DNA from: Oscillospiraceae bacterium
GTDB taxonomy: Bacteria > Bacillota > Clostridia > Oscillospirales > QAMX01
Direction: 5' to 3'
Assembly (NCBI GenBank): GCA_015067675.1
Contig: SVMB01000014.1
Location: forward strand, 1 to 53,151
DNA: 53,151 bases
This document shows, in pieces, positions 1 through 53,151 of the stretch. Below the pieces are notes generated by a model, which was not told the origin of the DNA, made no database searches, and saw only the letters and a program-made list of their open reading frames with translations. The translations under genes and the position numbers were made by a program. How positions within the stretch are numbered: position 1 is the stretch's first letter; each line of letters begins with the position of its first letter.

Positions 1-829
1 TGATGGTGCAGTCATACATGCCGTGATGATCGAAGTAGCAGTCATGATCGTACAGGGTCTCGCCGTGGTCGGAGACGAAGACAACCAGGGTGTCCTCTTC
101 CAGGCCCAAGCCTTCCAGACGGGTCAGGATCTCCTGGATACAGGAATCCATATAGGCAACAGCGCCGTCATAGTTGGCGATGATGTAATCCTTATCGGTG
201 CAGCCGGGGGCAAACCAGCAGCGGAAGTAGTCGCAGAAGGGCTTGAAAGCGTAGACGGGCTCAAGGGACTTGTTATTGGGATCAAACTCGTCACCGCCGT
301 AGAAGATGCGATGGAAGGGTTCGGGAGGCAGATAGGGGGAGTGAGGATCCATGTGGCGCATGAACAGGAACCAGGGCTTATCCTCGGCAGCCAGACGCTC
401 AAGCTCGGGGATAGCAACGGCGTTCATGTTGCCGGCCTTGGGGGAACGACCCTTTTCCCAGGAACCCCAGTTTTCAAACTCGAGGTACTTATCAAAGCCG
501 CGGGAAGCAGGATTGGAGGTAAAGCCGATGCAGGTGGTGTTGTAACCGTTCTCACTGAGAACCTCGGCCAGAGTCTTGACGTTCTCCGGCAGGCCGCCCT
601 TATGGCGCAGAGCGACGACGTTGGTGCCGAAGCAGTCCAGACCGGTCAGCATGGAGGAGTAACCGGGGGTGGTGGGGATATGGGGAGACAGGCACTTGGC
701 GAAGGTAACGCCGCCTTCCAGATACTTGGAGATGTTGGGGGTGGTCAGACGGTTGTAGCCGTACAGGGACATATGGTCGGCACGCATGCTGTCGATACCG
801 AAGAACAGCAGATTGGGCTTCTTGCTCAT
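1..829 (-). CDS. Sulfatase-fold hydrolase (alkaline phosphatase superfamily), 3' end outside window
   Basis: The first 276 residues are visible; the gene runs off the left edge. The N-terminus has the metal-binding start of the sulfatase fold (FFGIDSMRADHM, Asp13) and later VSDHGE with a downstream DHHG, as expected for a sulfatase or phosphonate/phosphodiester hydrolase. The start at 829 follows AGGGAG. In the usual activation motif (C/S-x-P-x-R, then LTG) this protein reads TTPGY followed by SSMLTG, so Thr53 stands where the formylglycine precursor would be and Tyr57 replaces Arg. That fits a Thr nucleophile, as in nucleotide pyrophosphatase/phosphodiesterase relatives, better than a true sulfatase. 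It is the last visible gene of a minus-strand operon behind two sugar isomerase-like genes (gap 74 bp). There is no signal peptide, so it probably acts in the cytoplasm. The family is clear; the substrate is not. Confidence 0.85.
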   Translation of the reverse strand, partial: MSKKPNLLFFGIDSMRADHMSLYGYNRLTTPNISKYLEGGVTFAKCLSPHIPTTPGYSSMLTGLDCFGTNVVALRHKGGLPENVKTLAEVLSENGYNTTCIGFTSNPASRGFDKYLEFENWGSWEKGRSPKAGNMNAVAIPELERLAAEDKPWFLFMRHMDPHSPYLPPEPFHRIFYGGDEFDPNNKSLEPVYAFKPFCDYFRCWFAPGCTDKDYIIANYDGAVAYMDSCIQEILTRLEGLGLEEDTLVVFVSDHGETLYDHDCYFDHHGMYDCTI

Positions 830-903
830 GATGAAACTCCCTTCATAAATGTAAATATGTTAATGGGAATAACGGACGAAAGATGGAAAAAAGCGGAGAG
901 GGA

Positions 904-1701
904 TTAGCGGGCGTTCAGGCTCTTGAGGATGGCGTTCATGTAGCCATAGCTCTCAGCAGCGATGGTGCAGGCCTGAGCCAGGGTCTGGGAGGGTCCAATG
1001 ACCTCGAGGGAGACGGGGCCGTCGTAATTGGCGTCAACGAGAGCCTTGAAGTAACCGGCCAGGTCGATGTCGCCGCGGCCGCAGGCCTGCATGGGGGGCA
1101 GACCCGGATTCTGCTGGCGGCCCTTGCAGTCACGGATATGCACGTGCTTGACGCGGCTGATGACGGCAGGCAGCGCCTCGGCGGGATTCTCACCGGCGCG
1201 GTAGATGTGGCTGGGATCCATGTCGATGCCGAAGGCTTCGCTGGTGATGCCCTGCATGGCAGCCAGGGTGGTGGGGGTGTTGTAGATGGCGGCGCCAACG
1301 TGAGCCTTGGTGCACAGGGTGATGCCGTAACCCTTGGCCATCTCGGCCAGGTTCTGCAGGCTCTCAATGGAATGCTTCAGGTCTTCCTCATCGTCACTCT
1401 TGCCGCCGGGGCCGACGTTGATGACCGGAATTTCCAGCTCGACAGCGGCTTCGAACGCCTTGCGCAGACGGTCGGGATCCTGGCTGGCGACTTCGCTGGA
1501 GAGGATCTTCATGCCGGTGAAGTTGAGGCAGGCCTTGATGTAGGCCTTCTGCTCACGCCAGTTTTCGGGATCCAGATGCTCGCACATACCCTTGATGGCG
1601 GAGATCTCAACGCCGTCATAACCGGCAGCGGCGATGGCGGTACAGGCTTCACCGAAGGTGAAATCCTTGAACAGAACCGTATTGACACCCAGTTTAATCA
1701 T
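904..1701 (-). CDS. Sugar phosphate isomerase/epimerase (AP endonuclease family 2 TIM barrel)
   Basis: This 265-aa protein has the length and pattern of the xylose-isomerase-like TIM barrel family, which includes IolE, IolI and tagatose 3-epimerase relatives. It starts MIKLGVNTVLF. Metal-binding-type segments are visible, such as VEISAIKG, a FGIDMDPSHIYRAGENP stretch, VKHVHIRDCKG and VSLEVIGP, which supply the usual Glu/Asp/His ligands. The start at 1701 follows AAGGAGCGATACAT. It lies 37 bp after the related gene 1739-2572 and 74 bp before the sulfatase-fold gene, so the three form one transcript. The exact sugar is unknown; these proteins usually isomerise or epimerise ketoses or inositol derivatives in the cytoplasm. 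Confidence 0.85.
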   Translation of the reverse strand: MIKLGVNTVLFKDFTFGEACTAIAAAGYDGVEISAIKGMCEHLDPENWREQKAYIKACLNFTGMKILSSEVASQDPDRLRKAFEAAVELEIPVINVGPGGKSDDEEDLKHSIESLQNLAEMAKGYGITLCTKAHVGAAIYNTPTTLAAMQGITSEAFGIDMDPSHIYRAGENPAEALPAVISRVKHVHIRDCKGRQQNPGLPPMQACGRGDIDLAGYFKALVDANYDGPVSLEVIGPSQTLAQACTIAAESYGYMNAILKSLNAR

Positions 1702-1738
1702 ATGTATCGCTCCTTACTGATTTATCATCCAAACCGTA

Positions 1739-2572
1739 TCACAGCAGCTTCTTTGCGACTTCGTCGAACGCCTGCACACGGTCATAGATTTCCTTTGCAT
1801 TATCGGCCTTTGCGTATTCCAGAATGAAGGGCGTACCCTCGTTATGCTGATGATACAGCGACAGGAAGTGCGTCCAGGAAATATCGCCGTCGCCCACACA
1901 GCGGCCGAAGGTATCATTGACCTTGCGGTCCTTGCCGTGGAAATAGGCCACGTTTTCCGACATGTAATAGAACATATCCTCTTCCGAGGAATTGGCGATG
2001 AGATTGGCAGGATCCAGCAGGAATTTAAGCCTTTCTGAGCCAATCTGCTCGTGCAGATCGGCTGCACGCTTGGCAGAAGGCACCACGTCGAGCACGCAGC
2101 ACTCCAGCGCCACGTACACATCGTACTCGTCGGCATACTCGCAGAGCTTCTTCAGCGAATCCTTCAGCAGATCAAAGCGGGATTCATAGCAGTCGGAGTT
2201 GACGCCGCGCTGATGGGGGATGAAGCCGCACTCGGTGGGCAGGATTTTGATGCCGTTTTTGGCAGCCAGCTCCATATGGCGGCGATAGTAGTCAAGATTT
2301 GCCTGACGCTCGGCCTCATCCGGCTCGATGAGGTTTGTAAAGACGCCAAAGGCGGGCACTTCGATGCCGGTCTGACGGTAAGTGGCCACGATTTCGGCAA
2401 AGCGCTCATCCGAGAGACCGGAAAGATCGCTGCGGCCGTTGTAGACCCAGAATTGGGAGTCGGACTGGGACAGACACAGCTCCGTACAGGTAAAACCGAT
2501 GCCGTGCATGGCGGCAGCCGCCTCGGCATTGGTCATGCCCGAAAAACTGCGGGTTGTGATACCGATATCCAT
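1739..2572 (-). CDS. Sugar phosphate isomerase/epimerase-like TIM barrel protein
   Basis: This 277-aa protein belongs to the same barrel superfamily as its downstream neighbour. Visible features are MDIGITTRSFSG at the N-terminus, a KILPTECGFIPH segment, VALECCVLD, a LKFLLDPANLI stretch and YFHGKDRK, which resemble the metal-binding strands of xylose-isomerase-like proteins. The reading frame is open further upstream to 2635, but the ATG at 2572 is preceded by GAGGAGGG at good spacing, and the promoter at 2607-2635 lies inside the longer version, so 2572 is the start. It is the first gene of the isomerase, isomerase, sulfatase-fold operon. The two isomerase-like genes are clearly diverged and may act on different intermediates. 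The substrate is unknown. Confidence 0.85.
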   Translation of the reverse strand: MDIGITTRSFSGMTNAEAAAAMHGIGFTCTELCLSQSDSQFWVYNGRSDLSGLSDERFAEIVATYRQTGIEVPAFGVFTNLIEPDEAERQANLDYYRRHMELAAKNGIKILPTECGFIPHQRGVNSDCYESRFDLLKDSLKKLCEYADEYDVYVALECCVLDVVPSAKRAADLHEQIGSERLKFLLDPANLIANSSEEDMFYYMSENVAYFHGKDRKVNDTFGRCVGDGDISWTHFLSLYHQHNEGTPFILEYAKADNAKEIYDRVQAFDEVAKKLL

Positions 2573-2606
2573 AAAAACCCTCCTCGATACACGATTGTCC
2601 AGAATC

Positions 2607-2635
2607 AGTATAAACGAATACGCAGCAAATTGCAA
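2607..2635 (-). promoter_or_regulatory. Sigma-A promoter of the isomerase/sulfatase operon
   Basis: On the minus strand: TTGCAA (2635-2630), 17-bp spacer, TATACT (2612-2607), 35 bp before the start codon at 2572. Confidence 0.7.
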
Positions 2636-2750
2636 TCATCCCGGAAAGATTTTTTCGATATTCTGGTGCAAACTGCAAAATCCATTGGCGGATTGGTCAA
2701 ATGGATATCGGACTCGTGTGCAGGCCGCCGTTTCGTGAATTCGGTGGCGC

Positions 2751-3128
2751 TTACAGTACATTTTCCAGCCGCAGGCATTCGGTATCGATGAGCATACGCA
2801 GGCATCTCCCGACCGAGCGTAGTTCCGACACCAGCTCCGGATTCTCCGCCTGTGCATGCCCCATCGCAGTTTCCAGCCCTAAACTCACCGGATCAAGGCT
2901 CTTGTGCGGCATCACCGCGCAGAACCAGACCGCATGCCGTTCCCATTTTGCTCCCAGCGCCTCAATCAGCCGCATACTCTCGGCATACTCCTCCCGTCTG
3001 GCAGCTTCCGCCGCCTGCAGCGCCGTCGCCTCCATATCCTCCAGAATCCCGCACACATACACCATGTTCCACCAGCACAGTCCCGCAATCACCGCCAGCA
3101 GCACCAGCGCCAGCGCAATATATCTCAT
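2751..3128 (-). CDS. DUF4363 family membrane-anchored protein
   Basis: This 125-aa protein has one N-terminal membrane segment (MRYIALALVLLAVIAGLCWW) followed by a soluble helical region, the layout of the DUF4363 family. In Clostridia and Bacilli, DUF4363 genes are usual partners of YetF/DUF421 genes, often with spore-associated functions, and here it follows the DUF421 gene with a 4-bp ATGA overlap. The start at 3128 has GAGGAGGG upstream; the frame stays open for 15 more codons inside the preceding gene but without a ribosome binding site. Probably an outward-facing or membrane-bound helical protein working with YetF. Biochemical role unknown. Confidence 0.8.
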   Translation of the reverse strand: MRYIALALVLLAVIAGLCWWNMVYVCGILEDMEATALQAAEAARREEYAESMRLIEALGAKWERHAVWFCAVMPHKSLDPVSLGLETAMGHAQAENPELVSELRSVGRCLRMLIDTECLRLENVL

Positions 3129-3832
3129 ACGCCCTCCTCCTTTTCCTGCTCCTTTCTGCACACCTTCGGCCACAGCACCACGCCTTCCCGGTCATCCACC
3201 GTCAGCAGCAGTACCTGCGAGGGTTTACCCAGTCCGTGCGCTGACAGCACCTTGTGCAGCCACGCTTCATCGTGTCCGCTCATGCGCAGATTTGCCCGTA
3301 TCAGCGTTCCCTGCGCGATGATCGTCGTATAGTGTCCCGGCTCATATTCAGCGGAGGTACCGGTTCCGGCATAGGACAGCGGCCGCTGATCGGGTTTGAG
3401 CAGCACGCTGAGCTGTCCGTTGGTTTCAAGGATCGCCGTGCTCACGGATCCGGGGTCAAACACACCTTTGAGCCGCAGTTCCTCCGCCAGTTCCGCTGCG
3501 CTGATGCGCAGAGAGGCCAGTTTTTTGCGATCCGGCTCGCCCCGATGAATGAGAAAGTCCGGCTTTCCGCACAGGATGCTGCGCGCACGCAGGGACGCGG
3601 CGCACAATGCGCTGGACAGCATCTCCGCGCACAGCAGCGTCAGGATCGGGATGATTCCGTAGGCCAGCGGTATCCCGAAATCCTGCATCGGCACCGTCGC
3701 CACCTCGGACACCATAATGGTGATAACCAGCTCCGCCGGCTGCAGCTGCCCCACCTGCCTTTTGCCCATGAAACGCAGCGCGGCGGTGATGATTACGTAA
3801 AGAATCAGTGTGCGAACGAAGCCTGTCAGCAT
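3125..3832 (-). CDS. YetF/DUF421 family membrane protein
   Basis: This 235-aa protein has the usual DUF421 arrangement. Three hydrophobic N-terminal helices carry the signature FMGKRQVGQLQPAELVITIMVSEVA, and a soluble C-terminal part contains the typical GKPDFLIHRGEPDRKKLASLRISAAELAEELRLKG region. The family is widespread in spore-formers (YetF, YdfR, SpoVAEA-neighbour types), and YetF has been linked to spore germination. The start at 3832 follows GGAGAG. It overlaps DUF4363 by 4 bp, so the two are translationally coupled. The gene diverges from yajC, sharing a 111-bp intergenic region. Confidence 0.85.
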   Translation of the reverse strand: MLTGFVRTLILYVIITAALRFMGKRQVGQLQPAELVITIMVSEVATVPMQDFGIPLAYGIIPILTLLCAEMLSSALCAASLRARSILCGKPDFLIHRGEPDRKKLASLRISAAELAEELRLKGVFDPGSVSTAILETNGQLSVLLKPDQRPLSYAGTGTSAEYEPGHYTTIIAQGTLIRANLRMSGHDEAWLHKVLSAHGLGKPSQVLLLTVDDREGVVLWPKVCRKEQEKEEGV

Positions 3833-3881
3833 ATTCTTCTCTCTCCTTCGGAAAACTTTTTTGTAAAAATGCAGGAAAGAC

Positions 3882-3910
3882 TTGTAAAGTGCGTGAAAAA
3901 CCTGTATAAT
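3882..3910 (+). promoter_or_regulatory. Sigma-A promoter of yajC
   Basis: TTGTAA (3882-3887), 17-bp spacer, TATAAT (3905-3910), 33 bp before the yajC start codon. Confidence 0.75.
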
Positions 3911-3943
3911 ACAATTTGTGAATTTATACGGAGGTGTACCTGT

Positions 3944-4273
3944 ATGCTCAATCTGTTCCCCGCTCTGAACCTGATGGAGGCCGCTGCCGCCGATCCCACC
4001 ATGGCCATGATCGTCCAGATTCTTCCCTTCGTTGTGCTCATCGTCGTGTTCTACTTCATGCTCATCCGTCCCCAGCGCAAGAAGGAGAAGGAAGAGAACA
4101 ACATGCGCAACAGCCTGGAAGTCGGCGACGTGATCACCACCCGCGGCGGTATTGTCGGTACCGTCAGCGGCATCAAGGATGATGTCATCACCATCGAGAC
4201 CGGCGCCAACAAGGTCCGCATCACCATCCAGCGCTGGGCCGTCGCTTCCCGCGAGGAGAAGCTGTCCAACTAA
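3944..4273 (+). CDS. yajC: Preprotein translocase subunit YajC
   Basis: This 109-aa protein is a standard YajC: one membrane helix (IVQILPFVVLIVVFYFMLIRPQ), the conserved FMLIRPQRKKEKE that follows it, and the small soluble domain with LEVGDVITTRGGIVGTVSGIKDD. YajC is an accessory subunit of the SecDF-YajC complex that assists Sec translocation at the membrane. The ATG at 3944 follows GAGGTG and a good promoter, although the frame is open much further upstream as an antisense shadow of yetF. The usual neighbours secD/secF and tgt are absent; instead a TIGR04086 protein follows, a common arrangement in Clostridia. Confidence 0.95.
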   Translation: MLNLFPALNLMEAAAADPTMAMIVQILPFVVLIVVFYFMLIRPQRKKEKEENNMRNSLEVGDVITTRGGIVGTVSGIKDDVITIETGANKVRITIQRWAVASREEKLSN

Positions 4274-4290
4274 AGCTCATCCATGAAAAG

Positions 4291-4339
4291 AATGATTCCC
4301 CCGATTGGTGCATATGATGTACCAAAAGGGGGAATTATT
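4291..4339 (+). promoter_or_regulatory. Long hairpin covering the Shine-Dalgarno of the TIGR04086 gene
   Basis: AATGATTCCCCC (4291-4302) pairs with GGGGGAATTATT (4328-4339), with one G-U pair; inside it GGTGCA (4307-4312) pairs with TGTACC (4318-4323). The GGGGG arm is the ribosome binding site of the gene starting at 4342. It may be a leaky yajC terminator or a translational switch. Confidence 0.6.
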
Positions 4340-4341
4340 TT

Positions 4342-4737
4342 ATGCAGGCAACGGATACAGGCTTTGTGAAGCATCTTCCGCGGATGGCTCTGTGCGCAGC
4401 GGGCGGTCTTGCGCTGACCCTGGCGGTGATGTATCTGTCGGCGGTGCTGACCGCGTCGGGAGCCGCCGGAGCAGGGCAGGCAACGGCAATGGTGGCGGGA
4501 AGCTGCTCTGCCGGGACTCTGGCGGCAGGCTTTTTCGCAGCCCGTCCGATCATGCGGCAGATTCTGCCCATCGGCTTGACCACAGGCGGATTTTACGTGG
4601 TACTGCTGCTGGTAATCGGCGCGCTGTTTTTCCCGGGTACGCTGCCGACCGGCGGCGTGGCTCCCGTATGCGCAGCAGCGCTGGCAGGCGCCTGTCTGGG
4701 GGCACTGTGTGCAAGCATACTGCCCAGGCGGCGATAG
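4342..4737 (+). CDS. TIGR04086 family membrane protein
   Basis: This 131-aa protein is almost entirely hydrophobic, with about four membrane helices (residues about 17-38, 46-65, 74-94, 104-124) and short Gly/Ala-rich loops. That layout, the length and the position after yajC match the TIGR04086 (YrzE-like) family of Clostridia and Bacilli. No enzymatic motif is visible and the function is unknown. The ATG at 4342 is preceded by AAGGGGG, which sits in a long hairpin. It is convergent with the next gene, and a strong bidirectional terminator separates them. Confidence 0.8.
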   Translation: MQATDTGFVKHLPRMALCAAGGLALTLAVMYLSAVLTASGAAGAGQATAMVAGSCSAGTLAAGFFAARPIMRQILPIGLTTGGFYVVLLLVIGALFFPGTLPTGGVAPVCAAALAGACLGALCASILPRRR

Positions 4738-4743
4738 ATACAT

Positions 4744-4785
4744 AAAGGGCTGCAAATCTCTGAAACCGAAGATTTGCAGCCCTTT
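4744..4785. terminator. Bidirectional intrinsic terminator
   Basis: A perfect 16-bp stem, AAAGGGCTGCAAATCT (4744-4759) with its complement at 4770-4785, lies between convergent genes; short T tracts are present on both sides. Confidence 0.85.
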
Positions 4786-4799
4786 TGGCGTCCATGCAC

Positions 4800-5699
4800 T
4801 TATTTCAGCGTTACTTTGTTGACCGGATCGAAAACGAAGAAGCCGATGCCGCCGTCAAACGTATTGCCCCGTGCCAGATGATCGGCGTAGGCACGGCGCA
4901 GGGAGGTATCTCTGGGCAGCTTCTCCGGCGGCAGCTCATGGGCTGCGCCGAATACGCGCCAGAGGCTGCTGTTGGTGGGATTATCGTAGGTGGCAACCAG
5001 CCTGAAATCGTCCATAAACGACACGATATTGGACTTTTCACCCAGCAGCTCCCGGTTTGCGGGATTGAGGAGCCACGTGCCGCAGCGAAACAGCGGTTCT
5101 TTTCCTTCGAAGGCATCCTTGAAAAAGTAATAGGCCATCTCATAGGATGCAAGGCGGGAAGCCTTGTCAAAGGGCTTACCCGACGACGGAATATGAACGC
5201 TGATATACAGATCGCCCTGCGTGACGGTTCTGCCGCCGATGGTCATATCCTCGCCCTTGTACTCGCCGGTGTTATAGAACAGTCTTCCCATACCGAAAAC
5301 TCTCAGATGAAAGATCGAATAGAACCATCCCGGCGAGAAAATGCCCCAGATGCCGTACACGTCAACGCATTCTTTTGCCTTGGTGTACATATCCTCGATG
5401 GCGGTATCGTACATATGCTCCGGGAAACCGGCCTCGCGGTACTTTTCACGAAGCTCCTCTGTCAGGCAGATGTAAAAGAGCAGCTTTGCCGTATGGAAGT
5501 TTACGCCCGTCTCCCGGCACAGCAGATCAAGCGGGCTTCCTTCCAGATCCAGATTGAGCTCCGTGTCTACATAAAAGCGTTCCAGAAACGTCAGAAACGT
5601 CGGGTTATCCTTCAAGACCTCGTAGGCTCCCAGCACCGCCTCTGCCGCTTCCTGCGGGTAGTGATTCTTAGTCAGAAAATCGCAAATCAGCTTTTTCAT
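4800..5699 (-). CDS. Acyltransferase-like protein (N-acyltransferase N-terminal plus GNAT-like C-terminal domain type)
   Basis: A 299-aa cytoplasmic protein. The C-terminal half shows a beta-rich pattern (FHLRVFGMGRLFY, GDLYISVHIPSSG) followed by WLLNP, SNIVSFMDDFRL and a WRVFG segment. These are shared with the paralogue at 13336-14433 and with Clostridia proteins annotated as acyltransferase domain-containing (NAT_N/GNAT_C); I assign that family from memory. No catalytic residue can be named. The ATG at 5699 has GAGGA at 7-nt spacing; an in-frame ATG at 5723 has no clear ribosome binding site. The gene follows D-aminoacylase by a few bases, so the two are one operon: one removes N-acyl groups and the other may add them. 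Confidence 0.65.
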   Translation of the reverse strand: MKKLICDFLTKNHYPQEAAEAVLGAYEVLKDNPTFLTFLERFYVDTELNLDLEGSPLDLLCRETGVNFHTAKLLFYICLTEELREKYREAGFPEHMYDTAIEDMYTKAKECVDVYGIWGIFSPGWFYSIFHLRVFGMGRLFYNTGEYKGEDMTIGGRTVTQGDLYISVHIPSSGKPFDKASRLASYEMAYYFFKDAFEGKEPLFRCGTWLLNPANRELLGEKSNIVSFMDDFRLVATYDNPTNSSLWRVFGAAHELPPEKLPRDTSLRRAYADHLARGNTFDGGIGFFVFDPVNKVTLK

Positions 5700-5726
5700 A
5701 CGCTTATCCTCATTATCAGCCATGTG

Positions 5727-7310
5727 TTATCTGCCGTGCCGCAGAATCTGCCCCGGACGGGCGTCGGTGATCTGTCCGTCCTCCACGATGACCTGTCCGG
5801 CAACGATGACCTTTTCGATGCCCCGGGGCCTGGAATAGGGATTGAGATAATCGCCGGTCTGGCAGACGGTGTTCCAGTCAAAGATCGTGATATCCGCCGC
5901 CTTGCCCGCTTCCAGAATGCCGCGGTCGGTGATCCCCAGCGTTGCCGCGGGCACGCCGGTCATCTTGCGCACCGCAGCTTCCAGCGGCAGCAGTTTTTTA
6001 TCCCGCATGAGCTCCAGCGCGTGAGGGAAGGTTGCAAAGCTGCGCGGATGGGGACGGGTCAGCTTATTGATATCCGGGTCGTAGCTGTAGTTATAGCCGT
6101 CACTGCCCACGGCGATATCGGGACGGGCAAGGATGCGCTCCACGTCCTGCTCATACTGGGCAAAGTAGATGCCGCTGCAGCTGCCCTCGTTGCGGATGAG
6201 CAGCTCCCGCACCGTATCCAGTGCGGACATGCCGAACTTCTCCATCATGTCCGCGATCATCAGGCCTTCCCATTCGGGATATCTCCCGTGGGTATTGGCG
6301 ATCATCACGCGATGAATGCCGCCGCGGCTTTCAAGCTCCGCCAGCAGCTCCTCGGCCAGGGTTCCCTCGGGATTCTTCACCCGTTCCAGCAGAGCTTCCC
6401 GGCCGCCGCTGTGAGCCCACTTGGGCACCAGCGCAGAAAGCCCCGTATAGGATGCGTCATAGGGATACTGATCGCAGTCGATGCGCAGGCCCTCTGCCCG
6501 GGCATTGTCCACCATCTCAAGAAGCCGCGCAGACTGCCCCCAGAGGGATTTGGTCATGATCTTGAAGTGAGAAATCTCCACATGCACGCCGGTACGCCGT
6601 GCAACACCGATCATCTCCTCCAGCGCCTCAAAGACCCGCTTGCCCTCATTGCGCATATGCACCGACACCACGCCGTCATGCTTTGCCACAACCTCTGCCA
6701 TCGCGTCCAGCTCCGGCGTCCCGGCAAATGCGCTGGGCGGATAGATCAGACCCAGCGACATACCAAAGGCGCCGTCGGTGAGTTCCCGGTCCAGCAGTTC
6801 CGCCATCGCGGCAAGCTCTGCCTCCGACGGGTCGCGGTTATCCAGGCCCACGACGCAGGAACGCAGATTGCTGTGGCCGACGAGGGTACCGTAGTTGGTG
6901 GAATGGCCGTGGTCAGCCGCGGCACGCGCATAGGTTTCGGTCCCGATAAAGCTGCCGTCAGCGGGAAATCCCAGCTTCCCGGCGGCATAACGGCTCAGAG
7001 TACCGGCGCCGTCATGTATGGTGGGTACCGGCGCACCGCCGCAGTTGCCCACCAATTCAAAGGTCACGCCCTGATAGAGCTTACTCTCCGGGAGCCACTC
7101 GGCAATGGGCATGAGATCCGAGTGGGAATGGATATCCAGAAAGCCGGGAGCCACCACCAGACCCTGTGCGTCAATCTCTCGCGCGGCCTTTTCGGCAATT
7201 TCCGGCTCTATACGTGCGATTTTCCCATCTTTAACGCCAATATCGGCATGATATGCAGTTTGTCCCGTTCCGTCGGCAATCAGGCCGCCCCGAATGATCA
7301 GATCCAGCAT
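5727..7310 (-). CDS. N-acyl-D-amino-acid deacylase (D-aminoacylase), amidohydrolase superfamily
   Basis: A 527-aa protein, normal for the family. It has the N-terminal composite beta domain (LIIRGGLIADGTG), the metal motif APGFLDIHSHSD (His61, His63) and the family-specific ELVGNCGGAP segment, whose Cys is the metal-bridging residue in characterised D-aminoacylases. Later come HVEISHFKI, VMIANTHG and the IAVGSDGYN Asp, then a C-terminal amidohydrolase tail (LGITDRGILEAGKAADITIFD). It should hydrolyse N-acyl-D-amino acids in the cytoplasm; related members act on dihydroorotate- or dipeptide-like substrates, so the substrate is inferred. It has its own promoter and is followed 3-27 bp later by the acyltransferase-like gene. 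Confidence 0.9.
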   Translation of the reverse strand: MLDLIIRGGLIADGTGQTAYHADIGVKDGKIARIEPEIAEKAAREIDAQGLVVAPGFLDIHSHSDLMPIAEWLPESKLYQGVTFELVGNCGGAPVPTIHDGAGTLSRYAAGKLGFPADGSFIGTETYARAAADHGHSTNYGTLVGHSNLRSCVVGLDNRDPSEAELAAMAELLDRELTDGAFGMSLGLIYPPSAFAGTPELDAMAEVVAKHDGVVSVHMRNEGKRVFEALEEMIGVARRTGVHVEISHFKIMTKSLWGQSARLLEMVDNARAEGLRIDCDQYPYDASYTGLSALVPKWAHSGGREALLERVKNPEGTLAEELLAELESRGGIHRVMIANTHGRYPEWEGLMIADMMEKFGMSALDTVRELLIRNEGSCSGIYFAQYEQDVERILARPDIAVGSDGYNYSYDPDINKLTRPHPRSFATFPHALELMRDKKLLPLEAAVRKMTGVPAATLGITDRGILEAGKAADITIFDWNTVCQTGDYLNPYSRPRGIEKVIVAGQVIVEDGQITDARPGQILRHGR

Positions 7311-7349
7311 GTTTTGACCTCCGCAGCTTTGTTTTGGTTTGTTGTGACC

Positions 7350-7378
7350 AGTATAACACAGTCATCTCATGCCTTCAA
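7350..7378 (-). promoter_or_regulatory. Sigma-A promoter of the D-aminoacylase operon
   Basis: Minus strand: TTGAAG (7378-7373), 17-bp spacer, TATACT (7355-7350). Confidence 0.75.
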
Positions 7379-7473
7379 GTAAAGAATGGCTCAGGAACGT
7401 TTGAAGATCGGTCAAAACAAGGCGGTTTTCTTCTGATTACAGGCCTTGGCTCCACTGTACGCAAAACTCTGTC

Positions 7474-7502
7474 TTGTGCGGTGCAGATTTGTATGGTATA
7501 CT
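7474..7502 (+). promoter_or_regulatory. Sigma-A promoter of the glycosidase/nucleoside hydrolase operon
   Basis: TTGTGC (7474-7479), 17-bp spacer, TATACT (7497-7502). It is divergent from the D-aminoacylase promoter; nothing else is seen in the 276-bp gap. Confidence 0.75.
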
Positions 7503-7586
7503 GACCTTGAATCCAAATGTTTTGCATTTATGCACTGGCAAAAACGCTTCTGACCTTAAAATTGCCTGAAAAGGAGAGAGAATATC

Positions 7587-9161
7587 ATGGCTGTGAACCC
7601 AGAAATCAGCTTTGCCGATCAGCTCCCGAAGCCGGATCCGATTCCCGCCGGAGAACTCAATCCCCGCGCAGACGAGCTCAAGCAATACCGGGAAATGTTT
7701 TTCGATCCCCGCTATGACGGTTTTTCTCAGGATCTGGAATACCTCTGTCAGCTGCCCGCGTTTTCCAGTGCGCAGGTGGAAAGCTCCCGACTGGGCGTAG
7801 GCTTTGAGCTGCTGGATCATCGCACCGGCTACGATTTTCAAAAAGCCCTGCCCATCGCCCGGCAATCCGGTGTGAAGTGGGCACGTCTGCAGTCCGGCTG
7901 GCAGCGCGCGGAAAAAGAGCCCGGCAAGTACGATTTTGCATGGCTTGACGAGATCGTGGACGGGCTGCTGGACGCCGGTATCCGCCCCTGGTTCAGCCTC
8001 AGCTTCGGCAACGGCCTGTACATGGAAGGCGCCGAGCCGCTGCCGCCCCACGGCAACTATTTTTTCTCCCCCACCCGCTACGGCGAAAAGGGTATTCGCG
8101 GTTGGACCAACTACTGCCGTGCCATGGCCGAGCATTTCAAAACCCGTGTCTTTCACTGGGAGGTCTGGAACGAGCCCAATGCCGGTTTTCTGCGCAAGCC
8201 CAACATGGGCAAGGTCATCCAGGCAGAACCCCCGGAGGTCTACACGGAACTGGTCGCGCTGACCGCACAGGCGGTGCGCTCCGTCCAGCCCGAGGCAAAG
8301 ATCATCGCCGGTTCCATCTCCGGCTGCGCCATCTGCAACGAGTATATTCAGGGACTCTTTGACAGCGGCATTGCCGAGCACATCGACATCTTCTCCTATC
8401 ATCCCTATCAGGCAATCCCGGAGCTCTACTACGGCGAGCGTCTGCAGTTCATCCGTGACCTGATTGCCCAAAGCGGCCGCAATATCACCATCTGGCAGGG
8501 CGAAAACGGCAGACCCTCCGACTCGGCCATGCTCGGGCGCGGCTTCAAGAGTACCCAGGGTTCTCAGGCCCGGTATCTGACCCGGCGGTATCTGACGGAT
8601 CTGCGGCTGGATGTGGAGGTCAGCTCCTACTTTCTCATCTGCGACATCGGCAACGGCTACTTCCCCAACGGTCGGGTACACAGTCAGGGTGTGATTGACG
8701 CCACCGACCCGGAGAATTACCGTCCGAAGCTTGCTTTCCGCGCCATGCAGAGCTTTGCCTACCTCTTTGACTCCCGGACCACGCCGATGCATGCCTGCTT
8801 TGAACTCTATCCCCAGACCGGCTGGGGCATCAATACCCTGCCGCTGGAGGTTGCTTCCGGCCTGACCTGCGCTTTCCGCCGCGGAAATATCCCCCTCTTT
8901 GCCTACTATCATCCCACCCACATTGATGCCGACTGGCAGGTGACGCCGGTTCGCATTCAGACCTGGGTGCACGATTCCATGAAATTTGAAAAGCCCGTGC
9001 TCATCGACCCGATCACCGCCCGGGTCTACCGCATCAAACATATGACGCCCTGGTGTGACGGCAACTACGGCAATGTCCTGATCATCCCCCGGCTTCCGCT
9101 GCTGGACTATCCGCTGTTTGTAACCGACGCATCCCTTCTGGACGAGATCGGCCGTCCGTAA
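7587..9161 (+). CDS. Clan GH-A glycoside hydrolase (GH39-like)
   Basis: A 524-aa protein with a beta/alpha barrel of the retaining GH-A clan. VFHWEVWNEPN holds the acid/base Glu196 after strand 4, and TIWQGENGRPS holds the candidate nucleophile Glu306 after strand 7. The segments VGFELLDHRTGYDFQKALPIARQSGVKWARLQSGW and FSYHPYQAIPE are typical of GH39-type and related cellulase-like barrels. There is no signal peptide, so it probably cleaves imported oligosaccharides or glycosides. The start at 7587 has AAGGAGAG. The nucleoside hydrolase gene follows 40 bp later in the same direction and is probably co-transcribed. The family number and substrate are uncertain. Confidence 0.75.
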   Translation: MAVNPEISFADQLPKPDPIPAGELNPRADELKQYREMFFDPRYDGFSQDLEYLCQLPAFSSAQVESSRLGVGFELLDHRTGYDFQKALPIARQSGVKWARLQSGWQRAEKEPGKYDFAWLDEIVDGLLDAGIRPWFSLSFGNGLYMEGAEPLPPHGNYFFSPTRYGEKGIRGWTNYCRAMAEHFKTRVFHWEVWNEPNAGFLRKPNMGKVIQAEPPEVYTELVALTAQAVRSVQPEAKIIAGSISGCAICNEYIQGLFDSGIAEHIDIFSYHPYQAIPELYYGERLQFIRDLIAQSGRNITIWQGENGRPSDSAMLGRGFKSTQGSQARYLTRRYLTDLRLDVEVSSYFLICDIGNGYFPNGRVHSQGVIDATDPENYRPKLAFRAMQSFAYLFDSRTTPMHACFELYPQTGWGINTLPLEVASGLTCAFRRGNIPLFAYYHPTHIDADWQVTPVRIQTWVHDSMKFEKPVLIDPITARVYRIKHMTPWCDGNYGNVLIIPRLPLLDYPLFVTDASLLDEIGRP

Positions 9162-9201
9162 CCCCGAATTTGACAACACACCGAAACAGGAGGAATCATC
9201 C

Positions 9202-10119
9202 ATGACCATCGAGCAGCGCATCCGCAATCTACAGGTACCCGCCGGCCCCATCGACGTGGTACTGGACACCGATGCTTACAATGAAATTGACGACCAGTTC
9301 GCCATCGCCTATCTTCTGCGCTCCGGGGACCGGCTCAACACCAAGGCAATCTATGCAGCTCCCTTCTTCAACGCCCATTCCACAGGTCCCGAGGACGGGA
9401 TGCTTCGCAGCTACGACGAAATCATCAAGCTTTTAAAGCTCGCCGGTGAAGATGCCCGCATCAAGGATGTCTATCGCGGCAGCGTCCGCTACCTGCCGGA
9501 TGAAAAGACGCCGGTGGACTCAGATGCCGCCCGCGATCTGTGTGACCGTGCGATGAACTACAGCCCCGAAAAGCCGCTGTACGTGGTCGCCATCGGCGCC
9601 ATCACCAACATCGCCTCGGCGCTGCTGATGAAGCCTGAGATCGCGGAGCGCATCGTGGTGGTCTGGCTGGGCGGCACCGGTCTTGAGATCGGCCACAGCC
9701 GCGAGTTCAACATGCGGCAGGACGTGGCGGCGGCCCGTGTCGTGATGAGCAGCGGTGCACCGTTTGTCCAGCTTCCCTGCGCGGGCGTGGTCAGTGCATT
9801 CACCATTTCAAAGCCCGAGCTTCTCTACTGGCTGGCGGACAAGAATCCCCTTGCCGACTATCTGGCGCGCAACACAATCCGCGAAGCTGATGAATATGCC
9901 GCCGGCAAGCCCTGGACCAGAGTCATCTGGGACGTGACGGCCGTTGCCTGGCTGCTAAACGACGGCGGACGGTTCATGTCCACCCGGCTGATCCCAACGC
10001 CCATGCCGGAGTACGATGACCGCTACGGCGCCAATCCCGACGGCGATCTGATGTGCTATGTCTACTCCATCCACCGGGATGCGCTGATGGAGGATCTGAT
10101 CAACAAGCTGACAAAATAA
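9202..10119 (+). CDS. Inosine-uridine-type nucleoside hydrolase
   Basis: A 305-aa protein with the nucleoside hydrolase signature VVLDTDAYNEIDDQFAIAYLL (calcium-binding Asp cluster, canonical DTDxxxDDxxA), an IGAITNIASALLMKPE segment and the C-terminal IWDVTAVAWLLN with the last Ca-ligand Asp. The family hydrolyses the N-glycosidic bond of nucleosides to a base and ribose in the cytoplasm. The first motif has an extra Glu-Ile (YNEIDDQ), which is seen in relatives of uncertain substrate. The start at 9202 follows AGGAGG. Pairing with a glycosidase hints at a glycosylated or nucleoside-like substrate, which is inference. Confidence 0.85.
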   Translation: MTIEQRIRNLQVPAGPIDVVLDTDAYNEIDDQFAIAYLLRSGDRLNTKAIYAAPFFNAHSTGPEDGMLRSYDEIIKLLKLAGEDARIKDVYRGSVRYLPDEKTPVDSDAARDLCDRAMNYSPEKPLYVVAIGAITNIASALLMKPEIAERIVVVWLGGTGLEIGHSREFNMRQDVAAARVVMSSGAPFVQLPCAGVVSAFTISKPELLYWLADKNPLADYLARNTIREADEYAAGKPWTRVIWDVTAVAWLLNDGGRFMSTRLIPTPMPEYDDRYGANPDGDLMCYVYSIHRDALMEDLINKLTK

Positions 10120-10132
10120 CCCGCAAAGTCAA

Positions 10133-10170
10133 AACAGGCTGTGATGCAATGCATCACAGCCTGTTATTTT
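10133..10170. terminator. Intrinsic terminator after the nucleoside hydrolase gene
   Basis: AACAGGCTGTGATGC (10133-10147) pairs perfectly with 10151-10165, followed by ATTTT. It separates convergent genes. Confidence 0.8.
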
Positions 10171-10178
10171 CATGCAGC

Positions 10179-12212
10179 TTATGCCTTCACGCGGATGGTG
10201 TACACGCAGGGAGTATTGGGGGTGAATCGGTCAAAGCGGATGCGCACGGCATCGGACTTGGCCTCGTAGGGGATGACGAAATCCCTGGGCTCGGTGCCCT
10301 TTTCGCTGATTTCATGCATCACGCCGTCGATGGTGACCTGAATGTCAATGCTCTCGCCCTTGGTACCCAGGGTCAGCACGATGTCATTGGTGACGCCGGG
10401 CTTGACCTTGAGCTCATAGCTGAACCAGCCGTGGGTGTTGATCTGGCTGAAGCTCTTGCCGCGGTAGGTGCCGCAGATGCGATGGAGCTGGTCGTCCTCG
10501 ATGTAGGTGTCGGAGAAGTTGACTTCCTTCATCAGGCGATGGGCTTCCATACCGCCGCCGCAGACCACGAAGTCCACCAGACCTTCGGCTTCCAGCTTCT
10601 CAGTCTCGCGCTTCTCGATGCGGAAGCTGTCGGTGACTTCCTTCACCAGACCCGGCACGAAGTCGCGGCGCACGCTGGTGCTCAGAGAATCGCCGACGCT
10701 GCAGTAGTAGCGCTTGCCGACAACGAGATTGGCCTCGCGGTCGATGTCGAGGATGTTCTTGATGGCCTGGTTGAAGGCTTCCTCATAGGCGGGATCGCGG
10801 GTCTCAAAGTACTTGGCGTAGTTGAGGAAGATATGGGCCAGCTCACGCCAGAGGTGGGCGATGTAGCGGAGATTGGCAAAGCGGTACCAGATCTTGTCGT
10901 AGGCGTCGGGATCCATGCGCTTGCGCAGCTTCACAATCTCCTCGTAGAGGTGATCGGCATCACGCACGGCGCTGTCCTTCTCCTCGAGCACGCTCTCGAT
11001 GGAACCACGATCCCAGTTATTGGGGATGAACCACTCGCCGGAGACGATTTCGTAGTTATCCTTCATCATTTCGATGTAGAAATGGTTCTTGCAGTGGTTC
11101 AGGCGGGGGAAGGAGCTCAGTTCGCTGAACAGGAAGCCCTTGAGGTAGATGATACGGCTCAGGACGTCCTCGGTGGGCTCCATGATGGCGCGCACTTCCC
11201 TGGCAACGCCGGGATAGTTCTTCTCGAAGAAGGCATCGATGGCCTCATCCACGTCCTTACCCTGCATACAGGCGTTCATGATGTCCAGATTGACCTCGTT
11301 GACGCTGCCGAAGGGGATCTGGCCGTTACGGTCGATACGGTTGCAGTAGCCTACGGGCTTGAAGCCTTCGCAGTAGGCAAATTTCTCCATGATATGCTTG
11401 CGCAGCATCAGCGGCACGCGGCCCTTGCCGAAGAACTCGCCGAAGATGTCGGTCTCGACCATCATGGGGTTATTCTTGATCTTCTCAAAGAAGCGGTTAT
11501 GAGGCATGGTCAGGCTCCAGTCGAACTGGGTCCACTTATCCATGACCACCAGCTCGCCCGAGATGCTCTCATAAGCCTGCATCATCATCTCATAGTCTTC
11601 CTCCACGCTGGCGAAGGGACGCACGATGAGCTCCTTGCCCAGCTTGCGGCAGGAGTTGAAGAGGATCTCGGTGACGTACTTGACGCGGCCGATCTTGTCC
11701 AGCTTCTGATTCTTCAGGCGCAGCAGCGGAACCTTGGTCTCATGCAGGGTCAGGATGATACCAGCCATGTTGGGATAGGCGGCGAAGAAGTCCTCGATGC
11801 GGTTCTCGAGGAAGTCGCGCACCACGGGATGGGTGACTTCGATATCACCGTCGGAGTTGAGGATCTCGGGATACACGTCGGCGAAACCGTCGGGCAGGTC
11901 CAGCTCGTGATGCCACAGATAGACCTTCACACCGTGGGCAGCGGCCTTGTCGCAGCAGCGGTTGACGGCGTCGAGGCACATGTCAACGTATTCCTGATTC
12001 TTGGCAGCGTTGAACTGCGCATACTTACGGTAGGGGGTCATGCCGTCGATGTTACCCTTGACGTAGTCATGGGTGGGGCCGACGAGCTGCATATGGGTGA
12101 TGCCGTGCTCGATGGCGTAGTCGACGGTGTACATGAAGTATTCGTACTCCACGTCCACGGGATTGACAACGGCGATGCCGCGCACCATGTCGCGGTATTC
12201 AAACTTGCTCAC
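10179..12212 (-). CDS. Putative carbohydrate-active enzyme, alpha-glucuronidase-like TIM barrel
   Basis: A 677-aa protein that starts at a GTG (VSKFEYRDM) with GGAGG 9 nt upstream; the frame is open for 58 more codons but has no other good start. The middle resembles the barrel of GH67-type alpha-glucuronidases and GH20-like enzymes: KVYLWHHELDLP, a DFFAAYPNMAGIILTLHET segment with a candidate Glu, IVRPFAS, VVMDKWTQFDW. The last 100 residues (GTYRGKSFSQINTHGWFSYELKVKPG onward) look like a beta-sandwich, as found at the end of some GH127-type proteins. There is no signal peptide. I do not recognise the exact family, so glycosidase activity is inference from fold-like motifs and the surrounding genes. 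Stands alone on the minus strand. Confidence 0.6.
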   Translation of the reverse strand: MSKFEYRDMVRGIAVVNPVDVEYEYFMYTVDYAIEHGITHMQLVGPTHDYVKGNIDGMTPYRKYAQFNAAKNQEYVDMCLDAVNRCCDKAAAHGVKVYLWHHELDLPDGFADVYPEILNSDGDIEVTHPVVRDFLENRIEDFFAAYPNMAGIILTLHETKVPLLRLKNQKLDKIGRVKYVTEILFNSCRKLGKELIVRPFASVEEDYEMMMQAYESISGELVVMDKWTQFDWSLTMPHNRFFEKIKNNPMMVETDIFGEFFGKGRVPLMLRKHIMEKFAYCEGFKPVGYCNRIDRNGQIPFGSVNEVNLDIMNACMQGKDVDEAIDAFFEKNYPGVAREVRAIMEPTEDVLSRIIYLKGFLFSELSSFPRLNHCKNHFYIEMMKDNYEIVSGEWFIPNNWDRGSIESVLEEKDSAVRDADHLYEEIVKLRKRMDPDAYDKIWYRFANLRYIAHLWRELAHIFLNYAKYFETRDPAYEEAFNQAIKNILDIDREANLVVGKRYYCSVGDSLSTSVRRDFVPGLVKEVTDSFRIEKRETEKLEAEGLVDFVVCGGGMEAHRLMKEVNFSDTYIEDDQLHRICGTYRGKSFSQINTHGWFSYELKVKPGVTNDIVLTLGTKGESIDIQVTIDGVMHEISEKGTEPRDFVIPYEAKSDAVRIRFDRFTPNTPCVYTIRVKA

Positions 12213-12294
12213 AGTGAAAAACCTCCGGCTGATAATAGAGTATCTACAGTATACCACAATTACGTACATCTGACAAGAGCTTCCGGGCATGGTA

Positions 12295-12323
12295 AGAGCC
12301 CGCAGCATGGCGCTGCGGGCTCT
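12295..12323. terminator. Hairpin terminator downstream of DUF554
   Basis: AGAGCCCGCAGC (12295-12306) pairs with GCTGCGGGCTCT (12312-12323). The better T tract (GTTTTG) is on the plus strand, so activity in the minus direction is less certain. Confidence 0.55.
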
Positions 12324-12410
12324 GTTTTGTGCATGGATCCGTTTCAATTCTGCTGCCGTCTTCGGCGATGCCGGCGTGATATCCAACGTCCCACTGACAG
12401 CGGCTTTGTT

Positions 12411-13139
12411 TCAACCGTTTCCCATCATCAGCAGCCGGATCGCCCACCATGCCACCGGTACCAGAATCGCCGGGAGCATATTGAGCGTCTTGATGCGGTC
12501 CTTTACGAAGAAATTCATGCCGATGCAGATGATGATGGCAAAGCCGATGGCGCAGATCTGCGTCAGCAGCTCTCCCTGCAGCACCCCCTGCAGCGCACCG
12601 GCGCACAGCGTGATCGTGCCCTGATACACCAGGATCACCGCCGCCGAGGCGATGACGCCCGCGCCCATCGTCGCGCCCAGAATCATCGACGTGACGAAGT
12701 CCAGACCGGATTTGATGTAGAGCGTGGTGGCGTTGCCGCTCAGACCCTCCTGCAGTGCGCCGACAATCGCCATCGCGCCCACGCAGGTGATCAGCGTCGC
12801 GTTGACAAACCCCGCAGCAAAGCCGCCGCCGGAGCCGAAACGCTTCTCAAGGCCCTTTGCAAAGCCGTCCAGCCGGTCATCCAGCCGTAGAATCTCGCCG
12901 ATGAGGGTACCGACCACCAGGCTGATGATCAGAATCAGCTCACCCGACGAACCCAGAGCCGTGCCTTCCTTGACGGCGATCATGTTCGTCACCACGCCGC
13001 AGAGTCCCACCACGATGATCGAGATGCCCAGCGCCTTATTCACCGACGCCGCCCAGGAGTCGCGGATGCCTTTCTTCAGCAGCAGGCCGATGGCGCCGCC
13101 TGCTGCCACCGCCGCTGTATTGACCAGTGTACCGATCAT
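12411..13139 (-). CDS. DUF554 domain-containing membrane protein
   Basis: A 242-aa integral membrane protein with about seven hydrophobic helices and the DUF554 signatures. These are MIGTLVNTAAVAAGGAIGLLLKKGI at the start, SLVVGTLIGEILRLDDRLD and GFVNATLITCVGAMAIVGALQEGL, then LLTQICAIGFAIIICIGMNFF near the end. Members are widespread in Firmicutes (YdfK-like) and are thought to be transporters; no substrate is known. The start at 13139 has AGAGGGA. The promoter at 13174-13202 is well formed, so this is a single-gene unit divergent from the gene at 13336. Confidence 0.9.
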   Translation of the reverse strand: MIGTLVNTAAVAAGGAIGLLLKKGIRDSWAASVNKALGISIIVVGLCGVVTNMIAVKEGTALGSSGELILIISLVVGTLIGEILRLDDRLDGFAKGLEKRFGSGGGFAAGFVNATLITCVGAMAIVGALQEGLSGNATTLYIKSGLDFVTSMILGATMGAGVIASAAVILVYQGTITLCAGALQGVLQGELLTQICAIGFAIIICIGMNFFVKDRIKTLNMLPAILVPVAWWAIRLLMMGNG

Positions 13140-13173
13140 TTTGTTCCCTCTTTCCGAAGCTTTTTCGCAGATT

Positions 13174-13202
13174 ATTATAGCACCGCTTCCGGGATTTGTA
13201 CA
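13174..13202 (-). promoter_or_regulatory. Promoter of the DUF554 gene
   Basis: Minus strand: TGTACA (13202-13197), 17-bp spacer, TATAAT (13179-13174). Confidence 0.7.
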
Positions 13203-13266
13203 GAAGTTTTCCCCCATGCCGAGGAAAACTCCTGCGTGAACAGGCAAAAGAAGTTGCGGGAGGGAA

Positions 13267-13295
13267 TTGTGTTTTCAAGCCTTGAGTGGTATAAT
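13267..13295 (+). promoter_or_regulatory. Promoter of the gene at 13336
   Basis: TTGTGT (13267-13272), 17-bp spacer, TATAAT (13290-13295). Confidence 0.7.
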
Positions 13296-13335
13296 ATGAA
13301 AAATGTCATCAACCTCAGAAAGGGGATCTCTCCAT

Positions 13336-14433
13336 ATGAACAAACCCGATCTCGTACTTTTCAAGGAATACTGCAATGCCTCCGATGCCATGGTCGAGGC
13401 AGTCGCCCGCTGCTGGGAACAGGTCAAGGACCAGTCCATCATCATGGATGCCATGGACGCCGCCGCCGCTCATCTGCTTGCCCATCTGCAGACGGGTTAC
13501 GCCGGCCGCGTCATGGACAATGTCCGCGATTACATGAAGCTCTCCGGTCAGGACGACAGTGTGATCCAGGCGCTGTTTCTGGCTTTGATCCTGCCCGATT
13601 CTCTGGAAGCCATGCGCGCACTCGGCATCCCGGAAGACTGCATCAAGGATAATCTCCGCGACTTCTACAACTGGGAGCGCAATTATACTATGTACAATGG
13701 CGGCGCCATCGGTTATGAAAGCCTCGGTTGGATGCTGCCCCACTTTACCGGCGAGCTTGTGAAGCTGGGCAGACTGCAGTTTGTCCCCTCCTGCTGGGCT
13801 TTCCCCTACATGGTCTACCGCAACCGCGCCGACAACTCTCTGATCGCCCTTGCAAAGGCCGGTCTGGAGGTCACCACCGAAGGCTTCCGCGCAGGCGCCG
13901 GCGGCTTTGCCGATCCCGCGGTCTTCACCACTACCTGGGAGCAGACTGCCGAGTCCGTCACCGCCTATCCCGTTGACATGGTGAAGGCCGTCATCCTCGC
14001 AGAGCCCGTGACCATCACCTTTGCCGAGTATGAGCTCTTCCTCATGCCCGGCACCCCCGTCATTGACATCCATATTCCCGAGGAGGAGAATTTCTCTCCC
14101 GAACTGGTCGCAAAATCCCTGGATATGGCCCGTGAGTTCTACGCTGCCCGCGGTTCCAAGGCCAAGGTCTTTGCCTGTGACTCCTGGCTTCTTGACTACC
14201 AGCTCAGCACGGTCACCGCTCCCGGCAGCAACATCCGCAGCTTCATGGAGCGCTTCTCCAAGCTCCCCATGGACTTCGACCATCTGCAGATTCTGGAGCG
14301 CGTAATGGCCTTTGATCTGAAGCTTGAAGACCTCCCGGCGTTCGAGTGCCGCACCGGACTGCAGCGCCGCGTCAAGGAGCGTCTGCTCTCCGGCGGCAAG
14401 TTTGCCATCACCGGCGGCTTTATCCTTATATAA
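13336..14433 (+). CDS. Acyltransferase-like protein, paralogue of the 4800-5699 product
   Basis: A 365-aa cytoplasmic protein of the same NAT_N/GNAT_C-type family as the gene at 4800. Shared features in the same order are a predicted helical N-terminal half, GRLQF, GTPVIDIHIPEEE (compare GDLYISVHIPSSG), DSWLLDY, SNIRSFMERFSKLP and a C-terminal LERVMAFDL. In this paralogue the C-terminus extends about 60 residues further (LQRRVKERLLSGGKFAITGGFIL). It starts at ATG 13336 with AAGGGGA; an upstream in-frame ATG at 13303 lies too close to the -10 box. It is transcribed alone, bounded by its own promoter and terminator. The reaction is unknown. Confidence 0.65.
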   Translation: MNKPDLVLFKEYCNASDAMVEAVARCWEQVKDQSIIMDAMDAAAAHLLAHLQTGYAGRVMDNVRDYMKLSGQDDSVIQALFLALILPDSLEAMRALGIPEDCIKDNLRDFYNWERNYTMYNGGAIGYESLGWMLPHFTGELVKLGRLQFVPSCWAFPYMVYRNRADNSLIALAKAGLEVTTEGFRAGAGGFADPAVFTTTWEQTAESVTAYPVDMVKAVILAEPVTITFAEYELFLMPGTPVIDIHIPEEENFSPELVAKSLDMAREFYAARGSKAKVFACDSWLLDYQLSTVTAPGSNIRSFMERFSKLPMDFDHLQILERVMAFDLKLEDLPAFECRTGLQRRVKERLLSGGKFAITGGFILI

Positions 14434-14457
14434 GGTACATCTCCTGCGCAGTCTCGG

Positions 14458-14508
14458 GCTGCCCGATTTCCCGCGGAAAAAACCGTCCGTGAAAATCGGG
14501 CAGCTTTT
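14458..14508 (+). terminator. Intrinsic terminator
   Basis: GCTGCCCGATTT (14458-14469) pairs with AAATCGGGCAGC (14493-14504), followed by TTTT. Confidence 0.8.
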
Positions 14509-14510
14509 CC

Positions 14511-14539
14511 TTGCATTTTTCCCTCCCGGCGGTTATAAC
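14511..14539 (+). promoter_or_regulatory. Promoter of the GH101/129-like operon
   Basis: TTGCAT (14511-14516), 17-bp spacer, TATAAC (14534-14539). Confidence 0.65.
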
Positions 14540-14583
14540 TAAGTTATTAACTATTGTCTGACGATTCCAAGGAGGACTTCTGT

Positions 14584-16512
14584 ATGTACGAACTGAAAAA
14601 CGGCAGCACCTTTGTCCGCCTCAGCGACGATCTTGAGATGCTGGAATATGGCCGCGGTGATCTTGTTTACCGTACAGCTGCTCCCATCCGTCTGGACTGG
14701 ACCGGCATTCCGGTCGGACCCAACAACATGGGCAGAAAGGACGTCATTGCCACCGCCGACGCCATCCGCATCGATTTTGCCGACGTCACCTTTGCAGCGC
14801 GCTTTCCCGGCAACACCTACTGCCGTCCCGAGCCCCGTTTCACCCCCGATCTGCGCTTTTCCGTGACCCTGCGTCTGGACGGGGATGATCTCATCATCAA
14901 CGCCACACCCATCGAGAACATCGGCGACTGCAAGCTGCATCTGCTGCTGGCGCAGGGGCTGCTCCGTGCTTCCACCCAGGAAAAAGCCCAGCTTTACATC
15001 CCCTATCACTACGGCATGCGCTTTGATTTCCCCCGCAACGACACCTACTCCGCTGCCTACCAGCCCGGCGCTGCCTGGGCGCTGCCCGTGCACGGCATTT
15101 TCAAGCCCACCGGCGGCATCGGCGTCTGGTGCGAGGATCCCGACCGCGATTATGCCGTCAGCTACAACATGGATCGCGCCGGTACGGTCTCGGCTGTCTG
15201 CCGCGAGATCTACGACAGCCTGGCAAACGAGCCCCGCGAACTTCGCTTCATGCTCTTCGACGCAGGAAGCGACTTCCGCGACCTGTGCCGCCGCTGCCGC
15301 GAGCTGCGCATCGCCTCCGGCCGCTTCAAAACCCTCGAGCAGAAGGCCAAGGAACATCCCGTGGTCGGTGAGCTTCCCGGCACCGTCTTCTGGAAGCACA
15401 ACGTCTACTTCCGCGAGCGTCCCGCAGGCGTGGACAAGACCTGGAGCCTGTATGTCGGCCGTCCTGACTGGAACGAGACCGAGGGACTTCCCGGCAACTG
15501 GACTGCCGCCGAGGTCTTTGAAACCGCAAAGGAGCGCGGCTTTGACCGTGTAGCGGTATGCAACACCGGCTGGAACCGTGACGGCTACGACGCGGGCTAT
15601 CCCACCCGTCTCCCGGTCAATCCCGAACGCGGCACCAACGAGGATTTCCGCGAGGCTGCAAAAGCCGCGCAAAAGCTTTCTCCCGGCTACTTCCTCAACA
15701 TCCACGACAACTACATCGACGCCTATCGCGGCGAGGAATTTGATCCCGCCGACATGATGCAGGTTCTGCCCGGCAATCCCACCCTCGGCGGCGTCTGGCG
15801 CGGCGGGCAGGCCTGGCGGCTCTGTTCCGTCAGCGGCCTGAAGTTTGCAAAGCGCGATCTGCCCCGCATCGCCGAGCTTTCCGGCCCCGGCTGCATCTAC
15901 ATCGACGTCTCCGGCGGTGTCCCGCTCTATCCCTGCCATTCCCCGCTGCATCCCCAGACCAGACGGCAGGACTGGCTGACCAAGCGCGAAATGTTTGAGT
16001 TTGCCCGCGACACCATCGGCGCTCTCGCCGTCGAGGACTGCGGCACCGACCATTTTGCCGACGTGGTGGACATCGGCGCCTACGGCGCGCTGCACTTCTC
16101 CGGTCTTTCTCCCCGCGCCGACGGTCCCGTCCCGGTGCCGGTACCCATGTGGCAGATGGTCTACCACGACAGCGTACTCAACTACTTCGGCGAGGGATAT
16201 TCCCCTGTACACGGCTCGGAGTATCAGCTCTATCAGGCAATCCTCACCCTGCTGCCCACGGGCTTTGATGATCATTCCAGGCGTTTAAGCCTTGATCTGC
16301 GCTCCGCCTACTCTGCCGCCATGGTAGATTTCGAGACGCTCACCGACCACTATGTCACCATCGACGACGACGGCTCCTTCCACACCCACGGCGTCGTGCG
16401 TACCGCATTCTCCGACGGCACCGCAGTCATCGCAAACTTTGACGATGCGCCCTACGTATACGACGGCGAGGAAATCCCCGCCCGCGAGTATATCATCCGC
16501 CGGGAGAAGTAA
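14584..16512 (+). CDS. Putative glycoside hydrolase, DUF5696 / GH101-GH129-like
   Basis: A 642-aa protein: an N-terminal beta-sandwich of about 230 residues, then a barrel with FDRVAVCNTGWNRDGYDAGYPTRLP, GYFLNIHDNYIDAY, CIYIDVSGGVPLYPCHSP, LAVEDCGTDHFADVVD and a small C-terminal domain. Length and layout resemble intracellular GH129 alpha-N-acetylgalactosaminidases and the DUF5696/GH101-like group. The Asp of YIDVSGG and the Glu-Asp of AVEDCG are candidate catalytic residues by position, which is inference. The ATG at 14584 follows a near-perfect AAGGAGG. The metallophosphoesterase gene starts 2 bp after the stop codon, so the two are translationally linked. Family call moderate; activity not shown. 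Confidence 0.65.
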   Translation: MYELKNGSTFVRLSDDLEMLEYGRGDLVYRTAAPIRLDWTGIPVGPNNMGRKDVIATADAIRIDFADVTFAARFPGNTYCRPEPRFTPDLRFSVTLRLDGDDLIINATPIENIGDCKLHLLLAQGLLRASTQEKAQLYIPYHYGMRFDFPRNDTYSAAYQPGAAWALPVHGIFKPTGGIGVWCEDPDRDYAVSYNMDRAGTVSAVCREIYDSLANEPRELRFMLFDAGSDFRDLCRRCRELRIASGRFKTLEQKAKEHPVVGELPGTVFWKHNVYFRERPAGVDKTWSLYVGRPDWNETEGLPGNWTAAEVFETAKERGFDRVAVCNTGWNRDGYDAGYPTRLPVNPERGTNEDFREAAKAAQKLSPGYFLNIHDNYIDAYRGEEFDPADMMQVLPGNPTLGGVWRGGQAWRLCSVSGLKFAKRDLPRIAELSGPGCIYIDVSGGVPLYPCHSPLHPQTRRQDWLTKREMFEFARDTIGALAVEDCGTDHFADVVDIGAYGALHFSGLSPRADGPVPVPVPMWQMVYHDSVLNYFGEGYSPVHGSEYQLYQAILTLLPTGFDDHSRRLSLDLRSAYSAAMVDFETLTDHYVTIDDDGSFHTHGVVRTAFSDGTAVIANFDDAPYVYDGEEIPAREYIIRREK

Positions 16513-16514
16513 CG

Positions 16515-17522
16515 ATGATCAAATTCTTACTGTTCGCCGATTTTCATTACGACAAGGCCAAACATCCCTTTACGGTAGCCGATCTGGAGAAAATTCTGCA
16601 GCGCGGCAAAGATGCAGACGTGGATTTTGTCATGCAGTGCGGCGATTTCTGCAACGACGCGATCAATTCGCCCGAAATCTTCAAGGCTTACCTTGAAAAC
16701 AAACACGGATTTCCCGTGTACGGCATTTACGGCAACCACGAAATGGAGAAGCCGGGAAATTCCATGGAGATCAACACGCCCCTGCTCACCAACCGGCCGG
16801 TGGAAAAACCTTTCCCCGATGCTTCCTACTGGTACACCGACATAAAGGGAATCCGTTTGATCGGTCTTGACAGCAACTTTTCCCTGGATCCCGTCACAAA
16901 CCAGTGGGAACACGCGCCTTCCGGCCGCGCCGGTGCAAAGCCCGGCAACATTAACCTTGCCTACGTCTATCCTGCGGAAATGCAGTGGCTGGACGGGGTT
17001 CTCGCCGACGCACAGGCGCAGGGACTCAAAGCCATCCTCTTCTCCCACCACCCGTTAAGCGGCTGCTTTGAATGGAAGGACGGCAATGGAGCTGAGGTAA
17101 GGGCGTTGATCGGAAAGTATAAGCACACCGCCGTCATGTGCATCAGCGGCGATCTCCACGTGGAATATTTTGCTGTCATCGACGATGTGCCTTACTACTC
17201 CATTCCCGCCACAAGATATCTGGACCGCCGGCTCGACTGGGAAAACGCCTATCCGGACGAGTTGACCTTTGATTACACCGAGTACGACAAGGACGGCAAT
17301 CCCCTTGCCACCTATAAAAAGAGCGTCAACGACGTAACCGACCGGTATTATTATTTCTGCGACGAGCCTCTCAGCGCCATCGTTTCCATTGACGACGAAG
17401 GGAATGTCAACATCGAAGGTATGCAGTCCCCCTGGCTGGGTGGAATTGAGCCTGTAAACAAAGGCCGTCGGTTCCCCAATCCAAACTTCATTCTGAACCG
17501 TTCCTTCAAGCTCAATTATTAA
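16515..17522 (+). CDS. Calcineurin-like metallophosphoesterase
   Basis: A 335-aa protein with the complete dimetal phosphoesterase motif set: DFH (Asp9, His11), QCGDF, YGIYGNHEM, LFSHHP and ISGDLHVE. Family members hydrolyse phosphomono- or diesters in the cytoplasm or at the cell surface; no signal peptide is visible. The last 90 residues after the catalytic domain (from about RRLDWENAYPDEL) form an extra segment. It begins 2 bp after the GH101/129-like gene, whose end carries its ribosome binding site (GGGAG). Pairing with a glycosidase suggests a phosphorylated or phosphodiester-linked glycan product, but that is inference. Confidence 0.85.
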   Translation: MIKFLLFADFHYDKAKHPFTVADLEKILQRGKDADVDFVMQCGDFCNDAINSPEIFKAYLENKHGFPVYGIYGNHEMEKPGNSMEINTPLLTNRPVEKPFPDASYWYTDIKGIRLIGLDSNFSLDPVTNQWEHAPSGRAGAKPGNINLAYVYPAEMQWLDGVLADAQAQGLKAILFSHHPLSGCFEWKDGNGAEVRALIGKYKHTAVMCISGDLHVEYFAVIDDVPYYSIPATRYLDRRLDWENAYPDELTFDYTEYDKDGNPLATYKKSVNDVTDRYYYFCDEPLSAIVSIDDEGNVNIEGMQSPWLGGIEPVNKGRRFPNPNFILNRSFKLNY

Positions 17523-17544
17523 GCAAAGGTCGCATATAACAGCA

Positions 17545-17578
17545 AAAAAGTTGGGAATCTTTCGATTCCCAACTTTTT
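17545..17578. terminator. Bidirectional terminator
   Basis: AAAAAGTTGGGAATC (17545-17559) pairs perfectly with 17564-17578; A and T tracts on both sides serve both convergent genes. Confidence 0.9.
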
Positions 17579-17580
17579 GT

Positions 17581-18921
17581 TTATCCGTATATTCTGTCCG
17601 GATCATCCGGCTGCAGGTGCTTGAGGAAGCAGAACACCAGCATCGGCACCAAAAACTGCCCGACTGCCAGAATCCACTGCAGGACCTGCACATTGCAGAA
17701 GCTCATGCCCAGCAGATTCAGTTCCATATTCGGGAACGCCGCCACAAACGACGTGCCCACAAAGCCGCCCAGAAAACCTGCCACGCTGCCCACCAGACTG
17801 TTGAAGGACAGGTAATTGGTCTGATCGGTACGGGGGAGGTTAATATAGATGAGGTTACCCACGGCAAGGCTCTGTCCGATACCGGTAGCATGCTGCAGCA
17901 ATCGCACGGTGGTCATCAGCCAGAGATAATTTGCGCTGGTCACGCAGGAATACATCAGCGTAATGGGTGCCTGCACGATGGTGGTCAGTGCAAACAGCTT
18001 CCACCAGCCGATCTTTCGCAGCGCCTGCCGCCACGGACGCAGCAGCAGAATCAGGAACAGTGAATAGAAAACATCGACGACGTTCATGTAGGAATAGGAC
18101 ACGCCTACATTGTTGAGCAGATGCACGTTGAGCACCGAGACCGGGATACTTGAAAAGAACGAATACAGCCAAAGAACACCTACGGTCAGGATGAACTTAC
18201 GGCTGCGCAGCGGCAGCATGATGATATCCTGCAGCCGGGGTTTTTCGCGGCTTCTTTCGTAGGGGAACTCCTTGGGCCATGCAAGGATCGCTATATCCAC
18301 CAACAGCAGAAGATAGGCGATGTAACGGAAAACGACGATAATCGTGTTCTCATAGGGAGAGCCCGCCAGCGAGTCCGCCACCAGACCTGACACCAGCGCC
18401 ACGGTAAGACCGACCACATTTGTTATCAGTGACTGAATCGCCAGGAAGTCGGCACGCACCCGCTCCGGCATAAACTGCAGATGCCAGACAGAGAACCCGG
18501 AACCCACCAGATGATCCACCAGGTTTGCCGTGAAGATCAGGACCACAAACAAAACGGTTTTTAGTCCTGTATCCTCCACAAACCGCGGCAGCAGCGTGAC
18601 GCCGAGAATCGTCAGGGTTGAGCTGAACCATCGCACGCCTACCAACAGCCATTTGCGGTGTTTGAAACGTTCGAGAATGCTGGGAGCAAAGATGCCAAAG
18701 CAGCTTGCAATCGACGGTACGAAGGAGATAATACCGATGTTGACGATGTTGATGCCGTTGGCCATGAGGAAGCTTGTGTAGAACAGTCCCGCCGTCAGAC
18801 CGCTGATGATGTTGCTGAGGGTCGAATGCATGATTATACAGCTTCGGCCTTTGGCAAGTTCATCGTGGAAGTTGAACAGCAGGAAAAAGGAGCTGCTGCG
18901 CACGCGCTGCATGAGGTTCAT
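17581..18921 (-). CDS. MFS transporter
   Basis: A 446-aa polytopic membrane protein with about twelve hydrophobic helices. It has the major-facilitator loop FKHRKW between helices 2 and 3 and a long central cytoplasmic loop (WPKEFPYERSREKPRLQD). The N-terminus begins with about 35 residues rich in Phe/Ser and charged residues before the first helix. The start at 18921 has GGAGGG. It lies between the GH101/129-like operon and the kinase/isomerase operon and is the only uptake-type carrier among the sugar genes, so sugar or nucleoside import is a reasonable guess. The frame has no motif that fixes the substrate. Own promoter at 18967-18995. Confidence 0.8.
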   Translation of the reverse strand: MNLMQRVRSSSFFLLFNFHDELAKGRSCIIMHSTLSNIISGLTAGLFYTSFLMANGINIVNIGIISFVPSIASCFGIFAPSILERFKHRKWLLVGVRWFSSTLTILGVTLLPRFVEDTGLKTVLFVVLIFTANLVDHLVGSGFSVWHLQFMPERVRADFLAIQSLITNVVGLTVALVSGLVADSLAGSPYENTIIVVFRYIAYLLLLVDIAILAWPKEFPYERSREKPRLQDIIMLPLRSRKFILTVGVLWLYSFFSSIPVSVLNVHLLNNVGVSYSYMNVVDVFYSLFLILLLRPWRQALRKIGWWKLFALTTIVQAPITLMYSCVTSANYLWLMTTVRLLQHATGIGQSLAVGNLIYINLPRTDQTNYLSFNSLVGSVAGFLGGFVGTSFVAAFPNMELNLLGMSFCNVQVLQWILAVGQFLVPMLVFCFLKHLQPDDPDRIYG

Positions 18922-18966
18922 CGCGATCCCTCCGTATCAAAGCCATATTCAGGTCATTGCGAGGCC

Positions 18967-18995
18967 ATTATAACACAGCTTTTTCACCCTGTAAA
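18967..18995 (-). promoter_or_regulatory. Promoter of the MFS gene
   Basis: Minus strand: TTTACA (18995-18990), 17-bp spacer, TATAAT (18972-18967). Confidence 0.75.
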
Positions 18996-19075
18996 GGATA
19001 GAATCAGTATTTTCTGCCCGGTTGGTCATTTCTCTTGCAGCTTTCGGACAATTCCTGCAAAACCGGGATAAGGGC

Positions 19076-19104
19076 TTGATTTTCCCATTCCGATTCACTA
19101 AAAT
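19076..19104 (+). promoter_or_regulatory. Promoter of the kinase/DUF4867/isomerase operon
   Basis: TTGATT (19076-19081), 17-bp spacer, TAAAAT (19099-19104). Confidence 0.6.
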
Positions 19105-19138
19105 AGAAGTATACGATCGATGATGGGAGTTGTTTGAT

Positions 19139-20623
19139 TTGAAGCTTTTTATCGGCATTGATCTGGGCACCTCTTCCATGAAGCTTTTGCTGATGGATGA
19201 AAACGGCGCCATTCTCAATATTGTCTCCCGCGACTATGATCTGGAGTTTCCCCGTCCCGGCTGGAGTCAGCAGAATCCCGAAGACTGGAAAAAGGCTCTT
19301 TTCGACGGTATGCCGGAGCTGCTGGACGGCTTCGACGCCGCAAGCGTCGCCGGTATCGGCTGCGGCGGCCAGATGCACGGACTGGTGGTGCTGGACGAAC
19401 AGGACAACGTGATCCGCCCGGCGATTCTCTGGAACGACGGCAGAACGGCCGAGCAGGTGGAGTATCTCAACAACGTCATCGGCCGCGAAAAGCTCTCCGC
19501 GCTGACTGCCAACATTGCCTTTGCAGGCTTCACCGCGCCCAAGATCCTCTGGATGCGTGAGCAGGAGCCGGAAAACTTTGCCCGCATTGCAAAGATCATG
19601 CTCCCCAAGGATTACATCAACTATCTCCTCACCGGCGTGCACGCCTGCGACTATTCCGACGCTTCGGGCATGCTGCTGCTGGACGTGGAGCACAAATGCT
19701 GGAGTGAGGAAATGCTCTCTATCTGCGGCGTCAGCCGGTCCCAGATGCCCGCGCTCTTTGAAAGCTATGACTGTATCGGCACCGTGAAGCCGGATATCGC
19801 CGCAGCGCTCGGTCTGCCCGCAGGTGTCAAAGTGGCCGCAGGCGCCGGCGACAATGCTGCCGCCGCCATCGGTACCGGAATCGTGGGTGAGGGCGGCTGC
19901 AACATCAGCCTCGGTACCTCCGGCACGGTATTCATTTCTTCCCGCAGCTTCGGTGTCGATCCCCACAATGCCCTGCACGCCTTTGCCCACGCCGACGGCG
20001 GCTGGCATCTGATGGGCTGTATGCTCTCCGCCGCCTCCTGCAACAAGTGGCTCATGGAGGATATCCTCCGCACCGACGACTACGCCGCCGAGCAGGCCGC
20101 CATCACCGATGACAGGCTCGGTGAAAACCACGTCTGCTTCCTGCCCTATCTCATGGGTGAGCGCAGCCCCATCAACGACACCAATACCCGCGGCACCTTC
20201 ATCGGCATGACCATGGACACCACCCGCGCCGATCTGGTACAGGCAGTCCTCGAGGGCGTGGCCTTCGCCATCCGCGACAGCGTAGAGGTCGCCCGCAGCC
20301 TCGGCATTGCCATTCCCAGCTCCCGCATCTGCGGCGGCGGAGCCAAGAGTGCGCTTTGGAAGAAGATCATGGCAAACGTTCTGGGCATCACGCTGGAGAT
20401 CCCCGCCTCCGAGCAGGGTCCCGGTATGGGCGGTGCGATGCTGGCGATGGTCGCCTGCGGCGTATATCCCACGGTTGAAGCAGCCTGCGCGCAGCTCGTG
20501 CACGTATCCTCCGTGGTGGAGCCCGATGCTGAACTGACTGCGAAGTATGAAAAGCGCTATGCGCAGTTTAAAAAGATCTATCCTGCCTGCAAGGAACTCT
20601 TTGCGGCAATGGCAAAGGAGTAA
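19139..20623 (+). CDS. xylB: FGGY-family carbohydrate kinase (xylulokinase-like)
   Basis: A 494-aa protein, typical for xylulokinase. The first motif IGIDLGTSSMK (phosphate loop), GIGCGGQMHGLVVLD, AILWNDGRT, the LPKDYINYLLTG segment, AGAGDNAAAAIGTG and the C-terminal RICGGGAKSALWKKIMANVLG are all XylB-like. It should phosphorylate a ketopentose, D-xylulose or a relative. The start is a TTG: GGGAG sits 9 nt before the TTG at 19139 (MKLFIGIDLG), while the TTG at 19130 is too close to it. It is the first gene of a three-gene operon with DUF4867 (3-bp gap) and an isomerase. The isomerase is not XylA, so the true substrate may not be xylulose. Confidence 0.85.
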   Translation: MKLFIGIDLGTSSMKLLLMDENGAILNIVSRDYDLEFPRPGWSQQNPEDWKKALFDGMPELLDGFDAASVAGIGCGGQMHGLVVLDEQDNVIRPAILWNDGRTAEQVEYLNNVIGREKLSALTANIAFAGFTAPKILWMREQEPENFARIAKIMLPKDYINYLLTGVHACDYSDASGMLLLDVEHKCWSEEMLSICGVSRSQMPALFESYDCIGTVKPDIAAALGLPAGVKVAAGAGDNAAAAIGTGIVGEGGCNISLGTSGTVFISSRSFGVDPHNALHAFAHADGGWHLMGCMLSAASCNKWLMEDILRTDDYAAEQAAITDDRLGENHVCFLPYLMGERSPINDTNTRGTFIGMTMDTTRADLVQAVLEGVAFAIRDSVEVARSLGIAIPSSRICGGGAKSALWKKIMANVLGITLEIPASEQGPGMGGAMLAMVACGVYPTVEAACAQLVHVSSVVEPDAELTAKYEKRYAQFKKIYPACKELFAAMAKE

Positions 20624-20626
20624 GTT

Positions 20627-21265
20627 ATGAAGATTCTGTCTGTATACGATCCGGCGTTCAAGTCCTACGGTCAGGTTGTGACCGGCCTTGATGAAGCGGT
20701 CTCCGAAATTGTCGAGGCGCTTGCCGAAACTCCGCTGCCCGACGGCGTGGGGTATGTTCCCGAAGAGGAATCGCTGCAGGAGCTGCCCGCAGCCGTGGAA
20801 GTATCCGAGCATCTCTTCGGCGGTATGCCCGTGCAGATGGGCTGGTGCAACGGTCACAATACCAAGCTCAACTGCCTGGAATACCACCGCGATTCCGAGT
20901 TCAACGTCGGCACCGACGACTTCATCCTGCTCGTTGCCCGTCAGGATGAGATCGAAAACGGCATGCTGGATACCGCAAAGGTAAAGGCCTTCCGTGTTCC
21001 CGCCGGTGTCATGGTCGAGTGCTTTGCCACCACCCTGCATTACGCCCCCTGCCATACCAATCCCCTCACCGGCTTCCGTGTTCTCATCGCCCTGCCCGCC
21101 GGTACCAATACCGAAAAGCCCATGATCGAGCCCAAAACGCCGGAAGACCGGCTGCTCTGGGCCTGCAACAAGTGGCTGCTGGCGCATTTCACCTCTCCAG
21201 AAGCCCAGGAAGGCGCCTATATCGGCCTGACCGGCGAAAACATTGACATTGCAGACCTGCTGTAA
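20627..21265 (+). CDS. DUF4867 family protein
   Basis: A 212-aa protein matching the DUF4867 family: a cupin-like beta-rich protein with LFGGMPVQMGWCNGHNTKLNCLEYHRDSEFNVG, then FRVPAGVMVECFATTLHYAPCH, in which several His/Glu residues could bind a metal. DUF4867 genes typically sit in sugar catabolism operons of Clostridia beside kinases and isomerases. Cupin-type enzymes in such places are often lyxose isomerase-like or mutarotase-like, so an isomerase or epimerase role is possible but unproven. The ribosome binding site AAGGAG lies in the end of the kinase gene. The next gene starts 13 bp after the stop. Confidence 0.75.
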   Translation: MKILSVYDPAFKSYGQVVTGLDEAVSEIVEALAETPLPDGVGYVPEEESLQELPAAVEVSEHLFGGMPVQMGWCNGHNTKLNCLEYHRDSEFNVGTDDFILLVARQDEIENGMLDTAKVKAFRVPAGVMVECFATTLHYAPCHTNPLTGFRVLIALPAGTNTEKPMIEPKTPEDRLLWACNKWLLAHFTSPEAQEGAYIGLTGENIDIADLL

Positions 21266-21278
21266 GGAGGAACCATCC

Positions 21279-22760
21279 ATGATGACCAACATTCCTGTCG
21301 TCAAGCCCGGCATCATTGCCGTTTCCCGCGACTGCTTCCCTGTATCGCTCTCCGCCTCCCGCCGCGCAGCCATCGTGCGCGCTTTCGGCGAGGGTTTATA
21401 CGAATGCCCCGTCACCGTCGAGAACGAGCGTGACGCGCTGGCAGCCCTTGCCGACGTCAAGGCAGCCGGCTGCAACGCCCTGATCGTGTTCCTCGGCAAT
21501 TTCGGCCCCGAGACGCCCGAGACCCTTCTCTGCCAGAAGTTCGACGGCCCCACCATGTACATTGCCGCCGCCGAAGGCGACGGTGATCTCATTGACGGCC
21601 GCGGCGACGCCTTCTGCGGCGTGCTCAACTGCTCCTACAACCTTGGCATGCGCCATCTCACTGCCTACATTCCCTCCTATCCCGTGGGCGATGCCGCCGA
21701 CTGTGCTGCCATGATCCGTGATTTTCTTCCCATCGCCCGTGCGCTCATCGGCGTCAAAAACCTCAAGATCATCACCTTTGGTCCTCGTCCGCAGGACTTC
21801 TTCGCCTGCAACGCGCCGATCAAGGGGCTCTACGAGCTGGGCGTCGAAGTGGAGGAAAACTCCGAGCTGGACCTGCTGGTTTCCTACAAGGCACATGAAA
21901 ACGATCCCCGCATCCCCGAGGTCTGTGCCGACATGGCTGCGGAGCTTGGCAGCTGCGGCAACTGCTATCCCGAGATGCTGCCCCGCATGGCGCAGTTTGA
22001 GCTGACGCTGCTGGACTGGGCGGAAAGCCACAAGGGTGCCCGGGAATATGTCTGCTTTGCCGACAAATGCTGGCCTGCCTTCCCCGAGCAGTTCGGCTTT
22101 GAGCCCTGCTATGTCAATTCCCGCCTTGCCGCCCGCGGCATTCCGGTTGCCTGTGAAGTGGATATCTACGGTGCGCTGTCCGAGTACATCGGCTCCTGCA
22201 TTACGCAGGATGCCGTGACGCTGCTGGACGTCAACAACTCCGTGCCGAAGTATCTCTACGACGAGGACATCGCCGGTAAGTTTGCCTACGATATCCGCGA
22301 CACCTTCATGGGATTCCACTGCGGCAATACGCCCACCTGCAAGATGTGCTCGAGCCGCGCCGTGCGCTATCAGCTCATCCAGCACAGACTCCTTGAGCCC
22401 GCAGGCAGTGATCCCGATTTCACCCGCGGTACCCTGGAAGGAGACATCGCCGCCTCCGACATCACCTTCTACCGCCTGCAGTGCGACTCGGAAGGTCAGC
22501 TTCGTGCCTACATCGCCCAGGGTGAGGTACTGCCGGTTGCCACCCGTTCCTTCGGCGGCATCGGCATTTTCGCCATCCCCGAAATGGCCCGCTTCTACCG
22601 CCATGTGCTCATCCAGAAACGCTATCCCCATCATGGCGCCGTGGCCTTCTCCCACTGCGCAAAGCCCCTCTTCGAGGTTTTCAAGCTTCTGGGCATCACC
22701 GACATTGCCTACAATCAGCCCCGCGGCGTACGCTATCCCACCGAGAATCCCTGGGATTGA
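21279..22760 (+). CDS. L-fucose/L-arabinose isomerase family protein
   Basis: A 493-aa protein with the L-fucose isomerase/L-arabinose isomerase fold. N-terminal Rossmann-like domains (NALIVFLGNFGPETPE, IITFGPRPQDFFACN) precede a catalytic part with FADKCWPAFPEQFGFEPC, ACEVDIYGALSEYI, TLLDVNNSVP and GFHCGNTPTC. The Glu, Asp and His of these segments are candidates for the manganese ligands. Known relatives isomerise L-fucose, D-arabinose, L-arabinose or unusual hexoses. The ATG at 21279 has AAGGAGG at 8-nt spacing; the next codon is also ATG. Last gene of the operon, closed by the terminator at 22899. The substrate is unknown because neither AraA nor FucI is matched in full. Confidence 0.8.
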   Translation: MMTNIPVVKPGIIAVSRDCFPVSLSASRRAAIVRAFGEGLYECPVTVENERDALAALADVKAAGCNALIVFLGNFGPETPETLLCQKFDGPTMYIAAAEGDGDLIDGRGDAFCGVLNCSYNLGMRHLTAYIPSYPVGDAADCAAMIRDFLPIARALIGVKNLKIITFGPRPQDFFACNAPIKGLYELGVEVEENSELDLLVSYKAHENDPRIPEVCADMAAELGSCGNCYPEMLPRMAQFELTLLDWAESHKGAREYVCFADKCWPAFPEQFGFEPCYVNSRLAARGIPVACEVDIYGALSEYIGSCITQDAVTLLDVNNSVPKYLYDEDIAGKFAYDIRDTFMGFHCGNTPTCKMCSSRAVRYQLIQHRLLEPAGSDPDFTRGTLEGDIAASDITFYRLQCDSEGQLRAYIAQGEVLPVATRSFGGIGIFAIPEMARFYRHVLIQKRYPHHGAVAFSHCAKPLFEVFKLLGITDIAYNQPRGVRYPTENPWD

Positions 22761-22898
22761 GGCAATCCATTGCCTCAATGAAATACCCCCTCGACGTGTG
22801 AATTCGCTGCGGCGGTGAGTGGATTTTTACAGTTCACCACTTTCCCGTCGTTTCCGGCACATACACGTTCCGTCCACTCCGCTTTGTGTTCTCTTTTC

Positions 22899-22933
22899 AT
22901 CAGACGGCGAGCTTTATCGCCGTCTGATTTTTT
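22899..22933 (+). terminator. Strong intrinsic terminator of the sugar operon
   Basis: ATCAGACGGCGA (22899-22910) pairs perfectly with TCGCCGTCTGAT (22917-22928), followed by a run of six T. A separate 10-bp inverted repeat over the isomerase stop codon (22757-22778) lacks a T tract. Confidence 0.9.
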
Positions 22934-23015
22934 CCTTCTTCGCAATCACGGAACAGTTTTTGCACCAGCCTCCTGCTATACTGTTATCACAGCGGCAGGC
23001 AGAAAGGAGTTTCAC

Positions 23016-24305
23016 GTGAAAAACCTCGAACAGATTCAAAAGACGCTTGATTACATCGAAGAAAATCTCAAAACCGATATCACCCTCGAGGAACTCAGCG
23101 CCATCGCGGGTTTTTCACCCTTTCACTACTGCCGTCTGTTTCGCCGTGCCGTTGGCCTGGGCACGGCGCAGTATCTGGCAAGGCGGCGGCTTCTCTGGGC
23201 GGCTTACGACATCGCCCACGGGATGAAAATCATCGACGCAGCGCTCAGCTACGGCTTTGATACCGCCTCGGGCTTCTGCCGGGCATTCTCGCGTACCTTT
23301 GGATGCGCGCCCTCTGTGTACGCTGCCCGCTTTCGTGCCCGTGAGCCTTACCGCATCCATCTATTGCAGGAGGAACACATCATGTTATCCGAAAAGAAGC
23401 TCCGCTCGGTGCTTGCACACTGGAATATGCAGGACGAGCGGATCACAAACACCGTCTACAGTTCCGGTCATCTCAACGAAAACTGTTTTTCCGTGGGAGA
23501 TGCCCACTTTCTGAAGGTATACACCAATCCCGCGAAGGTGCAGCTCAATCTGGACATCGCGGCGGCGCTGGACGCGGCAGGAATCGGCGCCGCTCTGCCG
23601 CTGGCAGCCTGCGACGGAACAAGCTCTTACTGCGACGGCGAACTGTACTTCACCCTCACCCGCCGCGTTCCCGGACAGACCCTCTCAGCGCGTGATCTTC
23701 TTGCCGGTACCGCCGCCATTGCACCCCGCAGCATCGGCGTCATGATCGGCAGGCTCCACCGCGTACTTGAACATGCCGGTGATATCCCCGCACGGGATCG
23801 TGACATCTTCGCCGAGGTACGGGAGCAGTGGTTTGACCGTGCAAGAGAAGCACTCGTCCTCAGCGAATCCTTTGCCGCCGCGTATCTCGCCGCCCTCGAG
23901 GGCTTCTCCGATCTCCCCGTGCAGCTCATTCACCGCGACCCCAATCCCGGCAACATTCTCGCCGACGGCGAATGCATCACGGGATTCGTGGATTTCGACC
24001 TTTCCCAGCGCAGCATCCGCCTGTTTGATCCCTGCTATGCCGCCACCGGTGTGCTGGTGGAATCCGGCAGCGAGTATTCCGACGCCGACATGGGGCGCTG
24101 GATCTCGCTGTGGCATGAGATTCTGGACGGGTACGACGCCGCCGTCGGGCTGACGGAGGCAGAAAAGCGTGCTGCAAAGTACGTGCTGCTGGCCATCCAG
24201 TTCATCTGCGTGGGATACTTCATGCAACATGAGAAGTTTGCAGATCTGGCCCGCACCAACCTCCGCATGACCCAGGCAATACTGGCGCACTGGGATAACC
24301 TCTAA
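23016..24305 (+). CDS. AraC-type HTH fused to aminoglycoside phosphotransferase-like domain
   Basis: A 429-aa protein. The start is a GTG (VKNLEQIQKTLDYIEENL) behind AAAGGAG; the frame is open for 67 more codons but these overlap a terminator. Residues 1-105 are a complete AraC/XylS DNA-binding domain with both helix-turn-helix units (LEELSAIAGFSPFHYCRLFRRAVG; IIDAALSYGFDTASGFCRAFSRTFGCAPS). From about residue 123 there is an APH/choline-kinase fold with ENCFSVGDAHFLKVY, VMIGRLH, LIHRDPNPGNIL (catalytic Asp) and GFVDFDLS (metal Asp). An AGGAGG and ATG sit exactly at the domain junction (23369-23384), so the kinase-like domain may also be made alone. Function unknown; possibly a small-molecule kinase that controls its own transcription. 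Closed by a terminator. Confidence 0.85.
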   Translation: MKNLEQIQKTLDYIEENLKTDITLEELSAIAGFSPFHYCRLFRRAVGLGTAQYLARRRLLWAAYDIAHGMKIIDAALSYGFDTASGFCRAFSRTFGCAPSVYAARFRAREPYRIHLLQEEHIMLSEKKLRSVLAHWNMQDERITNTVYSSGHLNENCFSVGDAHFLKVYTNPAKVQLNLDIAAALDAAGIGAALPLAACDGTSSYCDGELYFTLTRRVPGQTLSARDLLAGTAAIAPRSIGVMIGRLHRVLEHAGDIPARDRDIFAEVREQWFDRAREALVLSESFAAAYLAALEGFSDLPVQLIHRDPNPGNILADGECITGFVDFDLSQRSIRLFDPCYAATGVLVESGSEYSDADMGRWISLWHEILDGYDAAVGLTEAEKRAAKYVLLAIQFICVGYFMQHEKFADLARTNLRMTQAILAHWDNL

Positions 24306-24310
24306 GACGC

Positions 24311-24344
24311 AAAAAGCGAGGAGCTGCCGCTCCCCGCTTTTTTT
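24311..24344. terminator. Bidirectional terminator
   Basis: AAAAAGCG (24311-24318) plus GGAGC (24320-24324) pair with GCTCC (24329-24333) plus CGCTTTTT (24335-24342). A single A/C mismatch interrupts the stem; T7 tail. Confidence 0.85.
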
Positions 24345-24357
24345 CCTGACAGATTAT

Positions 24358-26094
24358 TCAGATGTTCTGCCCGGCAGGTACCGTGGTGATGCCTGTAAAG
24401 TAATTGCCGCCGTCTGCGATGACAAACTCCATGCTCACCGGCATCTGTTCGCCGCTGCCCTGACCGGGCTGACCGCGAAATCCGCCATCCGGCATCCGAC
24501 CGCCGCCGGCTCCCCGGTTCGGCATCTGCGAAGGATCAAGCGCGGAGCCGTCGGGCATGGTGATTGTGCCGTCCTCATTCTTTTTAAATCCTTCGGGAAG
24601 CTCGCCCCCGCCGAACCCTGGTACCGGCATGGCGTCAAAGCCGCCCTCGGGCTTCTCGGGTCTTTCGCCTTCCTTGAAGCCGCCCTCCGGCATCGGCATG
24701 GCTTCAAAGTTGCCGCCGCCAAAGCCGCCCGGCATCATGCCCATACCGCCGGAGCTGCCGGTTCCCGCCAGTTGGGTTTCTCCCTGCCAGAGCGTATAGG
24801 TTCCGGGGACGATCATATCGCCTGCAACCACCAGATAGGTGAAGTCGTTCACCGGCGTCCACTGGGCAGTGGTCTCACCGGAGGCATTTTTAAGCGTATA
24901 GGTGCTGCCGCCGGACTGGCGACCGGCAAAGCTGAGCACCGCATAGGTGGCGCTGCCGCCTGCAATCCGGTCAAACATATTGCCGGAGGCGGCGATGGTA
25001 CCGCCGTTTACATAGATACCGTTATCCGCATCGATTCCGGCATCTCCCGAGGTGGCACAGGCGGCGGTGGTGACAGAGCCGCCGTTAATGACCAGCCAGC
25101 CGTTGGAGTCAATACCGTCGCCCTCACCGGTGGCGCCGTCACAGACGATATTGACGGAACCGGCGTTGACAGTGGTGACGGAAACGTAGTCCTCGTTGGT
25201 ATTGATGCCGTCGTTGCCGGCGACGATATTGATATTGCCGCCGTTGATGGTCAGGTGCAGTTCGGTATCCATACCCTCATTCTCGGCGTTGATGTTGAGT
25301 ATACCATTACCTGCCGCACCACCGGTAACGTTCATGGACTGTTTTGAGTAGAAGGCCGCGTCATATTTGTGGAGCTTTTCGGAATCCTCGACGCTCTTTC
25401 CGTCCTCGCTGAGCTCAACGCTTTCATAGATACGCGCCACGTAGGAACCGTTGACCGTGTTGACGCTGCCGTCGGCGATGATGACGTTGGCGCCTGCGGC
25501 GGAGGTATCCACGTCCATACGGGCATCGTCCTCATCGTCGTCTCCGCATTCATAGACGTTATAGAAGATGACACCGGGCGCCACGGTGCAGGTGATATCC
25601 ACGCCGTCAAGTATCAGCGTGACCACGGCATCCGGATCCTCATCTGCATCCTCGCCCAGATCCACGGCGATCTGACCGGCGGAAAGCGTTCCCGAGAGGG
25701 CATAGGTACCAGGGGCCGTGATATGCACGACGGTGTGGGCCGCCGCCTCGTCGGCGGTATGCTCATCTGCCGCCGTACCCTCGCCGTAGGTGAAGTCATG
25801 GCCAGCCTCATAGTAGACGATATCCCGGGCCGTGTATACATCGGCCCCCGGATCATCGGAAATCGCTGTGCCGTCCACGGTGATGGCGTCATCGGAGAGC
25901 GAAATCCGCACCGCGTCGGCGGGGATTTCTTCGCCGGAGGGGAGCGCTGCGGTGGTCATGGAGGACGCTGCCGTCGTCGCAGCGGTGGTGGATGCCGCAG
26001 TTGTTGACGCTGCGGTGGTATCGGTATTTCCCGTGCCGCCGCAGGCGGTAAGCACCAGCGTCAGGGTAATCATCAGTGCAAGGATCCGTTTCAT
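24358..26094 (-). CDS. Secreted lipoprotein with Cthe_2159/DUF4353-type carbohydrate-binding domain
   Basis: A 578-aa protein from ATG 26094. Signal peptide with lipobox LTACGG, then a Ser/Thr/Ala-rich linker (TTAAS repeats). About residues 60-410 form a right-handed parallel beta-helix of the Cthe_2159 type: repeated rungs such as LTINGGNINIVAGNDGINTNED, GDGIDSNGWLVINGGSV and GDAGIDADNGIYVNGGTI. These calcium-binding-like DGI/NGG loops typify the pectin-binding family. The C-terminal 130 residues are Gly/Met/Pro-rich (GGMGMMPGGFGGGNFEAMP). It should be lipid-anchored at the cell surface and bind polysaccharide; enzymatic activity is not evident. Three tandem 27-bp repeats upstream add two alternative in-frame starts (26121, 26148). 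Confidence 0.85.
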   Translation of the reverse strand: MKRILALMITLTLVLTACGGTGNTDTTAASTTAASTTAATTAASSMTTAALPSGEEIPADAVRISLSDDAITVDGTAISDDPGADVYTARDIVYYEAGHDFTYGEGTAADEHTADEAAAHTVVHITAPGTYALSGTLSAGQIAVDLGEDADEDPDAVVTLILDGVDITCTVAPGVIFYNVYECGDDDEDDARMDVDTSAAGANVIIADGSVNTVNGSYVARIYESVELSEDGKSVEDSEKLHKYDAAFYSKQSMNVTGGAAGNGILNINAENEGMDTELHLTINGGNINIVAGNDGINTNEDYVSVTTVNAGSVNIVCDGATGEGDGIDSNGWLVINGGSVTTAACATSGDAGIDADNGIYVNGGTIAASGNMFDRIAGGSATYAVLSFAGRQSGGSTYTLKNASGETTAQWTPVNDFTYLVVAGDMIVPGTYTLWQGETQLAGTGSSGGMGMMPGGFGGGNFEAMPMPEGGFKEGERPEKPEGGFDAMPVPGFGGGELPEGFKKNEDGTITMPDGSALDPSQMPNRGAGGGRMPDGGFRGQPGQGSGEQMPVSMEFVIADGGNYFTGITTVPAGQNI

Positions 26095-26172
26095 GTGGCT
26101 ACCTCTCTGTGATATAATCATATGGCTACCTCTCTGTGATATAATCATATGGCTACCTCTCTGTGATATAAT
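26095..26172 (-). repeat. Tandem 27-bp repeats, each a ribosome binding site plus start codon
   Basis: Almost three copies (26095-26121, 26122-26148, 26149-26172). On the minus strand each copy holds GAGAGG 7 nt before the ATG of the next unit and encodes MIISQRGSH in frame with the lipoprotein. Confidence 0.9.
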
Positions 26173-26194
26173 TAGTTCAGGATTTGACGCTGAA

Positions 26195-26200
26195 AGTATA
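26195..26200 (-). promoter_or_regulatory. Candidate -10 box (TATACT) for the lipoprotein gene
   Basis: TATACT on the minus strand, with only a poor -35 (GGGTAA) at 17 bp; weak call. Confidence 0.4.
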
Positions 26201-26310
26201 CCAACCGTTTTTGAAGATTACCCGTGGATTTTTTGAACCGATTGCGAAACTTTCGTGAACATCCTGTGTCACCATCCGCGCAACCTGCGGTTGCTGCGAC
26301 CGGATGTTGC

Positions 26311-26339
26311 TTGCAAACGACAGGCAGACGGTGTATACT
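26311..26339 (+). promoter_or_regulatory. Promoter of the two-component operon
   Basis: TTGCAA (26311-26316), 17-bp spacer, TATACT (26334-26339). Confidence 0.75.
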
Positions 26340-26374
26340 AAAGCCATGAAATCACCCGAGAGGAGATCTGCGCC

Positions 26375-27073
26375 ATGCCTGTTCGTATTGCCCTGTGCGA
26401 CGATAACCCGGAGGATCGCCGTCTGATCCAGTCAACGCTCGCCGACTGGGGTCTTGCCCGTGGCGTGCAGTTCACAACCGATGAATACGACAGCGCCGAG
26501 GCCTATCTCTTCGCCCACGCAGAACCCGGAAGCCATGATCTGGTGCTTCTCGACATCGAAATGGGCGGTATGGACGGCGTAACCCTTGCCCGCCGTCTGC
26601 GCATGGATGACGATAACGTGCAGCTGGTCTTTATCACGGGATACTCAGACTATATCGCGGAAGGATACGAAGTTTCGGCCCTTCATTACCTGATGAAGCC
26701 CCTCAAAACGGACAAATTCTTCTCAGTCCTCGACCGCGCATACGCCCGCATACGCAAAAACGAGCGTACGCTCACCCTGGAAACCGCCGATGAGACCGTG
26801 CGGGTGACGCTGCCGGAAATTCGCTGGCTGGAAGTGAGCCACAACTATGTCACGGTGCATGCCCGGCGTCCCTACACGGTGAAAAAGACCCTGCGGGAGC
26901 TGGAAGAAGCGCTGGACGAGCGGTTTTACCGTGTCGGCCGCTCCGCCATCGTGAATCTATCCTACATCGCCCGGGTGACGAAAACCGAGGTGCATCTCAC
27001 CGACGGCAGCGTGGTGCCGCTGCCCAGAGGCGCCTATGACGCCGTCAACCGCGCCATCATCGCCCAGAATTAG
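26375..27073 (+). CDS. LytTR-family response regulator
   Basis: A 232-aa protein with a receiver domain (residues 1-120; acidic CDDN pair, phosphoacceptor Asp60 in LVLLDIEMGGMDG, conserved KPL Lys near 109). A LytTR DNA-binding domain follows (about 135-230; IRWLEVSHNYVTVHA, KTLRELEEAL, FYRVGRSAIVNLSYIARV). AgrA-, VirR- and BlpR-type regulators of this class bind paired imperfect direct repeats and often control exporters, bacteriocins or quorum sensing. The cognate kinase gene follows 9 bp later, and an ABC exporter pair lies 300 bp downstream and could be a target. The start at 26375 has GAGAGGAG. Confidence 0.9.
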   Translation: MPVRIALCDDNPEDRRLIQSTLADWGLARGVQFTTDEYDSAEAYLFAHAEPGSHDLVLLDIEMGGMDGVTLARRLRMDDDNVQLVFITGYSDYIAEGYEVSALHYLMKPLKTDKFFSVLDRAYARIRKNERTLTLETADETVRVTLPEIRWLEVSHNYVTVHARRPYTVKKTLRELEEALDERFYRVGRSAIVNLSYIARVTKTEVHLTDGSVVPLPRGAYDAVNRAIIAQN

Positions 27074-27082
27074 GAGGCCGCC

Positions 27083-27766
27083 ATGGGACTCTTTTCCCGC
27101 CGCACCCAGCGGCAGATCGAAGCCTATCAGCAGGAGCTGCTGACCACCCACTACGCCGAGGTTGAGAATATGTACCGCCGTATGCGCGGCTGGCGGCATG
27201 ACTACCGCAACCACATCCAGACCATGAAGGCCTACGCCGCTTCAGGAGATCTGGAGGCCATCAACCGGTATCTGGACAAGCTCGACGAGGACTTAAATAC
27301 CGTCGATATCGTGGTCAAAACCGGCAACGCCATGACCGACGCCATCCTCAACTCCAAAATCTCCCTGGCCGCCGCCCGGGGTATCCCCGTCACGGCGGAT
27401 GCCCACATCCCGGTAAAGCTGCGGCTGTCGGAGATTGACCTGTGCAGTATCCTGGGAAACCTTTTTGATAACGCCATCGAAGCAAGCCTTGCGCTCCCCG
27501 AGGAGCAGAGGCTTATTCGTGTTTACATGGACATGAAGGGCACCCAGCTCTACATCTCCTTTACCAACTTCACAGCCGTGAAGAAGCTGCAGAAAGTTTT
27601 CGGACGCTTTGCCACCACCCGCGGTGAAGGCCACGGTCTCGGGCTCTGGCGCATCCAGAGCATCATCGAGAAATGCGGCGGTTACGCCGACTTCAACTCC
27701 GAGGACGGCGCGTTCACCGCGGAAATCCTCCTGCCGCAGACGGCAGAGGATTCCGAAAACAAATAG
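27083..27766 (+). CDS. Cytoplasmic GHKL sensor kinase (AgrC-like class, no membrane part)
   Basis: A 227-aa protein holding only the catalytic core of an AgrC/HPK10-type kinase. The phosphoacceptor region is MRGWRHDYRNHIQTM (His39); the N box is LCSILGNLFDNAIEA; a G-box-like segment reads GEGHGLGLWRIQSIIEKCGG. No membrane helices or sensor domain are present, whereas AgrC-type kinases usually carry five to seven helices. The protein begins MGLFSRRTQRQ with a coiled-coil-like stretch, so it is unlikely to be a remnant. It may sense a cytoplasmic partner. Co-transcribed with the LytTR regulator. Confidence 0.85.
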   Translation: MGLFSRRTQRQIEAYQQELLTTHYAEVENMYRRMRGWRHDYRNHIQTMKAYAASGDLEAINRYLDKLDEDLNTVDIVVKTGNAMTDAILNSKISLAAARGIPVTADAHIPVKLRLSEIDLCSILGNLFDNAIEASLALPEEQRLIRVYMDMKGTQLYISFTNFTAVKKLQKVFGRFATTRGEGHGLGLWRIQSIIEKCGGYADFNSEDGAFTAEILLPQTAEDSENK

Positions 27767-27768
27767 AC

Positions 27769-27905
27769 GCCCTCTCAGTCAGGGAAACTCTGTAAGTTTC
27801 CCTGACAGCTCTCCCAGAGGGAGAGCCAAGTGGGTTATGGTGGTTTAGAAGCTTGCCTCTCCCTTTGGGAGAGGTGTCTGCACCATTGGTGCAGACGGAG
27901 AGGGC
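27769..27905. repeat. Intergenic palindromic repeat element of four hairpins
   Basis: A 137-bp unit with terminal inverted repeats GCCCTCTC (27769-27776) and GAGAGGGC (27898-27905). Four perfect hairpins lie inside: 27778-27806 (12 bp), 27808-27826 (8 bp), 27856-27874 (8 bp), 27876-27896 (9 bp). It resembles the REP/MITE-like repeats scattered in gut Clostridia genomes; copy number cannot be judged here. Confidence 0.75.
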
Positions 27906-27908
27906 AAA

Positions 27909-27922
27909 TTTGTCCGGACAAA
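27909..27922. repeat. 14-bp perfect palindrome TTTGTCCGGACAAA
   Basis: It lies just after the repeat element and upstream of the ABC exporter operon; possible operator site. Confidence 0.4.
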
Positions 27923-27954
27923 ATCACTGTTTTGCACCGGATTCACATTTCACT

Positions 27955-27983
27955 GTCAAAACGGCGTTTCACGCCGTTTTGAC
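27955..27983. terminator. 12-bp perfect hairpin upstream of the ABC operon
   Basis: GTCAAAACGGCG (27955-27966), loop TTTCA, complement 27972-27983. There is no T tract on the plus strand beyond the stem; either a weak terminator or part of the repeat-rich region. Nothing else is seen up to 28067. Confidence 0.5.
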
Positions 27984-28067
27984 AATTCGTCCCCCAGAAA
28001 CGACGATTCGTCCCCGGATCCACACAGGGCCGGGGATTTGTGCTATCATGAGCGCGAGGTGATTACT

Positions 28068-29906
28068 ATGACCAAAACCAAACAGCCAAAGCAGCCGCGC
28101 AAAAAGCCGCGCTGGAATCTTTGGCAGAATACGGGCTTCATGCTCCGCACGGCATTTGCCTGCAAGCGCTGGGACGCGCCCTTTCTCAGCGTGCTCATCG
28201 CCGTGTTTACGGTGCTCATAAGCCTGGCCGAGCTCTACATCGCGCCGGAAATCCTCGCGCGCGTCGAGAACGCAGCGCCGCTTTCCGAGCTGCTGGCCAC
28301 CATCGGCTTCTTCACAGGTTCCCTGCTGCTCTTAAACGGCCTGATGCGCTACGCCGCCAATGCCACGGACATTGCCTATATGTATCCCCGGCTCTATCTG
28401 ATGGTGCAGCAGACCCTAAAAGGTATGCATACCTCCTATCCCAACACCGAAAGTGTGGCGTTTGAAGACTTTCTCAGTAAATCGCGGGCCATGGTGGGCA
28501 ATAACAATGGAGCCGCCGAAGCGTTCTGGCGCAAGGCCACCACGCTCCTTGCATCGGTGCTCTCCTTTGTTCTCTGGAGCGTGCTGCTCTCCCGGGTTCA
28601 TCCCGTGCTGCTGGCGGTCATCATCGTCGGAGCGGTGGGCAGTATGCTCGCCAACCGCAAGATCATGAACGTCTACTACGCCCACCGCGAGGCGGAAGCC
28701 GGTGCGATGAAGGAAATGGAATACTTCCGCTCCCGCGAGGAGGACCGCAAGCTCGGCAAGGATCTGCGCCTGTTTGGTCTGCGGGACTGGATCGAGGATC
28801 TCTACGCCGCCGCGGCGAAGGTCTATGCCCATCATCAGAGCCGTCAGGAACGGCATCTCCTGTGGCTGGACATCGTGGAGCTGATCGTAACCTTTGCCCG
28901 TCAGGGCGTGGCCTACTTCTTCCTCATCACGATGGCGATCCGCGACGGCATGCCGGCGTCGGAGTTCCTGCTCTACTTCACCGCCGCGTCAAACTTTGCA
29001 GGCTTTGTCTCCAAAATCCTTGCTGCCTATACGGATCTTTCCAAGTTCAGCGTGGATATCAGCATCTTCCGGGAATCTCTGGAATACCCCGAGCCCTTCA
29101 AGCTGGGCGAGGGAACGCCCATCACCGACATGAGCTGCCGGGAGCTGCGGCTGCGCGACGTGTCCTTCAAGTACCCGGGCGCTGAGGACTACACCCTGCG
29201 CCACATCAACCTGACCATCCGCCCCGGCGAAAAGCTCGCCATCGTCGGACTCAACGGTGCGGGCAAGACGACCCTCGTGCGCATCCTCTGCGGCCTGTAC
29301 GATCCCACCGAGGGTGAAGTGCTGCTGGACGGCGAGGATATCCGCCAGTTTGACCGGAGAGACTACTATAAGCTCTTCTCGGCGGTATTCCAGAACTACT
29401 CCGTGATGGACGCCACCGTGGCCGACAACGTGACGATGAGCGTCACCGGGCGCGACGAGGCGCGGATGATGGAATGCATCCGGCTTGCAGGCCTTGAAAA
29501 GCTTCTGGAAAAGCTGCCAAACGGCGCCGACTCCAATCTCGGCCGCAGCATCCATGAGGATGGCACCGAGCTCTCCGGCGGCGAGACCCAGCGGCTGCTG
29601 CTGGCCCGTGCGCTCTACAAAAACGGCCCCTTCCTCATCCTCGACGAGCCCACCGCCGCTCTCGATCCGCTGGCGGAGCACGACATCTACACCCGCTACA
29701 ACGACATGTGCCGGGATAAGAGCGCGCTCTTCATCTCCCACCGCCTGGCCTCCACCCGCTTCTGCGACAAGATCCTCTTCATGGAGCACGGGCAGATCAC
29801 CCAGACCGGCACGCACCAGGAGCTGCTGGCCCGGAAGGGCGCATATGCCGACCTTTTCGAGGTACAGGCGCGGTATTATCAGGAAGGAGGCGTGGAAAAT
29901 GTCTGA
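28068..29906 (+). CDS. ABC transporter, fused permease/ATPase, subunit 1
   Basis: A 612-aa half-transporter: about six membrane helices in residues 40-330 and an ATPase domain in 350-600. The ATPase domain has Walker A GLNGAGKTT, signature LSGGETQR, Walker B LILDEPTAALDP and switch HR in FISHRLAS. It belongs to the type IV exporter (MsbA/lantibiotic/lipid exporter-like) class. Start ATG 28068 with GAGGTG. It overlaps the second half-transporter by 8 bp, indicating a heterodimer. Lysine/proline-rich N-terminus (TKTKQPKQPRKKPRW). The substrate is unknown; the LytTR system upstream suggests peptide or antimicrobial export. Confidence 0.9.
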   Translation: MTKTKQPKQPRKKPRWNLWQNTGFMLRTAFACKRWDAPFLSVLIAVFTVLISLAELYIAPEILARVENAAPLSELLATIGFFTGSLLLLNGLMRYAANATDIAYMYPRLYLMVQQTLKGMHTSYPNTESVAFEDFLSKSRAMVGNNNGAAEAFWRKATTLLASVLSFVLWSVLLSRVHPVLLAVIIVGAVGSMLANRKIMNVYYAHREAEAGAMKEMEYFRSREEDRKLGKDLRLFGLRDWIEDLYAAAAKVYAHHQSRQERHLLWLDIVELIVTFARQGVAYFFLITMAIRDGMPASEFLLYFTAASNFAGFVSKILAAYTDLSKFSVDISIFRESLEYPEPFKLGEGTPITDMSCRELRLRDVSFKYPGAEDYTLRHINLTIRPGEKLAIVGLNGAGKTTLVRILCGLYDPTEGEVLLDGEDIRQFDRRDYYKLFSAVFQNYSVMDATVADNVTMSVTGRDEARMMECIRLAGLEKLLEKLPNGADSNLGRSIHEDGTELSGGETQRLLLARALYKNGPFLILDEPTAALDPLAEHDIYTRYNDMCRDKSALFISHRLASTRFCDKILFMEHGQITQTGTHQELLARKGAYADLFEVQARYYQEGGVENV

Positions 29907-31779
29907 GAAGTTTGAAAAAGTGCCTCTGCGGGAGGCTATTCCCATGAATATCCGGGCGCTGAAGCTCTTCTGCGGTGAAAATCCCGGGCTGTTTCTGTCA
30001 AGCACGATCTACAAGCCGCTGGAAGCGCTGGCTCCCTACGTTCCCATCTGGTTTTCGGCCCGGGTCATCTCGGAGCTGGCAGGAAACCGCGATCCCCATG
30101 AGCTCTGGAAGTGGGTCATCCTGACCCTCGCCGCCACGGTGCTCACCACCCTGACCGTGGCGCTGGTCAAACGCTGGCACTTCGCCCACGTCAACGGCTG
30201 CTGGGTACGCTTCCACCATGCCCCCGCCGAGAAGTTCACCCGCATGGACTACGCTGCCATGGATAACCAGAAAACCTGGGACACCTACTCCCAGATCCGC
30301 CAGAACGACAACTGGGGCGGCTGGGGATTGCGCCGCGCGTTCTTCATGTACGAATGGCTGCTGGGAGGTCTGATCGGCCTCGCGGGTGCTGTTGCGCTGA
30401 CGTATTCCCTGTTTGCATCCCCCGTGGCCGCGTCCTCCGGGGCAGGCAATCTTTCCTTCCTCGGGCATCCGTTGATGTCGGTGCTGGTGATCGCGCTGCT
30501 CTTTGGTACCGCCGGCATCTCCACATGGCTCCGGGTACGCGCACGCTCCATGTGGGCCGACAGTGCCGAGGCCAACAAGGAGGGCAACCGCTACTTCTTC
30601 TACTACGGCATGGAAATGGGCAAGCGCAGCCGCGCCGCCGATATCCGTCTCTACCGTCAGGATGAAATCAGCAACTATTACATGAACACGGTGTTTCTCC
30701 GGCTGTTCAAAAAGGTGTTTGCCCCCTTTGCCTACGGCAGCTATTCTCTTCTGATCACCGGCGGAGCCATTCTGGAAGTGGTCTTTACAGGACTCATCTA
30801 CTTCTTTGTCTGCCTGAAAGCATGGGCAGGAGCCTTTGACGTGGGCATGGTAACCCAGTATGTGGCGGCGATCACGGCGGTATCTGCCTCCATCGGCAAT
30901 ATTCTGATCGCCGTGGGTGAGATGCCCATCAACGCAGGCTTCCTGCGCACGACCTATGCCTTCCTCGACATCCCCTCTACCATGTATCAGGGCTCCCTCA
31001 CCACCGAAAAGCGTTCCGACCGCAAGTATGAGGTGGAGTTCCGAAACGTCTCCTTCAAATACCCCGGTACGGATACCTACGCGCTGAAGAACGTGTCGAT
31101 GAAGTTCGAAATCGGCACCAAACTTGCCATTGTCGGCGAAAACGGCTCCGGCAAGTCAACCTTCATCAAGCTCCTCTGCCGCTTATATGATCCCGACGAG
31201 GGCGAAATTCTCCTCAACGGCATCAACATCCGCAAGTACAGCTACGCCGATTACCAGAAGGTATTCTCCGTGGTCTTTCAGGACTTCCAGCTCATCGCAC
31301 AGCCTTTGGGCGCGAATGTAGCGGGACGGCGTGAGTACGACCGGGCACGCGCCGAGCGCGCGCTGCGGGATGCAGGCTTCGGCGACCGACTCGACGCGAT
31401 GCCCCAGGGGCTTGACACCATGCTTTACAAGGATCTAGATGACTCCGGCGTTGAGATCTCCGGCGGCGAAGCCCAGAAGATCGCCATCGCCCGCGCGTTA
31501 TATAAGGATGCGCCCTTCATCATCCTCGACGAGCCCACCGCGGCCCTGGACCCCATCGCCGAGGCCGAGATTTACGCCCAGTTCAACGAGATCTCCGGCG
31601 ACCGCACCGCGCTCTACATCTCCCACCGTCTCTCCTCCTGCCGTTTCTGCGATGAAATCCTCGTCTTTGACGGCGGCTCCATCGTGCAGAAGGGCAGCCA
31701 CGACTCGCTCGTTTCCTCCGACGGCAAGTACCGGGAGCTTTGGGACGCCCAGGCGCAGTATTATCAGAAAGAAGCGTAG
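29899..31779 (+). CDS. ABC transporter, fused permease/ATPase, subunit 2
   Basis: A 626-aa half-transporter paired with the preceding gene; the start at 29899 lies within its last codons with AAGGAGG upstream. N-terminal six-helix domain, then an ATPase with Walker A GENGSGKST, signature ISGGEAQK (deviating from LSGGQ), Walker B FIILDEPTAALDP and switch His in YISHRLSS. One member of heterodimeric exporters often has a degenerate ATP site; here both Walker B segments keep the catalytic Glu, so both sites may be active. Role and membrane location as for subunit 1. Confidence 0.9.
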   Translation: MSEKFEKVPLREAIPMNIRALKLFCGENPGLFLSSTIYKPLEALAPYVPIWFSARVISELAGNRDPHELWKWVILTLAATVLTTLTVALVKRWHFAHVNGCWVRFHHAPAEKFTRMDYAAMDNQKTWDTYSQIRQNDNWGGWGLRRAFFMYEWLLGGLIGLAGAVALTYSLFASPVAASSGAGNLSFLGHPLMSVLVIALLFGTAGISTWLRVRARSMWADSAEANKEGNRYFFYYGMEMGKRSRAADIRLYRQDEISNYYMNTVFLRLFKKVFAPFAYGSYSLLITGGAILEVVFTGLIYFFVCLKAWAGAFDVGMVTQYVAAITAVSASIGNILIAVGEMPINAGFLRTTYAFLDIPSTMYQGSLTTEKRSDRKYEVEFRNVSFKYPGTDTYALKNVSMKFEIGTKLAIVGENGSGKSTFIKLLCRLYDPDEGEILLNGINIRKYSYADYQKVFSVVFQDFQLIAQPLGANVAGRREYDRARAERALRDAGFGDRLDAMPQGLDTMLYKDLDDSGVEISGGEAQKIAIARALYKDAPFIILDEPTAALDPIAEAEIYAQFNEISGDRTALYISHRLSSCRFCDEILVFDGGSIVQKGSHDSLVSSDGKYRELWDAQAQYYQKEA

Positions 31780-31808
31780 GAGACGGGATAAAAATCCGCT
31801 GTTCCCCC

Positions 31809-31837
31809 TGTACACGGCTCCAAAAAGGTGGTATACT
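31809..31837 (+). promoter_or_regulatory. Promoter of the first GH109-like gene
   Basis: TGTACA (31809-31814), 17-bp spacer, TATACT (31832-31837), followed by ACTGTCTGTGC (31841-31851), an inverted copy of a motif at the second gene. Confidence 0.65.
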
Positions 31838-31899
31838 GATACTGTCTGTGCAGAGGTTATCTCTGCCGGGAATAATACCGTATAAAGGAAGTATATACC

Positions 31900-33171
31900 A
31901 TGGAAAGAGCCGTTAAAGTCGGTATCGTCGGCCTCGGCCCCCGCGCCGAAGTGCTGCTTGCCTCGTTCCTTGTCCTCGACGACGTGGAAGTCGTCGCCGT
32001 GTGCGATCTGTATGACGAGCCCATCAAGAAGATCCTGGGCATCTTCGAGCGCTACGGCAAGCCCGCCCCCAAGACCTTCCACAGCCATCACGAAATGCTG
32101 AAGATGGATGAGCTGGAAGCCGTTTTCATCCCCACTTCCTGGAACTCCCATCTGGCCATCGCCGCCGACTGCATGGAAGCCGGCAAGTACGCGGCCATCG
32201 AAGTGGGCGGTGCCTCCTCCGTGGAAGAGCTGTGGCAGCTCATCCATGCCTACGAGCGCACCAAGACCCCTGTCATGATGCTTGAGAACTGCTGCTACGC
32301 CCGTGAAGAGCTGCTGGTGCTCAACATGGTGCGTCGTGGCCTGTTCGGCGAGCTGGTCTACTGCGAAGGCGGCTACGAGCACAACCTCCGCGACCGTCTG
32401 GCCATCATGGAGTCCACCGGCGAAGAGCGTGCCTATCACAACCGTTACCGCAACGGTGAGCTCTATCCCACCCACGAGCTGGGCCCGATTGCCAAGATCC
32501 TGCGCATCAACCGCGGCAACCGCTTCCTGTCCCTGACCTCCACCGCCTCCAAGTCCGTTTCCGTCCCCGCCAAGCGCCGCGAGCTGGCAGCCAAGGGCGA
32601 GCCCTACGCCGATGTGCCCTTCAACCAGGGCGACGTCATCACCACCGTCATCAAGTGCGCCGGCGGCGAGACCATCACGCTGACTCACTCCATCTCTCTG
32701 CCCCGCCCCTATTCCCGCAACGGCCGTGTGCAGGGTACGAAGGGTATCTGGCTTGAGGATATCAATGGTATCTACATCGAGGGTATGTCCCGCGACGAGA
32801 CCAAGATCGACCCCGCCGGCAATCCCTACGAGACCCATCACTGGGACAAGGTCGAGGATTACTACGACAAGTACGATCATCCCATCTGGGCTGAGTACAA
32901 GAACAACCGCGTCGGCGGTCACGACGGTATCGACTCCCTGGCGATCCGTGCGTTCCTGCATGCCGTGCGCAATCATGAAAACACCCCCATCGACGTCTAC
33001 GACGTTGCCGCCTGGATGGCCGTCACCTGCCTGTCCGAGCAGTCCATCGCCACCGGTTCCATGCCCGTTGCTTTCCCCGACTTCACCAACGGTAAGTGGA
33101 TCCGCCGTGAGCCCGCTCCCAGAAACCGCTGGAGTCTGGACGAAGTCTGCGAGGAGTGCTTCGGGAAGTAA
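31900..33171 (+). CDS. Gfo/Idh/MocA family protein, GH109-like (copy 1)
   Basis: A 423-aa protein with an N-terminal NAD(P)-binding Rossmann domain (VGIVGLGPRAE; AVCDLYDEP), EVGGASSVEELW in place of the usual EKP Lys motif, and a C-terminal oxidoreductase domain. The segment YPTHELGPIAKILRINRGNRF (His192) closely resembles the catalytic region of GH109 alpha-N-acetylgalactosaminidases, which cleave by NAD-dependent oxidation-elimination. That supports a glycosidase rather than a dehydrogenase role, which is inference. The second copy (33350) is about 85 percent identical by eye. Has its own promoter and terminator, no signal peptide. Confidence 0.8.
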   Translation: MERAVKVGIVGLGPRAEVLLASFLVLDDVEVVAVCDLYDEPIKKILGIFERYGKPAPKTFHSHHEMLKMDELEAVFIPTSWNSHLAIAADCMEAGKYAAIEVGGASSVEELWQLIHAYERTKTPVMMLENCCYAREELLVLNMVRRGLFGELVYCEGGYEHNLRDRLAIMESTGEERAYHNRYRNGELYPTHELGPIAKILRINRGNRFLSLTSTASKSVSVPAKRRELAAKGEPYADVPFNQGDVITTVIKCAGGETITLTHSISLPRPYSRNGRVQGTKGIWLEDINGIYIEGMSRDETKIDPAGNPYETHHWDKVEDYYDKYDHPIWAEYKNNRVGGHDGIDSLAIRAFLHAVRNHENTPIDVYDVAAWMAVTCLSEQSIATGSMPVAFPDFTNGKWIRREPAPRNRWSLDEVCEECFGK

Positions 33172-33196
33172 GCCCTCCGCATCAACTGCATCACCC

Positions 33197-33236
33197 TCTC
33201 CCGGAGCTGTGCAAGACACGCTCCGGGAGATTTTTT
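33197..33236 (+). terminator. Intrinsic terminator
   Basis: TCTCCCGGAGC (33197-33207) pairs perfectly with GCTCCGGGAGA (33220-33230), followed by T6. Confidence 0.9.
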
Positions 33237-33261
33237 CCACGGAAATCTTAACATTACCCAC

Positions 33262-33290
33262 TGTACAAATATGCACGGACAGTGTATACT
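33262..33290 (+). promoter_or_regulatory. Promoter of the second GH109-like gene
   Basis: TGTACA (33262-33267), 17-bp spacer containing GCACGGACAGT (33273-33283), TATACT (33285-33290). Same boxes and spacing as copy 1. Confidence 0.7.
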
Positions 33291-33349
33291 GAGTCCGTCG
33301 GGAGAACGCTTCTCCTGCTCATAACAACACATCAAAGGAAGAAAAAGCT

Positions 33350-34621
33350 ATGGTCAGACCTGTCAAAGTCGGTATCGTCGGCCTCGGACCCCGCGCGGAA
33401 GTGCTGCTGGCAGCTTTCCTGCGCATGGATGAAATGGAAGTCATCGCCGTATGCGATCTGCATGAGGAGCCCATCCGTAAAACCCTGGGTATCTTTGAGC
33501 GTTACGGCAAGCCCGCCCCCAAAACCTTCACCAACTATCATGAGATGCTCAAACTGGAAGAACTGGAAGGCGTGTTCATCCCCACCTCCTGGAATTCCCA
33601 TCTGGCCATCGCCGCAGACTGCATGGAGGCCGGCAAGTATGCGGCCATCGAAGTGGGCGGCGCTTCCTCTATCGAAGAGCTGTGGCAGCTGGTTCACGCC
33701 TACGAGCGCACCAAGACCCCTGTTATGATGCTTGAAAACGCCTGCTACTGCCGGGATGAGCTGATGGTGCTCAACATGGTGCGAAAGGGTCTGTTCGGCG
33801 AGCTGGTCTACTGCGAAGGCGGCTATGAGCACAATCTGCGCAACAACCTCGCCCGGATGGAGAATACCGGCGAGGAGCGCGCTTACCACAACCGCTTCCG
33901 CAACGGCGAGCTCTATCCCACCCATGAGCTGGGTCCGCTCGCCAAGATTCTGCGCATCAACCGCGGCAACCGCTTCCTGTCCCTGACCTCCTCCGCCACC
34001 AAGTCCGTCTCCATCCCGGCCTACCGCCGTGAGCTCACGGCCAAGGGTGAGCCCTATCCCGACGTGCCCTTCAATCAGGGCGACGTGATCACCACCATCA
34101 TCAAGTGCGCCGGCGGCGAAAACATCACCCTGACCCATTCCGTCTCCATGCCCCGTCCCTATTCCCGCAACGGCCGTGTGCAGGGTACGAAGGGCATCTG
34201 GCTGGAAGATGTGAAGGGTATCTACATCGAGGGGATGTCCCGCGACGAGACGCTCATCGACCCCGCAGGCAATCCCTACGACCGTCATTTCTGGGATCCC
34301 GTGGAGAGCTTTTATGAAAAGTACGATCATCCCGTCTGGAAGACCGACAAGGATAAGCTCGTGGGCGGTCACGGCGGTCTGGATTCCCTGGCCATCCGCG
34401 CCTTCCTCCATGCGGTGAGAAATCGTGAAAATCCCCCCATCGACGTCTACGACGTGGCCGCCTGGATGGCGGTTACCTGCCTCTCCGAGCAGTCCATCGC
34501 CATGGGTTCCATGCCCGTTGCCTTCCCCGACTTCACCAACGGCAAGTGGATTCGCCGCGAGCCCACTCCCAGAAACCGCTGGAGTCTGGACGAAGTCTGC
34601 GAGGAGTGCTTCGAGGACTGA
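33350..34621 (+). CDS. Gfo/Idh/MocA family protein, GH109-like (copy 2)
   Basis: A 423-aa protein collinear and ungapped with the product at 31900. It has VGIVGLGPRAE, EVGGASSIEELW, YPTHELGPLAKILRINRGNRF and the same C-terminus (NRWSLDEVCEECF). Differences are conservative and scattered, mostly in surface helices and the region ETHHWDKVEDYYDKYDHP versus DRHFWDPVESFYEKYDHP. This looks like a tandem duplication kept under selection, with each copy under its own promoter. Likely a cytoplasmic NAD-dependent glycosidase or sugar oxidoreductase; the two may split substrates. Start 33350 has AAAGGAAG. Confidence 0.8.
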   Translation: MVRPVKVGIVGLGPRAEVLLAAFLRMDEMEVIAVCDLHEEPIRKTLGIFERYGKPAPKTFTNYHEMLKLEELEGVFIPTSWNSHLAIAADCMEAGKYAAIEVGGASSIEELWQLVHAYERTKTPVMMLENACYCRDELMVLNMVRKGLFGELVYCEGGYEHNLRNNLARMENTGEERAYHNRFRNGELYPTHELGPLAKILRINRGNRFLSLTSSATKSVSIPAYRRELTAKGEPYPDVPFNQGDVITTIIKCAGGENITLTHSVSMPRPYSRNGRVQGTKGIWLEDVKGIYIEGMSRDETLIDPAGNPYDRHFWDPVESFYEKYDHPVWKTDKDKLVGGHGGLDSLAIRAFLHAVRNRENPPIDVYDVAAWMAVTCLSEQSIAMGSMPVAFPDFTNGKWIRREPTPRNRWSLDEVCEECFED

Positions 34622-34651
34622 TCCGTCCCTGTTTTGCCGATCTTTTGCTTC

Positions 34652-34685
34652 CGCCGCCGGGATTTTGACCCGGCGGCGTTTTTTT
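34652..34685 (+). terminator. Intrinsic terminator
   Basis: CGCCGCCGGG (34652-34661) pairs with CCCGGCGGCG (34669-34678), followed by T7. Confidence 0.9.
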
Positions 34686-34707
34686 CGCAAAATAGTCGCC
34701 AGCACTC

Positions 34708-34736
34708 TTGTACTTTTGCCGCTCACCCGCTATAAT
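34708..34736 (+). promoter_or_regulatory. Promoter of the PHP gene
   Basis: TTGTAC (34708-34713), 17-bp spacer, TATAAT (34731-34736), then AGACAGT (34739-34745). Confidence 0.75.
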
Positions 34737-34787
34737 TAAGACAGTTTCCCCCAGAACCCGAAAAATTGATGTGAAAGGAAGAACGAT

Positions 34788-35723
34788 ATGATTCAGCAGC
34801 AGGCTTTCGCAGGCAATGAGAAGATGCTCAAGGGCGGTCTGCACTGCCACACCACCCGTTCCGACGGCAGAGGTACCCCCGAAGAAGTTATCCGCCTTCA
34901 CTACCACAACGGCTATGATTTTCTGGCGCTGACCGACCATCGCTATTATAATTACATCAACTTCGCCCCCGACTGTCCCATCACCATCATCCCCGGCATG
35001 GAGTATGACAACACCTTCATGCACGGCAAGGGCTTCCGCTGCTTCCACACCGTCTGCATCGGCCCCTCCCGTGAGGACGGCAACGGCTACGAGCAGGACG
35101 AGCGTCTAGAATCCGGCAAGGCTCTTACCCAGGAAGAGTATCAGCCCTATCTGGACGAGATCCACGCCAAGAAAAACCTCACCATCTACTGTCATCCCGA
35201 GTGGAGCTCCACCCCCGCCCGTTATTTTGAAAAGCTCGAGGGCAACTTCGCCATGGAAATCTGGAACTCCGGCTGCGTGCAGGAGTGCGCCCAGGACATG
35301 GACGCCGCCTACTGGGACGAGCTGCTGGGTCAGGGCAAGATCATCTACGGCGTTGCCACCGACGACGGTCATTCGATGAAGAATCACTGCTGCGGCTGGG
35401 TCATGGTGCGTGCAGAAAACAATATTAACGCCATCCTCAAGGCTCTGGAGGACGGTGCGTTCTATTCCTCCACCGGCCCCGAAATCTACAACTTCTACGT
35501 CGAGGACGGCAAGGCCGTGGTCGAGTGCTCCTTTGCCAAGGAAGTGCGCTTCCAGAGCGACATGCATCCCACCCGCATGGTGCGCTCCGTGAACAATGAG
35601 CTGGTGCGTGCCGAGTATCCCATCGCCAACGAGAACGGCGAGTACACCTACCGCTACATCCGCGCCACCGTCATCGATCAGTTCGGCCGCAAAGCCTGGA
35701 CCAACCCCATCTTCCTGGACTAA
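34788..35723 (+). CDS. PHP domain phosphoesterase
   Basis: A 311-aa protein with the polymerase-and-histidinol-phosphatase metal motifs: GLHCHTTRSDG (HxH), FLALTDHRYY, IIPGMEYDN, TIYCHPEWS, and GVATDDGHS near the end of the barrel. A beta-rich tail of about 80 residues follows. Stand-alone PHP proteins of this type hydrolyse phosphomonoesters or cyclic/nucleotide phosphates with two or three metals. Own promoter and a shared convergent terminator, so it is a single-gene unit between the GH109-like pair and GH20. Cytoplasmic; the substrate is unknown. Start 34788 follows AAAGGAAG. Confidence 0.85.
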   Translation: MIQQQAFAGNEKMLKGGLHCHTTRSDGRGTPEEVIRLHYHNGYDFLALTDHRYYNYINFAPDCPITIIPGMEYDNTFMHGKGFRCFHTVCIGPSREDGNGYEQDERLESGKALTQEEYQPYLDEIHAKKNLTIYCHPEWSSTPARYFEKLEGNFAMEIWNSGCVQECAQDMDAAYWDELLGQGKIIYGVATDDGHSMKNHCCGWVMVRAENNINAILKALEDGAFYSSTGPEIYNFYVEDGKAVVECSFAKEVRFQSDMHPTRMVRSVNNELVRAEYPIANENGEYTYRYIRATVIDQFGRKAWTNPIFLD

Positions 35724-35739
35724 TCCGAATCAATATTAT

Positions 35740-35777
35740 GAGCCCGCGGCAGTGCAGTTTGCCGCGGGCTCTTTTTT
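35740..35777. terminator. Bidirectional intrinsic terminator
   Basis: GAGCCCGCGGCA (35740-35751) pairs with 35760-35771; T6 follows on the plus strand. Confidence 0.85.
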
Positions 35778-35794
35778 CGTTATTCCATGATTGC

Positions 35795-37567
35795 TTACAT
35801 CGCTTCGGTCTTTTCAAGCAGGGCGATCATCTGATTATTCAGCGCTTCCAGCCAGTCAAGACGGGTGCGCAGGATTTCCTCGACGGTGACATCCTCATAA
35901 TAGATGCTGAACACCTCCCGCAGCACACGCCGCAGCTCTGCAATGTCGCAGCGCAGACCGTCGGTAATTCTTGTAAGCAGCGCCAACCGGTAATCCTCGA
36001 GCTTGAACCCGAGCTTCCCCTGATAATACTGGAAGTAGTTGTTCAGCCGGTCACGCTGCGTCACCAGAGACTCCGCTGCTGCCGCACAGCGCAGGAAACG
36101 CAGCTCATCAGGCTCGTCCTGTGCATTAAGCGCCTGCTTGTAGTCATAGGGAGACGCTTTGATATTGAGCAGCGACGCGGTAAGCTTTTCATCGGGTTGC
36201 TTGCCGTAAAGCTGCAGGAAGAGGTTTTTGATGAACGCAGAATAGTCATCCGCCTCCGCGTTCCACATGGTCGCCGCCGCGTAGAGAATCGTCATCCAAG
36301 AGCTCTCCTGCGGCTCGGCGGGACAGTCGGCTGAGCCGATGCGGGTCCAGCCGGTGGCACAGACGCATTCGATGCCATACTCCGCGGCTGCCTTTGCCCA
36401 GGCGTCGCAGTTGAGGCCGCGCACTGCCAGCGGCGGCACGCTGCCTGCCCAGTTATCACAGCCGGAGTAACCGCTGGCGCCCCAGATGCGCAGCCCGGCT
36501 TCCCTGTATTCGTCGATGTAGGGGAACTCGTTGCCCGCGCCGCCGTAGCCGTAGGCCCAGTACATCAGCACCGCCCGCTTGCCCACTTCCGCGCGGAGCA
36601 CGCGCTCTTCCTCCTTGGAGAACAGGCCGTAGTGGTTGCGCACGATATCGTCCCACATCACCGGCGTCCAGCCGCGATTGGATACGTGCTCGATGCAGCG
36701 GCTGACCTTCCAGAGATAGGAATCCGCCGCGCCAAGCTTCTGGCATTCCGGGCATTCGCCGAGATTGCCCGGCTCGTCCGCACCGATATGGAAATACGGC
36801 CCGTGCTCGGCAAAAACCTCCATCAGCTCGTCGCACATGGCTGCCCACAGCGTCTGCACGTCTTCGTTCACCGGGCAGAACTGGAAGATATGCCCGTTCT
36901 CCCGCAGATGACGATACCGCTCATGCTTGAGGATATAGTCCACGTGGGCAATGCACTGCAGCTTGGGCACGATGGCGATATGCAGGCTTTTGGCGAGGAT
37001 GCTCAGTTCTCTGAGCTGTTCGTACGTATACGCGCCTTTGACCGCGATATCCGGTGCGCAGCGGAAGGCATACTTATCCTCCAGCTCCAGCAGGATTGCG
37101 TTGACTTTATAGGCCGCCAGTCTTTCAAGTTCTGCCTTGAGCGTCTCAAAGCGGGGCAGATAGCCCTTCAGATCCCAGTGCATCATGCGGATCGGGATGG
37201 CCGCCCAGTCGGTGATGCACAGCGCGGGGCATTCGTCGGGAAGCTGCCGGAGTGTCTGCAGACCATAGAAGAGGCCGGCTTCATCGTTTGCATCGATGCG
37301 TACGCCGTCGCAGGCTGTGCGCAGCACGTAGGCGTCGGGCTTTGCCGGTACACCCGCCGGGGTGAGCGCCGCGCCGTTTCCCATGGTGATGCAAAAGCCC
37401 TCACCGGCGGCTTTCATGGAAAGTTCCGGGACTTGCTCAGCCAGAAAGGCCAGCGCCTGCGCATCAATGCCGCTGTATTGGAGCTTATCAAACCTTGACA
37501 GCCTGATTTGGCCGCCGTAAACCGTCATTTTCGCCGGACGCGGGATAAGATTGAGCATCGTTTCCAT
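35795..37567 (-). CDS. GH20 beta-N-acetylhexosaminidase-like enzyme
   Basis: A 590-aa protein. Residues 1-120 look like the GH20b alpha/beta domain, ending with the usual GLFYGLQTLRQL. The barrel carries HIGADEPG (residues 260-267), the GH20 catalytic Asp264-Glu265 pair used in substrate-assisted hydrolysis of terminal beta-GlcNAc/GalNAc. A 160-residue helical tail follows. There is no signal peptide, so it acts on imported sugars. The start at 37567 has AAAGGGG upstream; the frame is open to 37639 but that overlaps the promoter. Divergent from the GH36-like gene, and together with it and the GH109-like pair suggests breakdown of host-type glycans. Confidence 0.85.
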   Translation of the reverse strand: METMLNLIPRPAKMTVYGGQIRLSRFDKLQYSGIDAQALAFLAEQVPELSMKAAGEGFCITMGNGAALTPAGVPAKPDAYVLRTACDGVRIDANDEAGLFYGLQTLRQLPDECPALCITDWAAIPIRMMHWDLKGYLPRFETLKAELERLAAYKVNAILLELEDKYAFRCAPDIAVKGAYTYEQLRELSILAKSLHIAIVPKLQCIAHVDYILKHERYRHLRENGHIFQFCPVNEDVQTLWAAMCDELMEVFAEHGPYFHIGADEPGNLGECPECQKLGAADSYLWKVSRCIEHVSNRGWTPVMWDDIVRNHYGLFSKEEERVLRAEVGKRAVLMYWAYGYGGAGNEFPYIDEYREAGLRIWGASGYSGCDNWAGSVPPLAVRGLNCDAWAKAAAEYGIECVCATGWTRIGSADCPAEPQESSWMTILYAAATMWNAEADDYSAFIKNLFLQLYGKQPDEKLTASLLNIKASPYDYKQALNAQDEPDELRFLRCAAAAESLVTQRDRLNNYFQYYQGKLGFKLEDYRLALLTRITDGLRCDIAELRRVLREVFSIYYEDVTVEEILRTRLDWLEALNNQMIALLEKTEAM

Positions 37568-37610
37568 ATCATGAACCCCTTTCCATACATTTAAGACCGC
37601 TTCTGCGATC

Positions 37611-37639
37611 ATGATAGCACATTTTGTGTCGGTATGCAA
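37611..37639 (-). promoter_or_regulatory. Promoter of the GH20 gene
   Basis: Minus strand: TTGCAT (37639-37634), 17-bp spacer, TATCAT (37616-37611). Confidence 0.6.
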
Positions 37640-37685
37640 TCACTTTTCCGGGAAAAGAAATTCCACCGCAGGGTACAGGCAGATA

Positions 37686-37714
37686 TTGACCGGCTGGAAA
37701 TGCGTTGTTATAAT
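37686..37714 (+). promoter_or_regulatory. Promoter of the GH36-like gene
   Basis: TTGACC (37686-37691), 17-bp spacer, TATAAT (37709-37714), then AGACAGT (37717-37723) at the same offset as in the PHP promoter. Confidence 0.8.
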
Positions 37715-37755
37715 AAAGACAGTCCCGCATCCGTACTGCAATGGAGGAAAACGCC

Positions 37756-39645
37756 ATGTTCTATCGTGATTGCTACGTTTCCTATGAAAACAGCCGGATT
37801 ACCATCGGCAACCACGGCATTCGCCGTGTGCTGCGCGTGGAAGATCGCGCACTCATTTCCGAAAGCCTCTCCGGCTCCCAAACCGTCTGGAAAAATCCCG
37901 CCGCCGAGCCCCGGCTTGCCCTGGCAGAGCGTTATGTCCGTGAGGGTACACAGCCCCGCGTCACCTTCCGTCTGGACGACCGCGCCCGGAGATCCGCTGC
38001 GGCACTGGTGGCCGACGTGATCTGGGACGACGGCGACTGCGCCGTGCATTACGCCTTCCGCGTCTATCCCGACATTCCCTTCATCGTCACCGAGGGCGAG
38101 ATCCGGGTACAGGGTGCTGCCAAAGCCGATGCCGCCGATGTAGTGGACGGTGTGGGTCTGCCCTGGGGCCATTACCGGCTGCAGAGCGACAAGCTGGTGG
38201 ATCAGTCCGACCAGCACGACACCTACATCCTCACCCACAAGCAGCTGCTCTACAAAAACGAGCCGCTGTTCTCCGACGGCAATCTCTTCACCATCACCGA
38301 CGTCATCTCCGGCGACGGCATCCTGCTGGTACGCGACGCGCCCACAACCTTGAGCTCCACCGAGAAGATCGGTCAGGGACTCTGCGTTGAGCGGATGCAG
38401 TCCGCCGTACTCACCGGCGCCGGTGTATCCGACGTCACCGACGGCGATATGCACATCTACGGCGCCTCCATCGGCGTCGGCCGCGCCGCCGATCTGCCTG
38501 CGCTCTACCGCAAACTCTACCGCGCCGAGTACGCCGGTGAATCCCGCGGTCTCTACAGCCTCTCCAACAACTGGGGCGACCGCGGCGAGGACGCCGTCAT
38601 GGGTGAAAACTTCGTCATGGGCGAGATCGACACCGCCGCCCGTACCGGCATCGACGTGGTGCAGCTCGACGACGGCTGGCAGAAGGGCATGACCACCGGC
38701 TCCACCCGCAATCCCAACGGCGTCTGGGAAGGCTACTATGCCTTCATGCCGGACTACTGGTCCCACGATCCGGACAAGTTCCCCAACGGCCTGAAAGGCG
38801 TCGCGGACTATGCCCGTGTGCGCGGCGTGAAGATCGGCCTCTGGTTCTCGCCGGATTCCTCCAATGACTTCGCCAACTGGGAGCGCGACGTGGATACCCT
38901 CATGCACTATTACGAAACCTACGGCTTCTCCACCTTCAAGCTCGACGGCGTGAAGCTGCGCACTCCGTTGGGCAAGTCCCGCTACATGGCATTTCTGGAA
39001 GCTGTCTACCGCCGGTCAGGCGGCGTCGTCTGCGTCAATCAGGACATCACCGCCCATGCCCGCAACGGCATTGTCTGCGAAAAGCCCTACGGCACTCTGT
39101 TCGTAGAAAACCGCTACTCCGACCTGCACAGCTACTATCCCCACCGCACGCTGCGCAATGTCTGGATGCTGTCCCGATACTTCCCGCTGCGCCGGTTCCA
39201 GTTTGAGGTGCTCAACCTCCGCCGCAGCGGCCATGTCTACCAGGGCGATCCGCTGGCACCCGGACTCTACTCCATCGACTACACCTTCGCCTCCGTCATG
39301 CTTGCCAATCCCCTCATCTGGATGGAGACCCAGCATCTGCCGGAGCCTGACCGTGCGATTCTGGAAAACACCATCACCCTCTGGAAGTCCGTGCGTGAGG
39401 AGTTCTTTGCCGCCGACACGCAGCCTATCGGCGATGAGCCCGACGGTGTGAGCTGGACCGGCTTTGAGATTCGCGGACAGCATCACTGGCTGCTGTTGTT
39501 CCGTGAGCTGACCGAGAGCGCCGACCACAGCTTCGGCATCCCCGGAAACTTCGAAAAAGTCGCCGGTTCCGATGGCTTTACCTACGCTGACGGCATCGCT
39601 CATGCAGACAACGTGCGCAGCTGGGCGCTGCTGCGTGAAGTGTAA
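37756..39645 (+). CDS. GH36-like alpha-galactosidase / alpha-N-acetylgalactosaminidase
   Basis: A 629-aa protein of the clan GH-D type: an N-terminal beta-sandwich (residues 1-250), then a barrel with GIDVVQLDDGWQKG (304-308) and the nucleophile-type FSTFKLDGVKL (Asp397). The segment HYRLQSDKLVDQSDQHD and the C-terminal beta domain fit GH36 enzymes of intracellular type. Substrates of the family are alpha-galactosides, alpha-GalNAc or raffinose-type sugars. The ATG at 37756 has GGAGG at 8 nt; an ATG at 37741 precedes that ribosome site and is unlikely. Strong own promoter. Confidence 0.8.
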   Translation: MFYRDCYVSYENSRITIGNHGIRRVLRVEDRALISESLSGSQTVWKNPAAEPRLALAERYVREGTQPRVTFRLDDRARRSAAALVADVIWDDGDCAVHYAFRVYPDIPFIVTEGEIRVQGAAKADAADVVDGVGLPWGHYRLQSDKLVDQSDQHDTYILTHKQLLYKNEPLFSDGNLFTITDVISGDGILLVRDAPTTLSSTEKIGQGLCVERMQSAVLTGAGVSDVTDGDMHIYGASIGVGRAADLPALYRKLYRAEYAGESRGLYSLSNNWGDRGEDAVMGENFVMGEIDTAARTGIDVVQLDDGWQKGMTTGSTRNPNGVWEGYYAFMPDYWSHDPDKFPNGLKGVADYARVRGVKIGLWFSPDSSNDFANWERDVDTLMHYYETYGFSTFKLDGVKLRTPLGKSRYMAFLEAVYRRSGGVVCVNQDITAHARNGIVCEKPYGTLFVENRYSDLHSYYPHRTLRNVWMLSRYFPLRRFQFEVLNLRRSGHVYQGDPLAPGLYSIDYTFASVMLANPLIWMETQHLPEPDRAILENTITLWKSVREEFFAADTQPIGDEPDGVSWTGFEIRGQHHWLLLFRELTESADHSFGIPGNFEKVAGSDGFTYADGIAHADNVRSWALLREV

Positions 39646-39662
39646 GTCCCCAATCAAACAGC

Positions 39663-39689
39663 AAGGCCGCAGGTATACCCTGCGGCCTT
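39663..39689. terminator. Hairpin terminator between convergent genes
   Basis: AAGGCCGCAGG (39663-39673) pairs with CCTGCGGCCTT (39679-39689); T tracts are weak. Confidence 0.65.
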
Positions 39690-39701
39690 ATGTATTCTCT
39701 T

Positions 39702-40253
39702 TCATGATCTCACCGTCAGCTTTTCCAATGTTTTTCCGCCGCTGAGTGCGCGAAGATAGACCCTCGTGCACTTGCCGTAGCGCTCAAAGAGGCATTTTGC
39801 CTTTTCTTCATCCCCATAGACCTTCCAGCAGCCGGTACATTTGCAGCACTGGGGGCCTTTGCAGATGAAGCCTTCCACATCCTCGGGCGGATAGCCCAGA
39901 AACAGGCCGATCTCATGGGGAAAGTCGCGGCTCTCATGCAGGCGGCGGGCCAGCCGCGCAACACACTGCGCAGGCTTGTGCCCGGCGTAGCCGTGCATAT
40001 CCAGCAGATCCCCGGCCAGCGCATCCGCAAAGTCTGCCTGCAGCTTCGCCGGACGATAGACGTAGATCAGCGCCGCGCCGTCCTCCACCTTCAGCGCCAG
40101 AAAACAGATGCCTTTCCCGGCAAGCCGCCGGTTGAGCCTGCGAATATCCTCGCGCAGCTGCTCATGAGACTCGCAGGGACAGCGAAAAAGACTTCCGGTC
40201 TTTATGCCCGCCAGCGTCGGCGAGCAATGCCGTACAATCAGTTCTTCGGACAT
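39702..40253 (-). CDS. DUF3793 family protein
   Basis: A 183-aa cytoplasmic protein with the DUF3793 pattern: an N-terminal LAGIKTGSLFRC segment, RLNRRLAGKGICFLALKVEDGAALIYVYRP, FPHEIGLFLGYPPEDVEGFI, and a Cys cluster CKGPQCCKCTGCWKVYGDEE. Family members in Clostridia sit next to ferrous iron transport (feoAB), DUF2325 and HMA genes. The Cys cluster may bind metal. Start 40253 has GGAGGTGAG. It is the last gene of a small minus-strand group with DUF2325 (19-bp gap) and lies downstream of the palindromic operators. The biochemical role is unknown. Confidence 0.8.
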   Translation of the reverse strand: MSEELIVRHCSPTLAGIKTGSLFRCPCESHEQLREDIRRLNRRLAGKGICFLALKVEDGAALIYVYRPAKLQADFADALAGDLLDMHGYAGHKPAQCVARLARRLHESRDFPHEIGLFLGYPPEDVEGFICKGPQCCKCTGCWKVYGDEEKAKCLFERYGKCTRVYLRALSGGKTLEKLTVRS

Positions 40254-40272
40254 ACGCTCACCTCCCCTTTGT

Positions 40273-40560
40273 TCAGCACTTCGCCGCGTGCCGGTCCAGA
40301 ATCCCGCGCAAGGCGCTCATGGAACTGGAATGACAGCGTTCAATGGTGGTACCCCGACCCCGGACCTCGCTGAGAACGCACTGCACCATCTTATGCGAGG
40401 TGGTGTTGGTAAACAGTACCAGCAGATCAGGATCCCCCACCTTGTTCTTCAGCCCGTCACGCATCTTGGCAAACACCTTCGCCCGGCAGTTGTATTCCTG
40501 ACACAGATCGATGTACTGCCTCACCATACATTCATTTCCTCCGACAATTACGACGCTCAT
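40273..40560 (-). CDS. DUF2325 family protein
   Basis: A 95-aa protein of the DUF2325 family (MSVVIVGGNECMVRQY, LVLFTNTTSHKMVQCV), small alpha/beta with conserved GG-N, Thr-Ser-His and Cys residues. DUF2325 proteins are commonly found beside DUF3793 and metal transport genes. The ATG at 40560 has AGGGAG at 9 nt; the in-frame ATG at 40578 lies before that site. An 18-bp palindrome (40586-40603) ends 25 bp upstream of the start, so the gene is probably repressed by a metal-sensing regulator. Function unknown. Confidence 0.8.
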   Translation of the reverse strand: MSVVIVGGNECMVRQYIDLCQEYNCRAKVFAKMRDGLKNKVGDPDLLVLFTNTTSHKMVQCVLSEVRGRGTTIERCHSSSMSALRGILDRHAAKC

Positions 40561-40585
40561 GCGTTCATCTCCCTTCAATCTTTTC

Positions 40586-40603
40586 GGTTAGCAATTGCTA
40601 ACC
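40586..40603. promoter_or_regulatory. Palindromic operator 1 (GGTTAGCAATTGCTAACC)
   Basis: A perfect 18-bp palindrome just upstream of DUF2325; shares GTTAG-N6-CTAAC with two further sites in this cluster. Confidence 0.75.
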
Positions 40604-40684
40604 ATCGGTTATGCAATCCCCGTCACAGCTGCGGGGGCAATCTTGTTTCTGTACTTACGCCGGGATTATTCCGGCAGTTCATCA

Positions 40685-40700
40685 GTTAGTCTATGCTAAC
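40685..40700. promoter_or_regulatory. Palindromic operator 2 (GTTAGTCTATGCTAAC)
   Basis: It lies directly downstream of a TATACG -10-like box on the minus strand, in the DUF2325 leader. Confidence 0.7.
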
Positions 40701-40730
40701 CATCGTATACAAAACAATATCCATCCTTCA

Positions 40731-40751
40731 GGGACGTTTTTCAAACGTCCC
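40731..40751. terminator. Hairpin after the HMA gene
   Basis: GGGACGTTT (40731-40739) pairs with AAACGTCCC (40743-40751); no clear T tract. Confidence 0.45.
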
Positions 40752-40759
40752 GCCGTGGC

Positions 40760-41011
40760 TTACTTGAACAGCGAAAAGCTCTTCTTCTCGTAAGGCTCGC
40801 TCTTTACATCGGTCACGGTAAATCCGAGAGGCGTGATGGCCTTTTTGATAGCCTCGGCGTCGATTTCCGCTTCGGCGATGATCTCGGCTTCCTTCTTGCG
40901 ATGGGAGGATTTGACCTTCTGAACCTGGAAGTTCTTACGGATGGTGTCATTGACATGAGCCTCGCACATCTCACAGGCCATGCCGTCGATCCCGACGATG
41001 ATACGTACCAT
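40760..41011 (-). CDS. Heavy-metal-associated (HMA) domain protein, copper-chaperone-like
   Basis: An 83-aa protein with one ferredoxin-like HMA domain: VGIDGMACEMCEAHVNDTIRKNF (GMxCxxC metal motif), KSSHRKKEAEIIAEAEIDAEAIKKAITPLGF. It ends in a short basic/hydrophobic tail. Such proteins shuttle copper or other soft metals in the cytoplasm. The start at 41011 has AAAGGACG. A consensus promoter with an operator right behind the -10 box controls it. Its neighbours DUF2325 and DUF3793 point to a metal-responsive unit, perhaps iron rather than copper. Confidence 0.85.
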   Translation of the reverse strand: MVRIIVGIDGMACEMCEAHVNDTIRKNFQVQKVKSSHRKKEAEIIAEAEIDAEAIKKAITPLGFTVTDVKSEPYEKKSFSLFK

Positions 41012-41063
41012 GGGGCTTACGTCCTTTCTGCCGCTGGGGCGGATATTGTTCTGTCGTTTTTCA

Positions 41064-41079
41064 GTTAGTCTAAGCTAAC
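41064..41079. promoter_or_regulatory. Palindromic operator 3 (GTTAGTCTAAGCTAAC)
   Basis: Located 11 bp downstream of the HMA -10 box on the minus strand, that is, over the transcription start. Confidence 0.75.
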
Positions 41080-41090
41080 CATCTGTTCAC

Positions 41091-41119
41091 AGTATACCGC
41101 AGTGAACCGCGATTGTCAA
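41091..41119 (-). promoter_or_regulatory. Consensus promoter of the HMA gene
   Basis: Minus strand: TTGACA (41119-41114), 17-bp spacer, TATACT (41096-41091). Confidence 0.85.
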
Positions 41120-41150
41120 TAGGTACCCCGAAATATTTTCTCAGGCACCG

Positions 41151-41189
41151 CAAATGGGCAGAGCCGGAATTCCCGGCCCTGCCCATTTG
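41151..41189. terminator. Hairpin terminator after the SGNH gene
   Basis: A 17-bp stem with one mismatch (41151-41167 with 41173-41189); no long T tract. Confidence 0.6.
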
Positions 41190-41200
41190 TATACTGTATC

Positions 41201-41842
41201 TTACAGACCCAGAGTCTCTTCAATGTATGCCGCACAGAGTTTGGCCAGCGTCTGATACCCTTCGGCCGCCAGATGCACGCCGTCGGGGCCCCAGAAATCG
41301 GGATGATCCGCGATTGCCGCGTAGTAGTCCAGCACCGGCAGGCCGCGCTCGGCGGCGATGGCGCGCACGGCGGCATTGCGTGCGATGACCTGCTCGTTAT
41401 TCTCCGCGAACTTTGAAAGGTCGGCACGGTCACGCACAGGCGTGGTCAGCACCAGCGTCACGGGCTTATCCGGATACAGGGCGCGGATTTCATCGAGCAC
41501 CCGGCTGTAATGCGCCGCGTACTCCTCCACGGACAGATGGAAGCCGTGCAGGCCGTTATTGAACAGAATCATCTCGCAGCGGCCCATCTGCTTCACAAAC
41601 AGATCCACCGACTGCACAAACCAGGGATTGTCCACGGCCTTGGAGGTGCCGTAGCCATCCACCCATGCCTTGCCGTCCAGCATCTGGGTCACAAGGCGGC
41701 GATGCTGGCAGCTGATGGAGTCTCCGATGAACAGCACGCGCGGCAGCGTCTGATCCGGTGCATGCTCCCACCAGGTATTATCCCACTCATAGGTCTCCAG
41801 ACCGTGCAGACGCTTTTCGCCCTCATACGTAAAATCGCTCAT
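41201..41842 (-). CDS. SGNH/GDSL-type hydrolase
   Basis: A 213-aa protein with block I RVLFIGDSISCQHRR (catalytic Ser in GDSI), block III ILFNNGLHGFHLSVEEY, and block V GPDGVHLAAEGYQTLA with the Asp-x-x-His pair. This family includes esterases, lipases and carbohydrate deacetylases; the absence of a signal peptide points to a cytoplasmic esterase, perhaps removing acetyl groups from imported sugars. The ATG at 41842 has AAGGAG. Consensus promoter upstream; transcribed alone. The block II Gly is less clear. Confidence 0.8.
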   Translation of the reverse strand: MSDFTYEGEKRLHGLETYEWDNTWWEHAPDQTLPRVLFIGDSISCQHRRLVTQMLDGKAWVDGYGTSKAVDNPWFVQSVDLFVKQMGRCEMILFNNGLHGFHLSVEEYAAHYSRVLDEIRALYPDKPVTLVLTTPVRDRADLSKFAENNEQVIARNAAVRAIAAERGLPVLDYYAAIADHPDFWGPDGVHLAAEGYQTLAKLCAAYIEETLGL

Positions 41843-41887
41843 GATGCTTCTCCTTCCGATACGCCATGAAATCAAACCTTTGCTGTC

Positions 41888-41916
41888 AGTATAATGCCAA
41901 ATCCGCCGTCTGTCAA
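41888..41916 (-). promoter_or_regulatory. Promoter of the SGNH hydrolase gene
   Basis: Minus strand: TTGACA (41916-41911), 17-bp spacer, TATACT (41893-41888). Confidence 0.85.
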
Positions 41917-41937
41917 CCTTTCCGCGTCCCTGCCGCC

Positions 41938-41966
41938 TTGAAAAATGCCGTCCCGACTGCTATAAT
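41938..41966 (+). promoter_or_regulatory. Promoter of the CadD-like gene
   Basis: TTGAAA (41938-41943), 17-bp spacer, TATAAT (41961-41966). Confidence 0.8.
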
Positions 41967-42009
41967 GGTCTCGCCGCAGATCATATGCATCCAAAACGGG
42001 AGGCGCGTC

Positions 42010-42621
42010 ATGTTTACAGCCATCATCACCGCGATTCTGTCCTTTATCAGCACCAATCTGGACGATATCTTCATTCTCACGCTGCTTTTTGCCGCACGGG
42101 ACAGCCGCGCCGGGCGCATCCGCATCGTGTGCGGGCAATATCTGGGCATTGCGGTACTGGTTTTTCTCAGCCTGCTTGGAGCTGCCGCGCTGCAGCTGAT
42201 TCCGTCCCGGCTGCCGGCACTTCTGGGACTCTTTCCCATCTGGATGGGCATCCGTGAATGGTGCCGCTGCGACGCGTCCGACACACCTGACACCGCTCCG
42301 CAATTGTCAGCCGCCTCTGCCCGCAATCCGCTGAAGCGTCTGCTTCATCCCGAGCTTTTCGGCGTCGCCGCCCTGACCATCGCCAACGGCGCCGACAACC
42401 TTGGCGTCTATGTCCCGCTTTTTGCCGCGCTCACGCTTCCCACTCTTTCCGCGACCCTCATCGTTTATGCCCTGATGACCGGCCTGTGGTGCTTTCTGGC
42501 TCTCCGGCTCGCGTCCCTCCCCTGTCTCAAAGCCTTTCTGCATCGCTACCGCCGCTTTCTGATCCCGCCGCTGTTCATCCTCCTGGGCTTCATCATTCTC
42601 ATCAGCGGTCTGCGCGGCTGA
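42010..42621 (+). CDS. CadD-like cadmium resistance family transporter
   Basis: A 203-aa membrane protein with about five helices and the CadD family pattern: FISTNLDDIFILTLLFA near the N-terminus, GQYLGIAVLVFLSLLGA, IPSRLPALLGLFPIWMGI and AALTIANGADNLGVYVPLFA in the second half. Characterised members give cadmium resistance; many homologues only share the fold. The ATG at 42010 has GGGAGG; the frame is open upstream to 41866 but that region holds the promoter. Divergent from the SGNH gene. The central loop (CRCDASDTPDTAPQL) has two Cys near an acidic stretch. Confidence 0.8.
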   Translation: MFTAIITAILSFISTNLDDIFILTLLFAARDSRAGRIRIVCGQYLGIAVLVFLSLLGAAALQLIPSRLPALLGLFPIWMGIREWCRCDASDTPDTAPQLSAASARNPLKRLLHPELFGVAALTIANGADNLGVYVPLFAALTLPTLSATLIVYALMTGLWCFLALRLASLPCLKAFLHRYRRFLIPPLFILLGFIILISGLRG

Positions 42622-42735
42622 ACCCTGCGTATCCGCGCTGAATAATCGGAACAATTCACGCACCTTTGCCGTCAGAACAGGTATCCGTTAAAAACATCCA
42701 CTATGCCGCCCAATGTTTCGGCAAGGAGAATCCGT

Positions 42736-43644
42736 ATGCCCTACGAAGCCATCTCATCCAAAGTGTATTTCGGCGCCGGTTTTCATCCGCACTCCGGCCG
42801 TGACCATGCCGGCAGCCGTCTCAATCTCGACTGTCATTTTTCCTGGGACGGTACTCTGTGCCGCGTTCCTGCAATCTATCTGTGCGCGGGCGGGCTGGTG
42901 TTGGACCTGCTCGTGCGGGTGGAACCCGAGCAGATTGCCCGGTTCACGCAGCGCTGGGGCGCAAAGCTGCGCACCGATACCCGCTTATCCTCCGACGAGC
43001 AGCTTCTCTGCAAAGCCGATGACCCCTTCAGTCCCGACATCATCCCCCGGCTGATTGTCAACAGCAAGGCGATGACTGCCGTACGCGTCGATTCCGTCCG
43101 GTTCAATCCCCATCCCGACTGCTGTCCGCCCACGATGCCGGAAGCCGATACGCTCACCGAGCTTTACGGCTGCGACCGCAGCTGCGGCTGGCTGATCGTC
43201 CGCGCGTCCTTCCTCTGGGCCACCCGCAAGAAACCGGCGCTGCACAGCCTGTCACTGACGCTGGAGCATCAGCCGCGGCCGGTCCCCGGGGTACACTTCA
43301 TCGCCCGGTATGCCGGTCAGCAGTTTGTCTTTACCCATCCCTTCACCGGCAATGAGCACCGGCTGACCGTGCTCTCCGTCGTGCATGACACGCCCGGACG
43401 TACGCATCTGACCTGCGCGCTCACGCCGGATCTGCCCTCCCACGAGCTGCTCATCTGCGACAGTCGCGCAGCCGTTCCCGAAGCCGCCGAACCCGCCCTG
43501 CTGCGTACATCCGACGCCATGCTGCACGAAGCATTCTCCGATCCGCCATTCGTTACCGGGGAGGCTCCCGAATGGAAGCTGGTCTTTTGCCTGTCCCGCA
43601 GTGCGCCGGTCTCGCTGATTCTCATGGATGACCGCCGGTTCTGA
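42736..43644 (+). CDS. Hypothetical protein, 302 aa
   Basis: I do not recognise this protein. Codon use matches the surrounding backbone genes and the ATG at 42736 has AAGGAG, so it is very likely real. It has no signal peptide or membrane helix and is rich in beta-type segments (LNLDCHFSWDGTLCRVPAIYLCAGGLVLDLLVRVEP; HSLSLTLEHQPRPVPGVHFIARYAGQQFVFTHPFTGNEHRLTVLSV), Cys (10) and Pro. The two beta-rich halves may form two domains. It is transcribed toward the M23 peptidase gene 82 bp downstream. No function is proposed. Confidence 0.75.
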   Translation: MPYEAISSKVYFGAGFHPHSGRDHAGSRLNLDCHFSWDGTLCRVPAIYLCAGGLVLDLLVRVEPEQIARFTQRWGAKLRTDTRLSSDEQLLCKADDPFSPDIIPRLIVNSKAMTAVRVDSVRFNPHPDCCPPTMPEADTLTELYGCDRSCGWLIVRASFLWATRKKPALHSLSLTLEHQPRPVPGVHFIARYAGQQFVFTHPFTGNEHRLTVLSVVHDTPGRTHLTCALTPDLPSHELLICDSRAAVPEAAEPALLRTSDAMLHEAFSDPPFVTGEAPEWKLVFCLSRSAPVSLILMDDRRF

Positions 43645-43726
43645 TCCTCTCCTGAAATTTTCTCCGGTTCCCATGTATAGCCAACTGCACCTGCGCCCAT
43701 ACTAGGTTCGGAGGTGCAAAACAGCT

Positions 43727-44587
43727 ATGAACGAACAAACCAACCGGCCCGGCCGCAGTGATGAAAATCGTCACGTGAGCCTCGCCAAATTTCTGGAGGA
43801 AAAAGGATTCTACATAATCCTTTTCCTATGTGTCGCCGCCATAGGAATTGCGGGTTATGTGTTCTTTTTCGCCGATCCGACCACGGTTTCCCCTGTAAGC
43901 GCGGATGTCACCGACTCCGCCGACATCCTGGCCAACTGGACCACCGCCGCGCTCCCGTCTCTGTCCGACCCCGATGAGGACGAGGAAGTGTTCGGCCGCG
44001 CATCCACCACCAAAGCCGCCGCCACGTCCGCGACATCCGGCACCACTGCCGCCACATCTGCCGCCACCAAGCCTGCCGCTGCCTCAACCGCCGCCACGAC
44101 CGGTGCATCCACCCGGGCGGCTGTCCAGACCACAACGGCTGCGCAGGCCACAACGACCGCGGCAAAGTCCAAAGCCGCCGATTTCTTCGTCCGGCCGCTG
44201 CCCGGCGAGGTGCTCAATCCCTACTCCGCCGATGAGTTGGTCTACGACCGCACCAACGGCGACTGGCGCACCCACAACGGCACCGATTTCGCCGCCTCCG
44301 ACGGCGACAAGGTTTACGCCGTAGCAGACGGCACCGTTGCCGATGTCTACACCGACGAGTTTTACGGTACAAGCCTGCTGCTTGACCACGGCGGCGGTCT
44401 GCAGACGGTCTACACGGGTCTCGGCGCCACGCTCACCGTCAAGGAGGGGCAGGAAGTCAGCGCAGGCGACGTTCTGGGCATGCTGGAAGCCTCGATTCTC
44501 TTTGAAAGTGCGCAGCCGGTGCATCTGCATCTGGAAATGCTGCAGGACGGGCAGCGCATTGACCCGATGAGTCTGATTCCCGGCTGA
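43727..44587 (+). CDS. M23 family metallopeptidase (SpoIIQ-like layout)
   Basis: A 286-aa protein. A short cytoplasmic N-terminus, one membrane helix (about 25-47, FYIILFLCVAAIGIAGYVFFF), a long Ala/Thr linker (about 85-150) and a LytM domain outside the membrane. Zinc ligands are visible: HNGTD (first His and Asp) and HLHLE near the end. It should cleave peptidoglycan cross-bridges or act as a scaffold, as in SpoIIQ of the forespore. All ligand residues look intact. Start 43727 has GGAGGTG. Last backbone gene before the tRNA insertion site. Confidence 0.85.
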   Translation: MNEQTNRPGRSDENRHVSLAKFLEEKGFYIILFLCVAAIGIAGYVFFFADPTTVSPVSADVTDSADILANWTTAALPSLSDPDEDEEVFGRASTTKAAATSATSGTTAATSAATKPAAASTAATTGASTRAAVQTTTAAQATTTAAKSKAADFFVRPLPGEVLNPYSADELVYDRTNGDWRTHNGTDFAASDGDKVYAVADGTVADVYTDEFYGTSLLLDHGGGLQTVYTGLGATLTVKEGQEVSAGDVLGMLEASILFESAQPVHLHLEMLQDGQRIDPMSLIPG

Positions 44588-44636
44588 TACCGAATTGTTT
44601 TCTGCACCATAATGGGCATACGCGGCAATTGCAGGC

Positions 44637-44665
44637 TTGATTTTTTACCCCGAGTATGATATACT
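44637..44665 (+). promoter_or_regulatory. tRNA-Arg promoter at the insertion site
   Basis: TTGATT (44637-44642), 17-bp spacer, TATACT (44660-44665), 32 bp before the tRNA 5' fragment. It still faces into the element. Confidence 0.75.
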
Positions 44666-44696
44666 GAGTCAGTCCCCGATGAGGGGATGCCCGTAT

Positions 44697-44736
44697 GCCC
44701 CGATAGCTCAGCTGTATAGAGCGGTCGCCTCCTAAG
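44697..44736 (+). pseudogene. 5' part of an interrupted tRNA-Arg(CCU)
   Basis: Forty bases fit a tRNA: acceptor 5' strand GCCCCGA, positions T-A, D arm GCTC/GAGC, anticodon stem 5' strand GTCGC and loop CTCCTAA (anticodon CCT). Homology stops after CTCCTAAG; the matching 3' strand (GCGAC, T arm, TCGGGGC) is absent. This is the host half left by element insertion. Confidence 0.85.
44726..44736. other. Candidate att core (CGCCTCCTAAG), left junction
   Basis: The last tRNA-like bases before element DNA; the same 11 bases occur in the intact tRNA at 45001-45011. An insertion core in the anticodon loop. Confidence 0.6.
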
Positions 44737-44781
44737 TATTTGGTTGACCAATCACTTTTGGGGATTTGGTATTTTGTTCGG

Positions 44782-44800
44782 AGTCAAATCCGGTCAATTC
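44782..44800 (+). repeat. Arm-type repeat copy 1 (AGTCAAATNCGGTNNATTC)
   Basis: Matches 45211-45229 in 16 of 19 bases, with further similarity 20 bp upstream in both copies; candidate integrase arm site. Confidence 0.5.
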
Positions 44801-44971
44801 CTCTAACGGAGGCGGTCGGTGTCATTTCCCGATCTAATAAGGGCGGTTGCGGTTTTGCTAATCGAAATCAAGCCAAAACCGCCCTTCTGTTAGAAAACCG
44901 TCAAAATGAGATTGAACGTATTCAAGCAAGATCCACGCAAAATTCAGCAAAATACATAAAATTTTGAACTT

Positions 44972-45048
44972 GCGCTTGTACCTCAGCTGGATAGAGGGTC
45001 CGCCTCCTAAGCGGAACGCCCCCGGTTCGAATCCGGGCAAGCGCGCCA
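44972..45048 (+). tRNA. tRNA-Arg (anticodon CCU), carried by the element
   Basis: A full cloverleaf of 77 nt with encoded CCA: acceptor GCGCTTG/CAAGCGC, D arm CCTC/GAGG, anticodon stem TCCGC/GCGGA with loop CTCCTAA, T arm CCCGG/CCGGG with TTCGAAT. It decodes AGG. It has the same anticodon as the interrupted gene but a different body. No good promoter immediately upstream. Confidence 0.95.
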
Positions 45049-45050
45049 GA

Positions 45051-45090
45051 GAGCACCGAGAATCACGTTGATTTTCGGTGCTCATTTTTT
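45051..45090 (+). terminator. Intrinsic terminator after tRNA-Arg
   Basis: GAGCACCGAGAATCA (45051-45065), loop CGT, complement 45069-45083 with one G-U pair, then ATTTTTT. Confidence 0.9.
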
Positions 45091-45150
45091 CTAACAGCGG
45101 TTAGAAGAAATCTGTATTATTTCTAACAGAATAACCCGATTTTCTAACAG
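45089..45150. repeat. TTCTAACAG direct repeats
   Basis: Copies at 45089-45097, 45121-45129 and 45142-45150, plus an inverted copy at 44887-44895; candidate Int/Xis binding sites near the element end. Confidence 0.55.
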
Positions 45151-45210
45151 CTTTTTTTGACCGGTTCGCGGATTCTTACTAAAAAAGTTGATTGGTTACA
45201 TTTTGCTTGC

Positions 45211-45229
45211 AGTCAAATACGGTACATTC
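45211..45229 (+). repeat. Arm-type repeat copy 2
   Basis: See 44782-44800; lies between the tRNA and the integrase gene. Confidence 0.5.
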
Positions 45230-45299
45230 AGATTACTCTGTTTGGACGCAGCGTATTTCACTTGTTTTTCTTAAACACTGAACTATCGGAATCTACAGC

Positions 45300-45335
45300 A
45301 AGCGCCTTGATTCATTTACGAATCAAGGCGCTTTT
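45300..45335. terminator. Hairpin terminator after the integrase gene
   Basis: AAGCGCCTTGATTC (45300-45313) pairs perfectly with 45320-45333; TTTT on the plus strand, weaker T tract on the minus strand. Confidence 0.75.
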
Positions 45336-45352
45336 GAATGGGTTCAATTAAC

Positions 45353-46717
45353 TTACAGTTTCTTAGACAGAACTCCAAGCAACGCTGCTATTTCCGGATC
45401 TTGAAGCATTTTGACAAGCGTTTCCGTCGTTATTCCTTCGGGAAGCGTGATCGGCGTTTGCTCCTGTTGCGGAACACGGTCATAGAAGGCTTCCTGAAAC
45501 AGCTGGGCATTGTTCTTGCGGTCATCGTCCAAAATGTGAGAATAAACATCAGTAATCATCTTTACCTGTGCATGTCCGGAGTCTCCCTGAACAGCTTTGA
45601 TGTCACCACCGTTCATTTTCAGCTTGTAAGTGATGCTTGCGTGTCTGAAACTATGAAAGACCACCGGTGGAAGGTCATGTTCTTTGATCAGACGATTCAG
45701 TGCATTGGTGATGGTAGAGCCTTCTGTGGGAAGTCCAAAAGGGCCTGCAAAAACCAGATTGTAATTCTGATATTCTGAGCCAAGCATTTCAATTGTATCG
45801 TCCTGCGTCTTTTTCCACTCAATTAACATCTGAGCAACAGCTACCGGCATGAATACTTTTCTGACGCTACTCTCGGTCTTCGGCTTTTTAAGTACCAGAA
45901 TCGTAGAAGATTTAGCAGAGGCAGTTGGAAACTGCTGCAATACGTCTTTATTATCCAGTTCATTCATTCCCTTACGGCTGACACGTTGAAGTTCTTTTTT
46001 TACATAAACAGATGGGGTACCAGATCGAATGCTTTCTTCGGAAATATCGATGCAATCCCAAGTCAGTCCAAGTAATTCACCCATGCGGAGCGAACAACAA
46101 AAAGCCAGATTCATCGCCATTGCCAATCTGGGATCTTCACAGAGCTGAAGCGCATTGAATAAGGTTTCTGCTGTCCAAATCTCTCGTTTCGCGCTTTCCG
46201 ATTTTGGAACAGTAGCATTTGATGCAGGATTTTTGGACATGATTTCCCACTTCACCGCCTGATTGAAACAGCTGCGGAGAATTTTATGAATTTCATACAC
46301 TGTTCGTGGAGTAAGGTATTTCTTAGAAACTTTTTGCCCAGCTTTGGGTACAGCTTTGGTCTTTAACAGGGTCTTATAGTATCGATCAATGATGAGGGTA
46401 TTTATATCAGATATTTTCATCGAACCGATTTGAGGTCTGATATAGTGTTCAATCAGCGCAATATGTGCGGAGTAAGTGGATAAAGACCATTTTTCTTTAC
46501 CGTAAAGATCGACGTATTCTTTCAGTAGTTCATCTAATGTATTGCATCGAGGAACCACAAAAGTGCCAATCTGCTCTTTGTATTCTATTTCTTTCAGACG
46601 TTTTTTAGCATCTGTCATATTCGGAAATGATTCCCACTTCTGTTTCCGTTTTCCGTCTTTATCATGGTAGGAGTAGACTACATAATAACTTTTATTCTTC
46701 TGAACGATAGATGCCAT
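45353..46717 (-). CDS. int: Tyrosine site-specific integrase
   Basis: A 454-aa protein with three parts. An N-terminal arm-binding-like domain (MASIVQKNKSYYVVYSYHDKDGKRKQKWE) is followed by a SAM-like core-binding domain (about 65-170, LDELLKEYVDLYG onward) and a C-terminal tyrosine recombinase domain. Catalytic residues are visible: Arg in FCCSLRMGELLGL, His-x-x-Arg in FHSFRHASITY, His in SGHAQVKM and the nucleophile Tyr in ITDVYSHIL. It should integrate and excise the element at the tRNA core. The start at 46717 has AAGGGAG and overlaps the preceding gene by 26 bp. Long for the family because of two inserts (GTPSVYVKKELQRVSRKGMNE; around KTESSVRK). Confidence 0.95.
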   Translation of the reverse strand: MASIVQKNKSYYVVYSYHDKDGKRKQKWESFPNMTDAKKRLKEIEYKEQIGTFVVPRCNTLDELLKEYVDLYGKEKWSLSTYSAHIALIEHYIRPQIGSMKISDINTLIIDRYYKTLLKTKAVPKAGQKVSKKYLTPRTVYEIHKILRSCFNQAVKWEIMSKNPASNATVPKSESAKREIWTAETLFNALQLCEDPRLAMAMNLAFCCSLRMGELLGLTWDCIDISEESIRSGTPSVYVKKELQRVSRKGMNELDNKDVLQQFPTASAKSSTILVLKKPKTESSVRKVFMPVAVAQMLIEWKKTQDDTIEMLGSEYQNYNLVFAGPFGLPTEGSTITNALNRLIKEHDLPPVVFHSFRHASITYKLKMNGGDIKAVQGDSGHAQVKMITDVYSHILDDDRKNNAQLFQEAFYDRVPQQEQTPITLPEGITTETLVKMLQDPEIAALLGVLSKKL

Positions 46718-47612
46718 TATTATTTCTCCCTTTTATGTATCTTTTGTATTCTGCTTCGGGTATTATGTATGATTTTCCTGATTTGATGGCAATCAATTCT
46801 CCGGTTTGGATTAGTTTATAGGCGTTTTTTCGACTGACACCAAGGTCTGACATAAGATCTTCAAGACGATAAGTATTCTTCGTTGAAGACGCAATGCAAG
46901 CATCGTTTTTTTCTTCCTTTTTTTTGGTGAGAAATGAAGATGAATCTTCTATAGTTGTAACTTCCGGAATTTTATCCGGCGACGACTCGATCTTTTTGTA
47001 ACGATTCTGAGAAGCATACCATCGTTCGAAACTAGAGATCGTCACTCGTTTTTGCCCGGCTACCTCTATAAAGTCAAACACAGTCTGATTTTTGGGATGA
47101 TCCATAATATAATAGATCTTGTTTCTGTGCAGTCCTAACATCCGTTTTATATCCGGCAAAGAATATGTCAATTCCATTATTTTGTTGTTAGCAGCACGAT
47201 CTTTAGCCAGCCTGTATTTGCTTTGTGTCGGATACCAACGGTCAAAACTCTCTTTTGTAATACGTTTCTGGTAATCAATCGTGATTTGAGTTAATGCCGG
47301 TATTTCCATCACTCGATATGCGCTATATTTGGATACACCAAGCAAAGCCATAATATCACGAGCTGAATAAGAATCAGCTTTTAGTTTCTCACCCGGTTCG
47401 GGTCCATTTTGAATACGGTATTTCGTCTGGTTACCGTACCATTCCCAAAAGCTGCTTTTCATGATTCGGATCTGACCGTTGAGCGTTATGGTCTGAATAT
47501 CCCTGTGTTTGAGAATCCAATAGGATTCCGTTTTCCCGATACCAAGCATTTTACTTAATTCGGGAACAGGGAATGAGTTTTGGTACTTTTTGAGTAGTTC
47601 AATTTCGTTCAT
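46692..47612 (-). CDS. Protein with four excisionase-like helix-turn-helix units
   Basis: A 306-aa protein made of four related units of about 50-60 residues (about 12-55, 83-130, 150-205, 250-295). Each starts with a winged-helix-like pattern (ELSKMLGIGKTESYWIL; DIMALLGVSKYSAYRVM; DIKRMLGLHRNKIYYIM; DLMSDLGVSRKNAYKLI). The first three units end in F-x-x-WY followed by Q-x-x-Y, while unit 4 ends in EAEYKRYIKG like a normal excisionase. A Lys/Glu-rich linker (KKKEEKND) precedes unit 4. The ATG at 47612 has GGAGG. It overlaps int by 26 bp, so it is made with the integrase and could position DNA arms in excision. Confidence 0.8.
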   Translation of the reverse strand: MNEIELLKKYQNSFPVPELSKMLGIGKTESYWILKHRDIQTITLNGQIRIMKSSFWEWYGNQTKYRIQNGPEPGEKLKADSYSARDIMALLGVSKYSAYRVMEIPALTQITIDYQKRITKESFDRWYPTQSKYRLAKDRAANNKIMELTYSLPDIKRMLGLHRNKIYYIMDHPKNQTVFDFIEVAGQKRVTISSFERWYASQNRYKKIESSPDKIPEVTTIEDSSSFLTKKKEEKNDACIASSTKNTYRLEDLMSDLGVSRKNAYKLIQTGELIAIKSGKSYIIPEAEYKRYIKGRNNNGIYRSEE

Positions 47613-47689
47613 TGTTAACCTCCACAATTTCTTATCAGATGTATATATTTTACTTGGGAAATTGCAGATTGTTAAGGATGTTGTTTTAC

Positions 47690-47887
47690 TTACATCTGAG
47701 TGTCAAGCCACTCATCGAAACTCTTTTTGGAGATACGGTATTTTCCACCGCCAATCTGGAACCAGCGAAATTCATTCCGTTTCAGGAGCGCATACACGGT
47801 AGGTCTGCTGACGCACAGAATGTTCTGTAATTCTTCCACTGTATAGCACCGCTTTTCGGCAGTGCTGCTTTGTAATGTAGTTGTCAT
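47690..47887 (-). CDS. xis: Excisionase-family helix-turn-helix protein
   Basis: A 65-aa protein with one MerR/excisionase-type winged helix: CYTVEELQNILCVSRPTVYALLKRNEFRWFQIGGGKYRISKKSFDEWLD. This is the standard pattern of small Xis/HTH_17 proteins in Tn916-like elements, which direct excision. The start at 47887 has AAGGAGG. It lies between mazF (17-bp gap) and the four-unit HTH gene (77-bp gap) in the recombination operon. Unit 4 of the downstream protein is a close relative. Confidence 0.9.
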   Translation of the reverse strand: MTTTLQSSTAEKRCYTVEELQNILCVSRPTVYALLKRNEFRWFQIGGGKYRISKKSFDEWLDTQM

Positions 47888-47904
47888 AATATGTCCTCCT
47901 TCTA

Positions 47905-48285
47905 TTACGGAAATTCTTCAACTTCAGGGATGTGGAGTCCGAGGCTGATTTCAATGCAGTCGTCAACCTCATTCATTTGTTCTTTACTGAGCTTGCCGAG
48001 ATATTTTTTGACGCGCTGCTTGTCGATGGTTTTGATCTGTTCCAGAAGAACCATTGACCTGTTTTCAAGACAGCCTGCGTCTCCAATCTGGTAGTGTGTC
48101 GGCAGCTGTGCCTTCTTCCAAGATCGTGATGTGATTGGTGCCACGATCAGGGTTGGACTAAAAAAATTTCCGGCATTATTCTGCAAAACCAAGACAGGCC
48201 TCGTGCCGCCTTGCTCTGATCCGATGAACGGATCAAGGCAGGCAAGATAAATATCTCCCCGGCGATAGGTGCGATCTTCGTGCAT
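47905..48285 (-). CDS. mazF: MazF/PemK-family toxin, no antitoxin gene adjacent
   Basis: A 126-aa protein with the PemK/MazF fold: YRRGDIYLACLDPFIGSEQGGTRPVLVLQNN, LIVAPITSR, LPTHYQIGD, SMVLLEQIKTIDKQRV. Key residues for ribonuclease activity (the Arg of GTRPVL and the Ser/Thr of APITSR) are present. MazF normally cleaves mRNA and is neutralised by MazE, encoded immediately upstream. Here the 498 bp upstream carry no antitoxin ORF, and xis follows by 17 bp. The start at 48285 has AGGAGG. It may be an element-stabilising toxin or a domesticated endoribonuclease. Confidence 0.9.
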   Translation of the reverse strand: MHEDRTYRRGDIYLACLDPFIGSEQGGTRPVLVLQNNAGNFFSPTLIVAPITSRSWKKAQLPTHYQIGDAGCLENRSMVLLEQIKTIDKQRVKKYLGKLSKEQMNEVDDCIEISLGLHIPEVEEFP

Positions 48286-48311
48286 AGATTATGTTCCTCC
48301 TGTGTTTGAGT

Positions 48312-48745
48312 ATGTAAAAGGGCGAACGGTATTGTTACTGTTCGCCCTTTCTATTGGGTTGGAACGGCAGTGATAGTCCGCCATTCCATAGAATAATGTC
48401 TTACTTTCTACTCTATTCAGACTGCCTTATGCGTTCGGCACTCGCTTCTACGCCTATGATTCACTTACATAGCCTCTCACCGGATGGCCTGCGGTATGCA
48501 TACTGTCACACTCGGACTGACCCTGGTGGGGAGTATCCCCTCTCTGTCCTCGTCGCCAATCGGGAACAACCCGACTACTCCGAAGCTGATATTTGTCGCT
48601 CCCCGTATAATCGGATCGTCGCGTATCCTTCGGCTTGGCTCTTACAAGAGAGTTCGTTATCTGATAAAGCTATTCAGTTTTCAAAGTACAGTTGCCACAA
48701 ACGGAGATCTACTCTCGTCTGCTATGGAGGAAATAACTCCCCTCA
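48312..48745 (-). ncRNA. Candidate structured non-coding RNA
   Basis: The 498-bp gap between mazF and the sigma-like gene has no convincing reading frame. The minus-strand transcript contains TTTGAAAACTGAATA (48681-48667), like leader sequences found before rRNA and some element genes. It also has hairpins GGGGA/TCCCC (about 48542-48530), TCGGG/CCCGA (about 48576-48562) and GGAATGGC/GCCGTTCC (48386-48360), and long-range GGCAGT/ACTGCC. It ends in an AAAGGGCGAAC hairpin plus TTTT. I could not match it to a known RNA family. Confidence 0.45.
48317..48350 (-). terminator. Intrinsic terminator at the end of the candidate RNA
   Basis: AAAGGGCGAAC (48317-48327) pairs with GTTCGCCCTTT (48340-48350), with an extended inner stem. 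The T tract (CCCTTTTA) is on the minus strand. Confidence 0.75.
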
Positions 48746-48783
48746 ATAGGTAGCCAACGAGAAAGGGCAAATTAGGAAGCTGT

Positions 48784-49275
48784 TCACAAAACATTTACAA
48801 ATAAATTTTTGAATTTGCTCCATCGTGCTCTGACTGCACGATCTGATATCTGCAAAATTCTAGCGGCATCTGTTTGCGAATATCCTTCAAATACAATCAG
48901 CGTGATCAATTCAATATCGCACTGTGGCAGCGTTTTAATTATATCGATAAGACTCGATCTTTCAATCATATCGATCCACCCATATCGATTCTTTACGGAT
49001 CCATCCAATTCCATGGTGCATGACATCACTTCCAGGAATTTTTTTAACAAGGAATTATCACTTTCATCCTGATCGTCTTCTTCAAATATGCGCATATCTA
49101 ACGGCTGTGTATGCATTTGATAATTCCTTTCGCCACGAAAGACATCCAGATCGAACTGCTGCATCTGCTCAATTTGATAATCGGACATGCCTGTAGCGTG
49201 ATATTTCTCCGCAAGACGCACTTGTTTTTCATCAAACTTCTTTCTTTCAAATCCATTATTCCAAGCCATTTTCAT
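48784..49275 (-). CDS. Sigma-like HTH protein (sigma-70 region 4-type)
   Basis: A 163-aa protein. The C-terminal 70 residues contain a region-4-like helix-turn-helix (LIDIIKTLPQCDIELITLIVFEGYSQTDAARILQISDRAVRARWSKFK), as in sigma-70-like proteins of Tn916/Tn1549-type elements. The N-terminal part is acidic (FEEDDQDESDNS) and shows no clear region 2, so it is not a canonical sigma factor. It may activate element genes or be an accessory factor. Start 49275 has GGAGA. It lies behind the structured leader 49358-49548, whose terminator would limit read-through into it. Confidence 0.75.
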   Translation of the reverse strand: MKMAWNNGFERKKFDEKQVRLAEKYHATGMSDYQIEQMQQFDLDVFRGERNYQMHTQPLDMRIFEEDDQDESDNSLLKKFLEVMSCTMELDGSVKNRYGWIDMIERSSLIDIIKTLPQCDIELITLIVFEGYSQTDAARILQISDRAVRARWSKFKNLFVNVL

Positions 49276-49357
49276 AGTCTCCTTTTCGAATTTTTGTGGT
49301 GAAAAATGAAAAGGACGACTACGGGTATTTCGCTATGTAGCAAAGCCAAAGAGGCAT

Positions 49358-49400
49358 AAAAAAGACCTTTCCCGGGCCATTGGAAGCGGCGGGAAAGGTC
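49358..49400 (-). terminator. Intrinsic terminator upstream of the sigma-like gene
   Basis: GACCTTTCCCG (49364-49374) pairs with CGGGAAAGGTC (49390-49400); T6 on the minus strand (49363-49358). Confidence 0.85.
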
Positions 49401-49548
49401 TGATCGAGCCGTATGAAGCATTTTTCGAGCAAGCGTTTGAAAAACAAAAAGCGCCGTAGAAAGCAGAAGATACAGTTGTTCTATATCTTCCGGCTTCATA
49501 CGGCGCTTGATAGCCACGGGATTACTCCCGTCCTTCGCTGGGCTCGAT
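49358..49548 (-). ncRNA. Candidate structured leader RNA (riboswitch- or attenuator-like)
   Basis: On the minus strand ATCGAGCC (49548-49541) can pair with GGCTCGAT (49410-49403). Inside lie hairpin ACGGGA/TCCCGT, hairpin AGCGCCGTA/TACGGCGCT (49507-49499 with 49458-49450) with inner GAAGATA/TATCTTC and a U tract, and a competing 12-bp pairing of 49504-49493 with 49419-49408. A terminator follows at 49400-49358. A GTG-started 81-codon frame (49517-49272) runs through these structures and is not supported as a gene. No other gene is seen from 49276 to 49581. Confidence 0.5.
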
Positions 49549-49581
49549 TATGAAATGTATATTGCTTTATTCAGTTGGCGG

Positions 49582-49872
49582 TTAATACTTAAATTGCGGC
49601 TTTCTTTCGTAGAATTGATCTCCGTAATAGCGCTTTTGTCTGCGAAAGTAACCTAGATTATAGATGGTGATCGCTTTACAGTGTGGACATTTCGCTTTGA
49701 AGTGCCCGGAGCAATCTGAATAAAGGGTACTAATGTACCATCCGCAATACGGACAATGAAGCTCCCGCTGAGTCAAATCAAGACTTTCAGTATATGAACG
49801 ATCCAATTTCTCTTTGATCTCGGGCAAAATTGGCTTTTGCTTCTTTGCTTGAACCTTCGCAACTTGCATCAT
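49582..49872 (-). CDS. Small zinc-ribbon protein
   Basis: A 96-aa protein with a four-Cys zinc-binding motif (CPYCGWYIS ... FKAKCPHC) after a basic N-terminal stretch (KVQAKKQKPILPEIKEK). The C-terminus is rich in Tyr/Arg/Lys (FRRQKRYYGDQFYERK), suggesting nucleic acid binding. It overlaps the ImmA/IrrE gene by 4 bp (ATGA), so the two are coupled. Start 49872 has GGAGG; a second ATG follows at once. Function unknown; such small zinc-ribbon proteins are common in conjugative elements. Confidence 0.75.
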   Translation of the reverse strand: MMQVAKVQAKKQKPILPEIKEKLDRSYTESLDLTQRELHCPYCGWYISTLYSDCSGHFKAKCPHCKAITIYNLGYFRRQKRYYGDQFYERKPQFKY

Positions 49873-50591
49873 GCATTCCCTCCGAAATTCATTTCCAGTG
49901 CAAGGTATTCTTCCATATTCCTATGTTCGACCAAATGCAGATGCTTCAATCGGGTCATGAATGCTGTATACGAAACTCCCAGAATATCTGCCATCTTCTG
50001 AACAGACAGCTTATCCTGCTTGCGCATTACACTGTTAGCGTACAAGGGAATCGGTGCGCCATTGCGGTATTTTTTCATGACCTCTTCCACAAGAAAGCGG
50101 GGCATCAGCAGAACGGAGGCAAGTCGATCCGTCTGCACTTCACAGAAATTCAAACGCTCATGCAGCTCTGTTGCGGTGTAGTTTTGGTCCTTGTCAAAGC
50201 CACGATTAAAACACGGACCGGGGGCAGATGGGCTCATCCGTTCAAAGATAACGTGTGCAGCCTCATGCGCCAACGTAAATCTGCGTCTGCCGCTTTTGTC
50301 GGTACGGAGCAAATAATTGTCGATGACTACCGTTCCTTTTGGGTACACCTTTTCGACTACGGTTCCGTTTTCGTGAACCTTCAGTGGATACGAACCATCG
50401 GATGTAAATCCGACCTTATCCAAGTCACCATCTGCGATTGTCGTGTACACAATCGGCAAATGCAGAAATTCCGTGATAAATCCTTCGATATCGACGCTTT
50501 TGGGATATCGTTTTTGATATTCGGTGATATACTTGTAAATCAGGTATTCACCGACAAGTTCAATTTCATTGTTTGTAACCAGTGTTTTCAT
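49869..50591 (-). CDS. ImmA/IrrE-family metallo-endopeptidase
   Basis: A 240-aa protein with the zinc motif FTLAHEAAHVIF (HExxH) in the second quarter and downstream acidic residues CEVQTDRLASVLLMP as in COG2856. A C-terminal helix-turn-helix-like part (QKMADILGVSYTAFMTRLKHL) is also typical. In ICEBs1 the homologue ImmA cleaves the XRE repressor ImmR to release element genes; an XRE repressor gene is present here at 52755. It is separated from it by the polymerase operon, unlike the adjacent immR-immA pair. Start 50591 follows AAAGGGA; a TATATAAT box near 50695 may serve it. Confidence 0.85.
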   Translation of the reverse strand: MKTLVTNNEIELVGEYLIYKYITEYQKRYPKSVDIEGFITEFLHLPIVYTTIADGDLDKVGFTSDGSYPLKVHENGTVVEKVYPKGTVVIDNYLLRTDKSGRRRFTLAHEAAHVIFERMSPSAPGPCFNRGFDKDQNYTATELHERLNFCEVQTDRLASVLLMPRFLVEEVMKKYRNGAPIPLYANSVMRKQDKLSVQKMADILGVSYTAFMTRLKHLHLVEHRNMEEYLALEMNFGGNA

Positions 50592-50736
50592 TGTTCCCTT
50601 TCGTTCCTCCTGCGCAGAACCGAAGATATAACAGGGATTGAGTGGAAGTATGATGCGTTCTGCGTTTTGACTATTGCGTTTTCCTTTCTTACAATTATAT
50701 ATCTGCTTTCACAGGATACGATACGGTCGCATGACG

Positions 50737-51009
50737 TTAGATGGTTGGTTCCATCTCCTTTGCCTCTACGAACCATTTATCTTCTTCATTGAACAGATAC
50801 GTCTCTTTTCCGCGCACTATAATGGTGTATCGGATACCGCAGCCTCCTACTTTTAGCGAAGCGGCGCGGCATGTATGGAGCAGACGGTCGATTTCAAAAC
50901 GCTTACCATCTTCCCATATGATCGTGCGCGGACGTATTTTGCCGTTTACATCCACATCGAGATTTACGGCAACATATACTTTTCGATGTTGTGCGTCCAA
51001 GCAAACCAC
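50737..51009 (-). CDS. Small protein of the polymerase operon
   Basis: A 90-aa beta-rich protein (VYVAVNLDVDVNGKIRPRTIIWEDGKRFEIDRLLHTCRAASLKVGGCGIRYTIIVRGKETYLF) with no known motif. Similar small proteins often stand next to Y-family polymerase genes in Firmicutes, but I cannot name the family. The frame begins at GTG 51009, 1 bp after the upstream stop. A TTG at 51000 has GAGGTGG at a better distance and is the likelier start. Third gene of the polymerase/S24-like/small-protein operon. Confidence 0.7.
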   Translation of the reverse strand: MVCLDAQHRKVYVAVNLDVDVNGKIRPRTIIWEDGKRFEIDRLLHTCRAASLKVGGCGIRYTIIVRGKETYLFNEEDKWFVEAKEMEPTI

Positions 51010-51010
51010 C

Positions 51011-51319
51011 TCAACTGAATTGACTTACCGACATAATCACCCGACCGATAAACACCGAATCCTCCGGCTGCATCAGTGAGAGTTTAATATAGTCTTGTTT
51101 GCTTCCGATTCTTTGCGTCAGAAAGATATTCAGCTTGTTCTGCTCGTAGGGTTTTGTTGGATCAACCACAAGCAACGAATTTTCGGCAATGCCATATTCC
51201 AGAAAATTGTTATCACCGTTAGCAATCACACAGAACATTCTGTCAGTATTTTGAAATCCTCCAAAGCCGAGGATATCTTCATTGCAAATCAATGGATGCG
51301 TATCGTATTGACGGATCAT
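51011..51319 (-). CDS. S24/UmuD-like protein without the catalytic Ser
   Basis: A 102-aa protein. MFCVIANGDNNFLEYGIAENSLLVVD has the S24 pattern (GDS-M-x-x-GI-x-x-GD-x-x-VVD) but with GDNN where the Ser-Met of LexA/UmuD-type peptidases stands. The rest forms beta segments (NKLNIFLTQRIGSKQDYIKLSLM; SVFIGRVIMSV). Full-length UmuD is about 140 aa; this equals the processed C-terminal part, resembling UmuD' that needs no cleavage. It follows the polymerase gene by 1 bp, its GGGAGG lying inside the polymerase end. Probable polymerase partner, inferred from pattern and position. Confidence 0.6.
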   Translation of the reverse strand: MIRQYDTHPLICNEDILGFGGFQNTDRMFCVIANGDNNFLEYGIAENSLLVVDPTKPYEQNKLNIFLTQRIGSKQDYIKLSLMQPEDSVFIGRVIMSVSQFS

Positions 51320-51320
51320 T

Positions 51321-52598
51321 TTAGCCTCCCATACCCAACATACCTGTTGGCATAATCAGTTCTGCATCCCGTTCTGCGGGGAGCTTGATGTCTTTGAATA
51401 GTACAGCGTTGCGAATGGATTCCTTACCAAAACGTGCGCGGATAGATTCAACCGTCAGCTCCAATCGTTCCCGTTTATCGAGCCTTTCTGCATCGGTAAA
51501 GATATCAAGCTGGATCGGACAATCTTCTTCTACGAGACTGATGGCTCTAACGGTTACTGCTCGGATCGGTTTTACCCAACGATAGTTTTTTTGAAATAAG
51601 GAAAATGCAGTTTTGGCAAGCTCTGCGGAACTTTGCGTTGGCATTATGAGTCTACATTGCCATTCCTTAACGAACAAGTCATTGGAGCGGATCATTATGG
51701 AAACACCACAGGCTCGTTTCTTGTGCTGCCGCAGTCTAGTACCGATCTCCTGTACCAGTTCCAACATTACACACCACACTTCAGCAGGGTTTTCCAAGTC
51801 CTGCATTGTGGTGATGCCATGCCCGACACTTTTGACAGGCGACACATAGTCGGTTTTCGTGACTGAGGAATAGTCCTCACCGTTGGCAAATCGTTTGAGC
51901 GCCAGTCCGTTTTTGCCAAACCGAGCCTGCAGCATACTTTCCGACGCGGCAGCAAGCTGTCCAATGGTATGAATACCGTACCGTTCAAGAGTTTTCGTTG
52001 TGGATCGTCCGACACCAAGCATTTCCGATGCAGGCAAATCCCAGATCTTCTCGCGGAACGTCTCAGGCTCGATGCAAGTGATCGCGTCGGGCTTTTTAAG
52101 ATCAGAACCGAGTTTTGCAAAAACTTTGTTGAAACTGACACCGATAGATATGGTCAGTCCCAACTCAAACTTGACTGTCTGACGGATTTCTTCTGCGATA
52201 TCATAGGCGTTACCCATACACCCGCTTCCGGTGACATCGAGCCAGCACTCATCCATACCGTAAGGCTCGATCTGATCGGTGTAACGGATATAGATTTCAC
52301 GGGCAAGCTTTGAAAAGCGGATATACTGCTCGTAGTGGGGTGGGACTACAACAAGATCCTTACACTTCTGCTTCGCCTGCCAGATCGCTTCGCCTGTTGA
52401 AACACCAAATGCTTTTGCCTTATAGTTCTTTGCAAGCACAATACCGTGCCGTTCTTCTACCGAACCACCGACTGCAATCGGCTTGTCCCGCAGCGATGGA
52501 TCGTTCATACATTCGACGGATGCATAAAAGTTATTCATATCCACATGCAGGATTTTTCGGCGGCACTGAAAGTTTTTGATGAAATTTTCATCCATCAT
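51321..52598 (-). CDS. Y-family DNA polymerase (DinB/UmuC type)
   Basis: A 425-aa protein with all Y-family landmarks: LHVDMNNFYASVE (first metal Asp, residue 20), CLVVVPPHYEQY-like finger segment, EPYGMDECWLDVTG (second Asp-Glu pair; usual SxDE reads GMDE), IGVSFNKVFAKLGSDLKKPD, thumb and little-finger parts (TLERYGIHTIGQLA; FGKNGLALKRFANGED), then a short C-terminus. It synthesises past DNA lesions and is mutagenic. Start 52598 has GAGGT. First gene of a three-gene operon behind a consensus promoter with repressor-like operators. Carried by the element rather than the host. Confidence 0.95.
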   Translation of the reverse strand: MMDENFIKNFQCRRKILHVDMNNFYASVECMNDPSLRDKPIAVGGSVEERHGIVLAKNYKAKAFGVSTGEAIWQAKQKCKDLVVVPPHYEQYIRFSKLAREIYIRYTDQIEPYGMDECWLDVTGSGCMGNAYDIAEEIRQTVKFELGLTISIGVSFNKVFAKLGSDLKKPDAITCIEPETFREKIWDLPASEMLGVGRSTTKTLERYGIHTIGQLAAASESMLQARFGKNGLALKRFANGEDYSSVTKTDYVSPVKSVGHGITTMQDLENPAEVWCVMLELVQEIGTRLRQHKKRACGVSIMIRSNDLFVKEWQCRLIMPTQSSAELAKTAFSLFQKNYRWVKPIRAVTVRAISLVEEDCPIQLDIFTDAERLDKRERLELTVESIRARFGKESIRNAVLFKDIKLPAERDAELIMPTGMLGMGG

Positions 52599-52651
52599 AT
52601 TGTTTACCTCTTGACACAGCTACAAAACCAATGTAGAATATCATTGTTGGA

Positions 52652-52683
52652 TCACAAGTAAATTGTGAGTTCATTATACACAA
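52652..52683. promoter_or_regulatory. Operator array (TCACAAGTAAATTGTGA and half site)
   Basis: TCACAA (52652-52657) and TTGTGA (52663-52668) form a 17-bp palindrome; a third half site CACAA lies at 52679-52683, next to the -10 box. Likely target of the XRE protein encoded at 52755. Confidence 0.6.
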
Positions 52684-52701
52684 GTTAGTTTCGATTGTCA
52701 A
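52673..52701 (-). promoter_or_regulatory. Consensus promoter of the polymerase operon
   Basis: Minus strand: TTGACA (52701-52696), 17-bp spacer, TATAAT (52678-52673). Both boxes perfect. Confidence 0.9.
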
Positions 52702-52754
52702 TAGGATATTCCAAACAATCATATTTTAATTTAGATTTCATTGGAGGGATACAT

Positions 52755-53151
52755 ATGACTTTTGGAGAAAAATTGCTGTCGCTTCGTCAGAAAAAGGGGT
52801 TAAAGCAAATTGATCTTGCAAAAGAACTTGGTGTGAATGCAAATACGATCTGCAATTATGAAACCGGAAAAACATATCCGAGACAGCGAGAAATCTACGC
52901 AAAGCTTGCCCAAATACTCGATGTGGAACCTGCTTTCCTCTACAATGAGCAGGATGTATTTATCTCGCAGGCGCAACAGGAGTTCGGCTATCGCGGTAAG
53001 AAAGGTGCAGAGAAACTTGTCACAGAACTGAGCGGCTTGTTTGCAGGCGGTGAACTTGCGGAAGATGATATGGATGAAATGATGCTGGCTATTCAGGAAG
53101 CATACATTATTGCAAAAAAGAACAACAAAAAATACACGCCAAAGAAATATG
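52755..53151 (+). CDS. XRE-family repressor, 3' end outside window
   Basis: The first 132 residues are visible and open to the window edge. Residues 3-60 are a standard XRE/Cro helix-turn-helix (LLSLRQKKGLKQIDLAKELGVNANTICNYETGKTYPRQREIYAKLAQILDVEPAFLYNEQD). After it comes a helical part (AQQEFGYRGKKGAEKLVTELSGLFAGGELAEDDMDEMMLAIQEAYIIAKK), a length and layout seen in ImmR-type element repressors. The start at 52755 has GGAGGG. It is divergent from the polymerase gene across the operator array, so it likely represses both itself and that operon, with ImmA/IrrE as its probable protease. Confidence 0.9.
   Translation, partial: MTFGEKLLSLRQKKGLKQIDLAKELGVNANTICNYETGKTYPRQREIYAKLAQILDVEPAFLYNEQDVFISQAQQEFGYRGKKGAEKLVTELSGLFAGGELAEDDMDEMMLAIQEAYIIAKKNNKKYTPKKY

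Follow-up and report, generated by a model that had tools for sequence, protein, structure and literature searches.

A boxA-led structured RNA between a sigma-like gene and mazF in an Oscillospiraceae bacterium, a probable divergent relative of the Tn916 antiterminator canT

Introduction

In a 53,151-nt stretch of DNA from an Oscillospiraceae bacterium (hereafter, the window), about 430 nt between a sigma-like gene and mazF were marked in a preliminary description as a long structured non-coding RNA candidate that could not be assigned to a family. The locus raises the question of whether a structured RNA is really encoded at this place and, if so, to which known RNAs it is related and what it would do ahead of a toxin gene.

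Results

The locus, its coding potential, and its folding

The features of the locus are collected in Table 1. Because TTTGAAAACTGAATA occurs on the minus strand inside 48690–48671, the RNA reads leftwards, towards mazF, and its conserved core extends from about 48690 to 48411; the part at 48691–48745 has no counterpart in the RNA of the relatives. Both flanking genes were as first described and lie on the same strand as the RNA, and excisionase and integrase genes are found downstream of it. This arrangement resembles one end of an integrative element, the end with the integrase; as the contig stops at 53151, any transfer genes and far-end terminator are out of view. In the source genome, which is 73% complete, neither a second att copy nor a match to the Rep_trans relaxase family (PF02486) was found. 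The sigma, mazF, xis-like, and int genes are all open reading frames in the window. Nested inverted repeats at 49363–49508, upstream of the sigma-like gene, are possibly an attenuator of that gene. UUUGCCCUUUCUCGUUGGCUACCUAUUGAGGGG (48737–48771, minus strand), upstream of boxA, matches a repeat that occurs in L004–L008 and, as arrays, in L009 and L029.

Table 1. Positions of the RNA parts and the neighboring genes in the window
Feature	Positions	Strand	Basis or remark
boxA-like leader UGUACUUUGAAAACUGAAUA, forming the 5′ end of the conserved RNA	48671–48690	−	R1 match, word search
P1, 5′ strand CUUUAUCAGA, directly after boxA	48660–48669	−	homologous position; own pairing weak, one bulge
P2, 5′ strand CUCUCU	48647–48652	−	R1 alignment, subtype covariation
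k-turn-like hairpin CGC-GAC-GA...GA-GCG	48597–48623	−	motif scan, R1 alignment
P4 hairpin UCGGGUUGUUCCCGA	48560–48574	−	R1 alignment; covarying helix 4 of the 5′ module
P2, 3′ strand AGAGAG	48540–48545	−	R1 alignment, subtype covariation
P5, 5′ strand CACC (after UACUCCC)	48525–48528	−	subtype helix 2; counterpart is helix 1 of the 3′ module
P5, 3′ strand GGUG	48478–48481	−	subtype helix 2
P6 hairpin CUAUG-loop-CAUAG, with loop UAAGUGAAU typical of the window subtype	48454–48472	−	subtype helix 3, pattern scan
P7 hairpin UGCC...GGCA	48423–48440	−	by eye; stem altered in most relatives, with shifting registers
P1, 3′ strand UCUGAAUAGAG, end of the conserved core	48411–48421	−	homologous position
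Hairpin after the core, z −5.4	48360–48388	−	folding; no counterpart in the relatives examined
Terminator-like hairpin in the gap between RNA and mazF, −21.3 kcal/mol, z −9.3, short U tract	48316–48351	−	
Sigma70_r4_2 (sigma-70 region 4-like) protein, upstream gene	48784–49275	−	
PemK/MazF toxin gene, first gene downstream of the RNA	47905–48285	−	
Excisionase-family HTH protein	47690–47887	−	TIGR01764
Second HTH protein	46692–47627	−	
Tyrosine integrase, adjoining tRNA-Arg	45353–46717	−	
tRNA-Arg (CCT), likely attachment site	44972–45048	+	

A protein-coding reading of the locus was rejected. The RNA strand has stops in all three frames, and the opposite strand has two open frames of 131 and 89 aa that matched no Pfam family; most matches to these frames in the relatives were broken by stops or very short, so that no protein frame is conserved. 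The absence of coding features noted in the preliminary description was thus borne out. The stable stems that it also reported were confirmed for the stretch as a whole but not for the conserved part: 48312–48745 folded with a z of −5.6 on the minus strand versus −2.1 on the plus strand, whereas the core alone (48405–48694) reached only −1.65, with 17 of 200 shuffles equally good. The excess stability of 48312–48745 is largely due to two hairpins behind the core. Fold stability was therefore rejected as evidence for the core, and, because the core fold alone does not stand out, the real evidence for the window RNA is comparative. The terminator reported in the same direction corresponds to a terminator-like hairpin (48351–48316), but one whose U tract is short and which a terminator scan did not pick up. 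The upstream sequence UUUGCCCUUUCU (48760–48771) is able to base-pair with this hairpin in its 5′ arm (48341–48352); this pairing may be a second, simpler antiterminator, or may have arisen by chance.

Relatives and covariance models

A family-level blastn search (21 genomes) recovered nothing besides the window copy itself, and a class-level search with the core (291 genomes) gave the window copy and one boxA-containing pemK locus. An order-wide search (394 genomes) identified L003, which is colinear with the window and 67% identical over about 260 nt. In L003, boxA is directly preceded by a sequence that looks promoter-like by eye, and the RNA is followed by an excisionase-like gene. A further search with a piece of L003 led to L036, L038, and five near-identical loci (L039–L043), which we take to be Tn916, recognized by its xis protein. 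Plasmid records with the identical stretch name the gene “excisionase from transposon Tn916,” and the match to the L003 piece lies in the gap before xis, that is, in the canT region. In the annotated elements L044 and L046–L050, sigma-70 and HTH genes stand before the RNA and genes for an excisionase, TnpW, or a recombinase after it, the upstream genes of L050 being named “DNA-binding protein” and “hypothetical protein.” No blastn match to the window RNA was found among plasmids and phages; among viral contigs, the leader alone gave three loci, all without the RNA, and the window-subtype pattern gave none. The Rfam family SQ2397 (RF03532) was also observed in Tn916-type loci, namely L039 (47–276), L044 (819–1048), and L084, and lies on the strand of the RNA in L039 and L044.

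From 16 relatives, among them Tn916 canT but neither the window nor L003, we derived a covariance model (R1) for the 5′ module. Over the 53-kb window, R1 matched positions 48534–48690 with 71.3 bits (E 2.9e−17), against 11.1 bits (E 0.12) at the next-best place, and the window RNA with boxA cut off scored 38.6 bits (E 1.3e−10; 771 bases searched). L003 scored 65.6 bits. When 24 other loci were tested after the model had been built, 17 reached at least 24 bits, and seven loci with little besides boxA, the rRNA spacer L031 among them, scored 19.7–24.4 bits. Across the phylum, matches occurred in 26 of 299 genomes, the source genome included. By the R1 alignment, the 5′ module of the window RNA is a homolog of the canT one, and the position of the RNA also corresponds to that of canT.

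The model of the 3′ module (R2, from 13 relatives) gave no match in the window with filters on and, with filters off, 7.7 bits (E 0.16) in the correct register. It scored 32.2 bits on L003 and 30–50 bits on L112, L113, L114, L117, L118, and L121, and there was no match on L115, L120, or L123. In these comparisons, the window diverges in its 3′ module, which is joined to the family via L003, L112, L114, L118, and L121 (R2, 30–40 bits). Searching the genome collection with a pattern derived from the window and L003 gave 12 places, 10 of which are relatives by sequence, mostly in gut Clostridia and Faecalibacterium; L119 repeats L003, and L116 and L122 were judged to be chance matches. In this window subtype, a hairpin with the loop UAAGUNAAU replaces the GGGGUGGAACUCCC element. 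L113 (6690–6900) and L117 appear by eye to be minimal copies, with no boxA or P1 in view, in which P2, the k-turn-like hairpin, and the 3′ module are kept.

Covariation, boxA, and the k-turn-like motif

In the 5′ module (16 sequences), 16 of 19 pairs changed on both sides and 86.8% of the cells were paired, compared with 37–45% in slid controls, and in the 3′ module (13 sequences), 11 of 15 pairs did so and 95.9% of the cells were paired, compared with 45–63%, both sets of counts coming from chosen rows and from structures predicted from the same alignments. Alignments A2 (16 sequences) and A3 (13 sequences) were picked by eye from the collection, favoring compact or complete copies; L046, L048, and L049 (degenerate boxA) were left out of A2, L114 (incomplete boxA) was left out of A4, and L113 and L117, ahead of which no boxA was seen, were also left out. 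For P2, P5, and P6 of the window subtype, 5 of 15 pairs covaried and 120 of 120 cells were paired, versus 37–57% in slid controls. With helices that covary relative to these controls and a family model that matches the window, the long structured non-coding RNA suggested at the outset is real; neither of the observations named there as refuting it, a lack of covariation or a conserved protein frame in homologues, was made.

The long-range pairing near the 3′ end held for the family rather than for the window. In the relatives, the stretch after boxA pairs with a stretch about 200–300 nt further on, and in a swap control, 17 of 34 own pairs exceeded the 95th percentile, compared with 43 of 1,122 swapped pairs. 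In contrast, the best ungapped P1 stem of the window did not exceed the swap control; by eye, a homologous stem can be drawn if one bulge is allowed.

The leader-like sequence proved to be the boxA-like start of this covarying family. Its 16-nt word also occurs, with one mismatch, in the 16S–23S rRNA spacer L031, and at the sequence level it matches the boxA of rRNA operons. With up to three mismatches, the word was present 60–280 nt upstream in 25 of 30 pemK RNA loci, some of which are near copies of each other, compared with 4 of 88 control stretches. A k-turn consists of a C-helix, a 3-nt loop, tandem G·A pairs, and an NC-helix, and CGC-GAC-GA/GA-GCG of the window satisfies this rule as far as it concerns sequence. 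The motif CGC-NNN-GA/GA-GCG was found in 26 of 35 sequences, which are related to one another and include the window, the other nine lacking the strict motif, and in 5 of 1,750 shuffles.

Relation to the pemK and dinG RNA families

The pemK and dinG RNAs were reportedly first described by Weinberg in 2017, and we know of no function assigned to either family. In the canT region of Tn916, cmscan placed pemK RNA (RF02913) in the 3′ half with 55.0 bits (cut-off 34.8), and RF02913 was at or above the cut-off in nine of ten relatives scanned, all but L003. The family occurred in 94 of the 295 genomes sampled from the order and in 0 of 14 control genomes. There was no match in the source genome, the window remaining below the gathering score of 34.8 bits, and the window did not match dinG RNA (RF03082; gathering score, 46.9 bits). 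Over 48312–48745, none of the Rfam families attained its gathering score, including HEARO, GOLLD, ROOL, the group II intron, and the TnpB/IscB guide RNAs that had been named for a search. At E values up to 5, only sub-cut-off families appeared, none of them of a guide RNA, an antitoxin RNA, or an intron remnant, so that these earlier suggestions gained no support.

When 20 R1 loci were scanned with Rfam, 15 carried pemK RNA, 2 carried dinG RNA behind the 5′ module, and 3 carried neither; 10 further loci, mostly weaker R1 matches together with L125 from blastn, added 4 with pemK RNA and 1 with dinG RNA. The dinG RNA lies directly behind a boxA-led 5′ module in L091, L098, and L108. As aligned here, canT, pemK RNA, and dinG RNA are joined by one boxA-led 5′ module. 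No paper linking canT, pemK RNA, and boxA was found in searches of the open-licence PMC literature.

The first gene after pemK RNA, assigned by eye in 30 loci, encodes PemK in 5 and ParA in 11. Pfam searches of ten downstream proteins, nine from these 30 loci and one from L112, gave four PemK, three ParA-type, one integrase, one resolvase, and one protein with only a sub-threshold HTH match. Because the downstream genes vary, the label “pemK RNA” refers to just one among several neighbors, and this variety suits an operon-level device.

Discussion

Function of the window RNA

In the sections of Wirachman and Grossman (2024; PMC11658703) drawn on here, canT of Tn916 is described as a 452-nt, orientation-specific, cis-acting RNA that is a processive antiterminator needed for conjugation; it makes the polymerase read through several terminators, every terminator reported being overcome, and is without activity in trans. 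Those sections call its structure–function relationship complicated, leave the structure open, and do not mention boxA; they report canT-like sequences from some further elements, whose RNA structures were not evaluated, and describe read-through in Tn916 that crosses the circle junction into the genes of the other end.

From the sequence relationships, we consider it likely that the window RNA is a divergent, canT-type, cis-acting processive antiterminator of an integrative, and probably conjugative, element. The order of sigma/HTH gene, RNA, and xis–int genes seen with canT-type RNAs is found in the window, with mazF intervening. Against this reading, the 3′ module of the window was missed by RF02913 and by the filtered R2 search, P1 does not exceed its control, the fold of the core is not unusually stable, and, with the contig stopping at 53151, a far-end terminator and transfer genes are out of view; the search for a relaxase and a second att copy in the 73% complete genome was also negative. 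The window's own 3′ module is the weakest point, and we infer the function of the window copy from its sequence.

The RNA might instead serve only the mazF gene behind it, as a cis-acting regulator such as an attenuator or a riboswitch-like leader, since mazF follows the RNA in both the window and L036, a terminator-like hairpin lies between the two in the window, and Rfam types RF02913 as Cis-reg. However, the same RNA also precedes genes for excisionase, ParA, recombinase, and other proteins, and canT of Tn916 precedes xis rather than pemK and, in the sections of PMC11658703 cited above, acts on every terminator reported; regulation dedicated to mazF is therefore unlikely. The divergent 3′ module, the weak P1, and the missing relaxase family match and second att would also fit a canT-type RNA that has decayed and lost its function within a broken element. 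Decay of this kind appears quite improbable, given that the P2, P5, and P6 pairs of the window are intact, with compensatory changes across the set, that the k-turn-like motif and boxA are kept, and that the reading frames of sigma, mazF, the xis-like gene, and int are open. boxA is known outside rRNA operons in general (PMC5725501, in the part drawn on), which would allow for a trans-acting RNA, for example, a MazF antitoxin RNA or a regulatory sRNA, in which boxA protects only its own transcription; with downstream genes that vary and a canT reported as inactive in trans (PMC11658703, same sections), we regard this as highly improbable.

If the window RNA is a canT-type antiterminator, a polymerase arriving from the sigma-like gene would transcribe boxA first, and boxA would be expected to recruit the host NusB–S10, a binding that acts in rRNA and lambda antitermination according to the part of PMC12691694 drawn on here. 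The k-turn hairpin, the P2/P4 domain, and the 3′ domain would fold and stay with the polymerase, making it resistant to terminators. The antiterminated polymerase would pass the hairpin at 48351–48316 into the mazF, excisionase, and integrase genes and, after excision and circularization, might cross the junction into the far-end genes, by analogy with Tn916. Somewhat more tentatively, we lean towards a broader interpretation, in which canT, pemK RNA, dinG RNA, and the window subtype form a single superfamily of antiterminator RNAs carried by mobile elements of Bacillota, each combining an rRNA-type boxA with a k-turn hairpin and an exchangeable 3′ domain; these RNAs would borrow the host rRNA antitermination machinery (NusB–S10 and perhaps an L7Ae-type k-turn binder) to obtain a terminator-proof polymerase. 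K-turns may bind L7Ae-type proteins.

This analysis offers a comparative model of canT, in which the helices covary, the start resembles boxA, and a k-turn-like motif is present, and the pemK and dinG RNA families gain antitermination as a functional hypothesis. It also suggests how, in Bacillota of the gut and elsewhere, conjugative transposons and further mobile elements could use a host system to couple gene expression to excision; judging from the share of sampled genomes of the order with pemK RNA, the device would be common, if this is true.

Comparison with known systems

Like the window RNA, canT is placed between a sigma/HTH gene and excisionase–integrase genes, and the two share a boxA-like start, P2, the k-turn-like hairpin, P4, the order of modules, and one covariance model. 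They differ in that canT is followed by xis and the window RNA by mazF, and in that the canT type has the GGGGUGGAACUCCC element, whereas the window has the hairpin loop UAAGUGAAU. In canT and most relatives, RF02913 takes up the 3′ half, and a homologous position exists in the window; the RF02913 model comprises 61 positions, with boxA and the 5′ module outside. The dinG RNA shares the 5′ module with the family in the three loci given above, in contrast to the window, which is without a dinG match. The put RNA of HK022, EAR, and conAn2 of pLS20, named in the sections of PMC11658703 drawn on, are also cases of RNA-based processive antitermination; a conAn2-like relation was rejected, no R1 match above 12 bits being found in 50,000 of the 65,774 bases of pLS20. 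Finally, the leader word is shared with the rRNA boxA, the element bound by NusB–S10, as seen in the rRNA spacer L031, whereas in the window boxA is followed by a large structured RNA.

Follow-up and report, generated by a model that had tools for sequence, protein, structure and literature searches.

The region from 49358 to 49548 of the window, the window being the whole stretch of 53,151 nucleotides that was analysed, raises the question of what a structured RNA does directly before the gene of a sigma-like regulator in an integrative element. An earlier note on this DNA, made from the sequence alone, had read the region as a riboswitch or attenuator that gates read-through from the ImmA operon into the recombination module. 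All elements of this leader are on the minus strand, and the region is read on that strand throughout. The genes on either side of it are the following.

49869..50591, minus strand: ImmA/IrrE metalloprotease gene, upstream operon (Pfam Peptidase_M78, E 4.4e-6)
49582..49872, minus strand: Zn-ribbon protein gene, conserved upstream neighbour (the order ImmA, Zn-ribbon, leader is kept in homologues)
48784..49269, minus strand: sigma-70 region 4-like regulator gene (start set at the second ATG, the ORF list gives 49275; Pfam Sigma70_r4_2, E 8.6e-6)

The leader slot is thus between the Zn-ribbon gene, which follows the ImmA/IrrE and Y-family polymerase genes, and the sigma-like gene, 3' of which are a MazF/PemK toxin gene, small HTH genes, and a tyrosine-integrase-like gene. 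When ImmA was used as query, relatives were found in other genomes of the class and most of these have the order ImmA, Zn-ribbon, leader, and downstream ORF, some with MazF in addition. Sigma-70 region 4 was matched by 13 of the 29 proteins encoded downstream of leaders. With the sigma-like protein as bait no relatives were found in the genome and viral collections, none were found in viral contigs with the Zn-ribbon protein as bait, and the window region had no DNA similarity in plasmids and phages. The comparison of these loci shows that a leader slot before regulators of mobile elements is conserved.

Fold of the leader RNA

The 191-nt leader folds at -88.9 kcal/mol compared to -51.6 +/- 4.8 kcal/mol in dinucleotide-preserving shuffles (z -7.8), and 0 of 200 shuffles were as good; the extended region 49260-49560 folds at z -8.6. 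The closing stem, the several hairpins, the segment with two partners, and the U tracts that the earlier note had listed are all present, and they are borne out by this fold and by covariation. The parts of the leader, in reading order of their 5' ends, are the closing stem, hairpin P2, terminator T1 with its U-tract, segment C with its two partners, and hairpin T2 followed by U.

49541..49549, minus strand: closing stem P1, 5' strand (AATCGAGCC), from the minimum-energy fold and the family P1 helix
49517..49530, minus strand: hairpin P2 (CGGGAGTAATCCCG), from the fold; in homologues the hairpin is between GCGGAG and CTACC and its sequence is variable
49446..49508, minus strand: terminator T1, hairpin and U-tract 49450-49446 (-36.6 kcal/mol, z about -8.6; conserved pairs and compensatory changes)
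49493..49508, minus strand: segment C, T1 5' arm and strand of the alternative helix (AAGCGCCGTATGAAGC), from the C:E and C:G pairing tests
49425..49430, minus strand: segment F, family-type P1 3' strand (GCTCGA, 6 bp with TCGAGC), from the family P1 test
49408..49419, minus strand: segment G, which forms the alternative helix with C (12 contiguous pairs), from the C:G tests
49403..49410, minus strand: closing-stem 3' strand named in the earlier note (GGCTCGAT), from the fold; not the usual position in homologues
49358..49400, minus strand: hairpin T2 and U-run, SD (Shine-Dalgarno) hairpin of the leader peptide and possible second terminator (-22.9 kcal/mol, z -5.0)

In the minimum-energy fold the closing stem is formed by 49548-49541 (ATCGAGCC) with 49410-49403 (GGCTCGAT). 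In homologues the 3' strand of P1 is usually just upstream of the alternative partner G, and therefore the exact 8-bp closing stem is partly peculiar to the window copy. The P1 strands of homologues fit the partner from the same copy (mean 7.03) better than swapped partners (5.84, sd 0.21). A simple pattern scan, which allowed loops of 3-8 bases and few interruptions, found neither T1 nor T2 because of these limits; the energy fold finds both. Across homologues the leader pairing covaries, as a check proposed in advance had asked, and it is not due to chance.

Segment C pairs with either of two partners

Segment C, given in the earlier note as 49507-49493 and here as 49508-49493, can pair with 49464-49449, which is the T1 3' arm (E), or with 49419-49408 (G). 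Compensatory changes support both helices. One position of the C:E helix switches from A-U to G-C in step among homologues, and the same C position also tracks its partner in G (G-C in 11, A-U in 9). In the C:G helix 93.8% of cells were paired, with 27 double-change cells as against 9.9 after shuffling, and slid controls gave 22-44%. When G was anchored on invariant bases only, so that pairing of the two varying bases was not required, these two bases paired in 47 of 49 copies as against 35 after permutation; 39 were Watson-Crick whereas 16 were expected by permutation (maximum 27), the collection pattern having restricted segment C to few variants. Thus, the mutually exclusive pairings of C are shown by the alignment to be supported by covariation.

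The two helices are not equal in quality. In nearly all copies E has no perfect match opposite the YR of GTAYRAAG, which leaves a bulge or mismatch in T1 at that place, while C:G is contiguous. The contiguous run of C:G was longer than that of C:E in 40 of 44 copies (mean 10.0 vs 6.7), a count that is biased since copies with a G were selected. In G-containing RNA the T1 and C:G states are predicted to be near-isoenergetic, with a median gap of 1.8 kcal/mol and a gap of 1.4 kcal/mol in the window. Predicted accessibility of the SD did not differ between the T1 state and the C:G state.

The position of G decides how this switch can work. It is 3' of T1 in the window and in the homologues that have G, and since G is transcribed after T1, the C:G helix cannot by itself prevent termination at T1 and refolding is confined to read-through RNA. 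Of the switch layout that had been proposed, therefore, the alternative helices are real but the alternative partner does not block termination at T1, and with its competing strand downstream of T1 the leader fails the classical antiterminator test. By the order of the strands in the sequence P1 and C:G interleave, and a pseudoknot is therefore predicted to be possible in the read-through RNA. One clade of small mobilizable elements lacks G but keeps T1, and G is also absent from some other copies. In L040 (4407-4674) and L082 (409-674) the leader RNA is in tandem and the first copy has a broken T1. These comparisons of homologues show a conserved, covarying, bistable terminator leader, and the reading as an attenuator-type leader before the sigma-like gene that gates read-through from the ImmA operon is well supported by the conserved operon order, the conserved terminator, and the mutually exclusive, covarying helices.

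Distribution of the leader family

In a species-level genome collection a gapped pattern made from the homologues matched 74 contigs, and nearly all of these are from Clostridia or from other Bacillota. The pattern also matched 3 viral contigs, of which L088 was dropped as it does not resemble the leader. Isolates with the element include Faecalicatena contorta and Papillibacter cinnamivorans. Of 391 genomes of the same class, 10 had the family by a covariance model, R1, which covers the T1 part only. In the window's own genome R1 gave one true match and a second, weak match that is its own reverse strand, and elsewhere in the phylum it gave no convincing match. Two genomes of one genus in another class of the phylum (L103 and L104) had weak model matches with E about 4e-6 and a similar layout, ACTTTTTATCAAGTAAGCAG followed by a terminator; these may be chance or a distant relative and were left out of the analysis. 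In an Rfam 15 cmscan of the window and homologues the leader matched no family at gathering score, riboswitches and RF02913 included, and at a relaxed threshold Rfam gave only microRNA noise on the leader.

The region could also have been the end of a coding sequence. The window's reading frame is open across the region in only 3 of 48 distinct homologues, the window being counted, and we rejected this explanation because the open frame is lost in 45 of 48 homologues while the pairing is kept, the opposite of the kept frame and lost pairing that would have spoken against the leader. Eight copies (L016, L028, L029, L034, L036, L040, L058, and L082) have near-perfect sigma-70 promoters, TTGACA and TATAAT or TATACT spaced by 17 nt, directly 5' of the leader. 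Some copies have LexA-like boxes in the promoter spacer, such as GAACATTTGTTC in L040, and L039 has CGAACATATGTTTG; judged by these boxes, SOS control is likely in such copies. LexA/SOS boxes in the window were no more than expected by chance. Taken together, the leader family, which is carried by mobile elements of gut Clostridia, is real, probably new, and a form of attenuation.

A conserved leader peptide and a second SD hairpin

Hairpin T2 is formed by 49400-49364 and is followed by six U. The U-run that the earlier note had pointed out is there, but T2 is at least equally an SD hairpin because the following ORF, which is a leader peptide or, in other elements, an XRE-type regulator, has its SD in the 3' arm of T2 (GGGAAAGG). 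In the XRE-type copies T2 covers the SD of the regulator directly and the peptide stage is absent. Two features were found downstream of the region that the earlier note had delimited, namely, the leader peptide (49357-49319) and an SD-sequestering hairpin (49323-49274).

49319..49357, minus strand: leader peptide MPLWLCYIAKYP-stop (33 distinct cores, most variable at third codon positions and with Y P stop conserved)
49274..49323, minus strand: SD-burying hairpin of the sigma-like gene, from the peptide stop codon, with SD AAAAGGAG at 49286-49279 (-19.6 kcal/mol, z -5.9)

An ORF of 12-14 codons that ends in Y-P-stop directly follows T2 at 41 loci; in the window it codes for 12 amino acids. 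The family pattern is W-x-C-x-I-A-x-Y-P-stop. The W, P, and stop were requirements of the search. Of the other residues, Y is invariant among the 33 distinct cores, whereas 30 cores have the A, 28 the I, and 27 the C. Differences at codon positions 1, 2, and 3 were 779, 890, and 2151, and there were 1220 synonymous and 1341 nonsynonymous differences as against 302 and 2408, and 610 and 2382, in the two shifted frames. By this pattern of substitutions the leader peptide is coding. Its stop codon is within the 5' arm of the SD hairpin and the 3' arm carries the SD of the sigma-like gene. Covariation in this hairpin is modest (own arms 8.65 vs swapped arms 8.26, sd 0.14). The same peptide and SD hairpin are found behind two unrelated leader RNAs in the same slot, one in Monoglobus L107, L124, and L128 and the other in L121 and L125, and in these the boxA-like motif described below and a terminator are again present. 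Since peptide and SD hairpin persist behind unrelated leader RNAs, the module is probably selected in its own right.

A boxA-like motif upstream of the leader

A further element precedes the leader.

49568..49578, minus strand: boxA-like motif CCAACTGAATA, upstream of the leader (PWM score 7.2 in the window)

The motif, A[AC]AACTGAATA and variants, precedes the leader core by about 40-50 nt, and many loci have it a second time 3' of the regulator gene. A PWM trained on these other (second) sites scored 31 of 67 leaders above 95% of shuffles. We take the motif to resemble the boxA of rRNA operons; this form of it was not found in the 16S leaders of two relatives, Papillibacter and Oscillibacter.

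The motif also stands at the start of the orf8-xis interval in the Tn916-family elements L116 and pCF10 (L129); the Xis of L116 matches PDB 1y6u with E 2.8e-40. The canT antiterminator of Tn916 has been mapped to the orf8-xis interval, and the text of that paper has no mention of pemK, Rfam, or boxA (PMC11658703). The Rfam pemK RNA (RF02913) is in this interval at 2171-2271 of L129 and 2075-2173 of L116, with a boxA-like TGTTCTTTGAAAACTGAATA at the interval start. A function for pemK RNA is suggested by this co-location. In homologues it is the second RNA that RF02913 matches; that of the window is not matched, and no pemK RNA was found there at E up to 1. Non-coding DNA of about 490 nt separates the sigma-like gene from MazF in the window (48300-48784), and it has several inverted repeats and, at 48671-48684, TTGAAAACTGAATA; this is at the canT/pemK RNA position and is perhaps a divergent relative. 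Upstream of orf7 in L129, which is the Tn916-family element of pCF10, Rfam SQ2397 (RF03532) is at 722-951, near the leader slot.

Proposed two-stage mechanism

The explanation that we favour, and which we consider reasonably likely, is that the leader is a cis-acting attenuator that acts in two stages, on transcription and then on translation, to control the sigma-like regulator of the integrative element. In the first stage transcription would enter from the ImmA operon or, in some relatives, start at a promoter immediately 5' of the leader. T1 would form and transcription would mostly stop; here the conservation of the terminator is observed and termination is predicted from it. In RNA that reads through, C could be released from the flawed T1 base to form a perfect helix with G, giving with P1 an interleaved, pseudoknot-like fold. 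The most likely role of C:G would be to dismantle T1 and fix the read-through form of the mRNA. The second stage is at T2, which covers the SD of the 12-14-codon leader peptide with its conserved Y-P-stop. The leaders of erm/cat, TnaC, and MsrDL suggest by analogy that a ribosome arrested at the peptide's end would hold the SD hairpin open and the regulator would be made, which would then presumably switch on the MazF/Xis/Int module. The excision genes would probably be off until a signal opens the gate, and slowed translation or translation inhibitors are our first guess for it. The arrest of the ribosome at Y-P-stop, the inducing signal, and the effect on excision are what we infer in this proposal. 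Points that weigh against it are the location of G after T1 and its loss from one clade and from some other copies, the equal predicted accessibility of the SD in the two states, the absence of the peptide stage from XRE-type copies, and the modest covariation of the SD hairpin.

In translational attenuation of ermC and cat-86, too, the SD is sequestered in a hairpin that immediately follows a short leader peptide whose stop codon is in the 5' arm, and in the window family both a conserved coding leader peptide and an SD-sequestering hairpin that overlaps the leader ORF were found. Unlike ermC and cat-86, the gene here is a mobile-element regulator and not a resistance gene, the peptide is conserved up to Y-P-stop, and a refolding terminator precedes it. 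An intrinsic terminator is upstream as in transcription attenuators, but an antiterminator strand made before completion of the terminator is not found. The peptide has conserved C-terminal residues before the stop in 33 distinct cores, and as in the termination-arrest peptides TnaC and MsrDL the conserved part is the end of the peptide at the stop codon. TnaC likewise contains a W, and P is its last residue. TnaC offers a precedent for arrest at a stop codon (PMC3902921), and with MsrDL release is blocked at UAA, which causes arrest at the stop codon (PMC10314930). In contrast to both, the leader peptide has only 12-14 codons and other spacing, and it would act on an SD hairpin and not on Rho or a terminator.

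In Tn916 the tet(M) attenuator governs read-through into orf7 and orf8 and is upstream of the sigma-like orf7 region. It shares with the leader its place upstream of a sigma-like gene region in an integrative element, whereas the window locus has no tet gene, a different peptide and RNA, and the regulator gene as its first gene. The canT (PMC11658703) and pemK (RF02913) RNAs are in the same operon and have a similar boxA-like motif at the 5' border, but they lie after the sigma gene and the leader body has no recognised similarity to them in sequence or structure. SQ2397 (RF03532), a cis-regulator of an HTH factor, is likewise a structured RNA near the same slot before a sigma-like gene; it is a different family and the window leader does not match it. 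A bolder version of the proposal, which we advance as speculation and consider rather doubtful, is that this is an undescribed class of bistable leader, in which the downstream competing strand and interleaved pseudoknot give rise to a termination-resistant polymerase, joined to a new family of termination-arrest peptides (W-x-C-x-I-A-x-Y-P-stop) that senses the host ribosome before excision and has been spread by mobile elements of Clostridia.

Alternative explanations

Processive antitermination, which is shown for canT of Tn916 without known protein partners (PMC11658703), would account for several of these observations. In this explanation the boxA-like motif and the structured 5' domain would recruit Nus-type factors and the polymerase would then pass T1, T2, and later terminators, so that T1 and T2 stop unmodified polymerase only. 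The motif is at a fixed distance upstream of most leaders and is retained when the type of leader RNA changes, it stands at the start of the pemK RNA/canT interval in Tn916-family elements, there are two terminators in series, and some copies begin right after a perfect promoter. However, the motif is degenerate in about half of the leaders, its form is missing from the 16S leaders of the two relatives, the leader body is not similar to canT/pemK RNA, and the C:G switch and the peptide are left unexplained; we regard antitermination as an unlikely alternative. That the leader is simply an insulator, in which T1 and T2 would terminate constitutively and C:G refolding would matter for the stability or processing of the RNA and not for a signal, is less probable still. 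It would fit two strong terminators, a G that comes after T1, and a clade that lacks G and still has T1. What argues for regulation over an insulator is that the flaw in T1 is kept exactly where C:G is perfect, and that the peptide and the SD hairpin are conserved; the long conserved single-stranded segments also speak against it.

The riboswitch part of the earlier reading, taken as a ligand-binding RNA, found no support. A small-molecule aptamer controlling T1 could be sought in the P1/P2/T1 junction with its conserved CAAGCGGAG and CTACCAAGC, where the junction bases are highly conserved while the hairpins are variable, and the family is widely distributed. Yet no Rfam riboswitch matches, the downstream genes are mobile-element regulators and not metabolic genes, and the topology of the partners is unlike known expression platforms, which makes this very improbable. 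Least credible, and hardly worth retaining, is an explanation at the level of DNA, with the inverted repeats as operators for a DNA-binding regulator, as a transfer or recombination site, or as the end of a coding sequence. It would agree with the palindromic repeats, with three related copies of CGCCGTA(C)GAAGC, and with the open frame that crosses the window copy, but it is largely refuted by the compensatory pairing and further opposed by the strand-specific U-tracts, by promoters in the right direction, and by loss of the frame in 45 of 48 homologues.

Implications for mobile elements of the family

Two-stage attenuation of the regulator, as favoured here, would have consequences for RNA regulation and for the elements themselves. 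The topology in which the partner is downstream is unusual for attenuators, and through its link to the canT interval pemK RNA, a curated RNA family of unexplained role, would gain a function. Integrative elements are main carriers of genes between gut bacteria, and to our knowledge the triggers of their exit from the chromosome are understood in little more than a few models, among them Tn916 and ICEBs1. The conserved leader, with its putative peptide sensor before the regulator, would be a direct handle on this exit. If translation stress opens the gate, then antibiotics could promote the transfer of elements that have no resistance gene near the gate.
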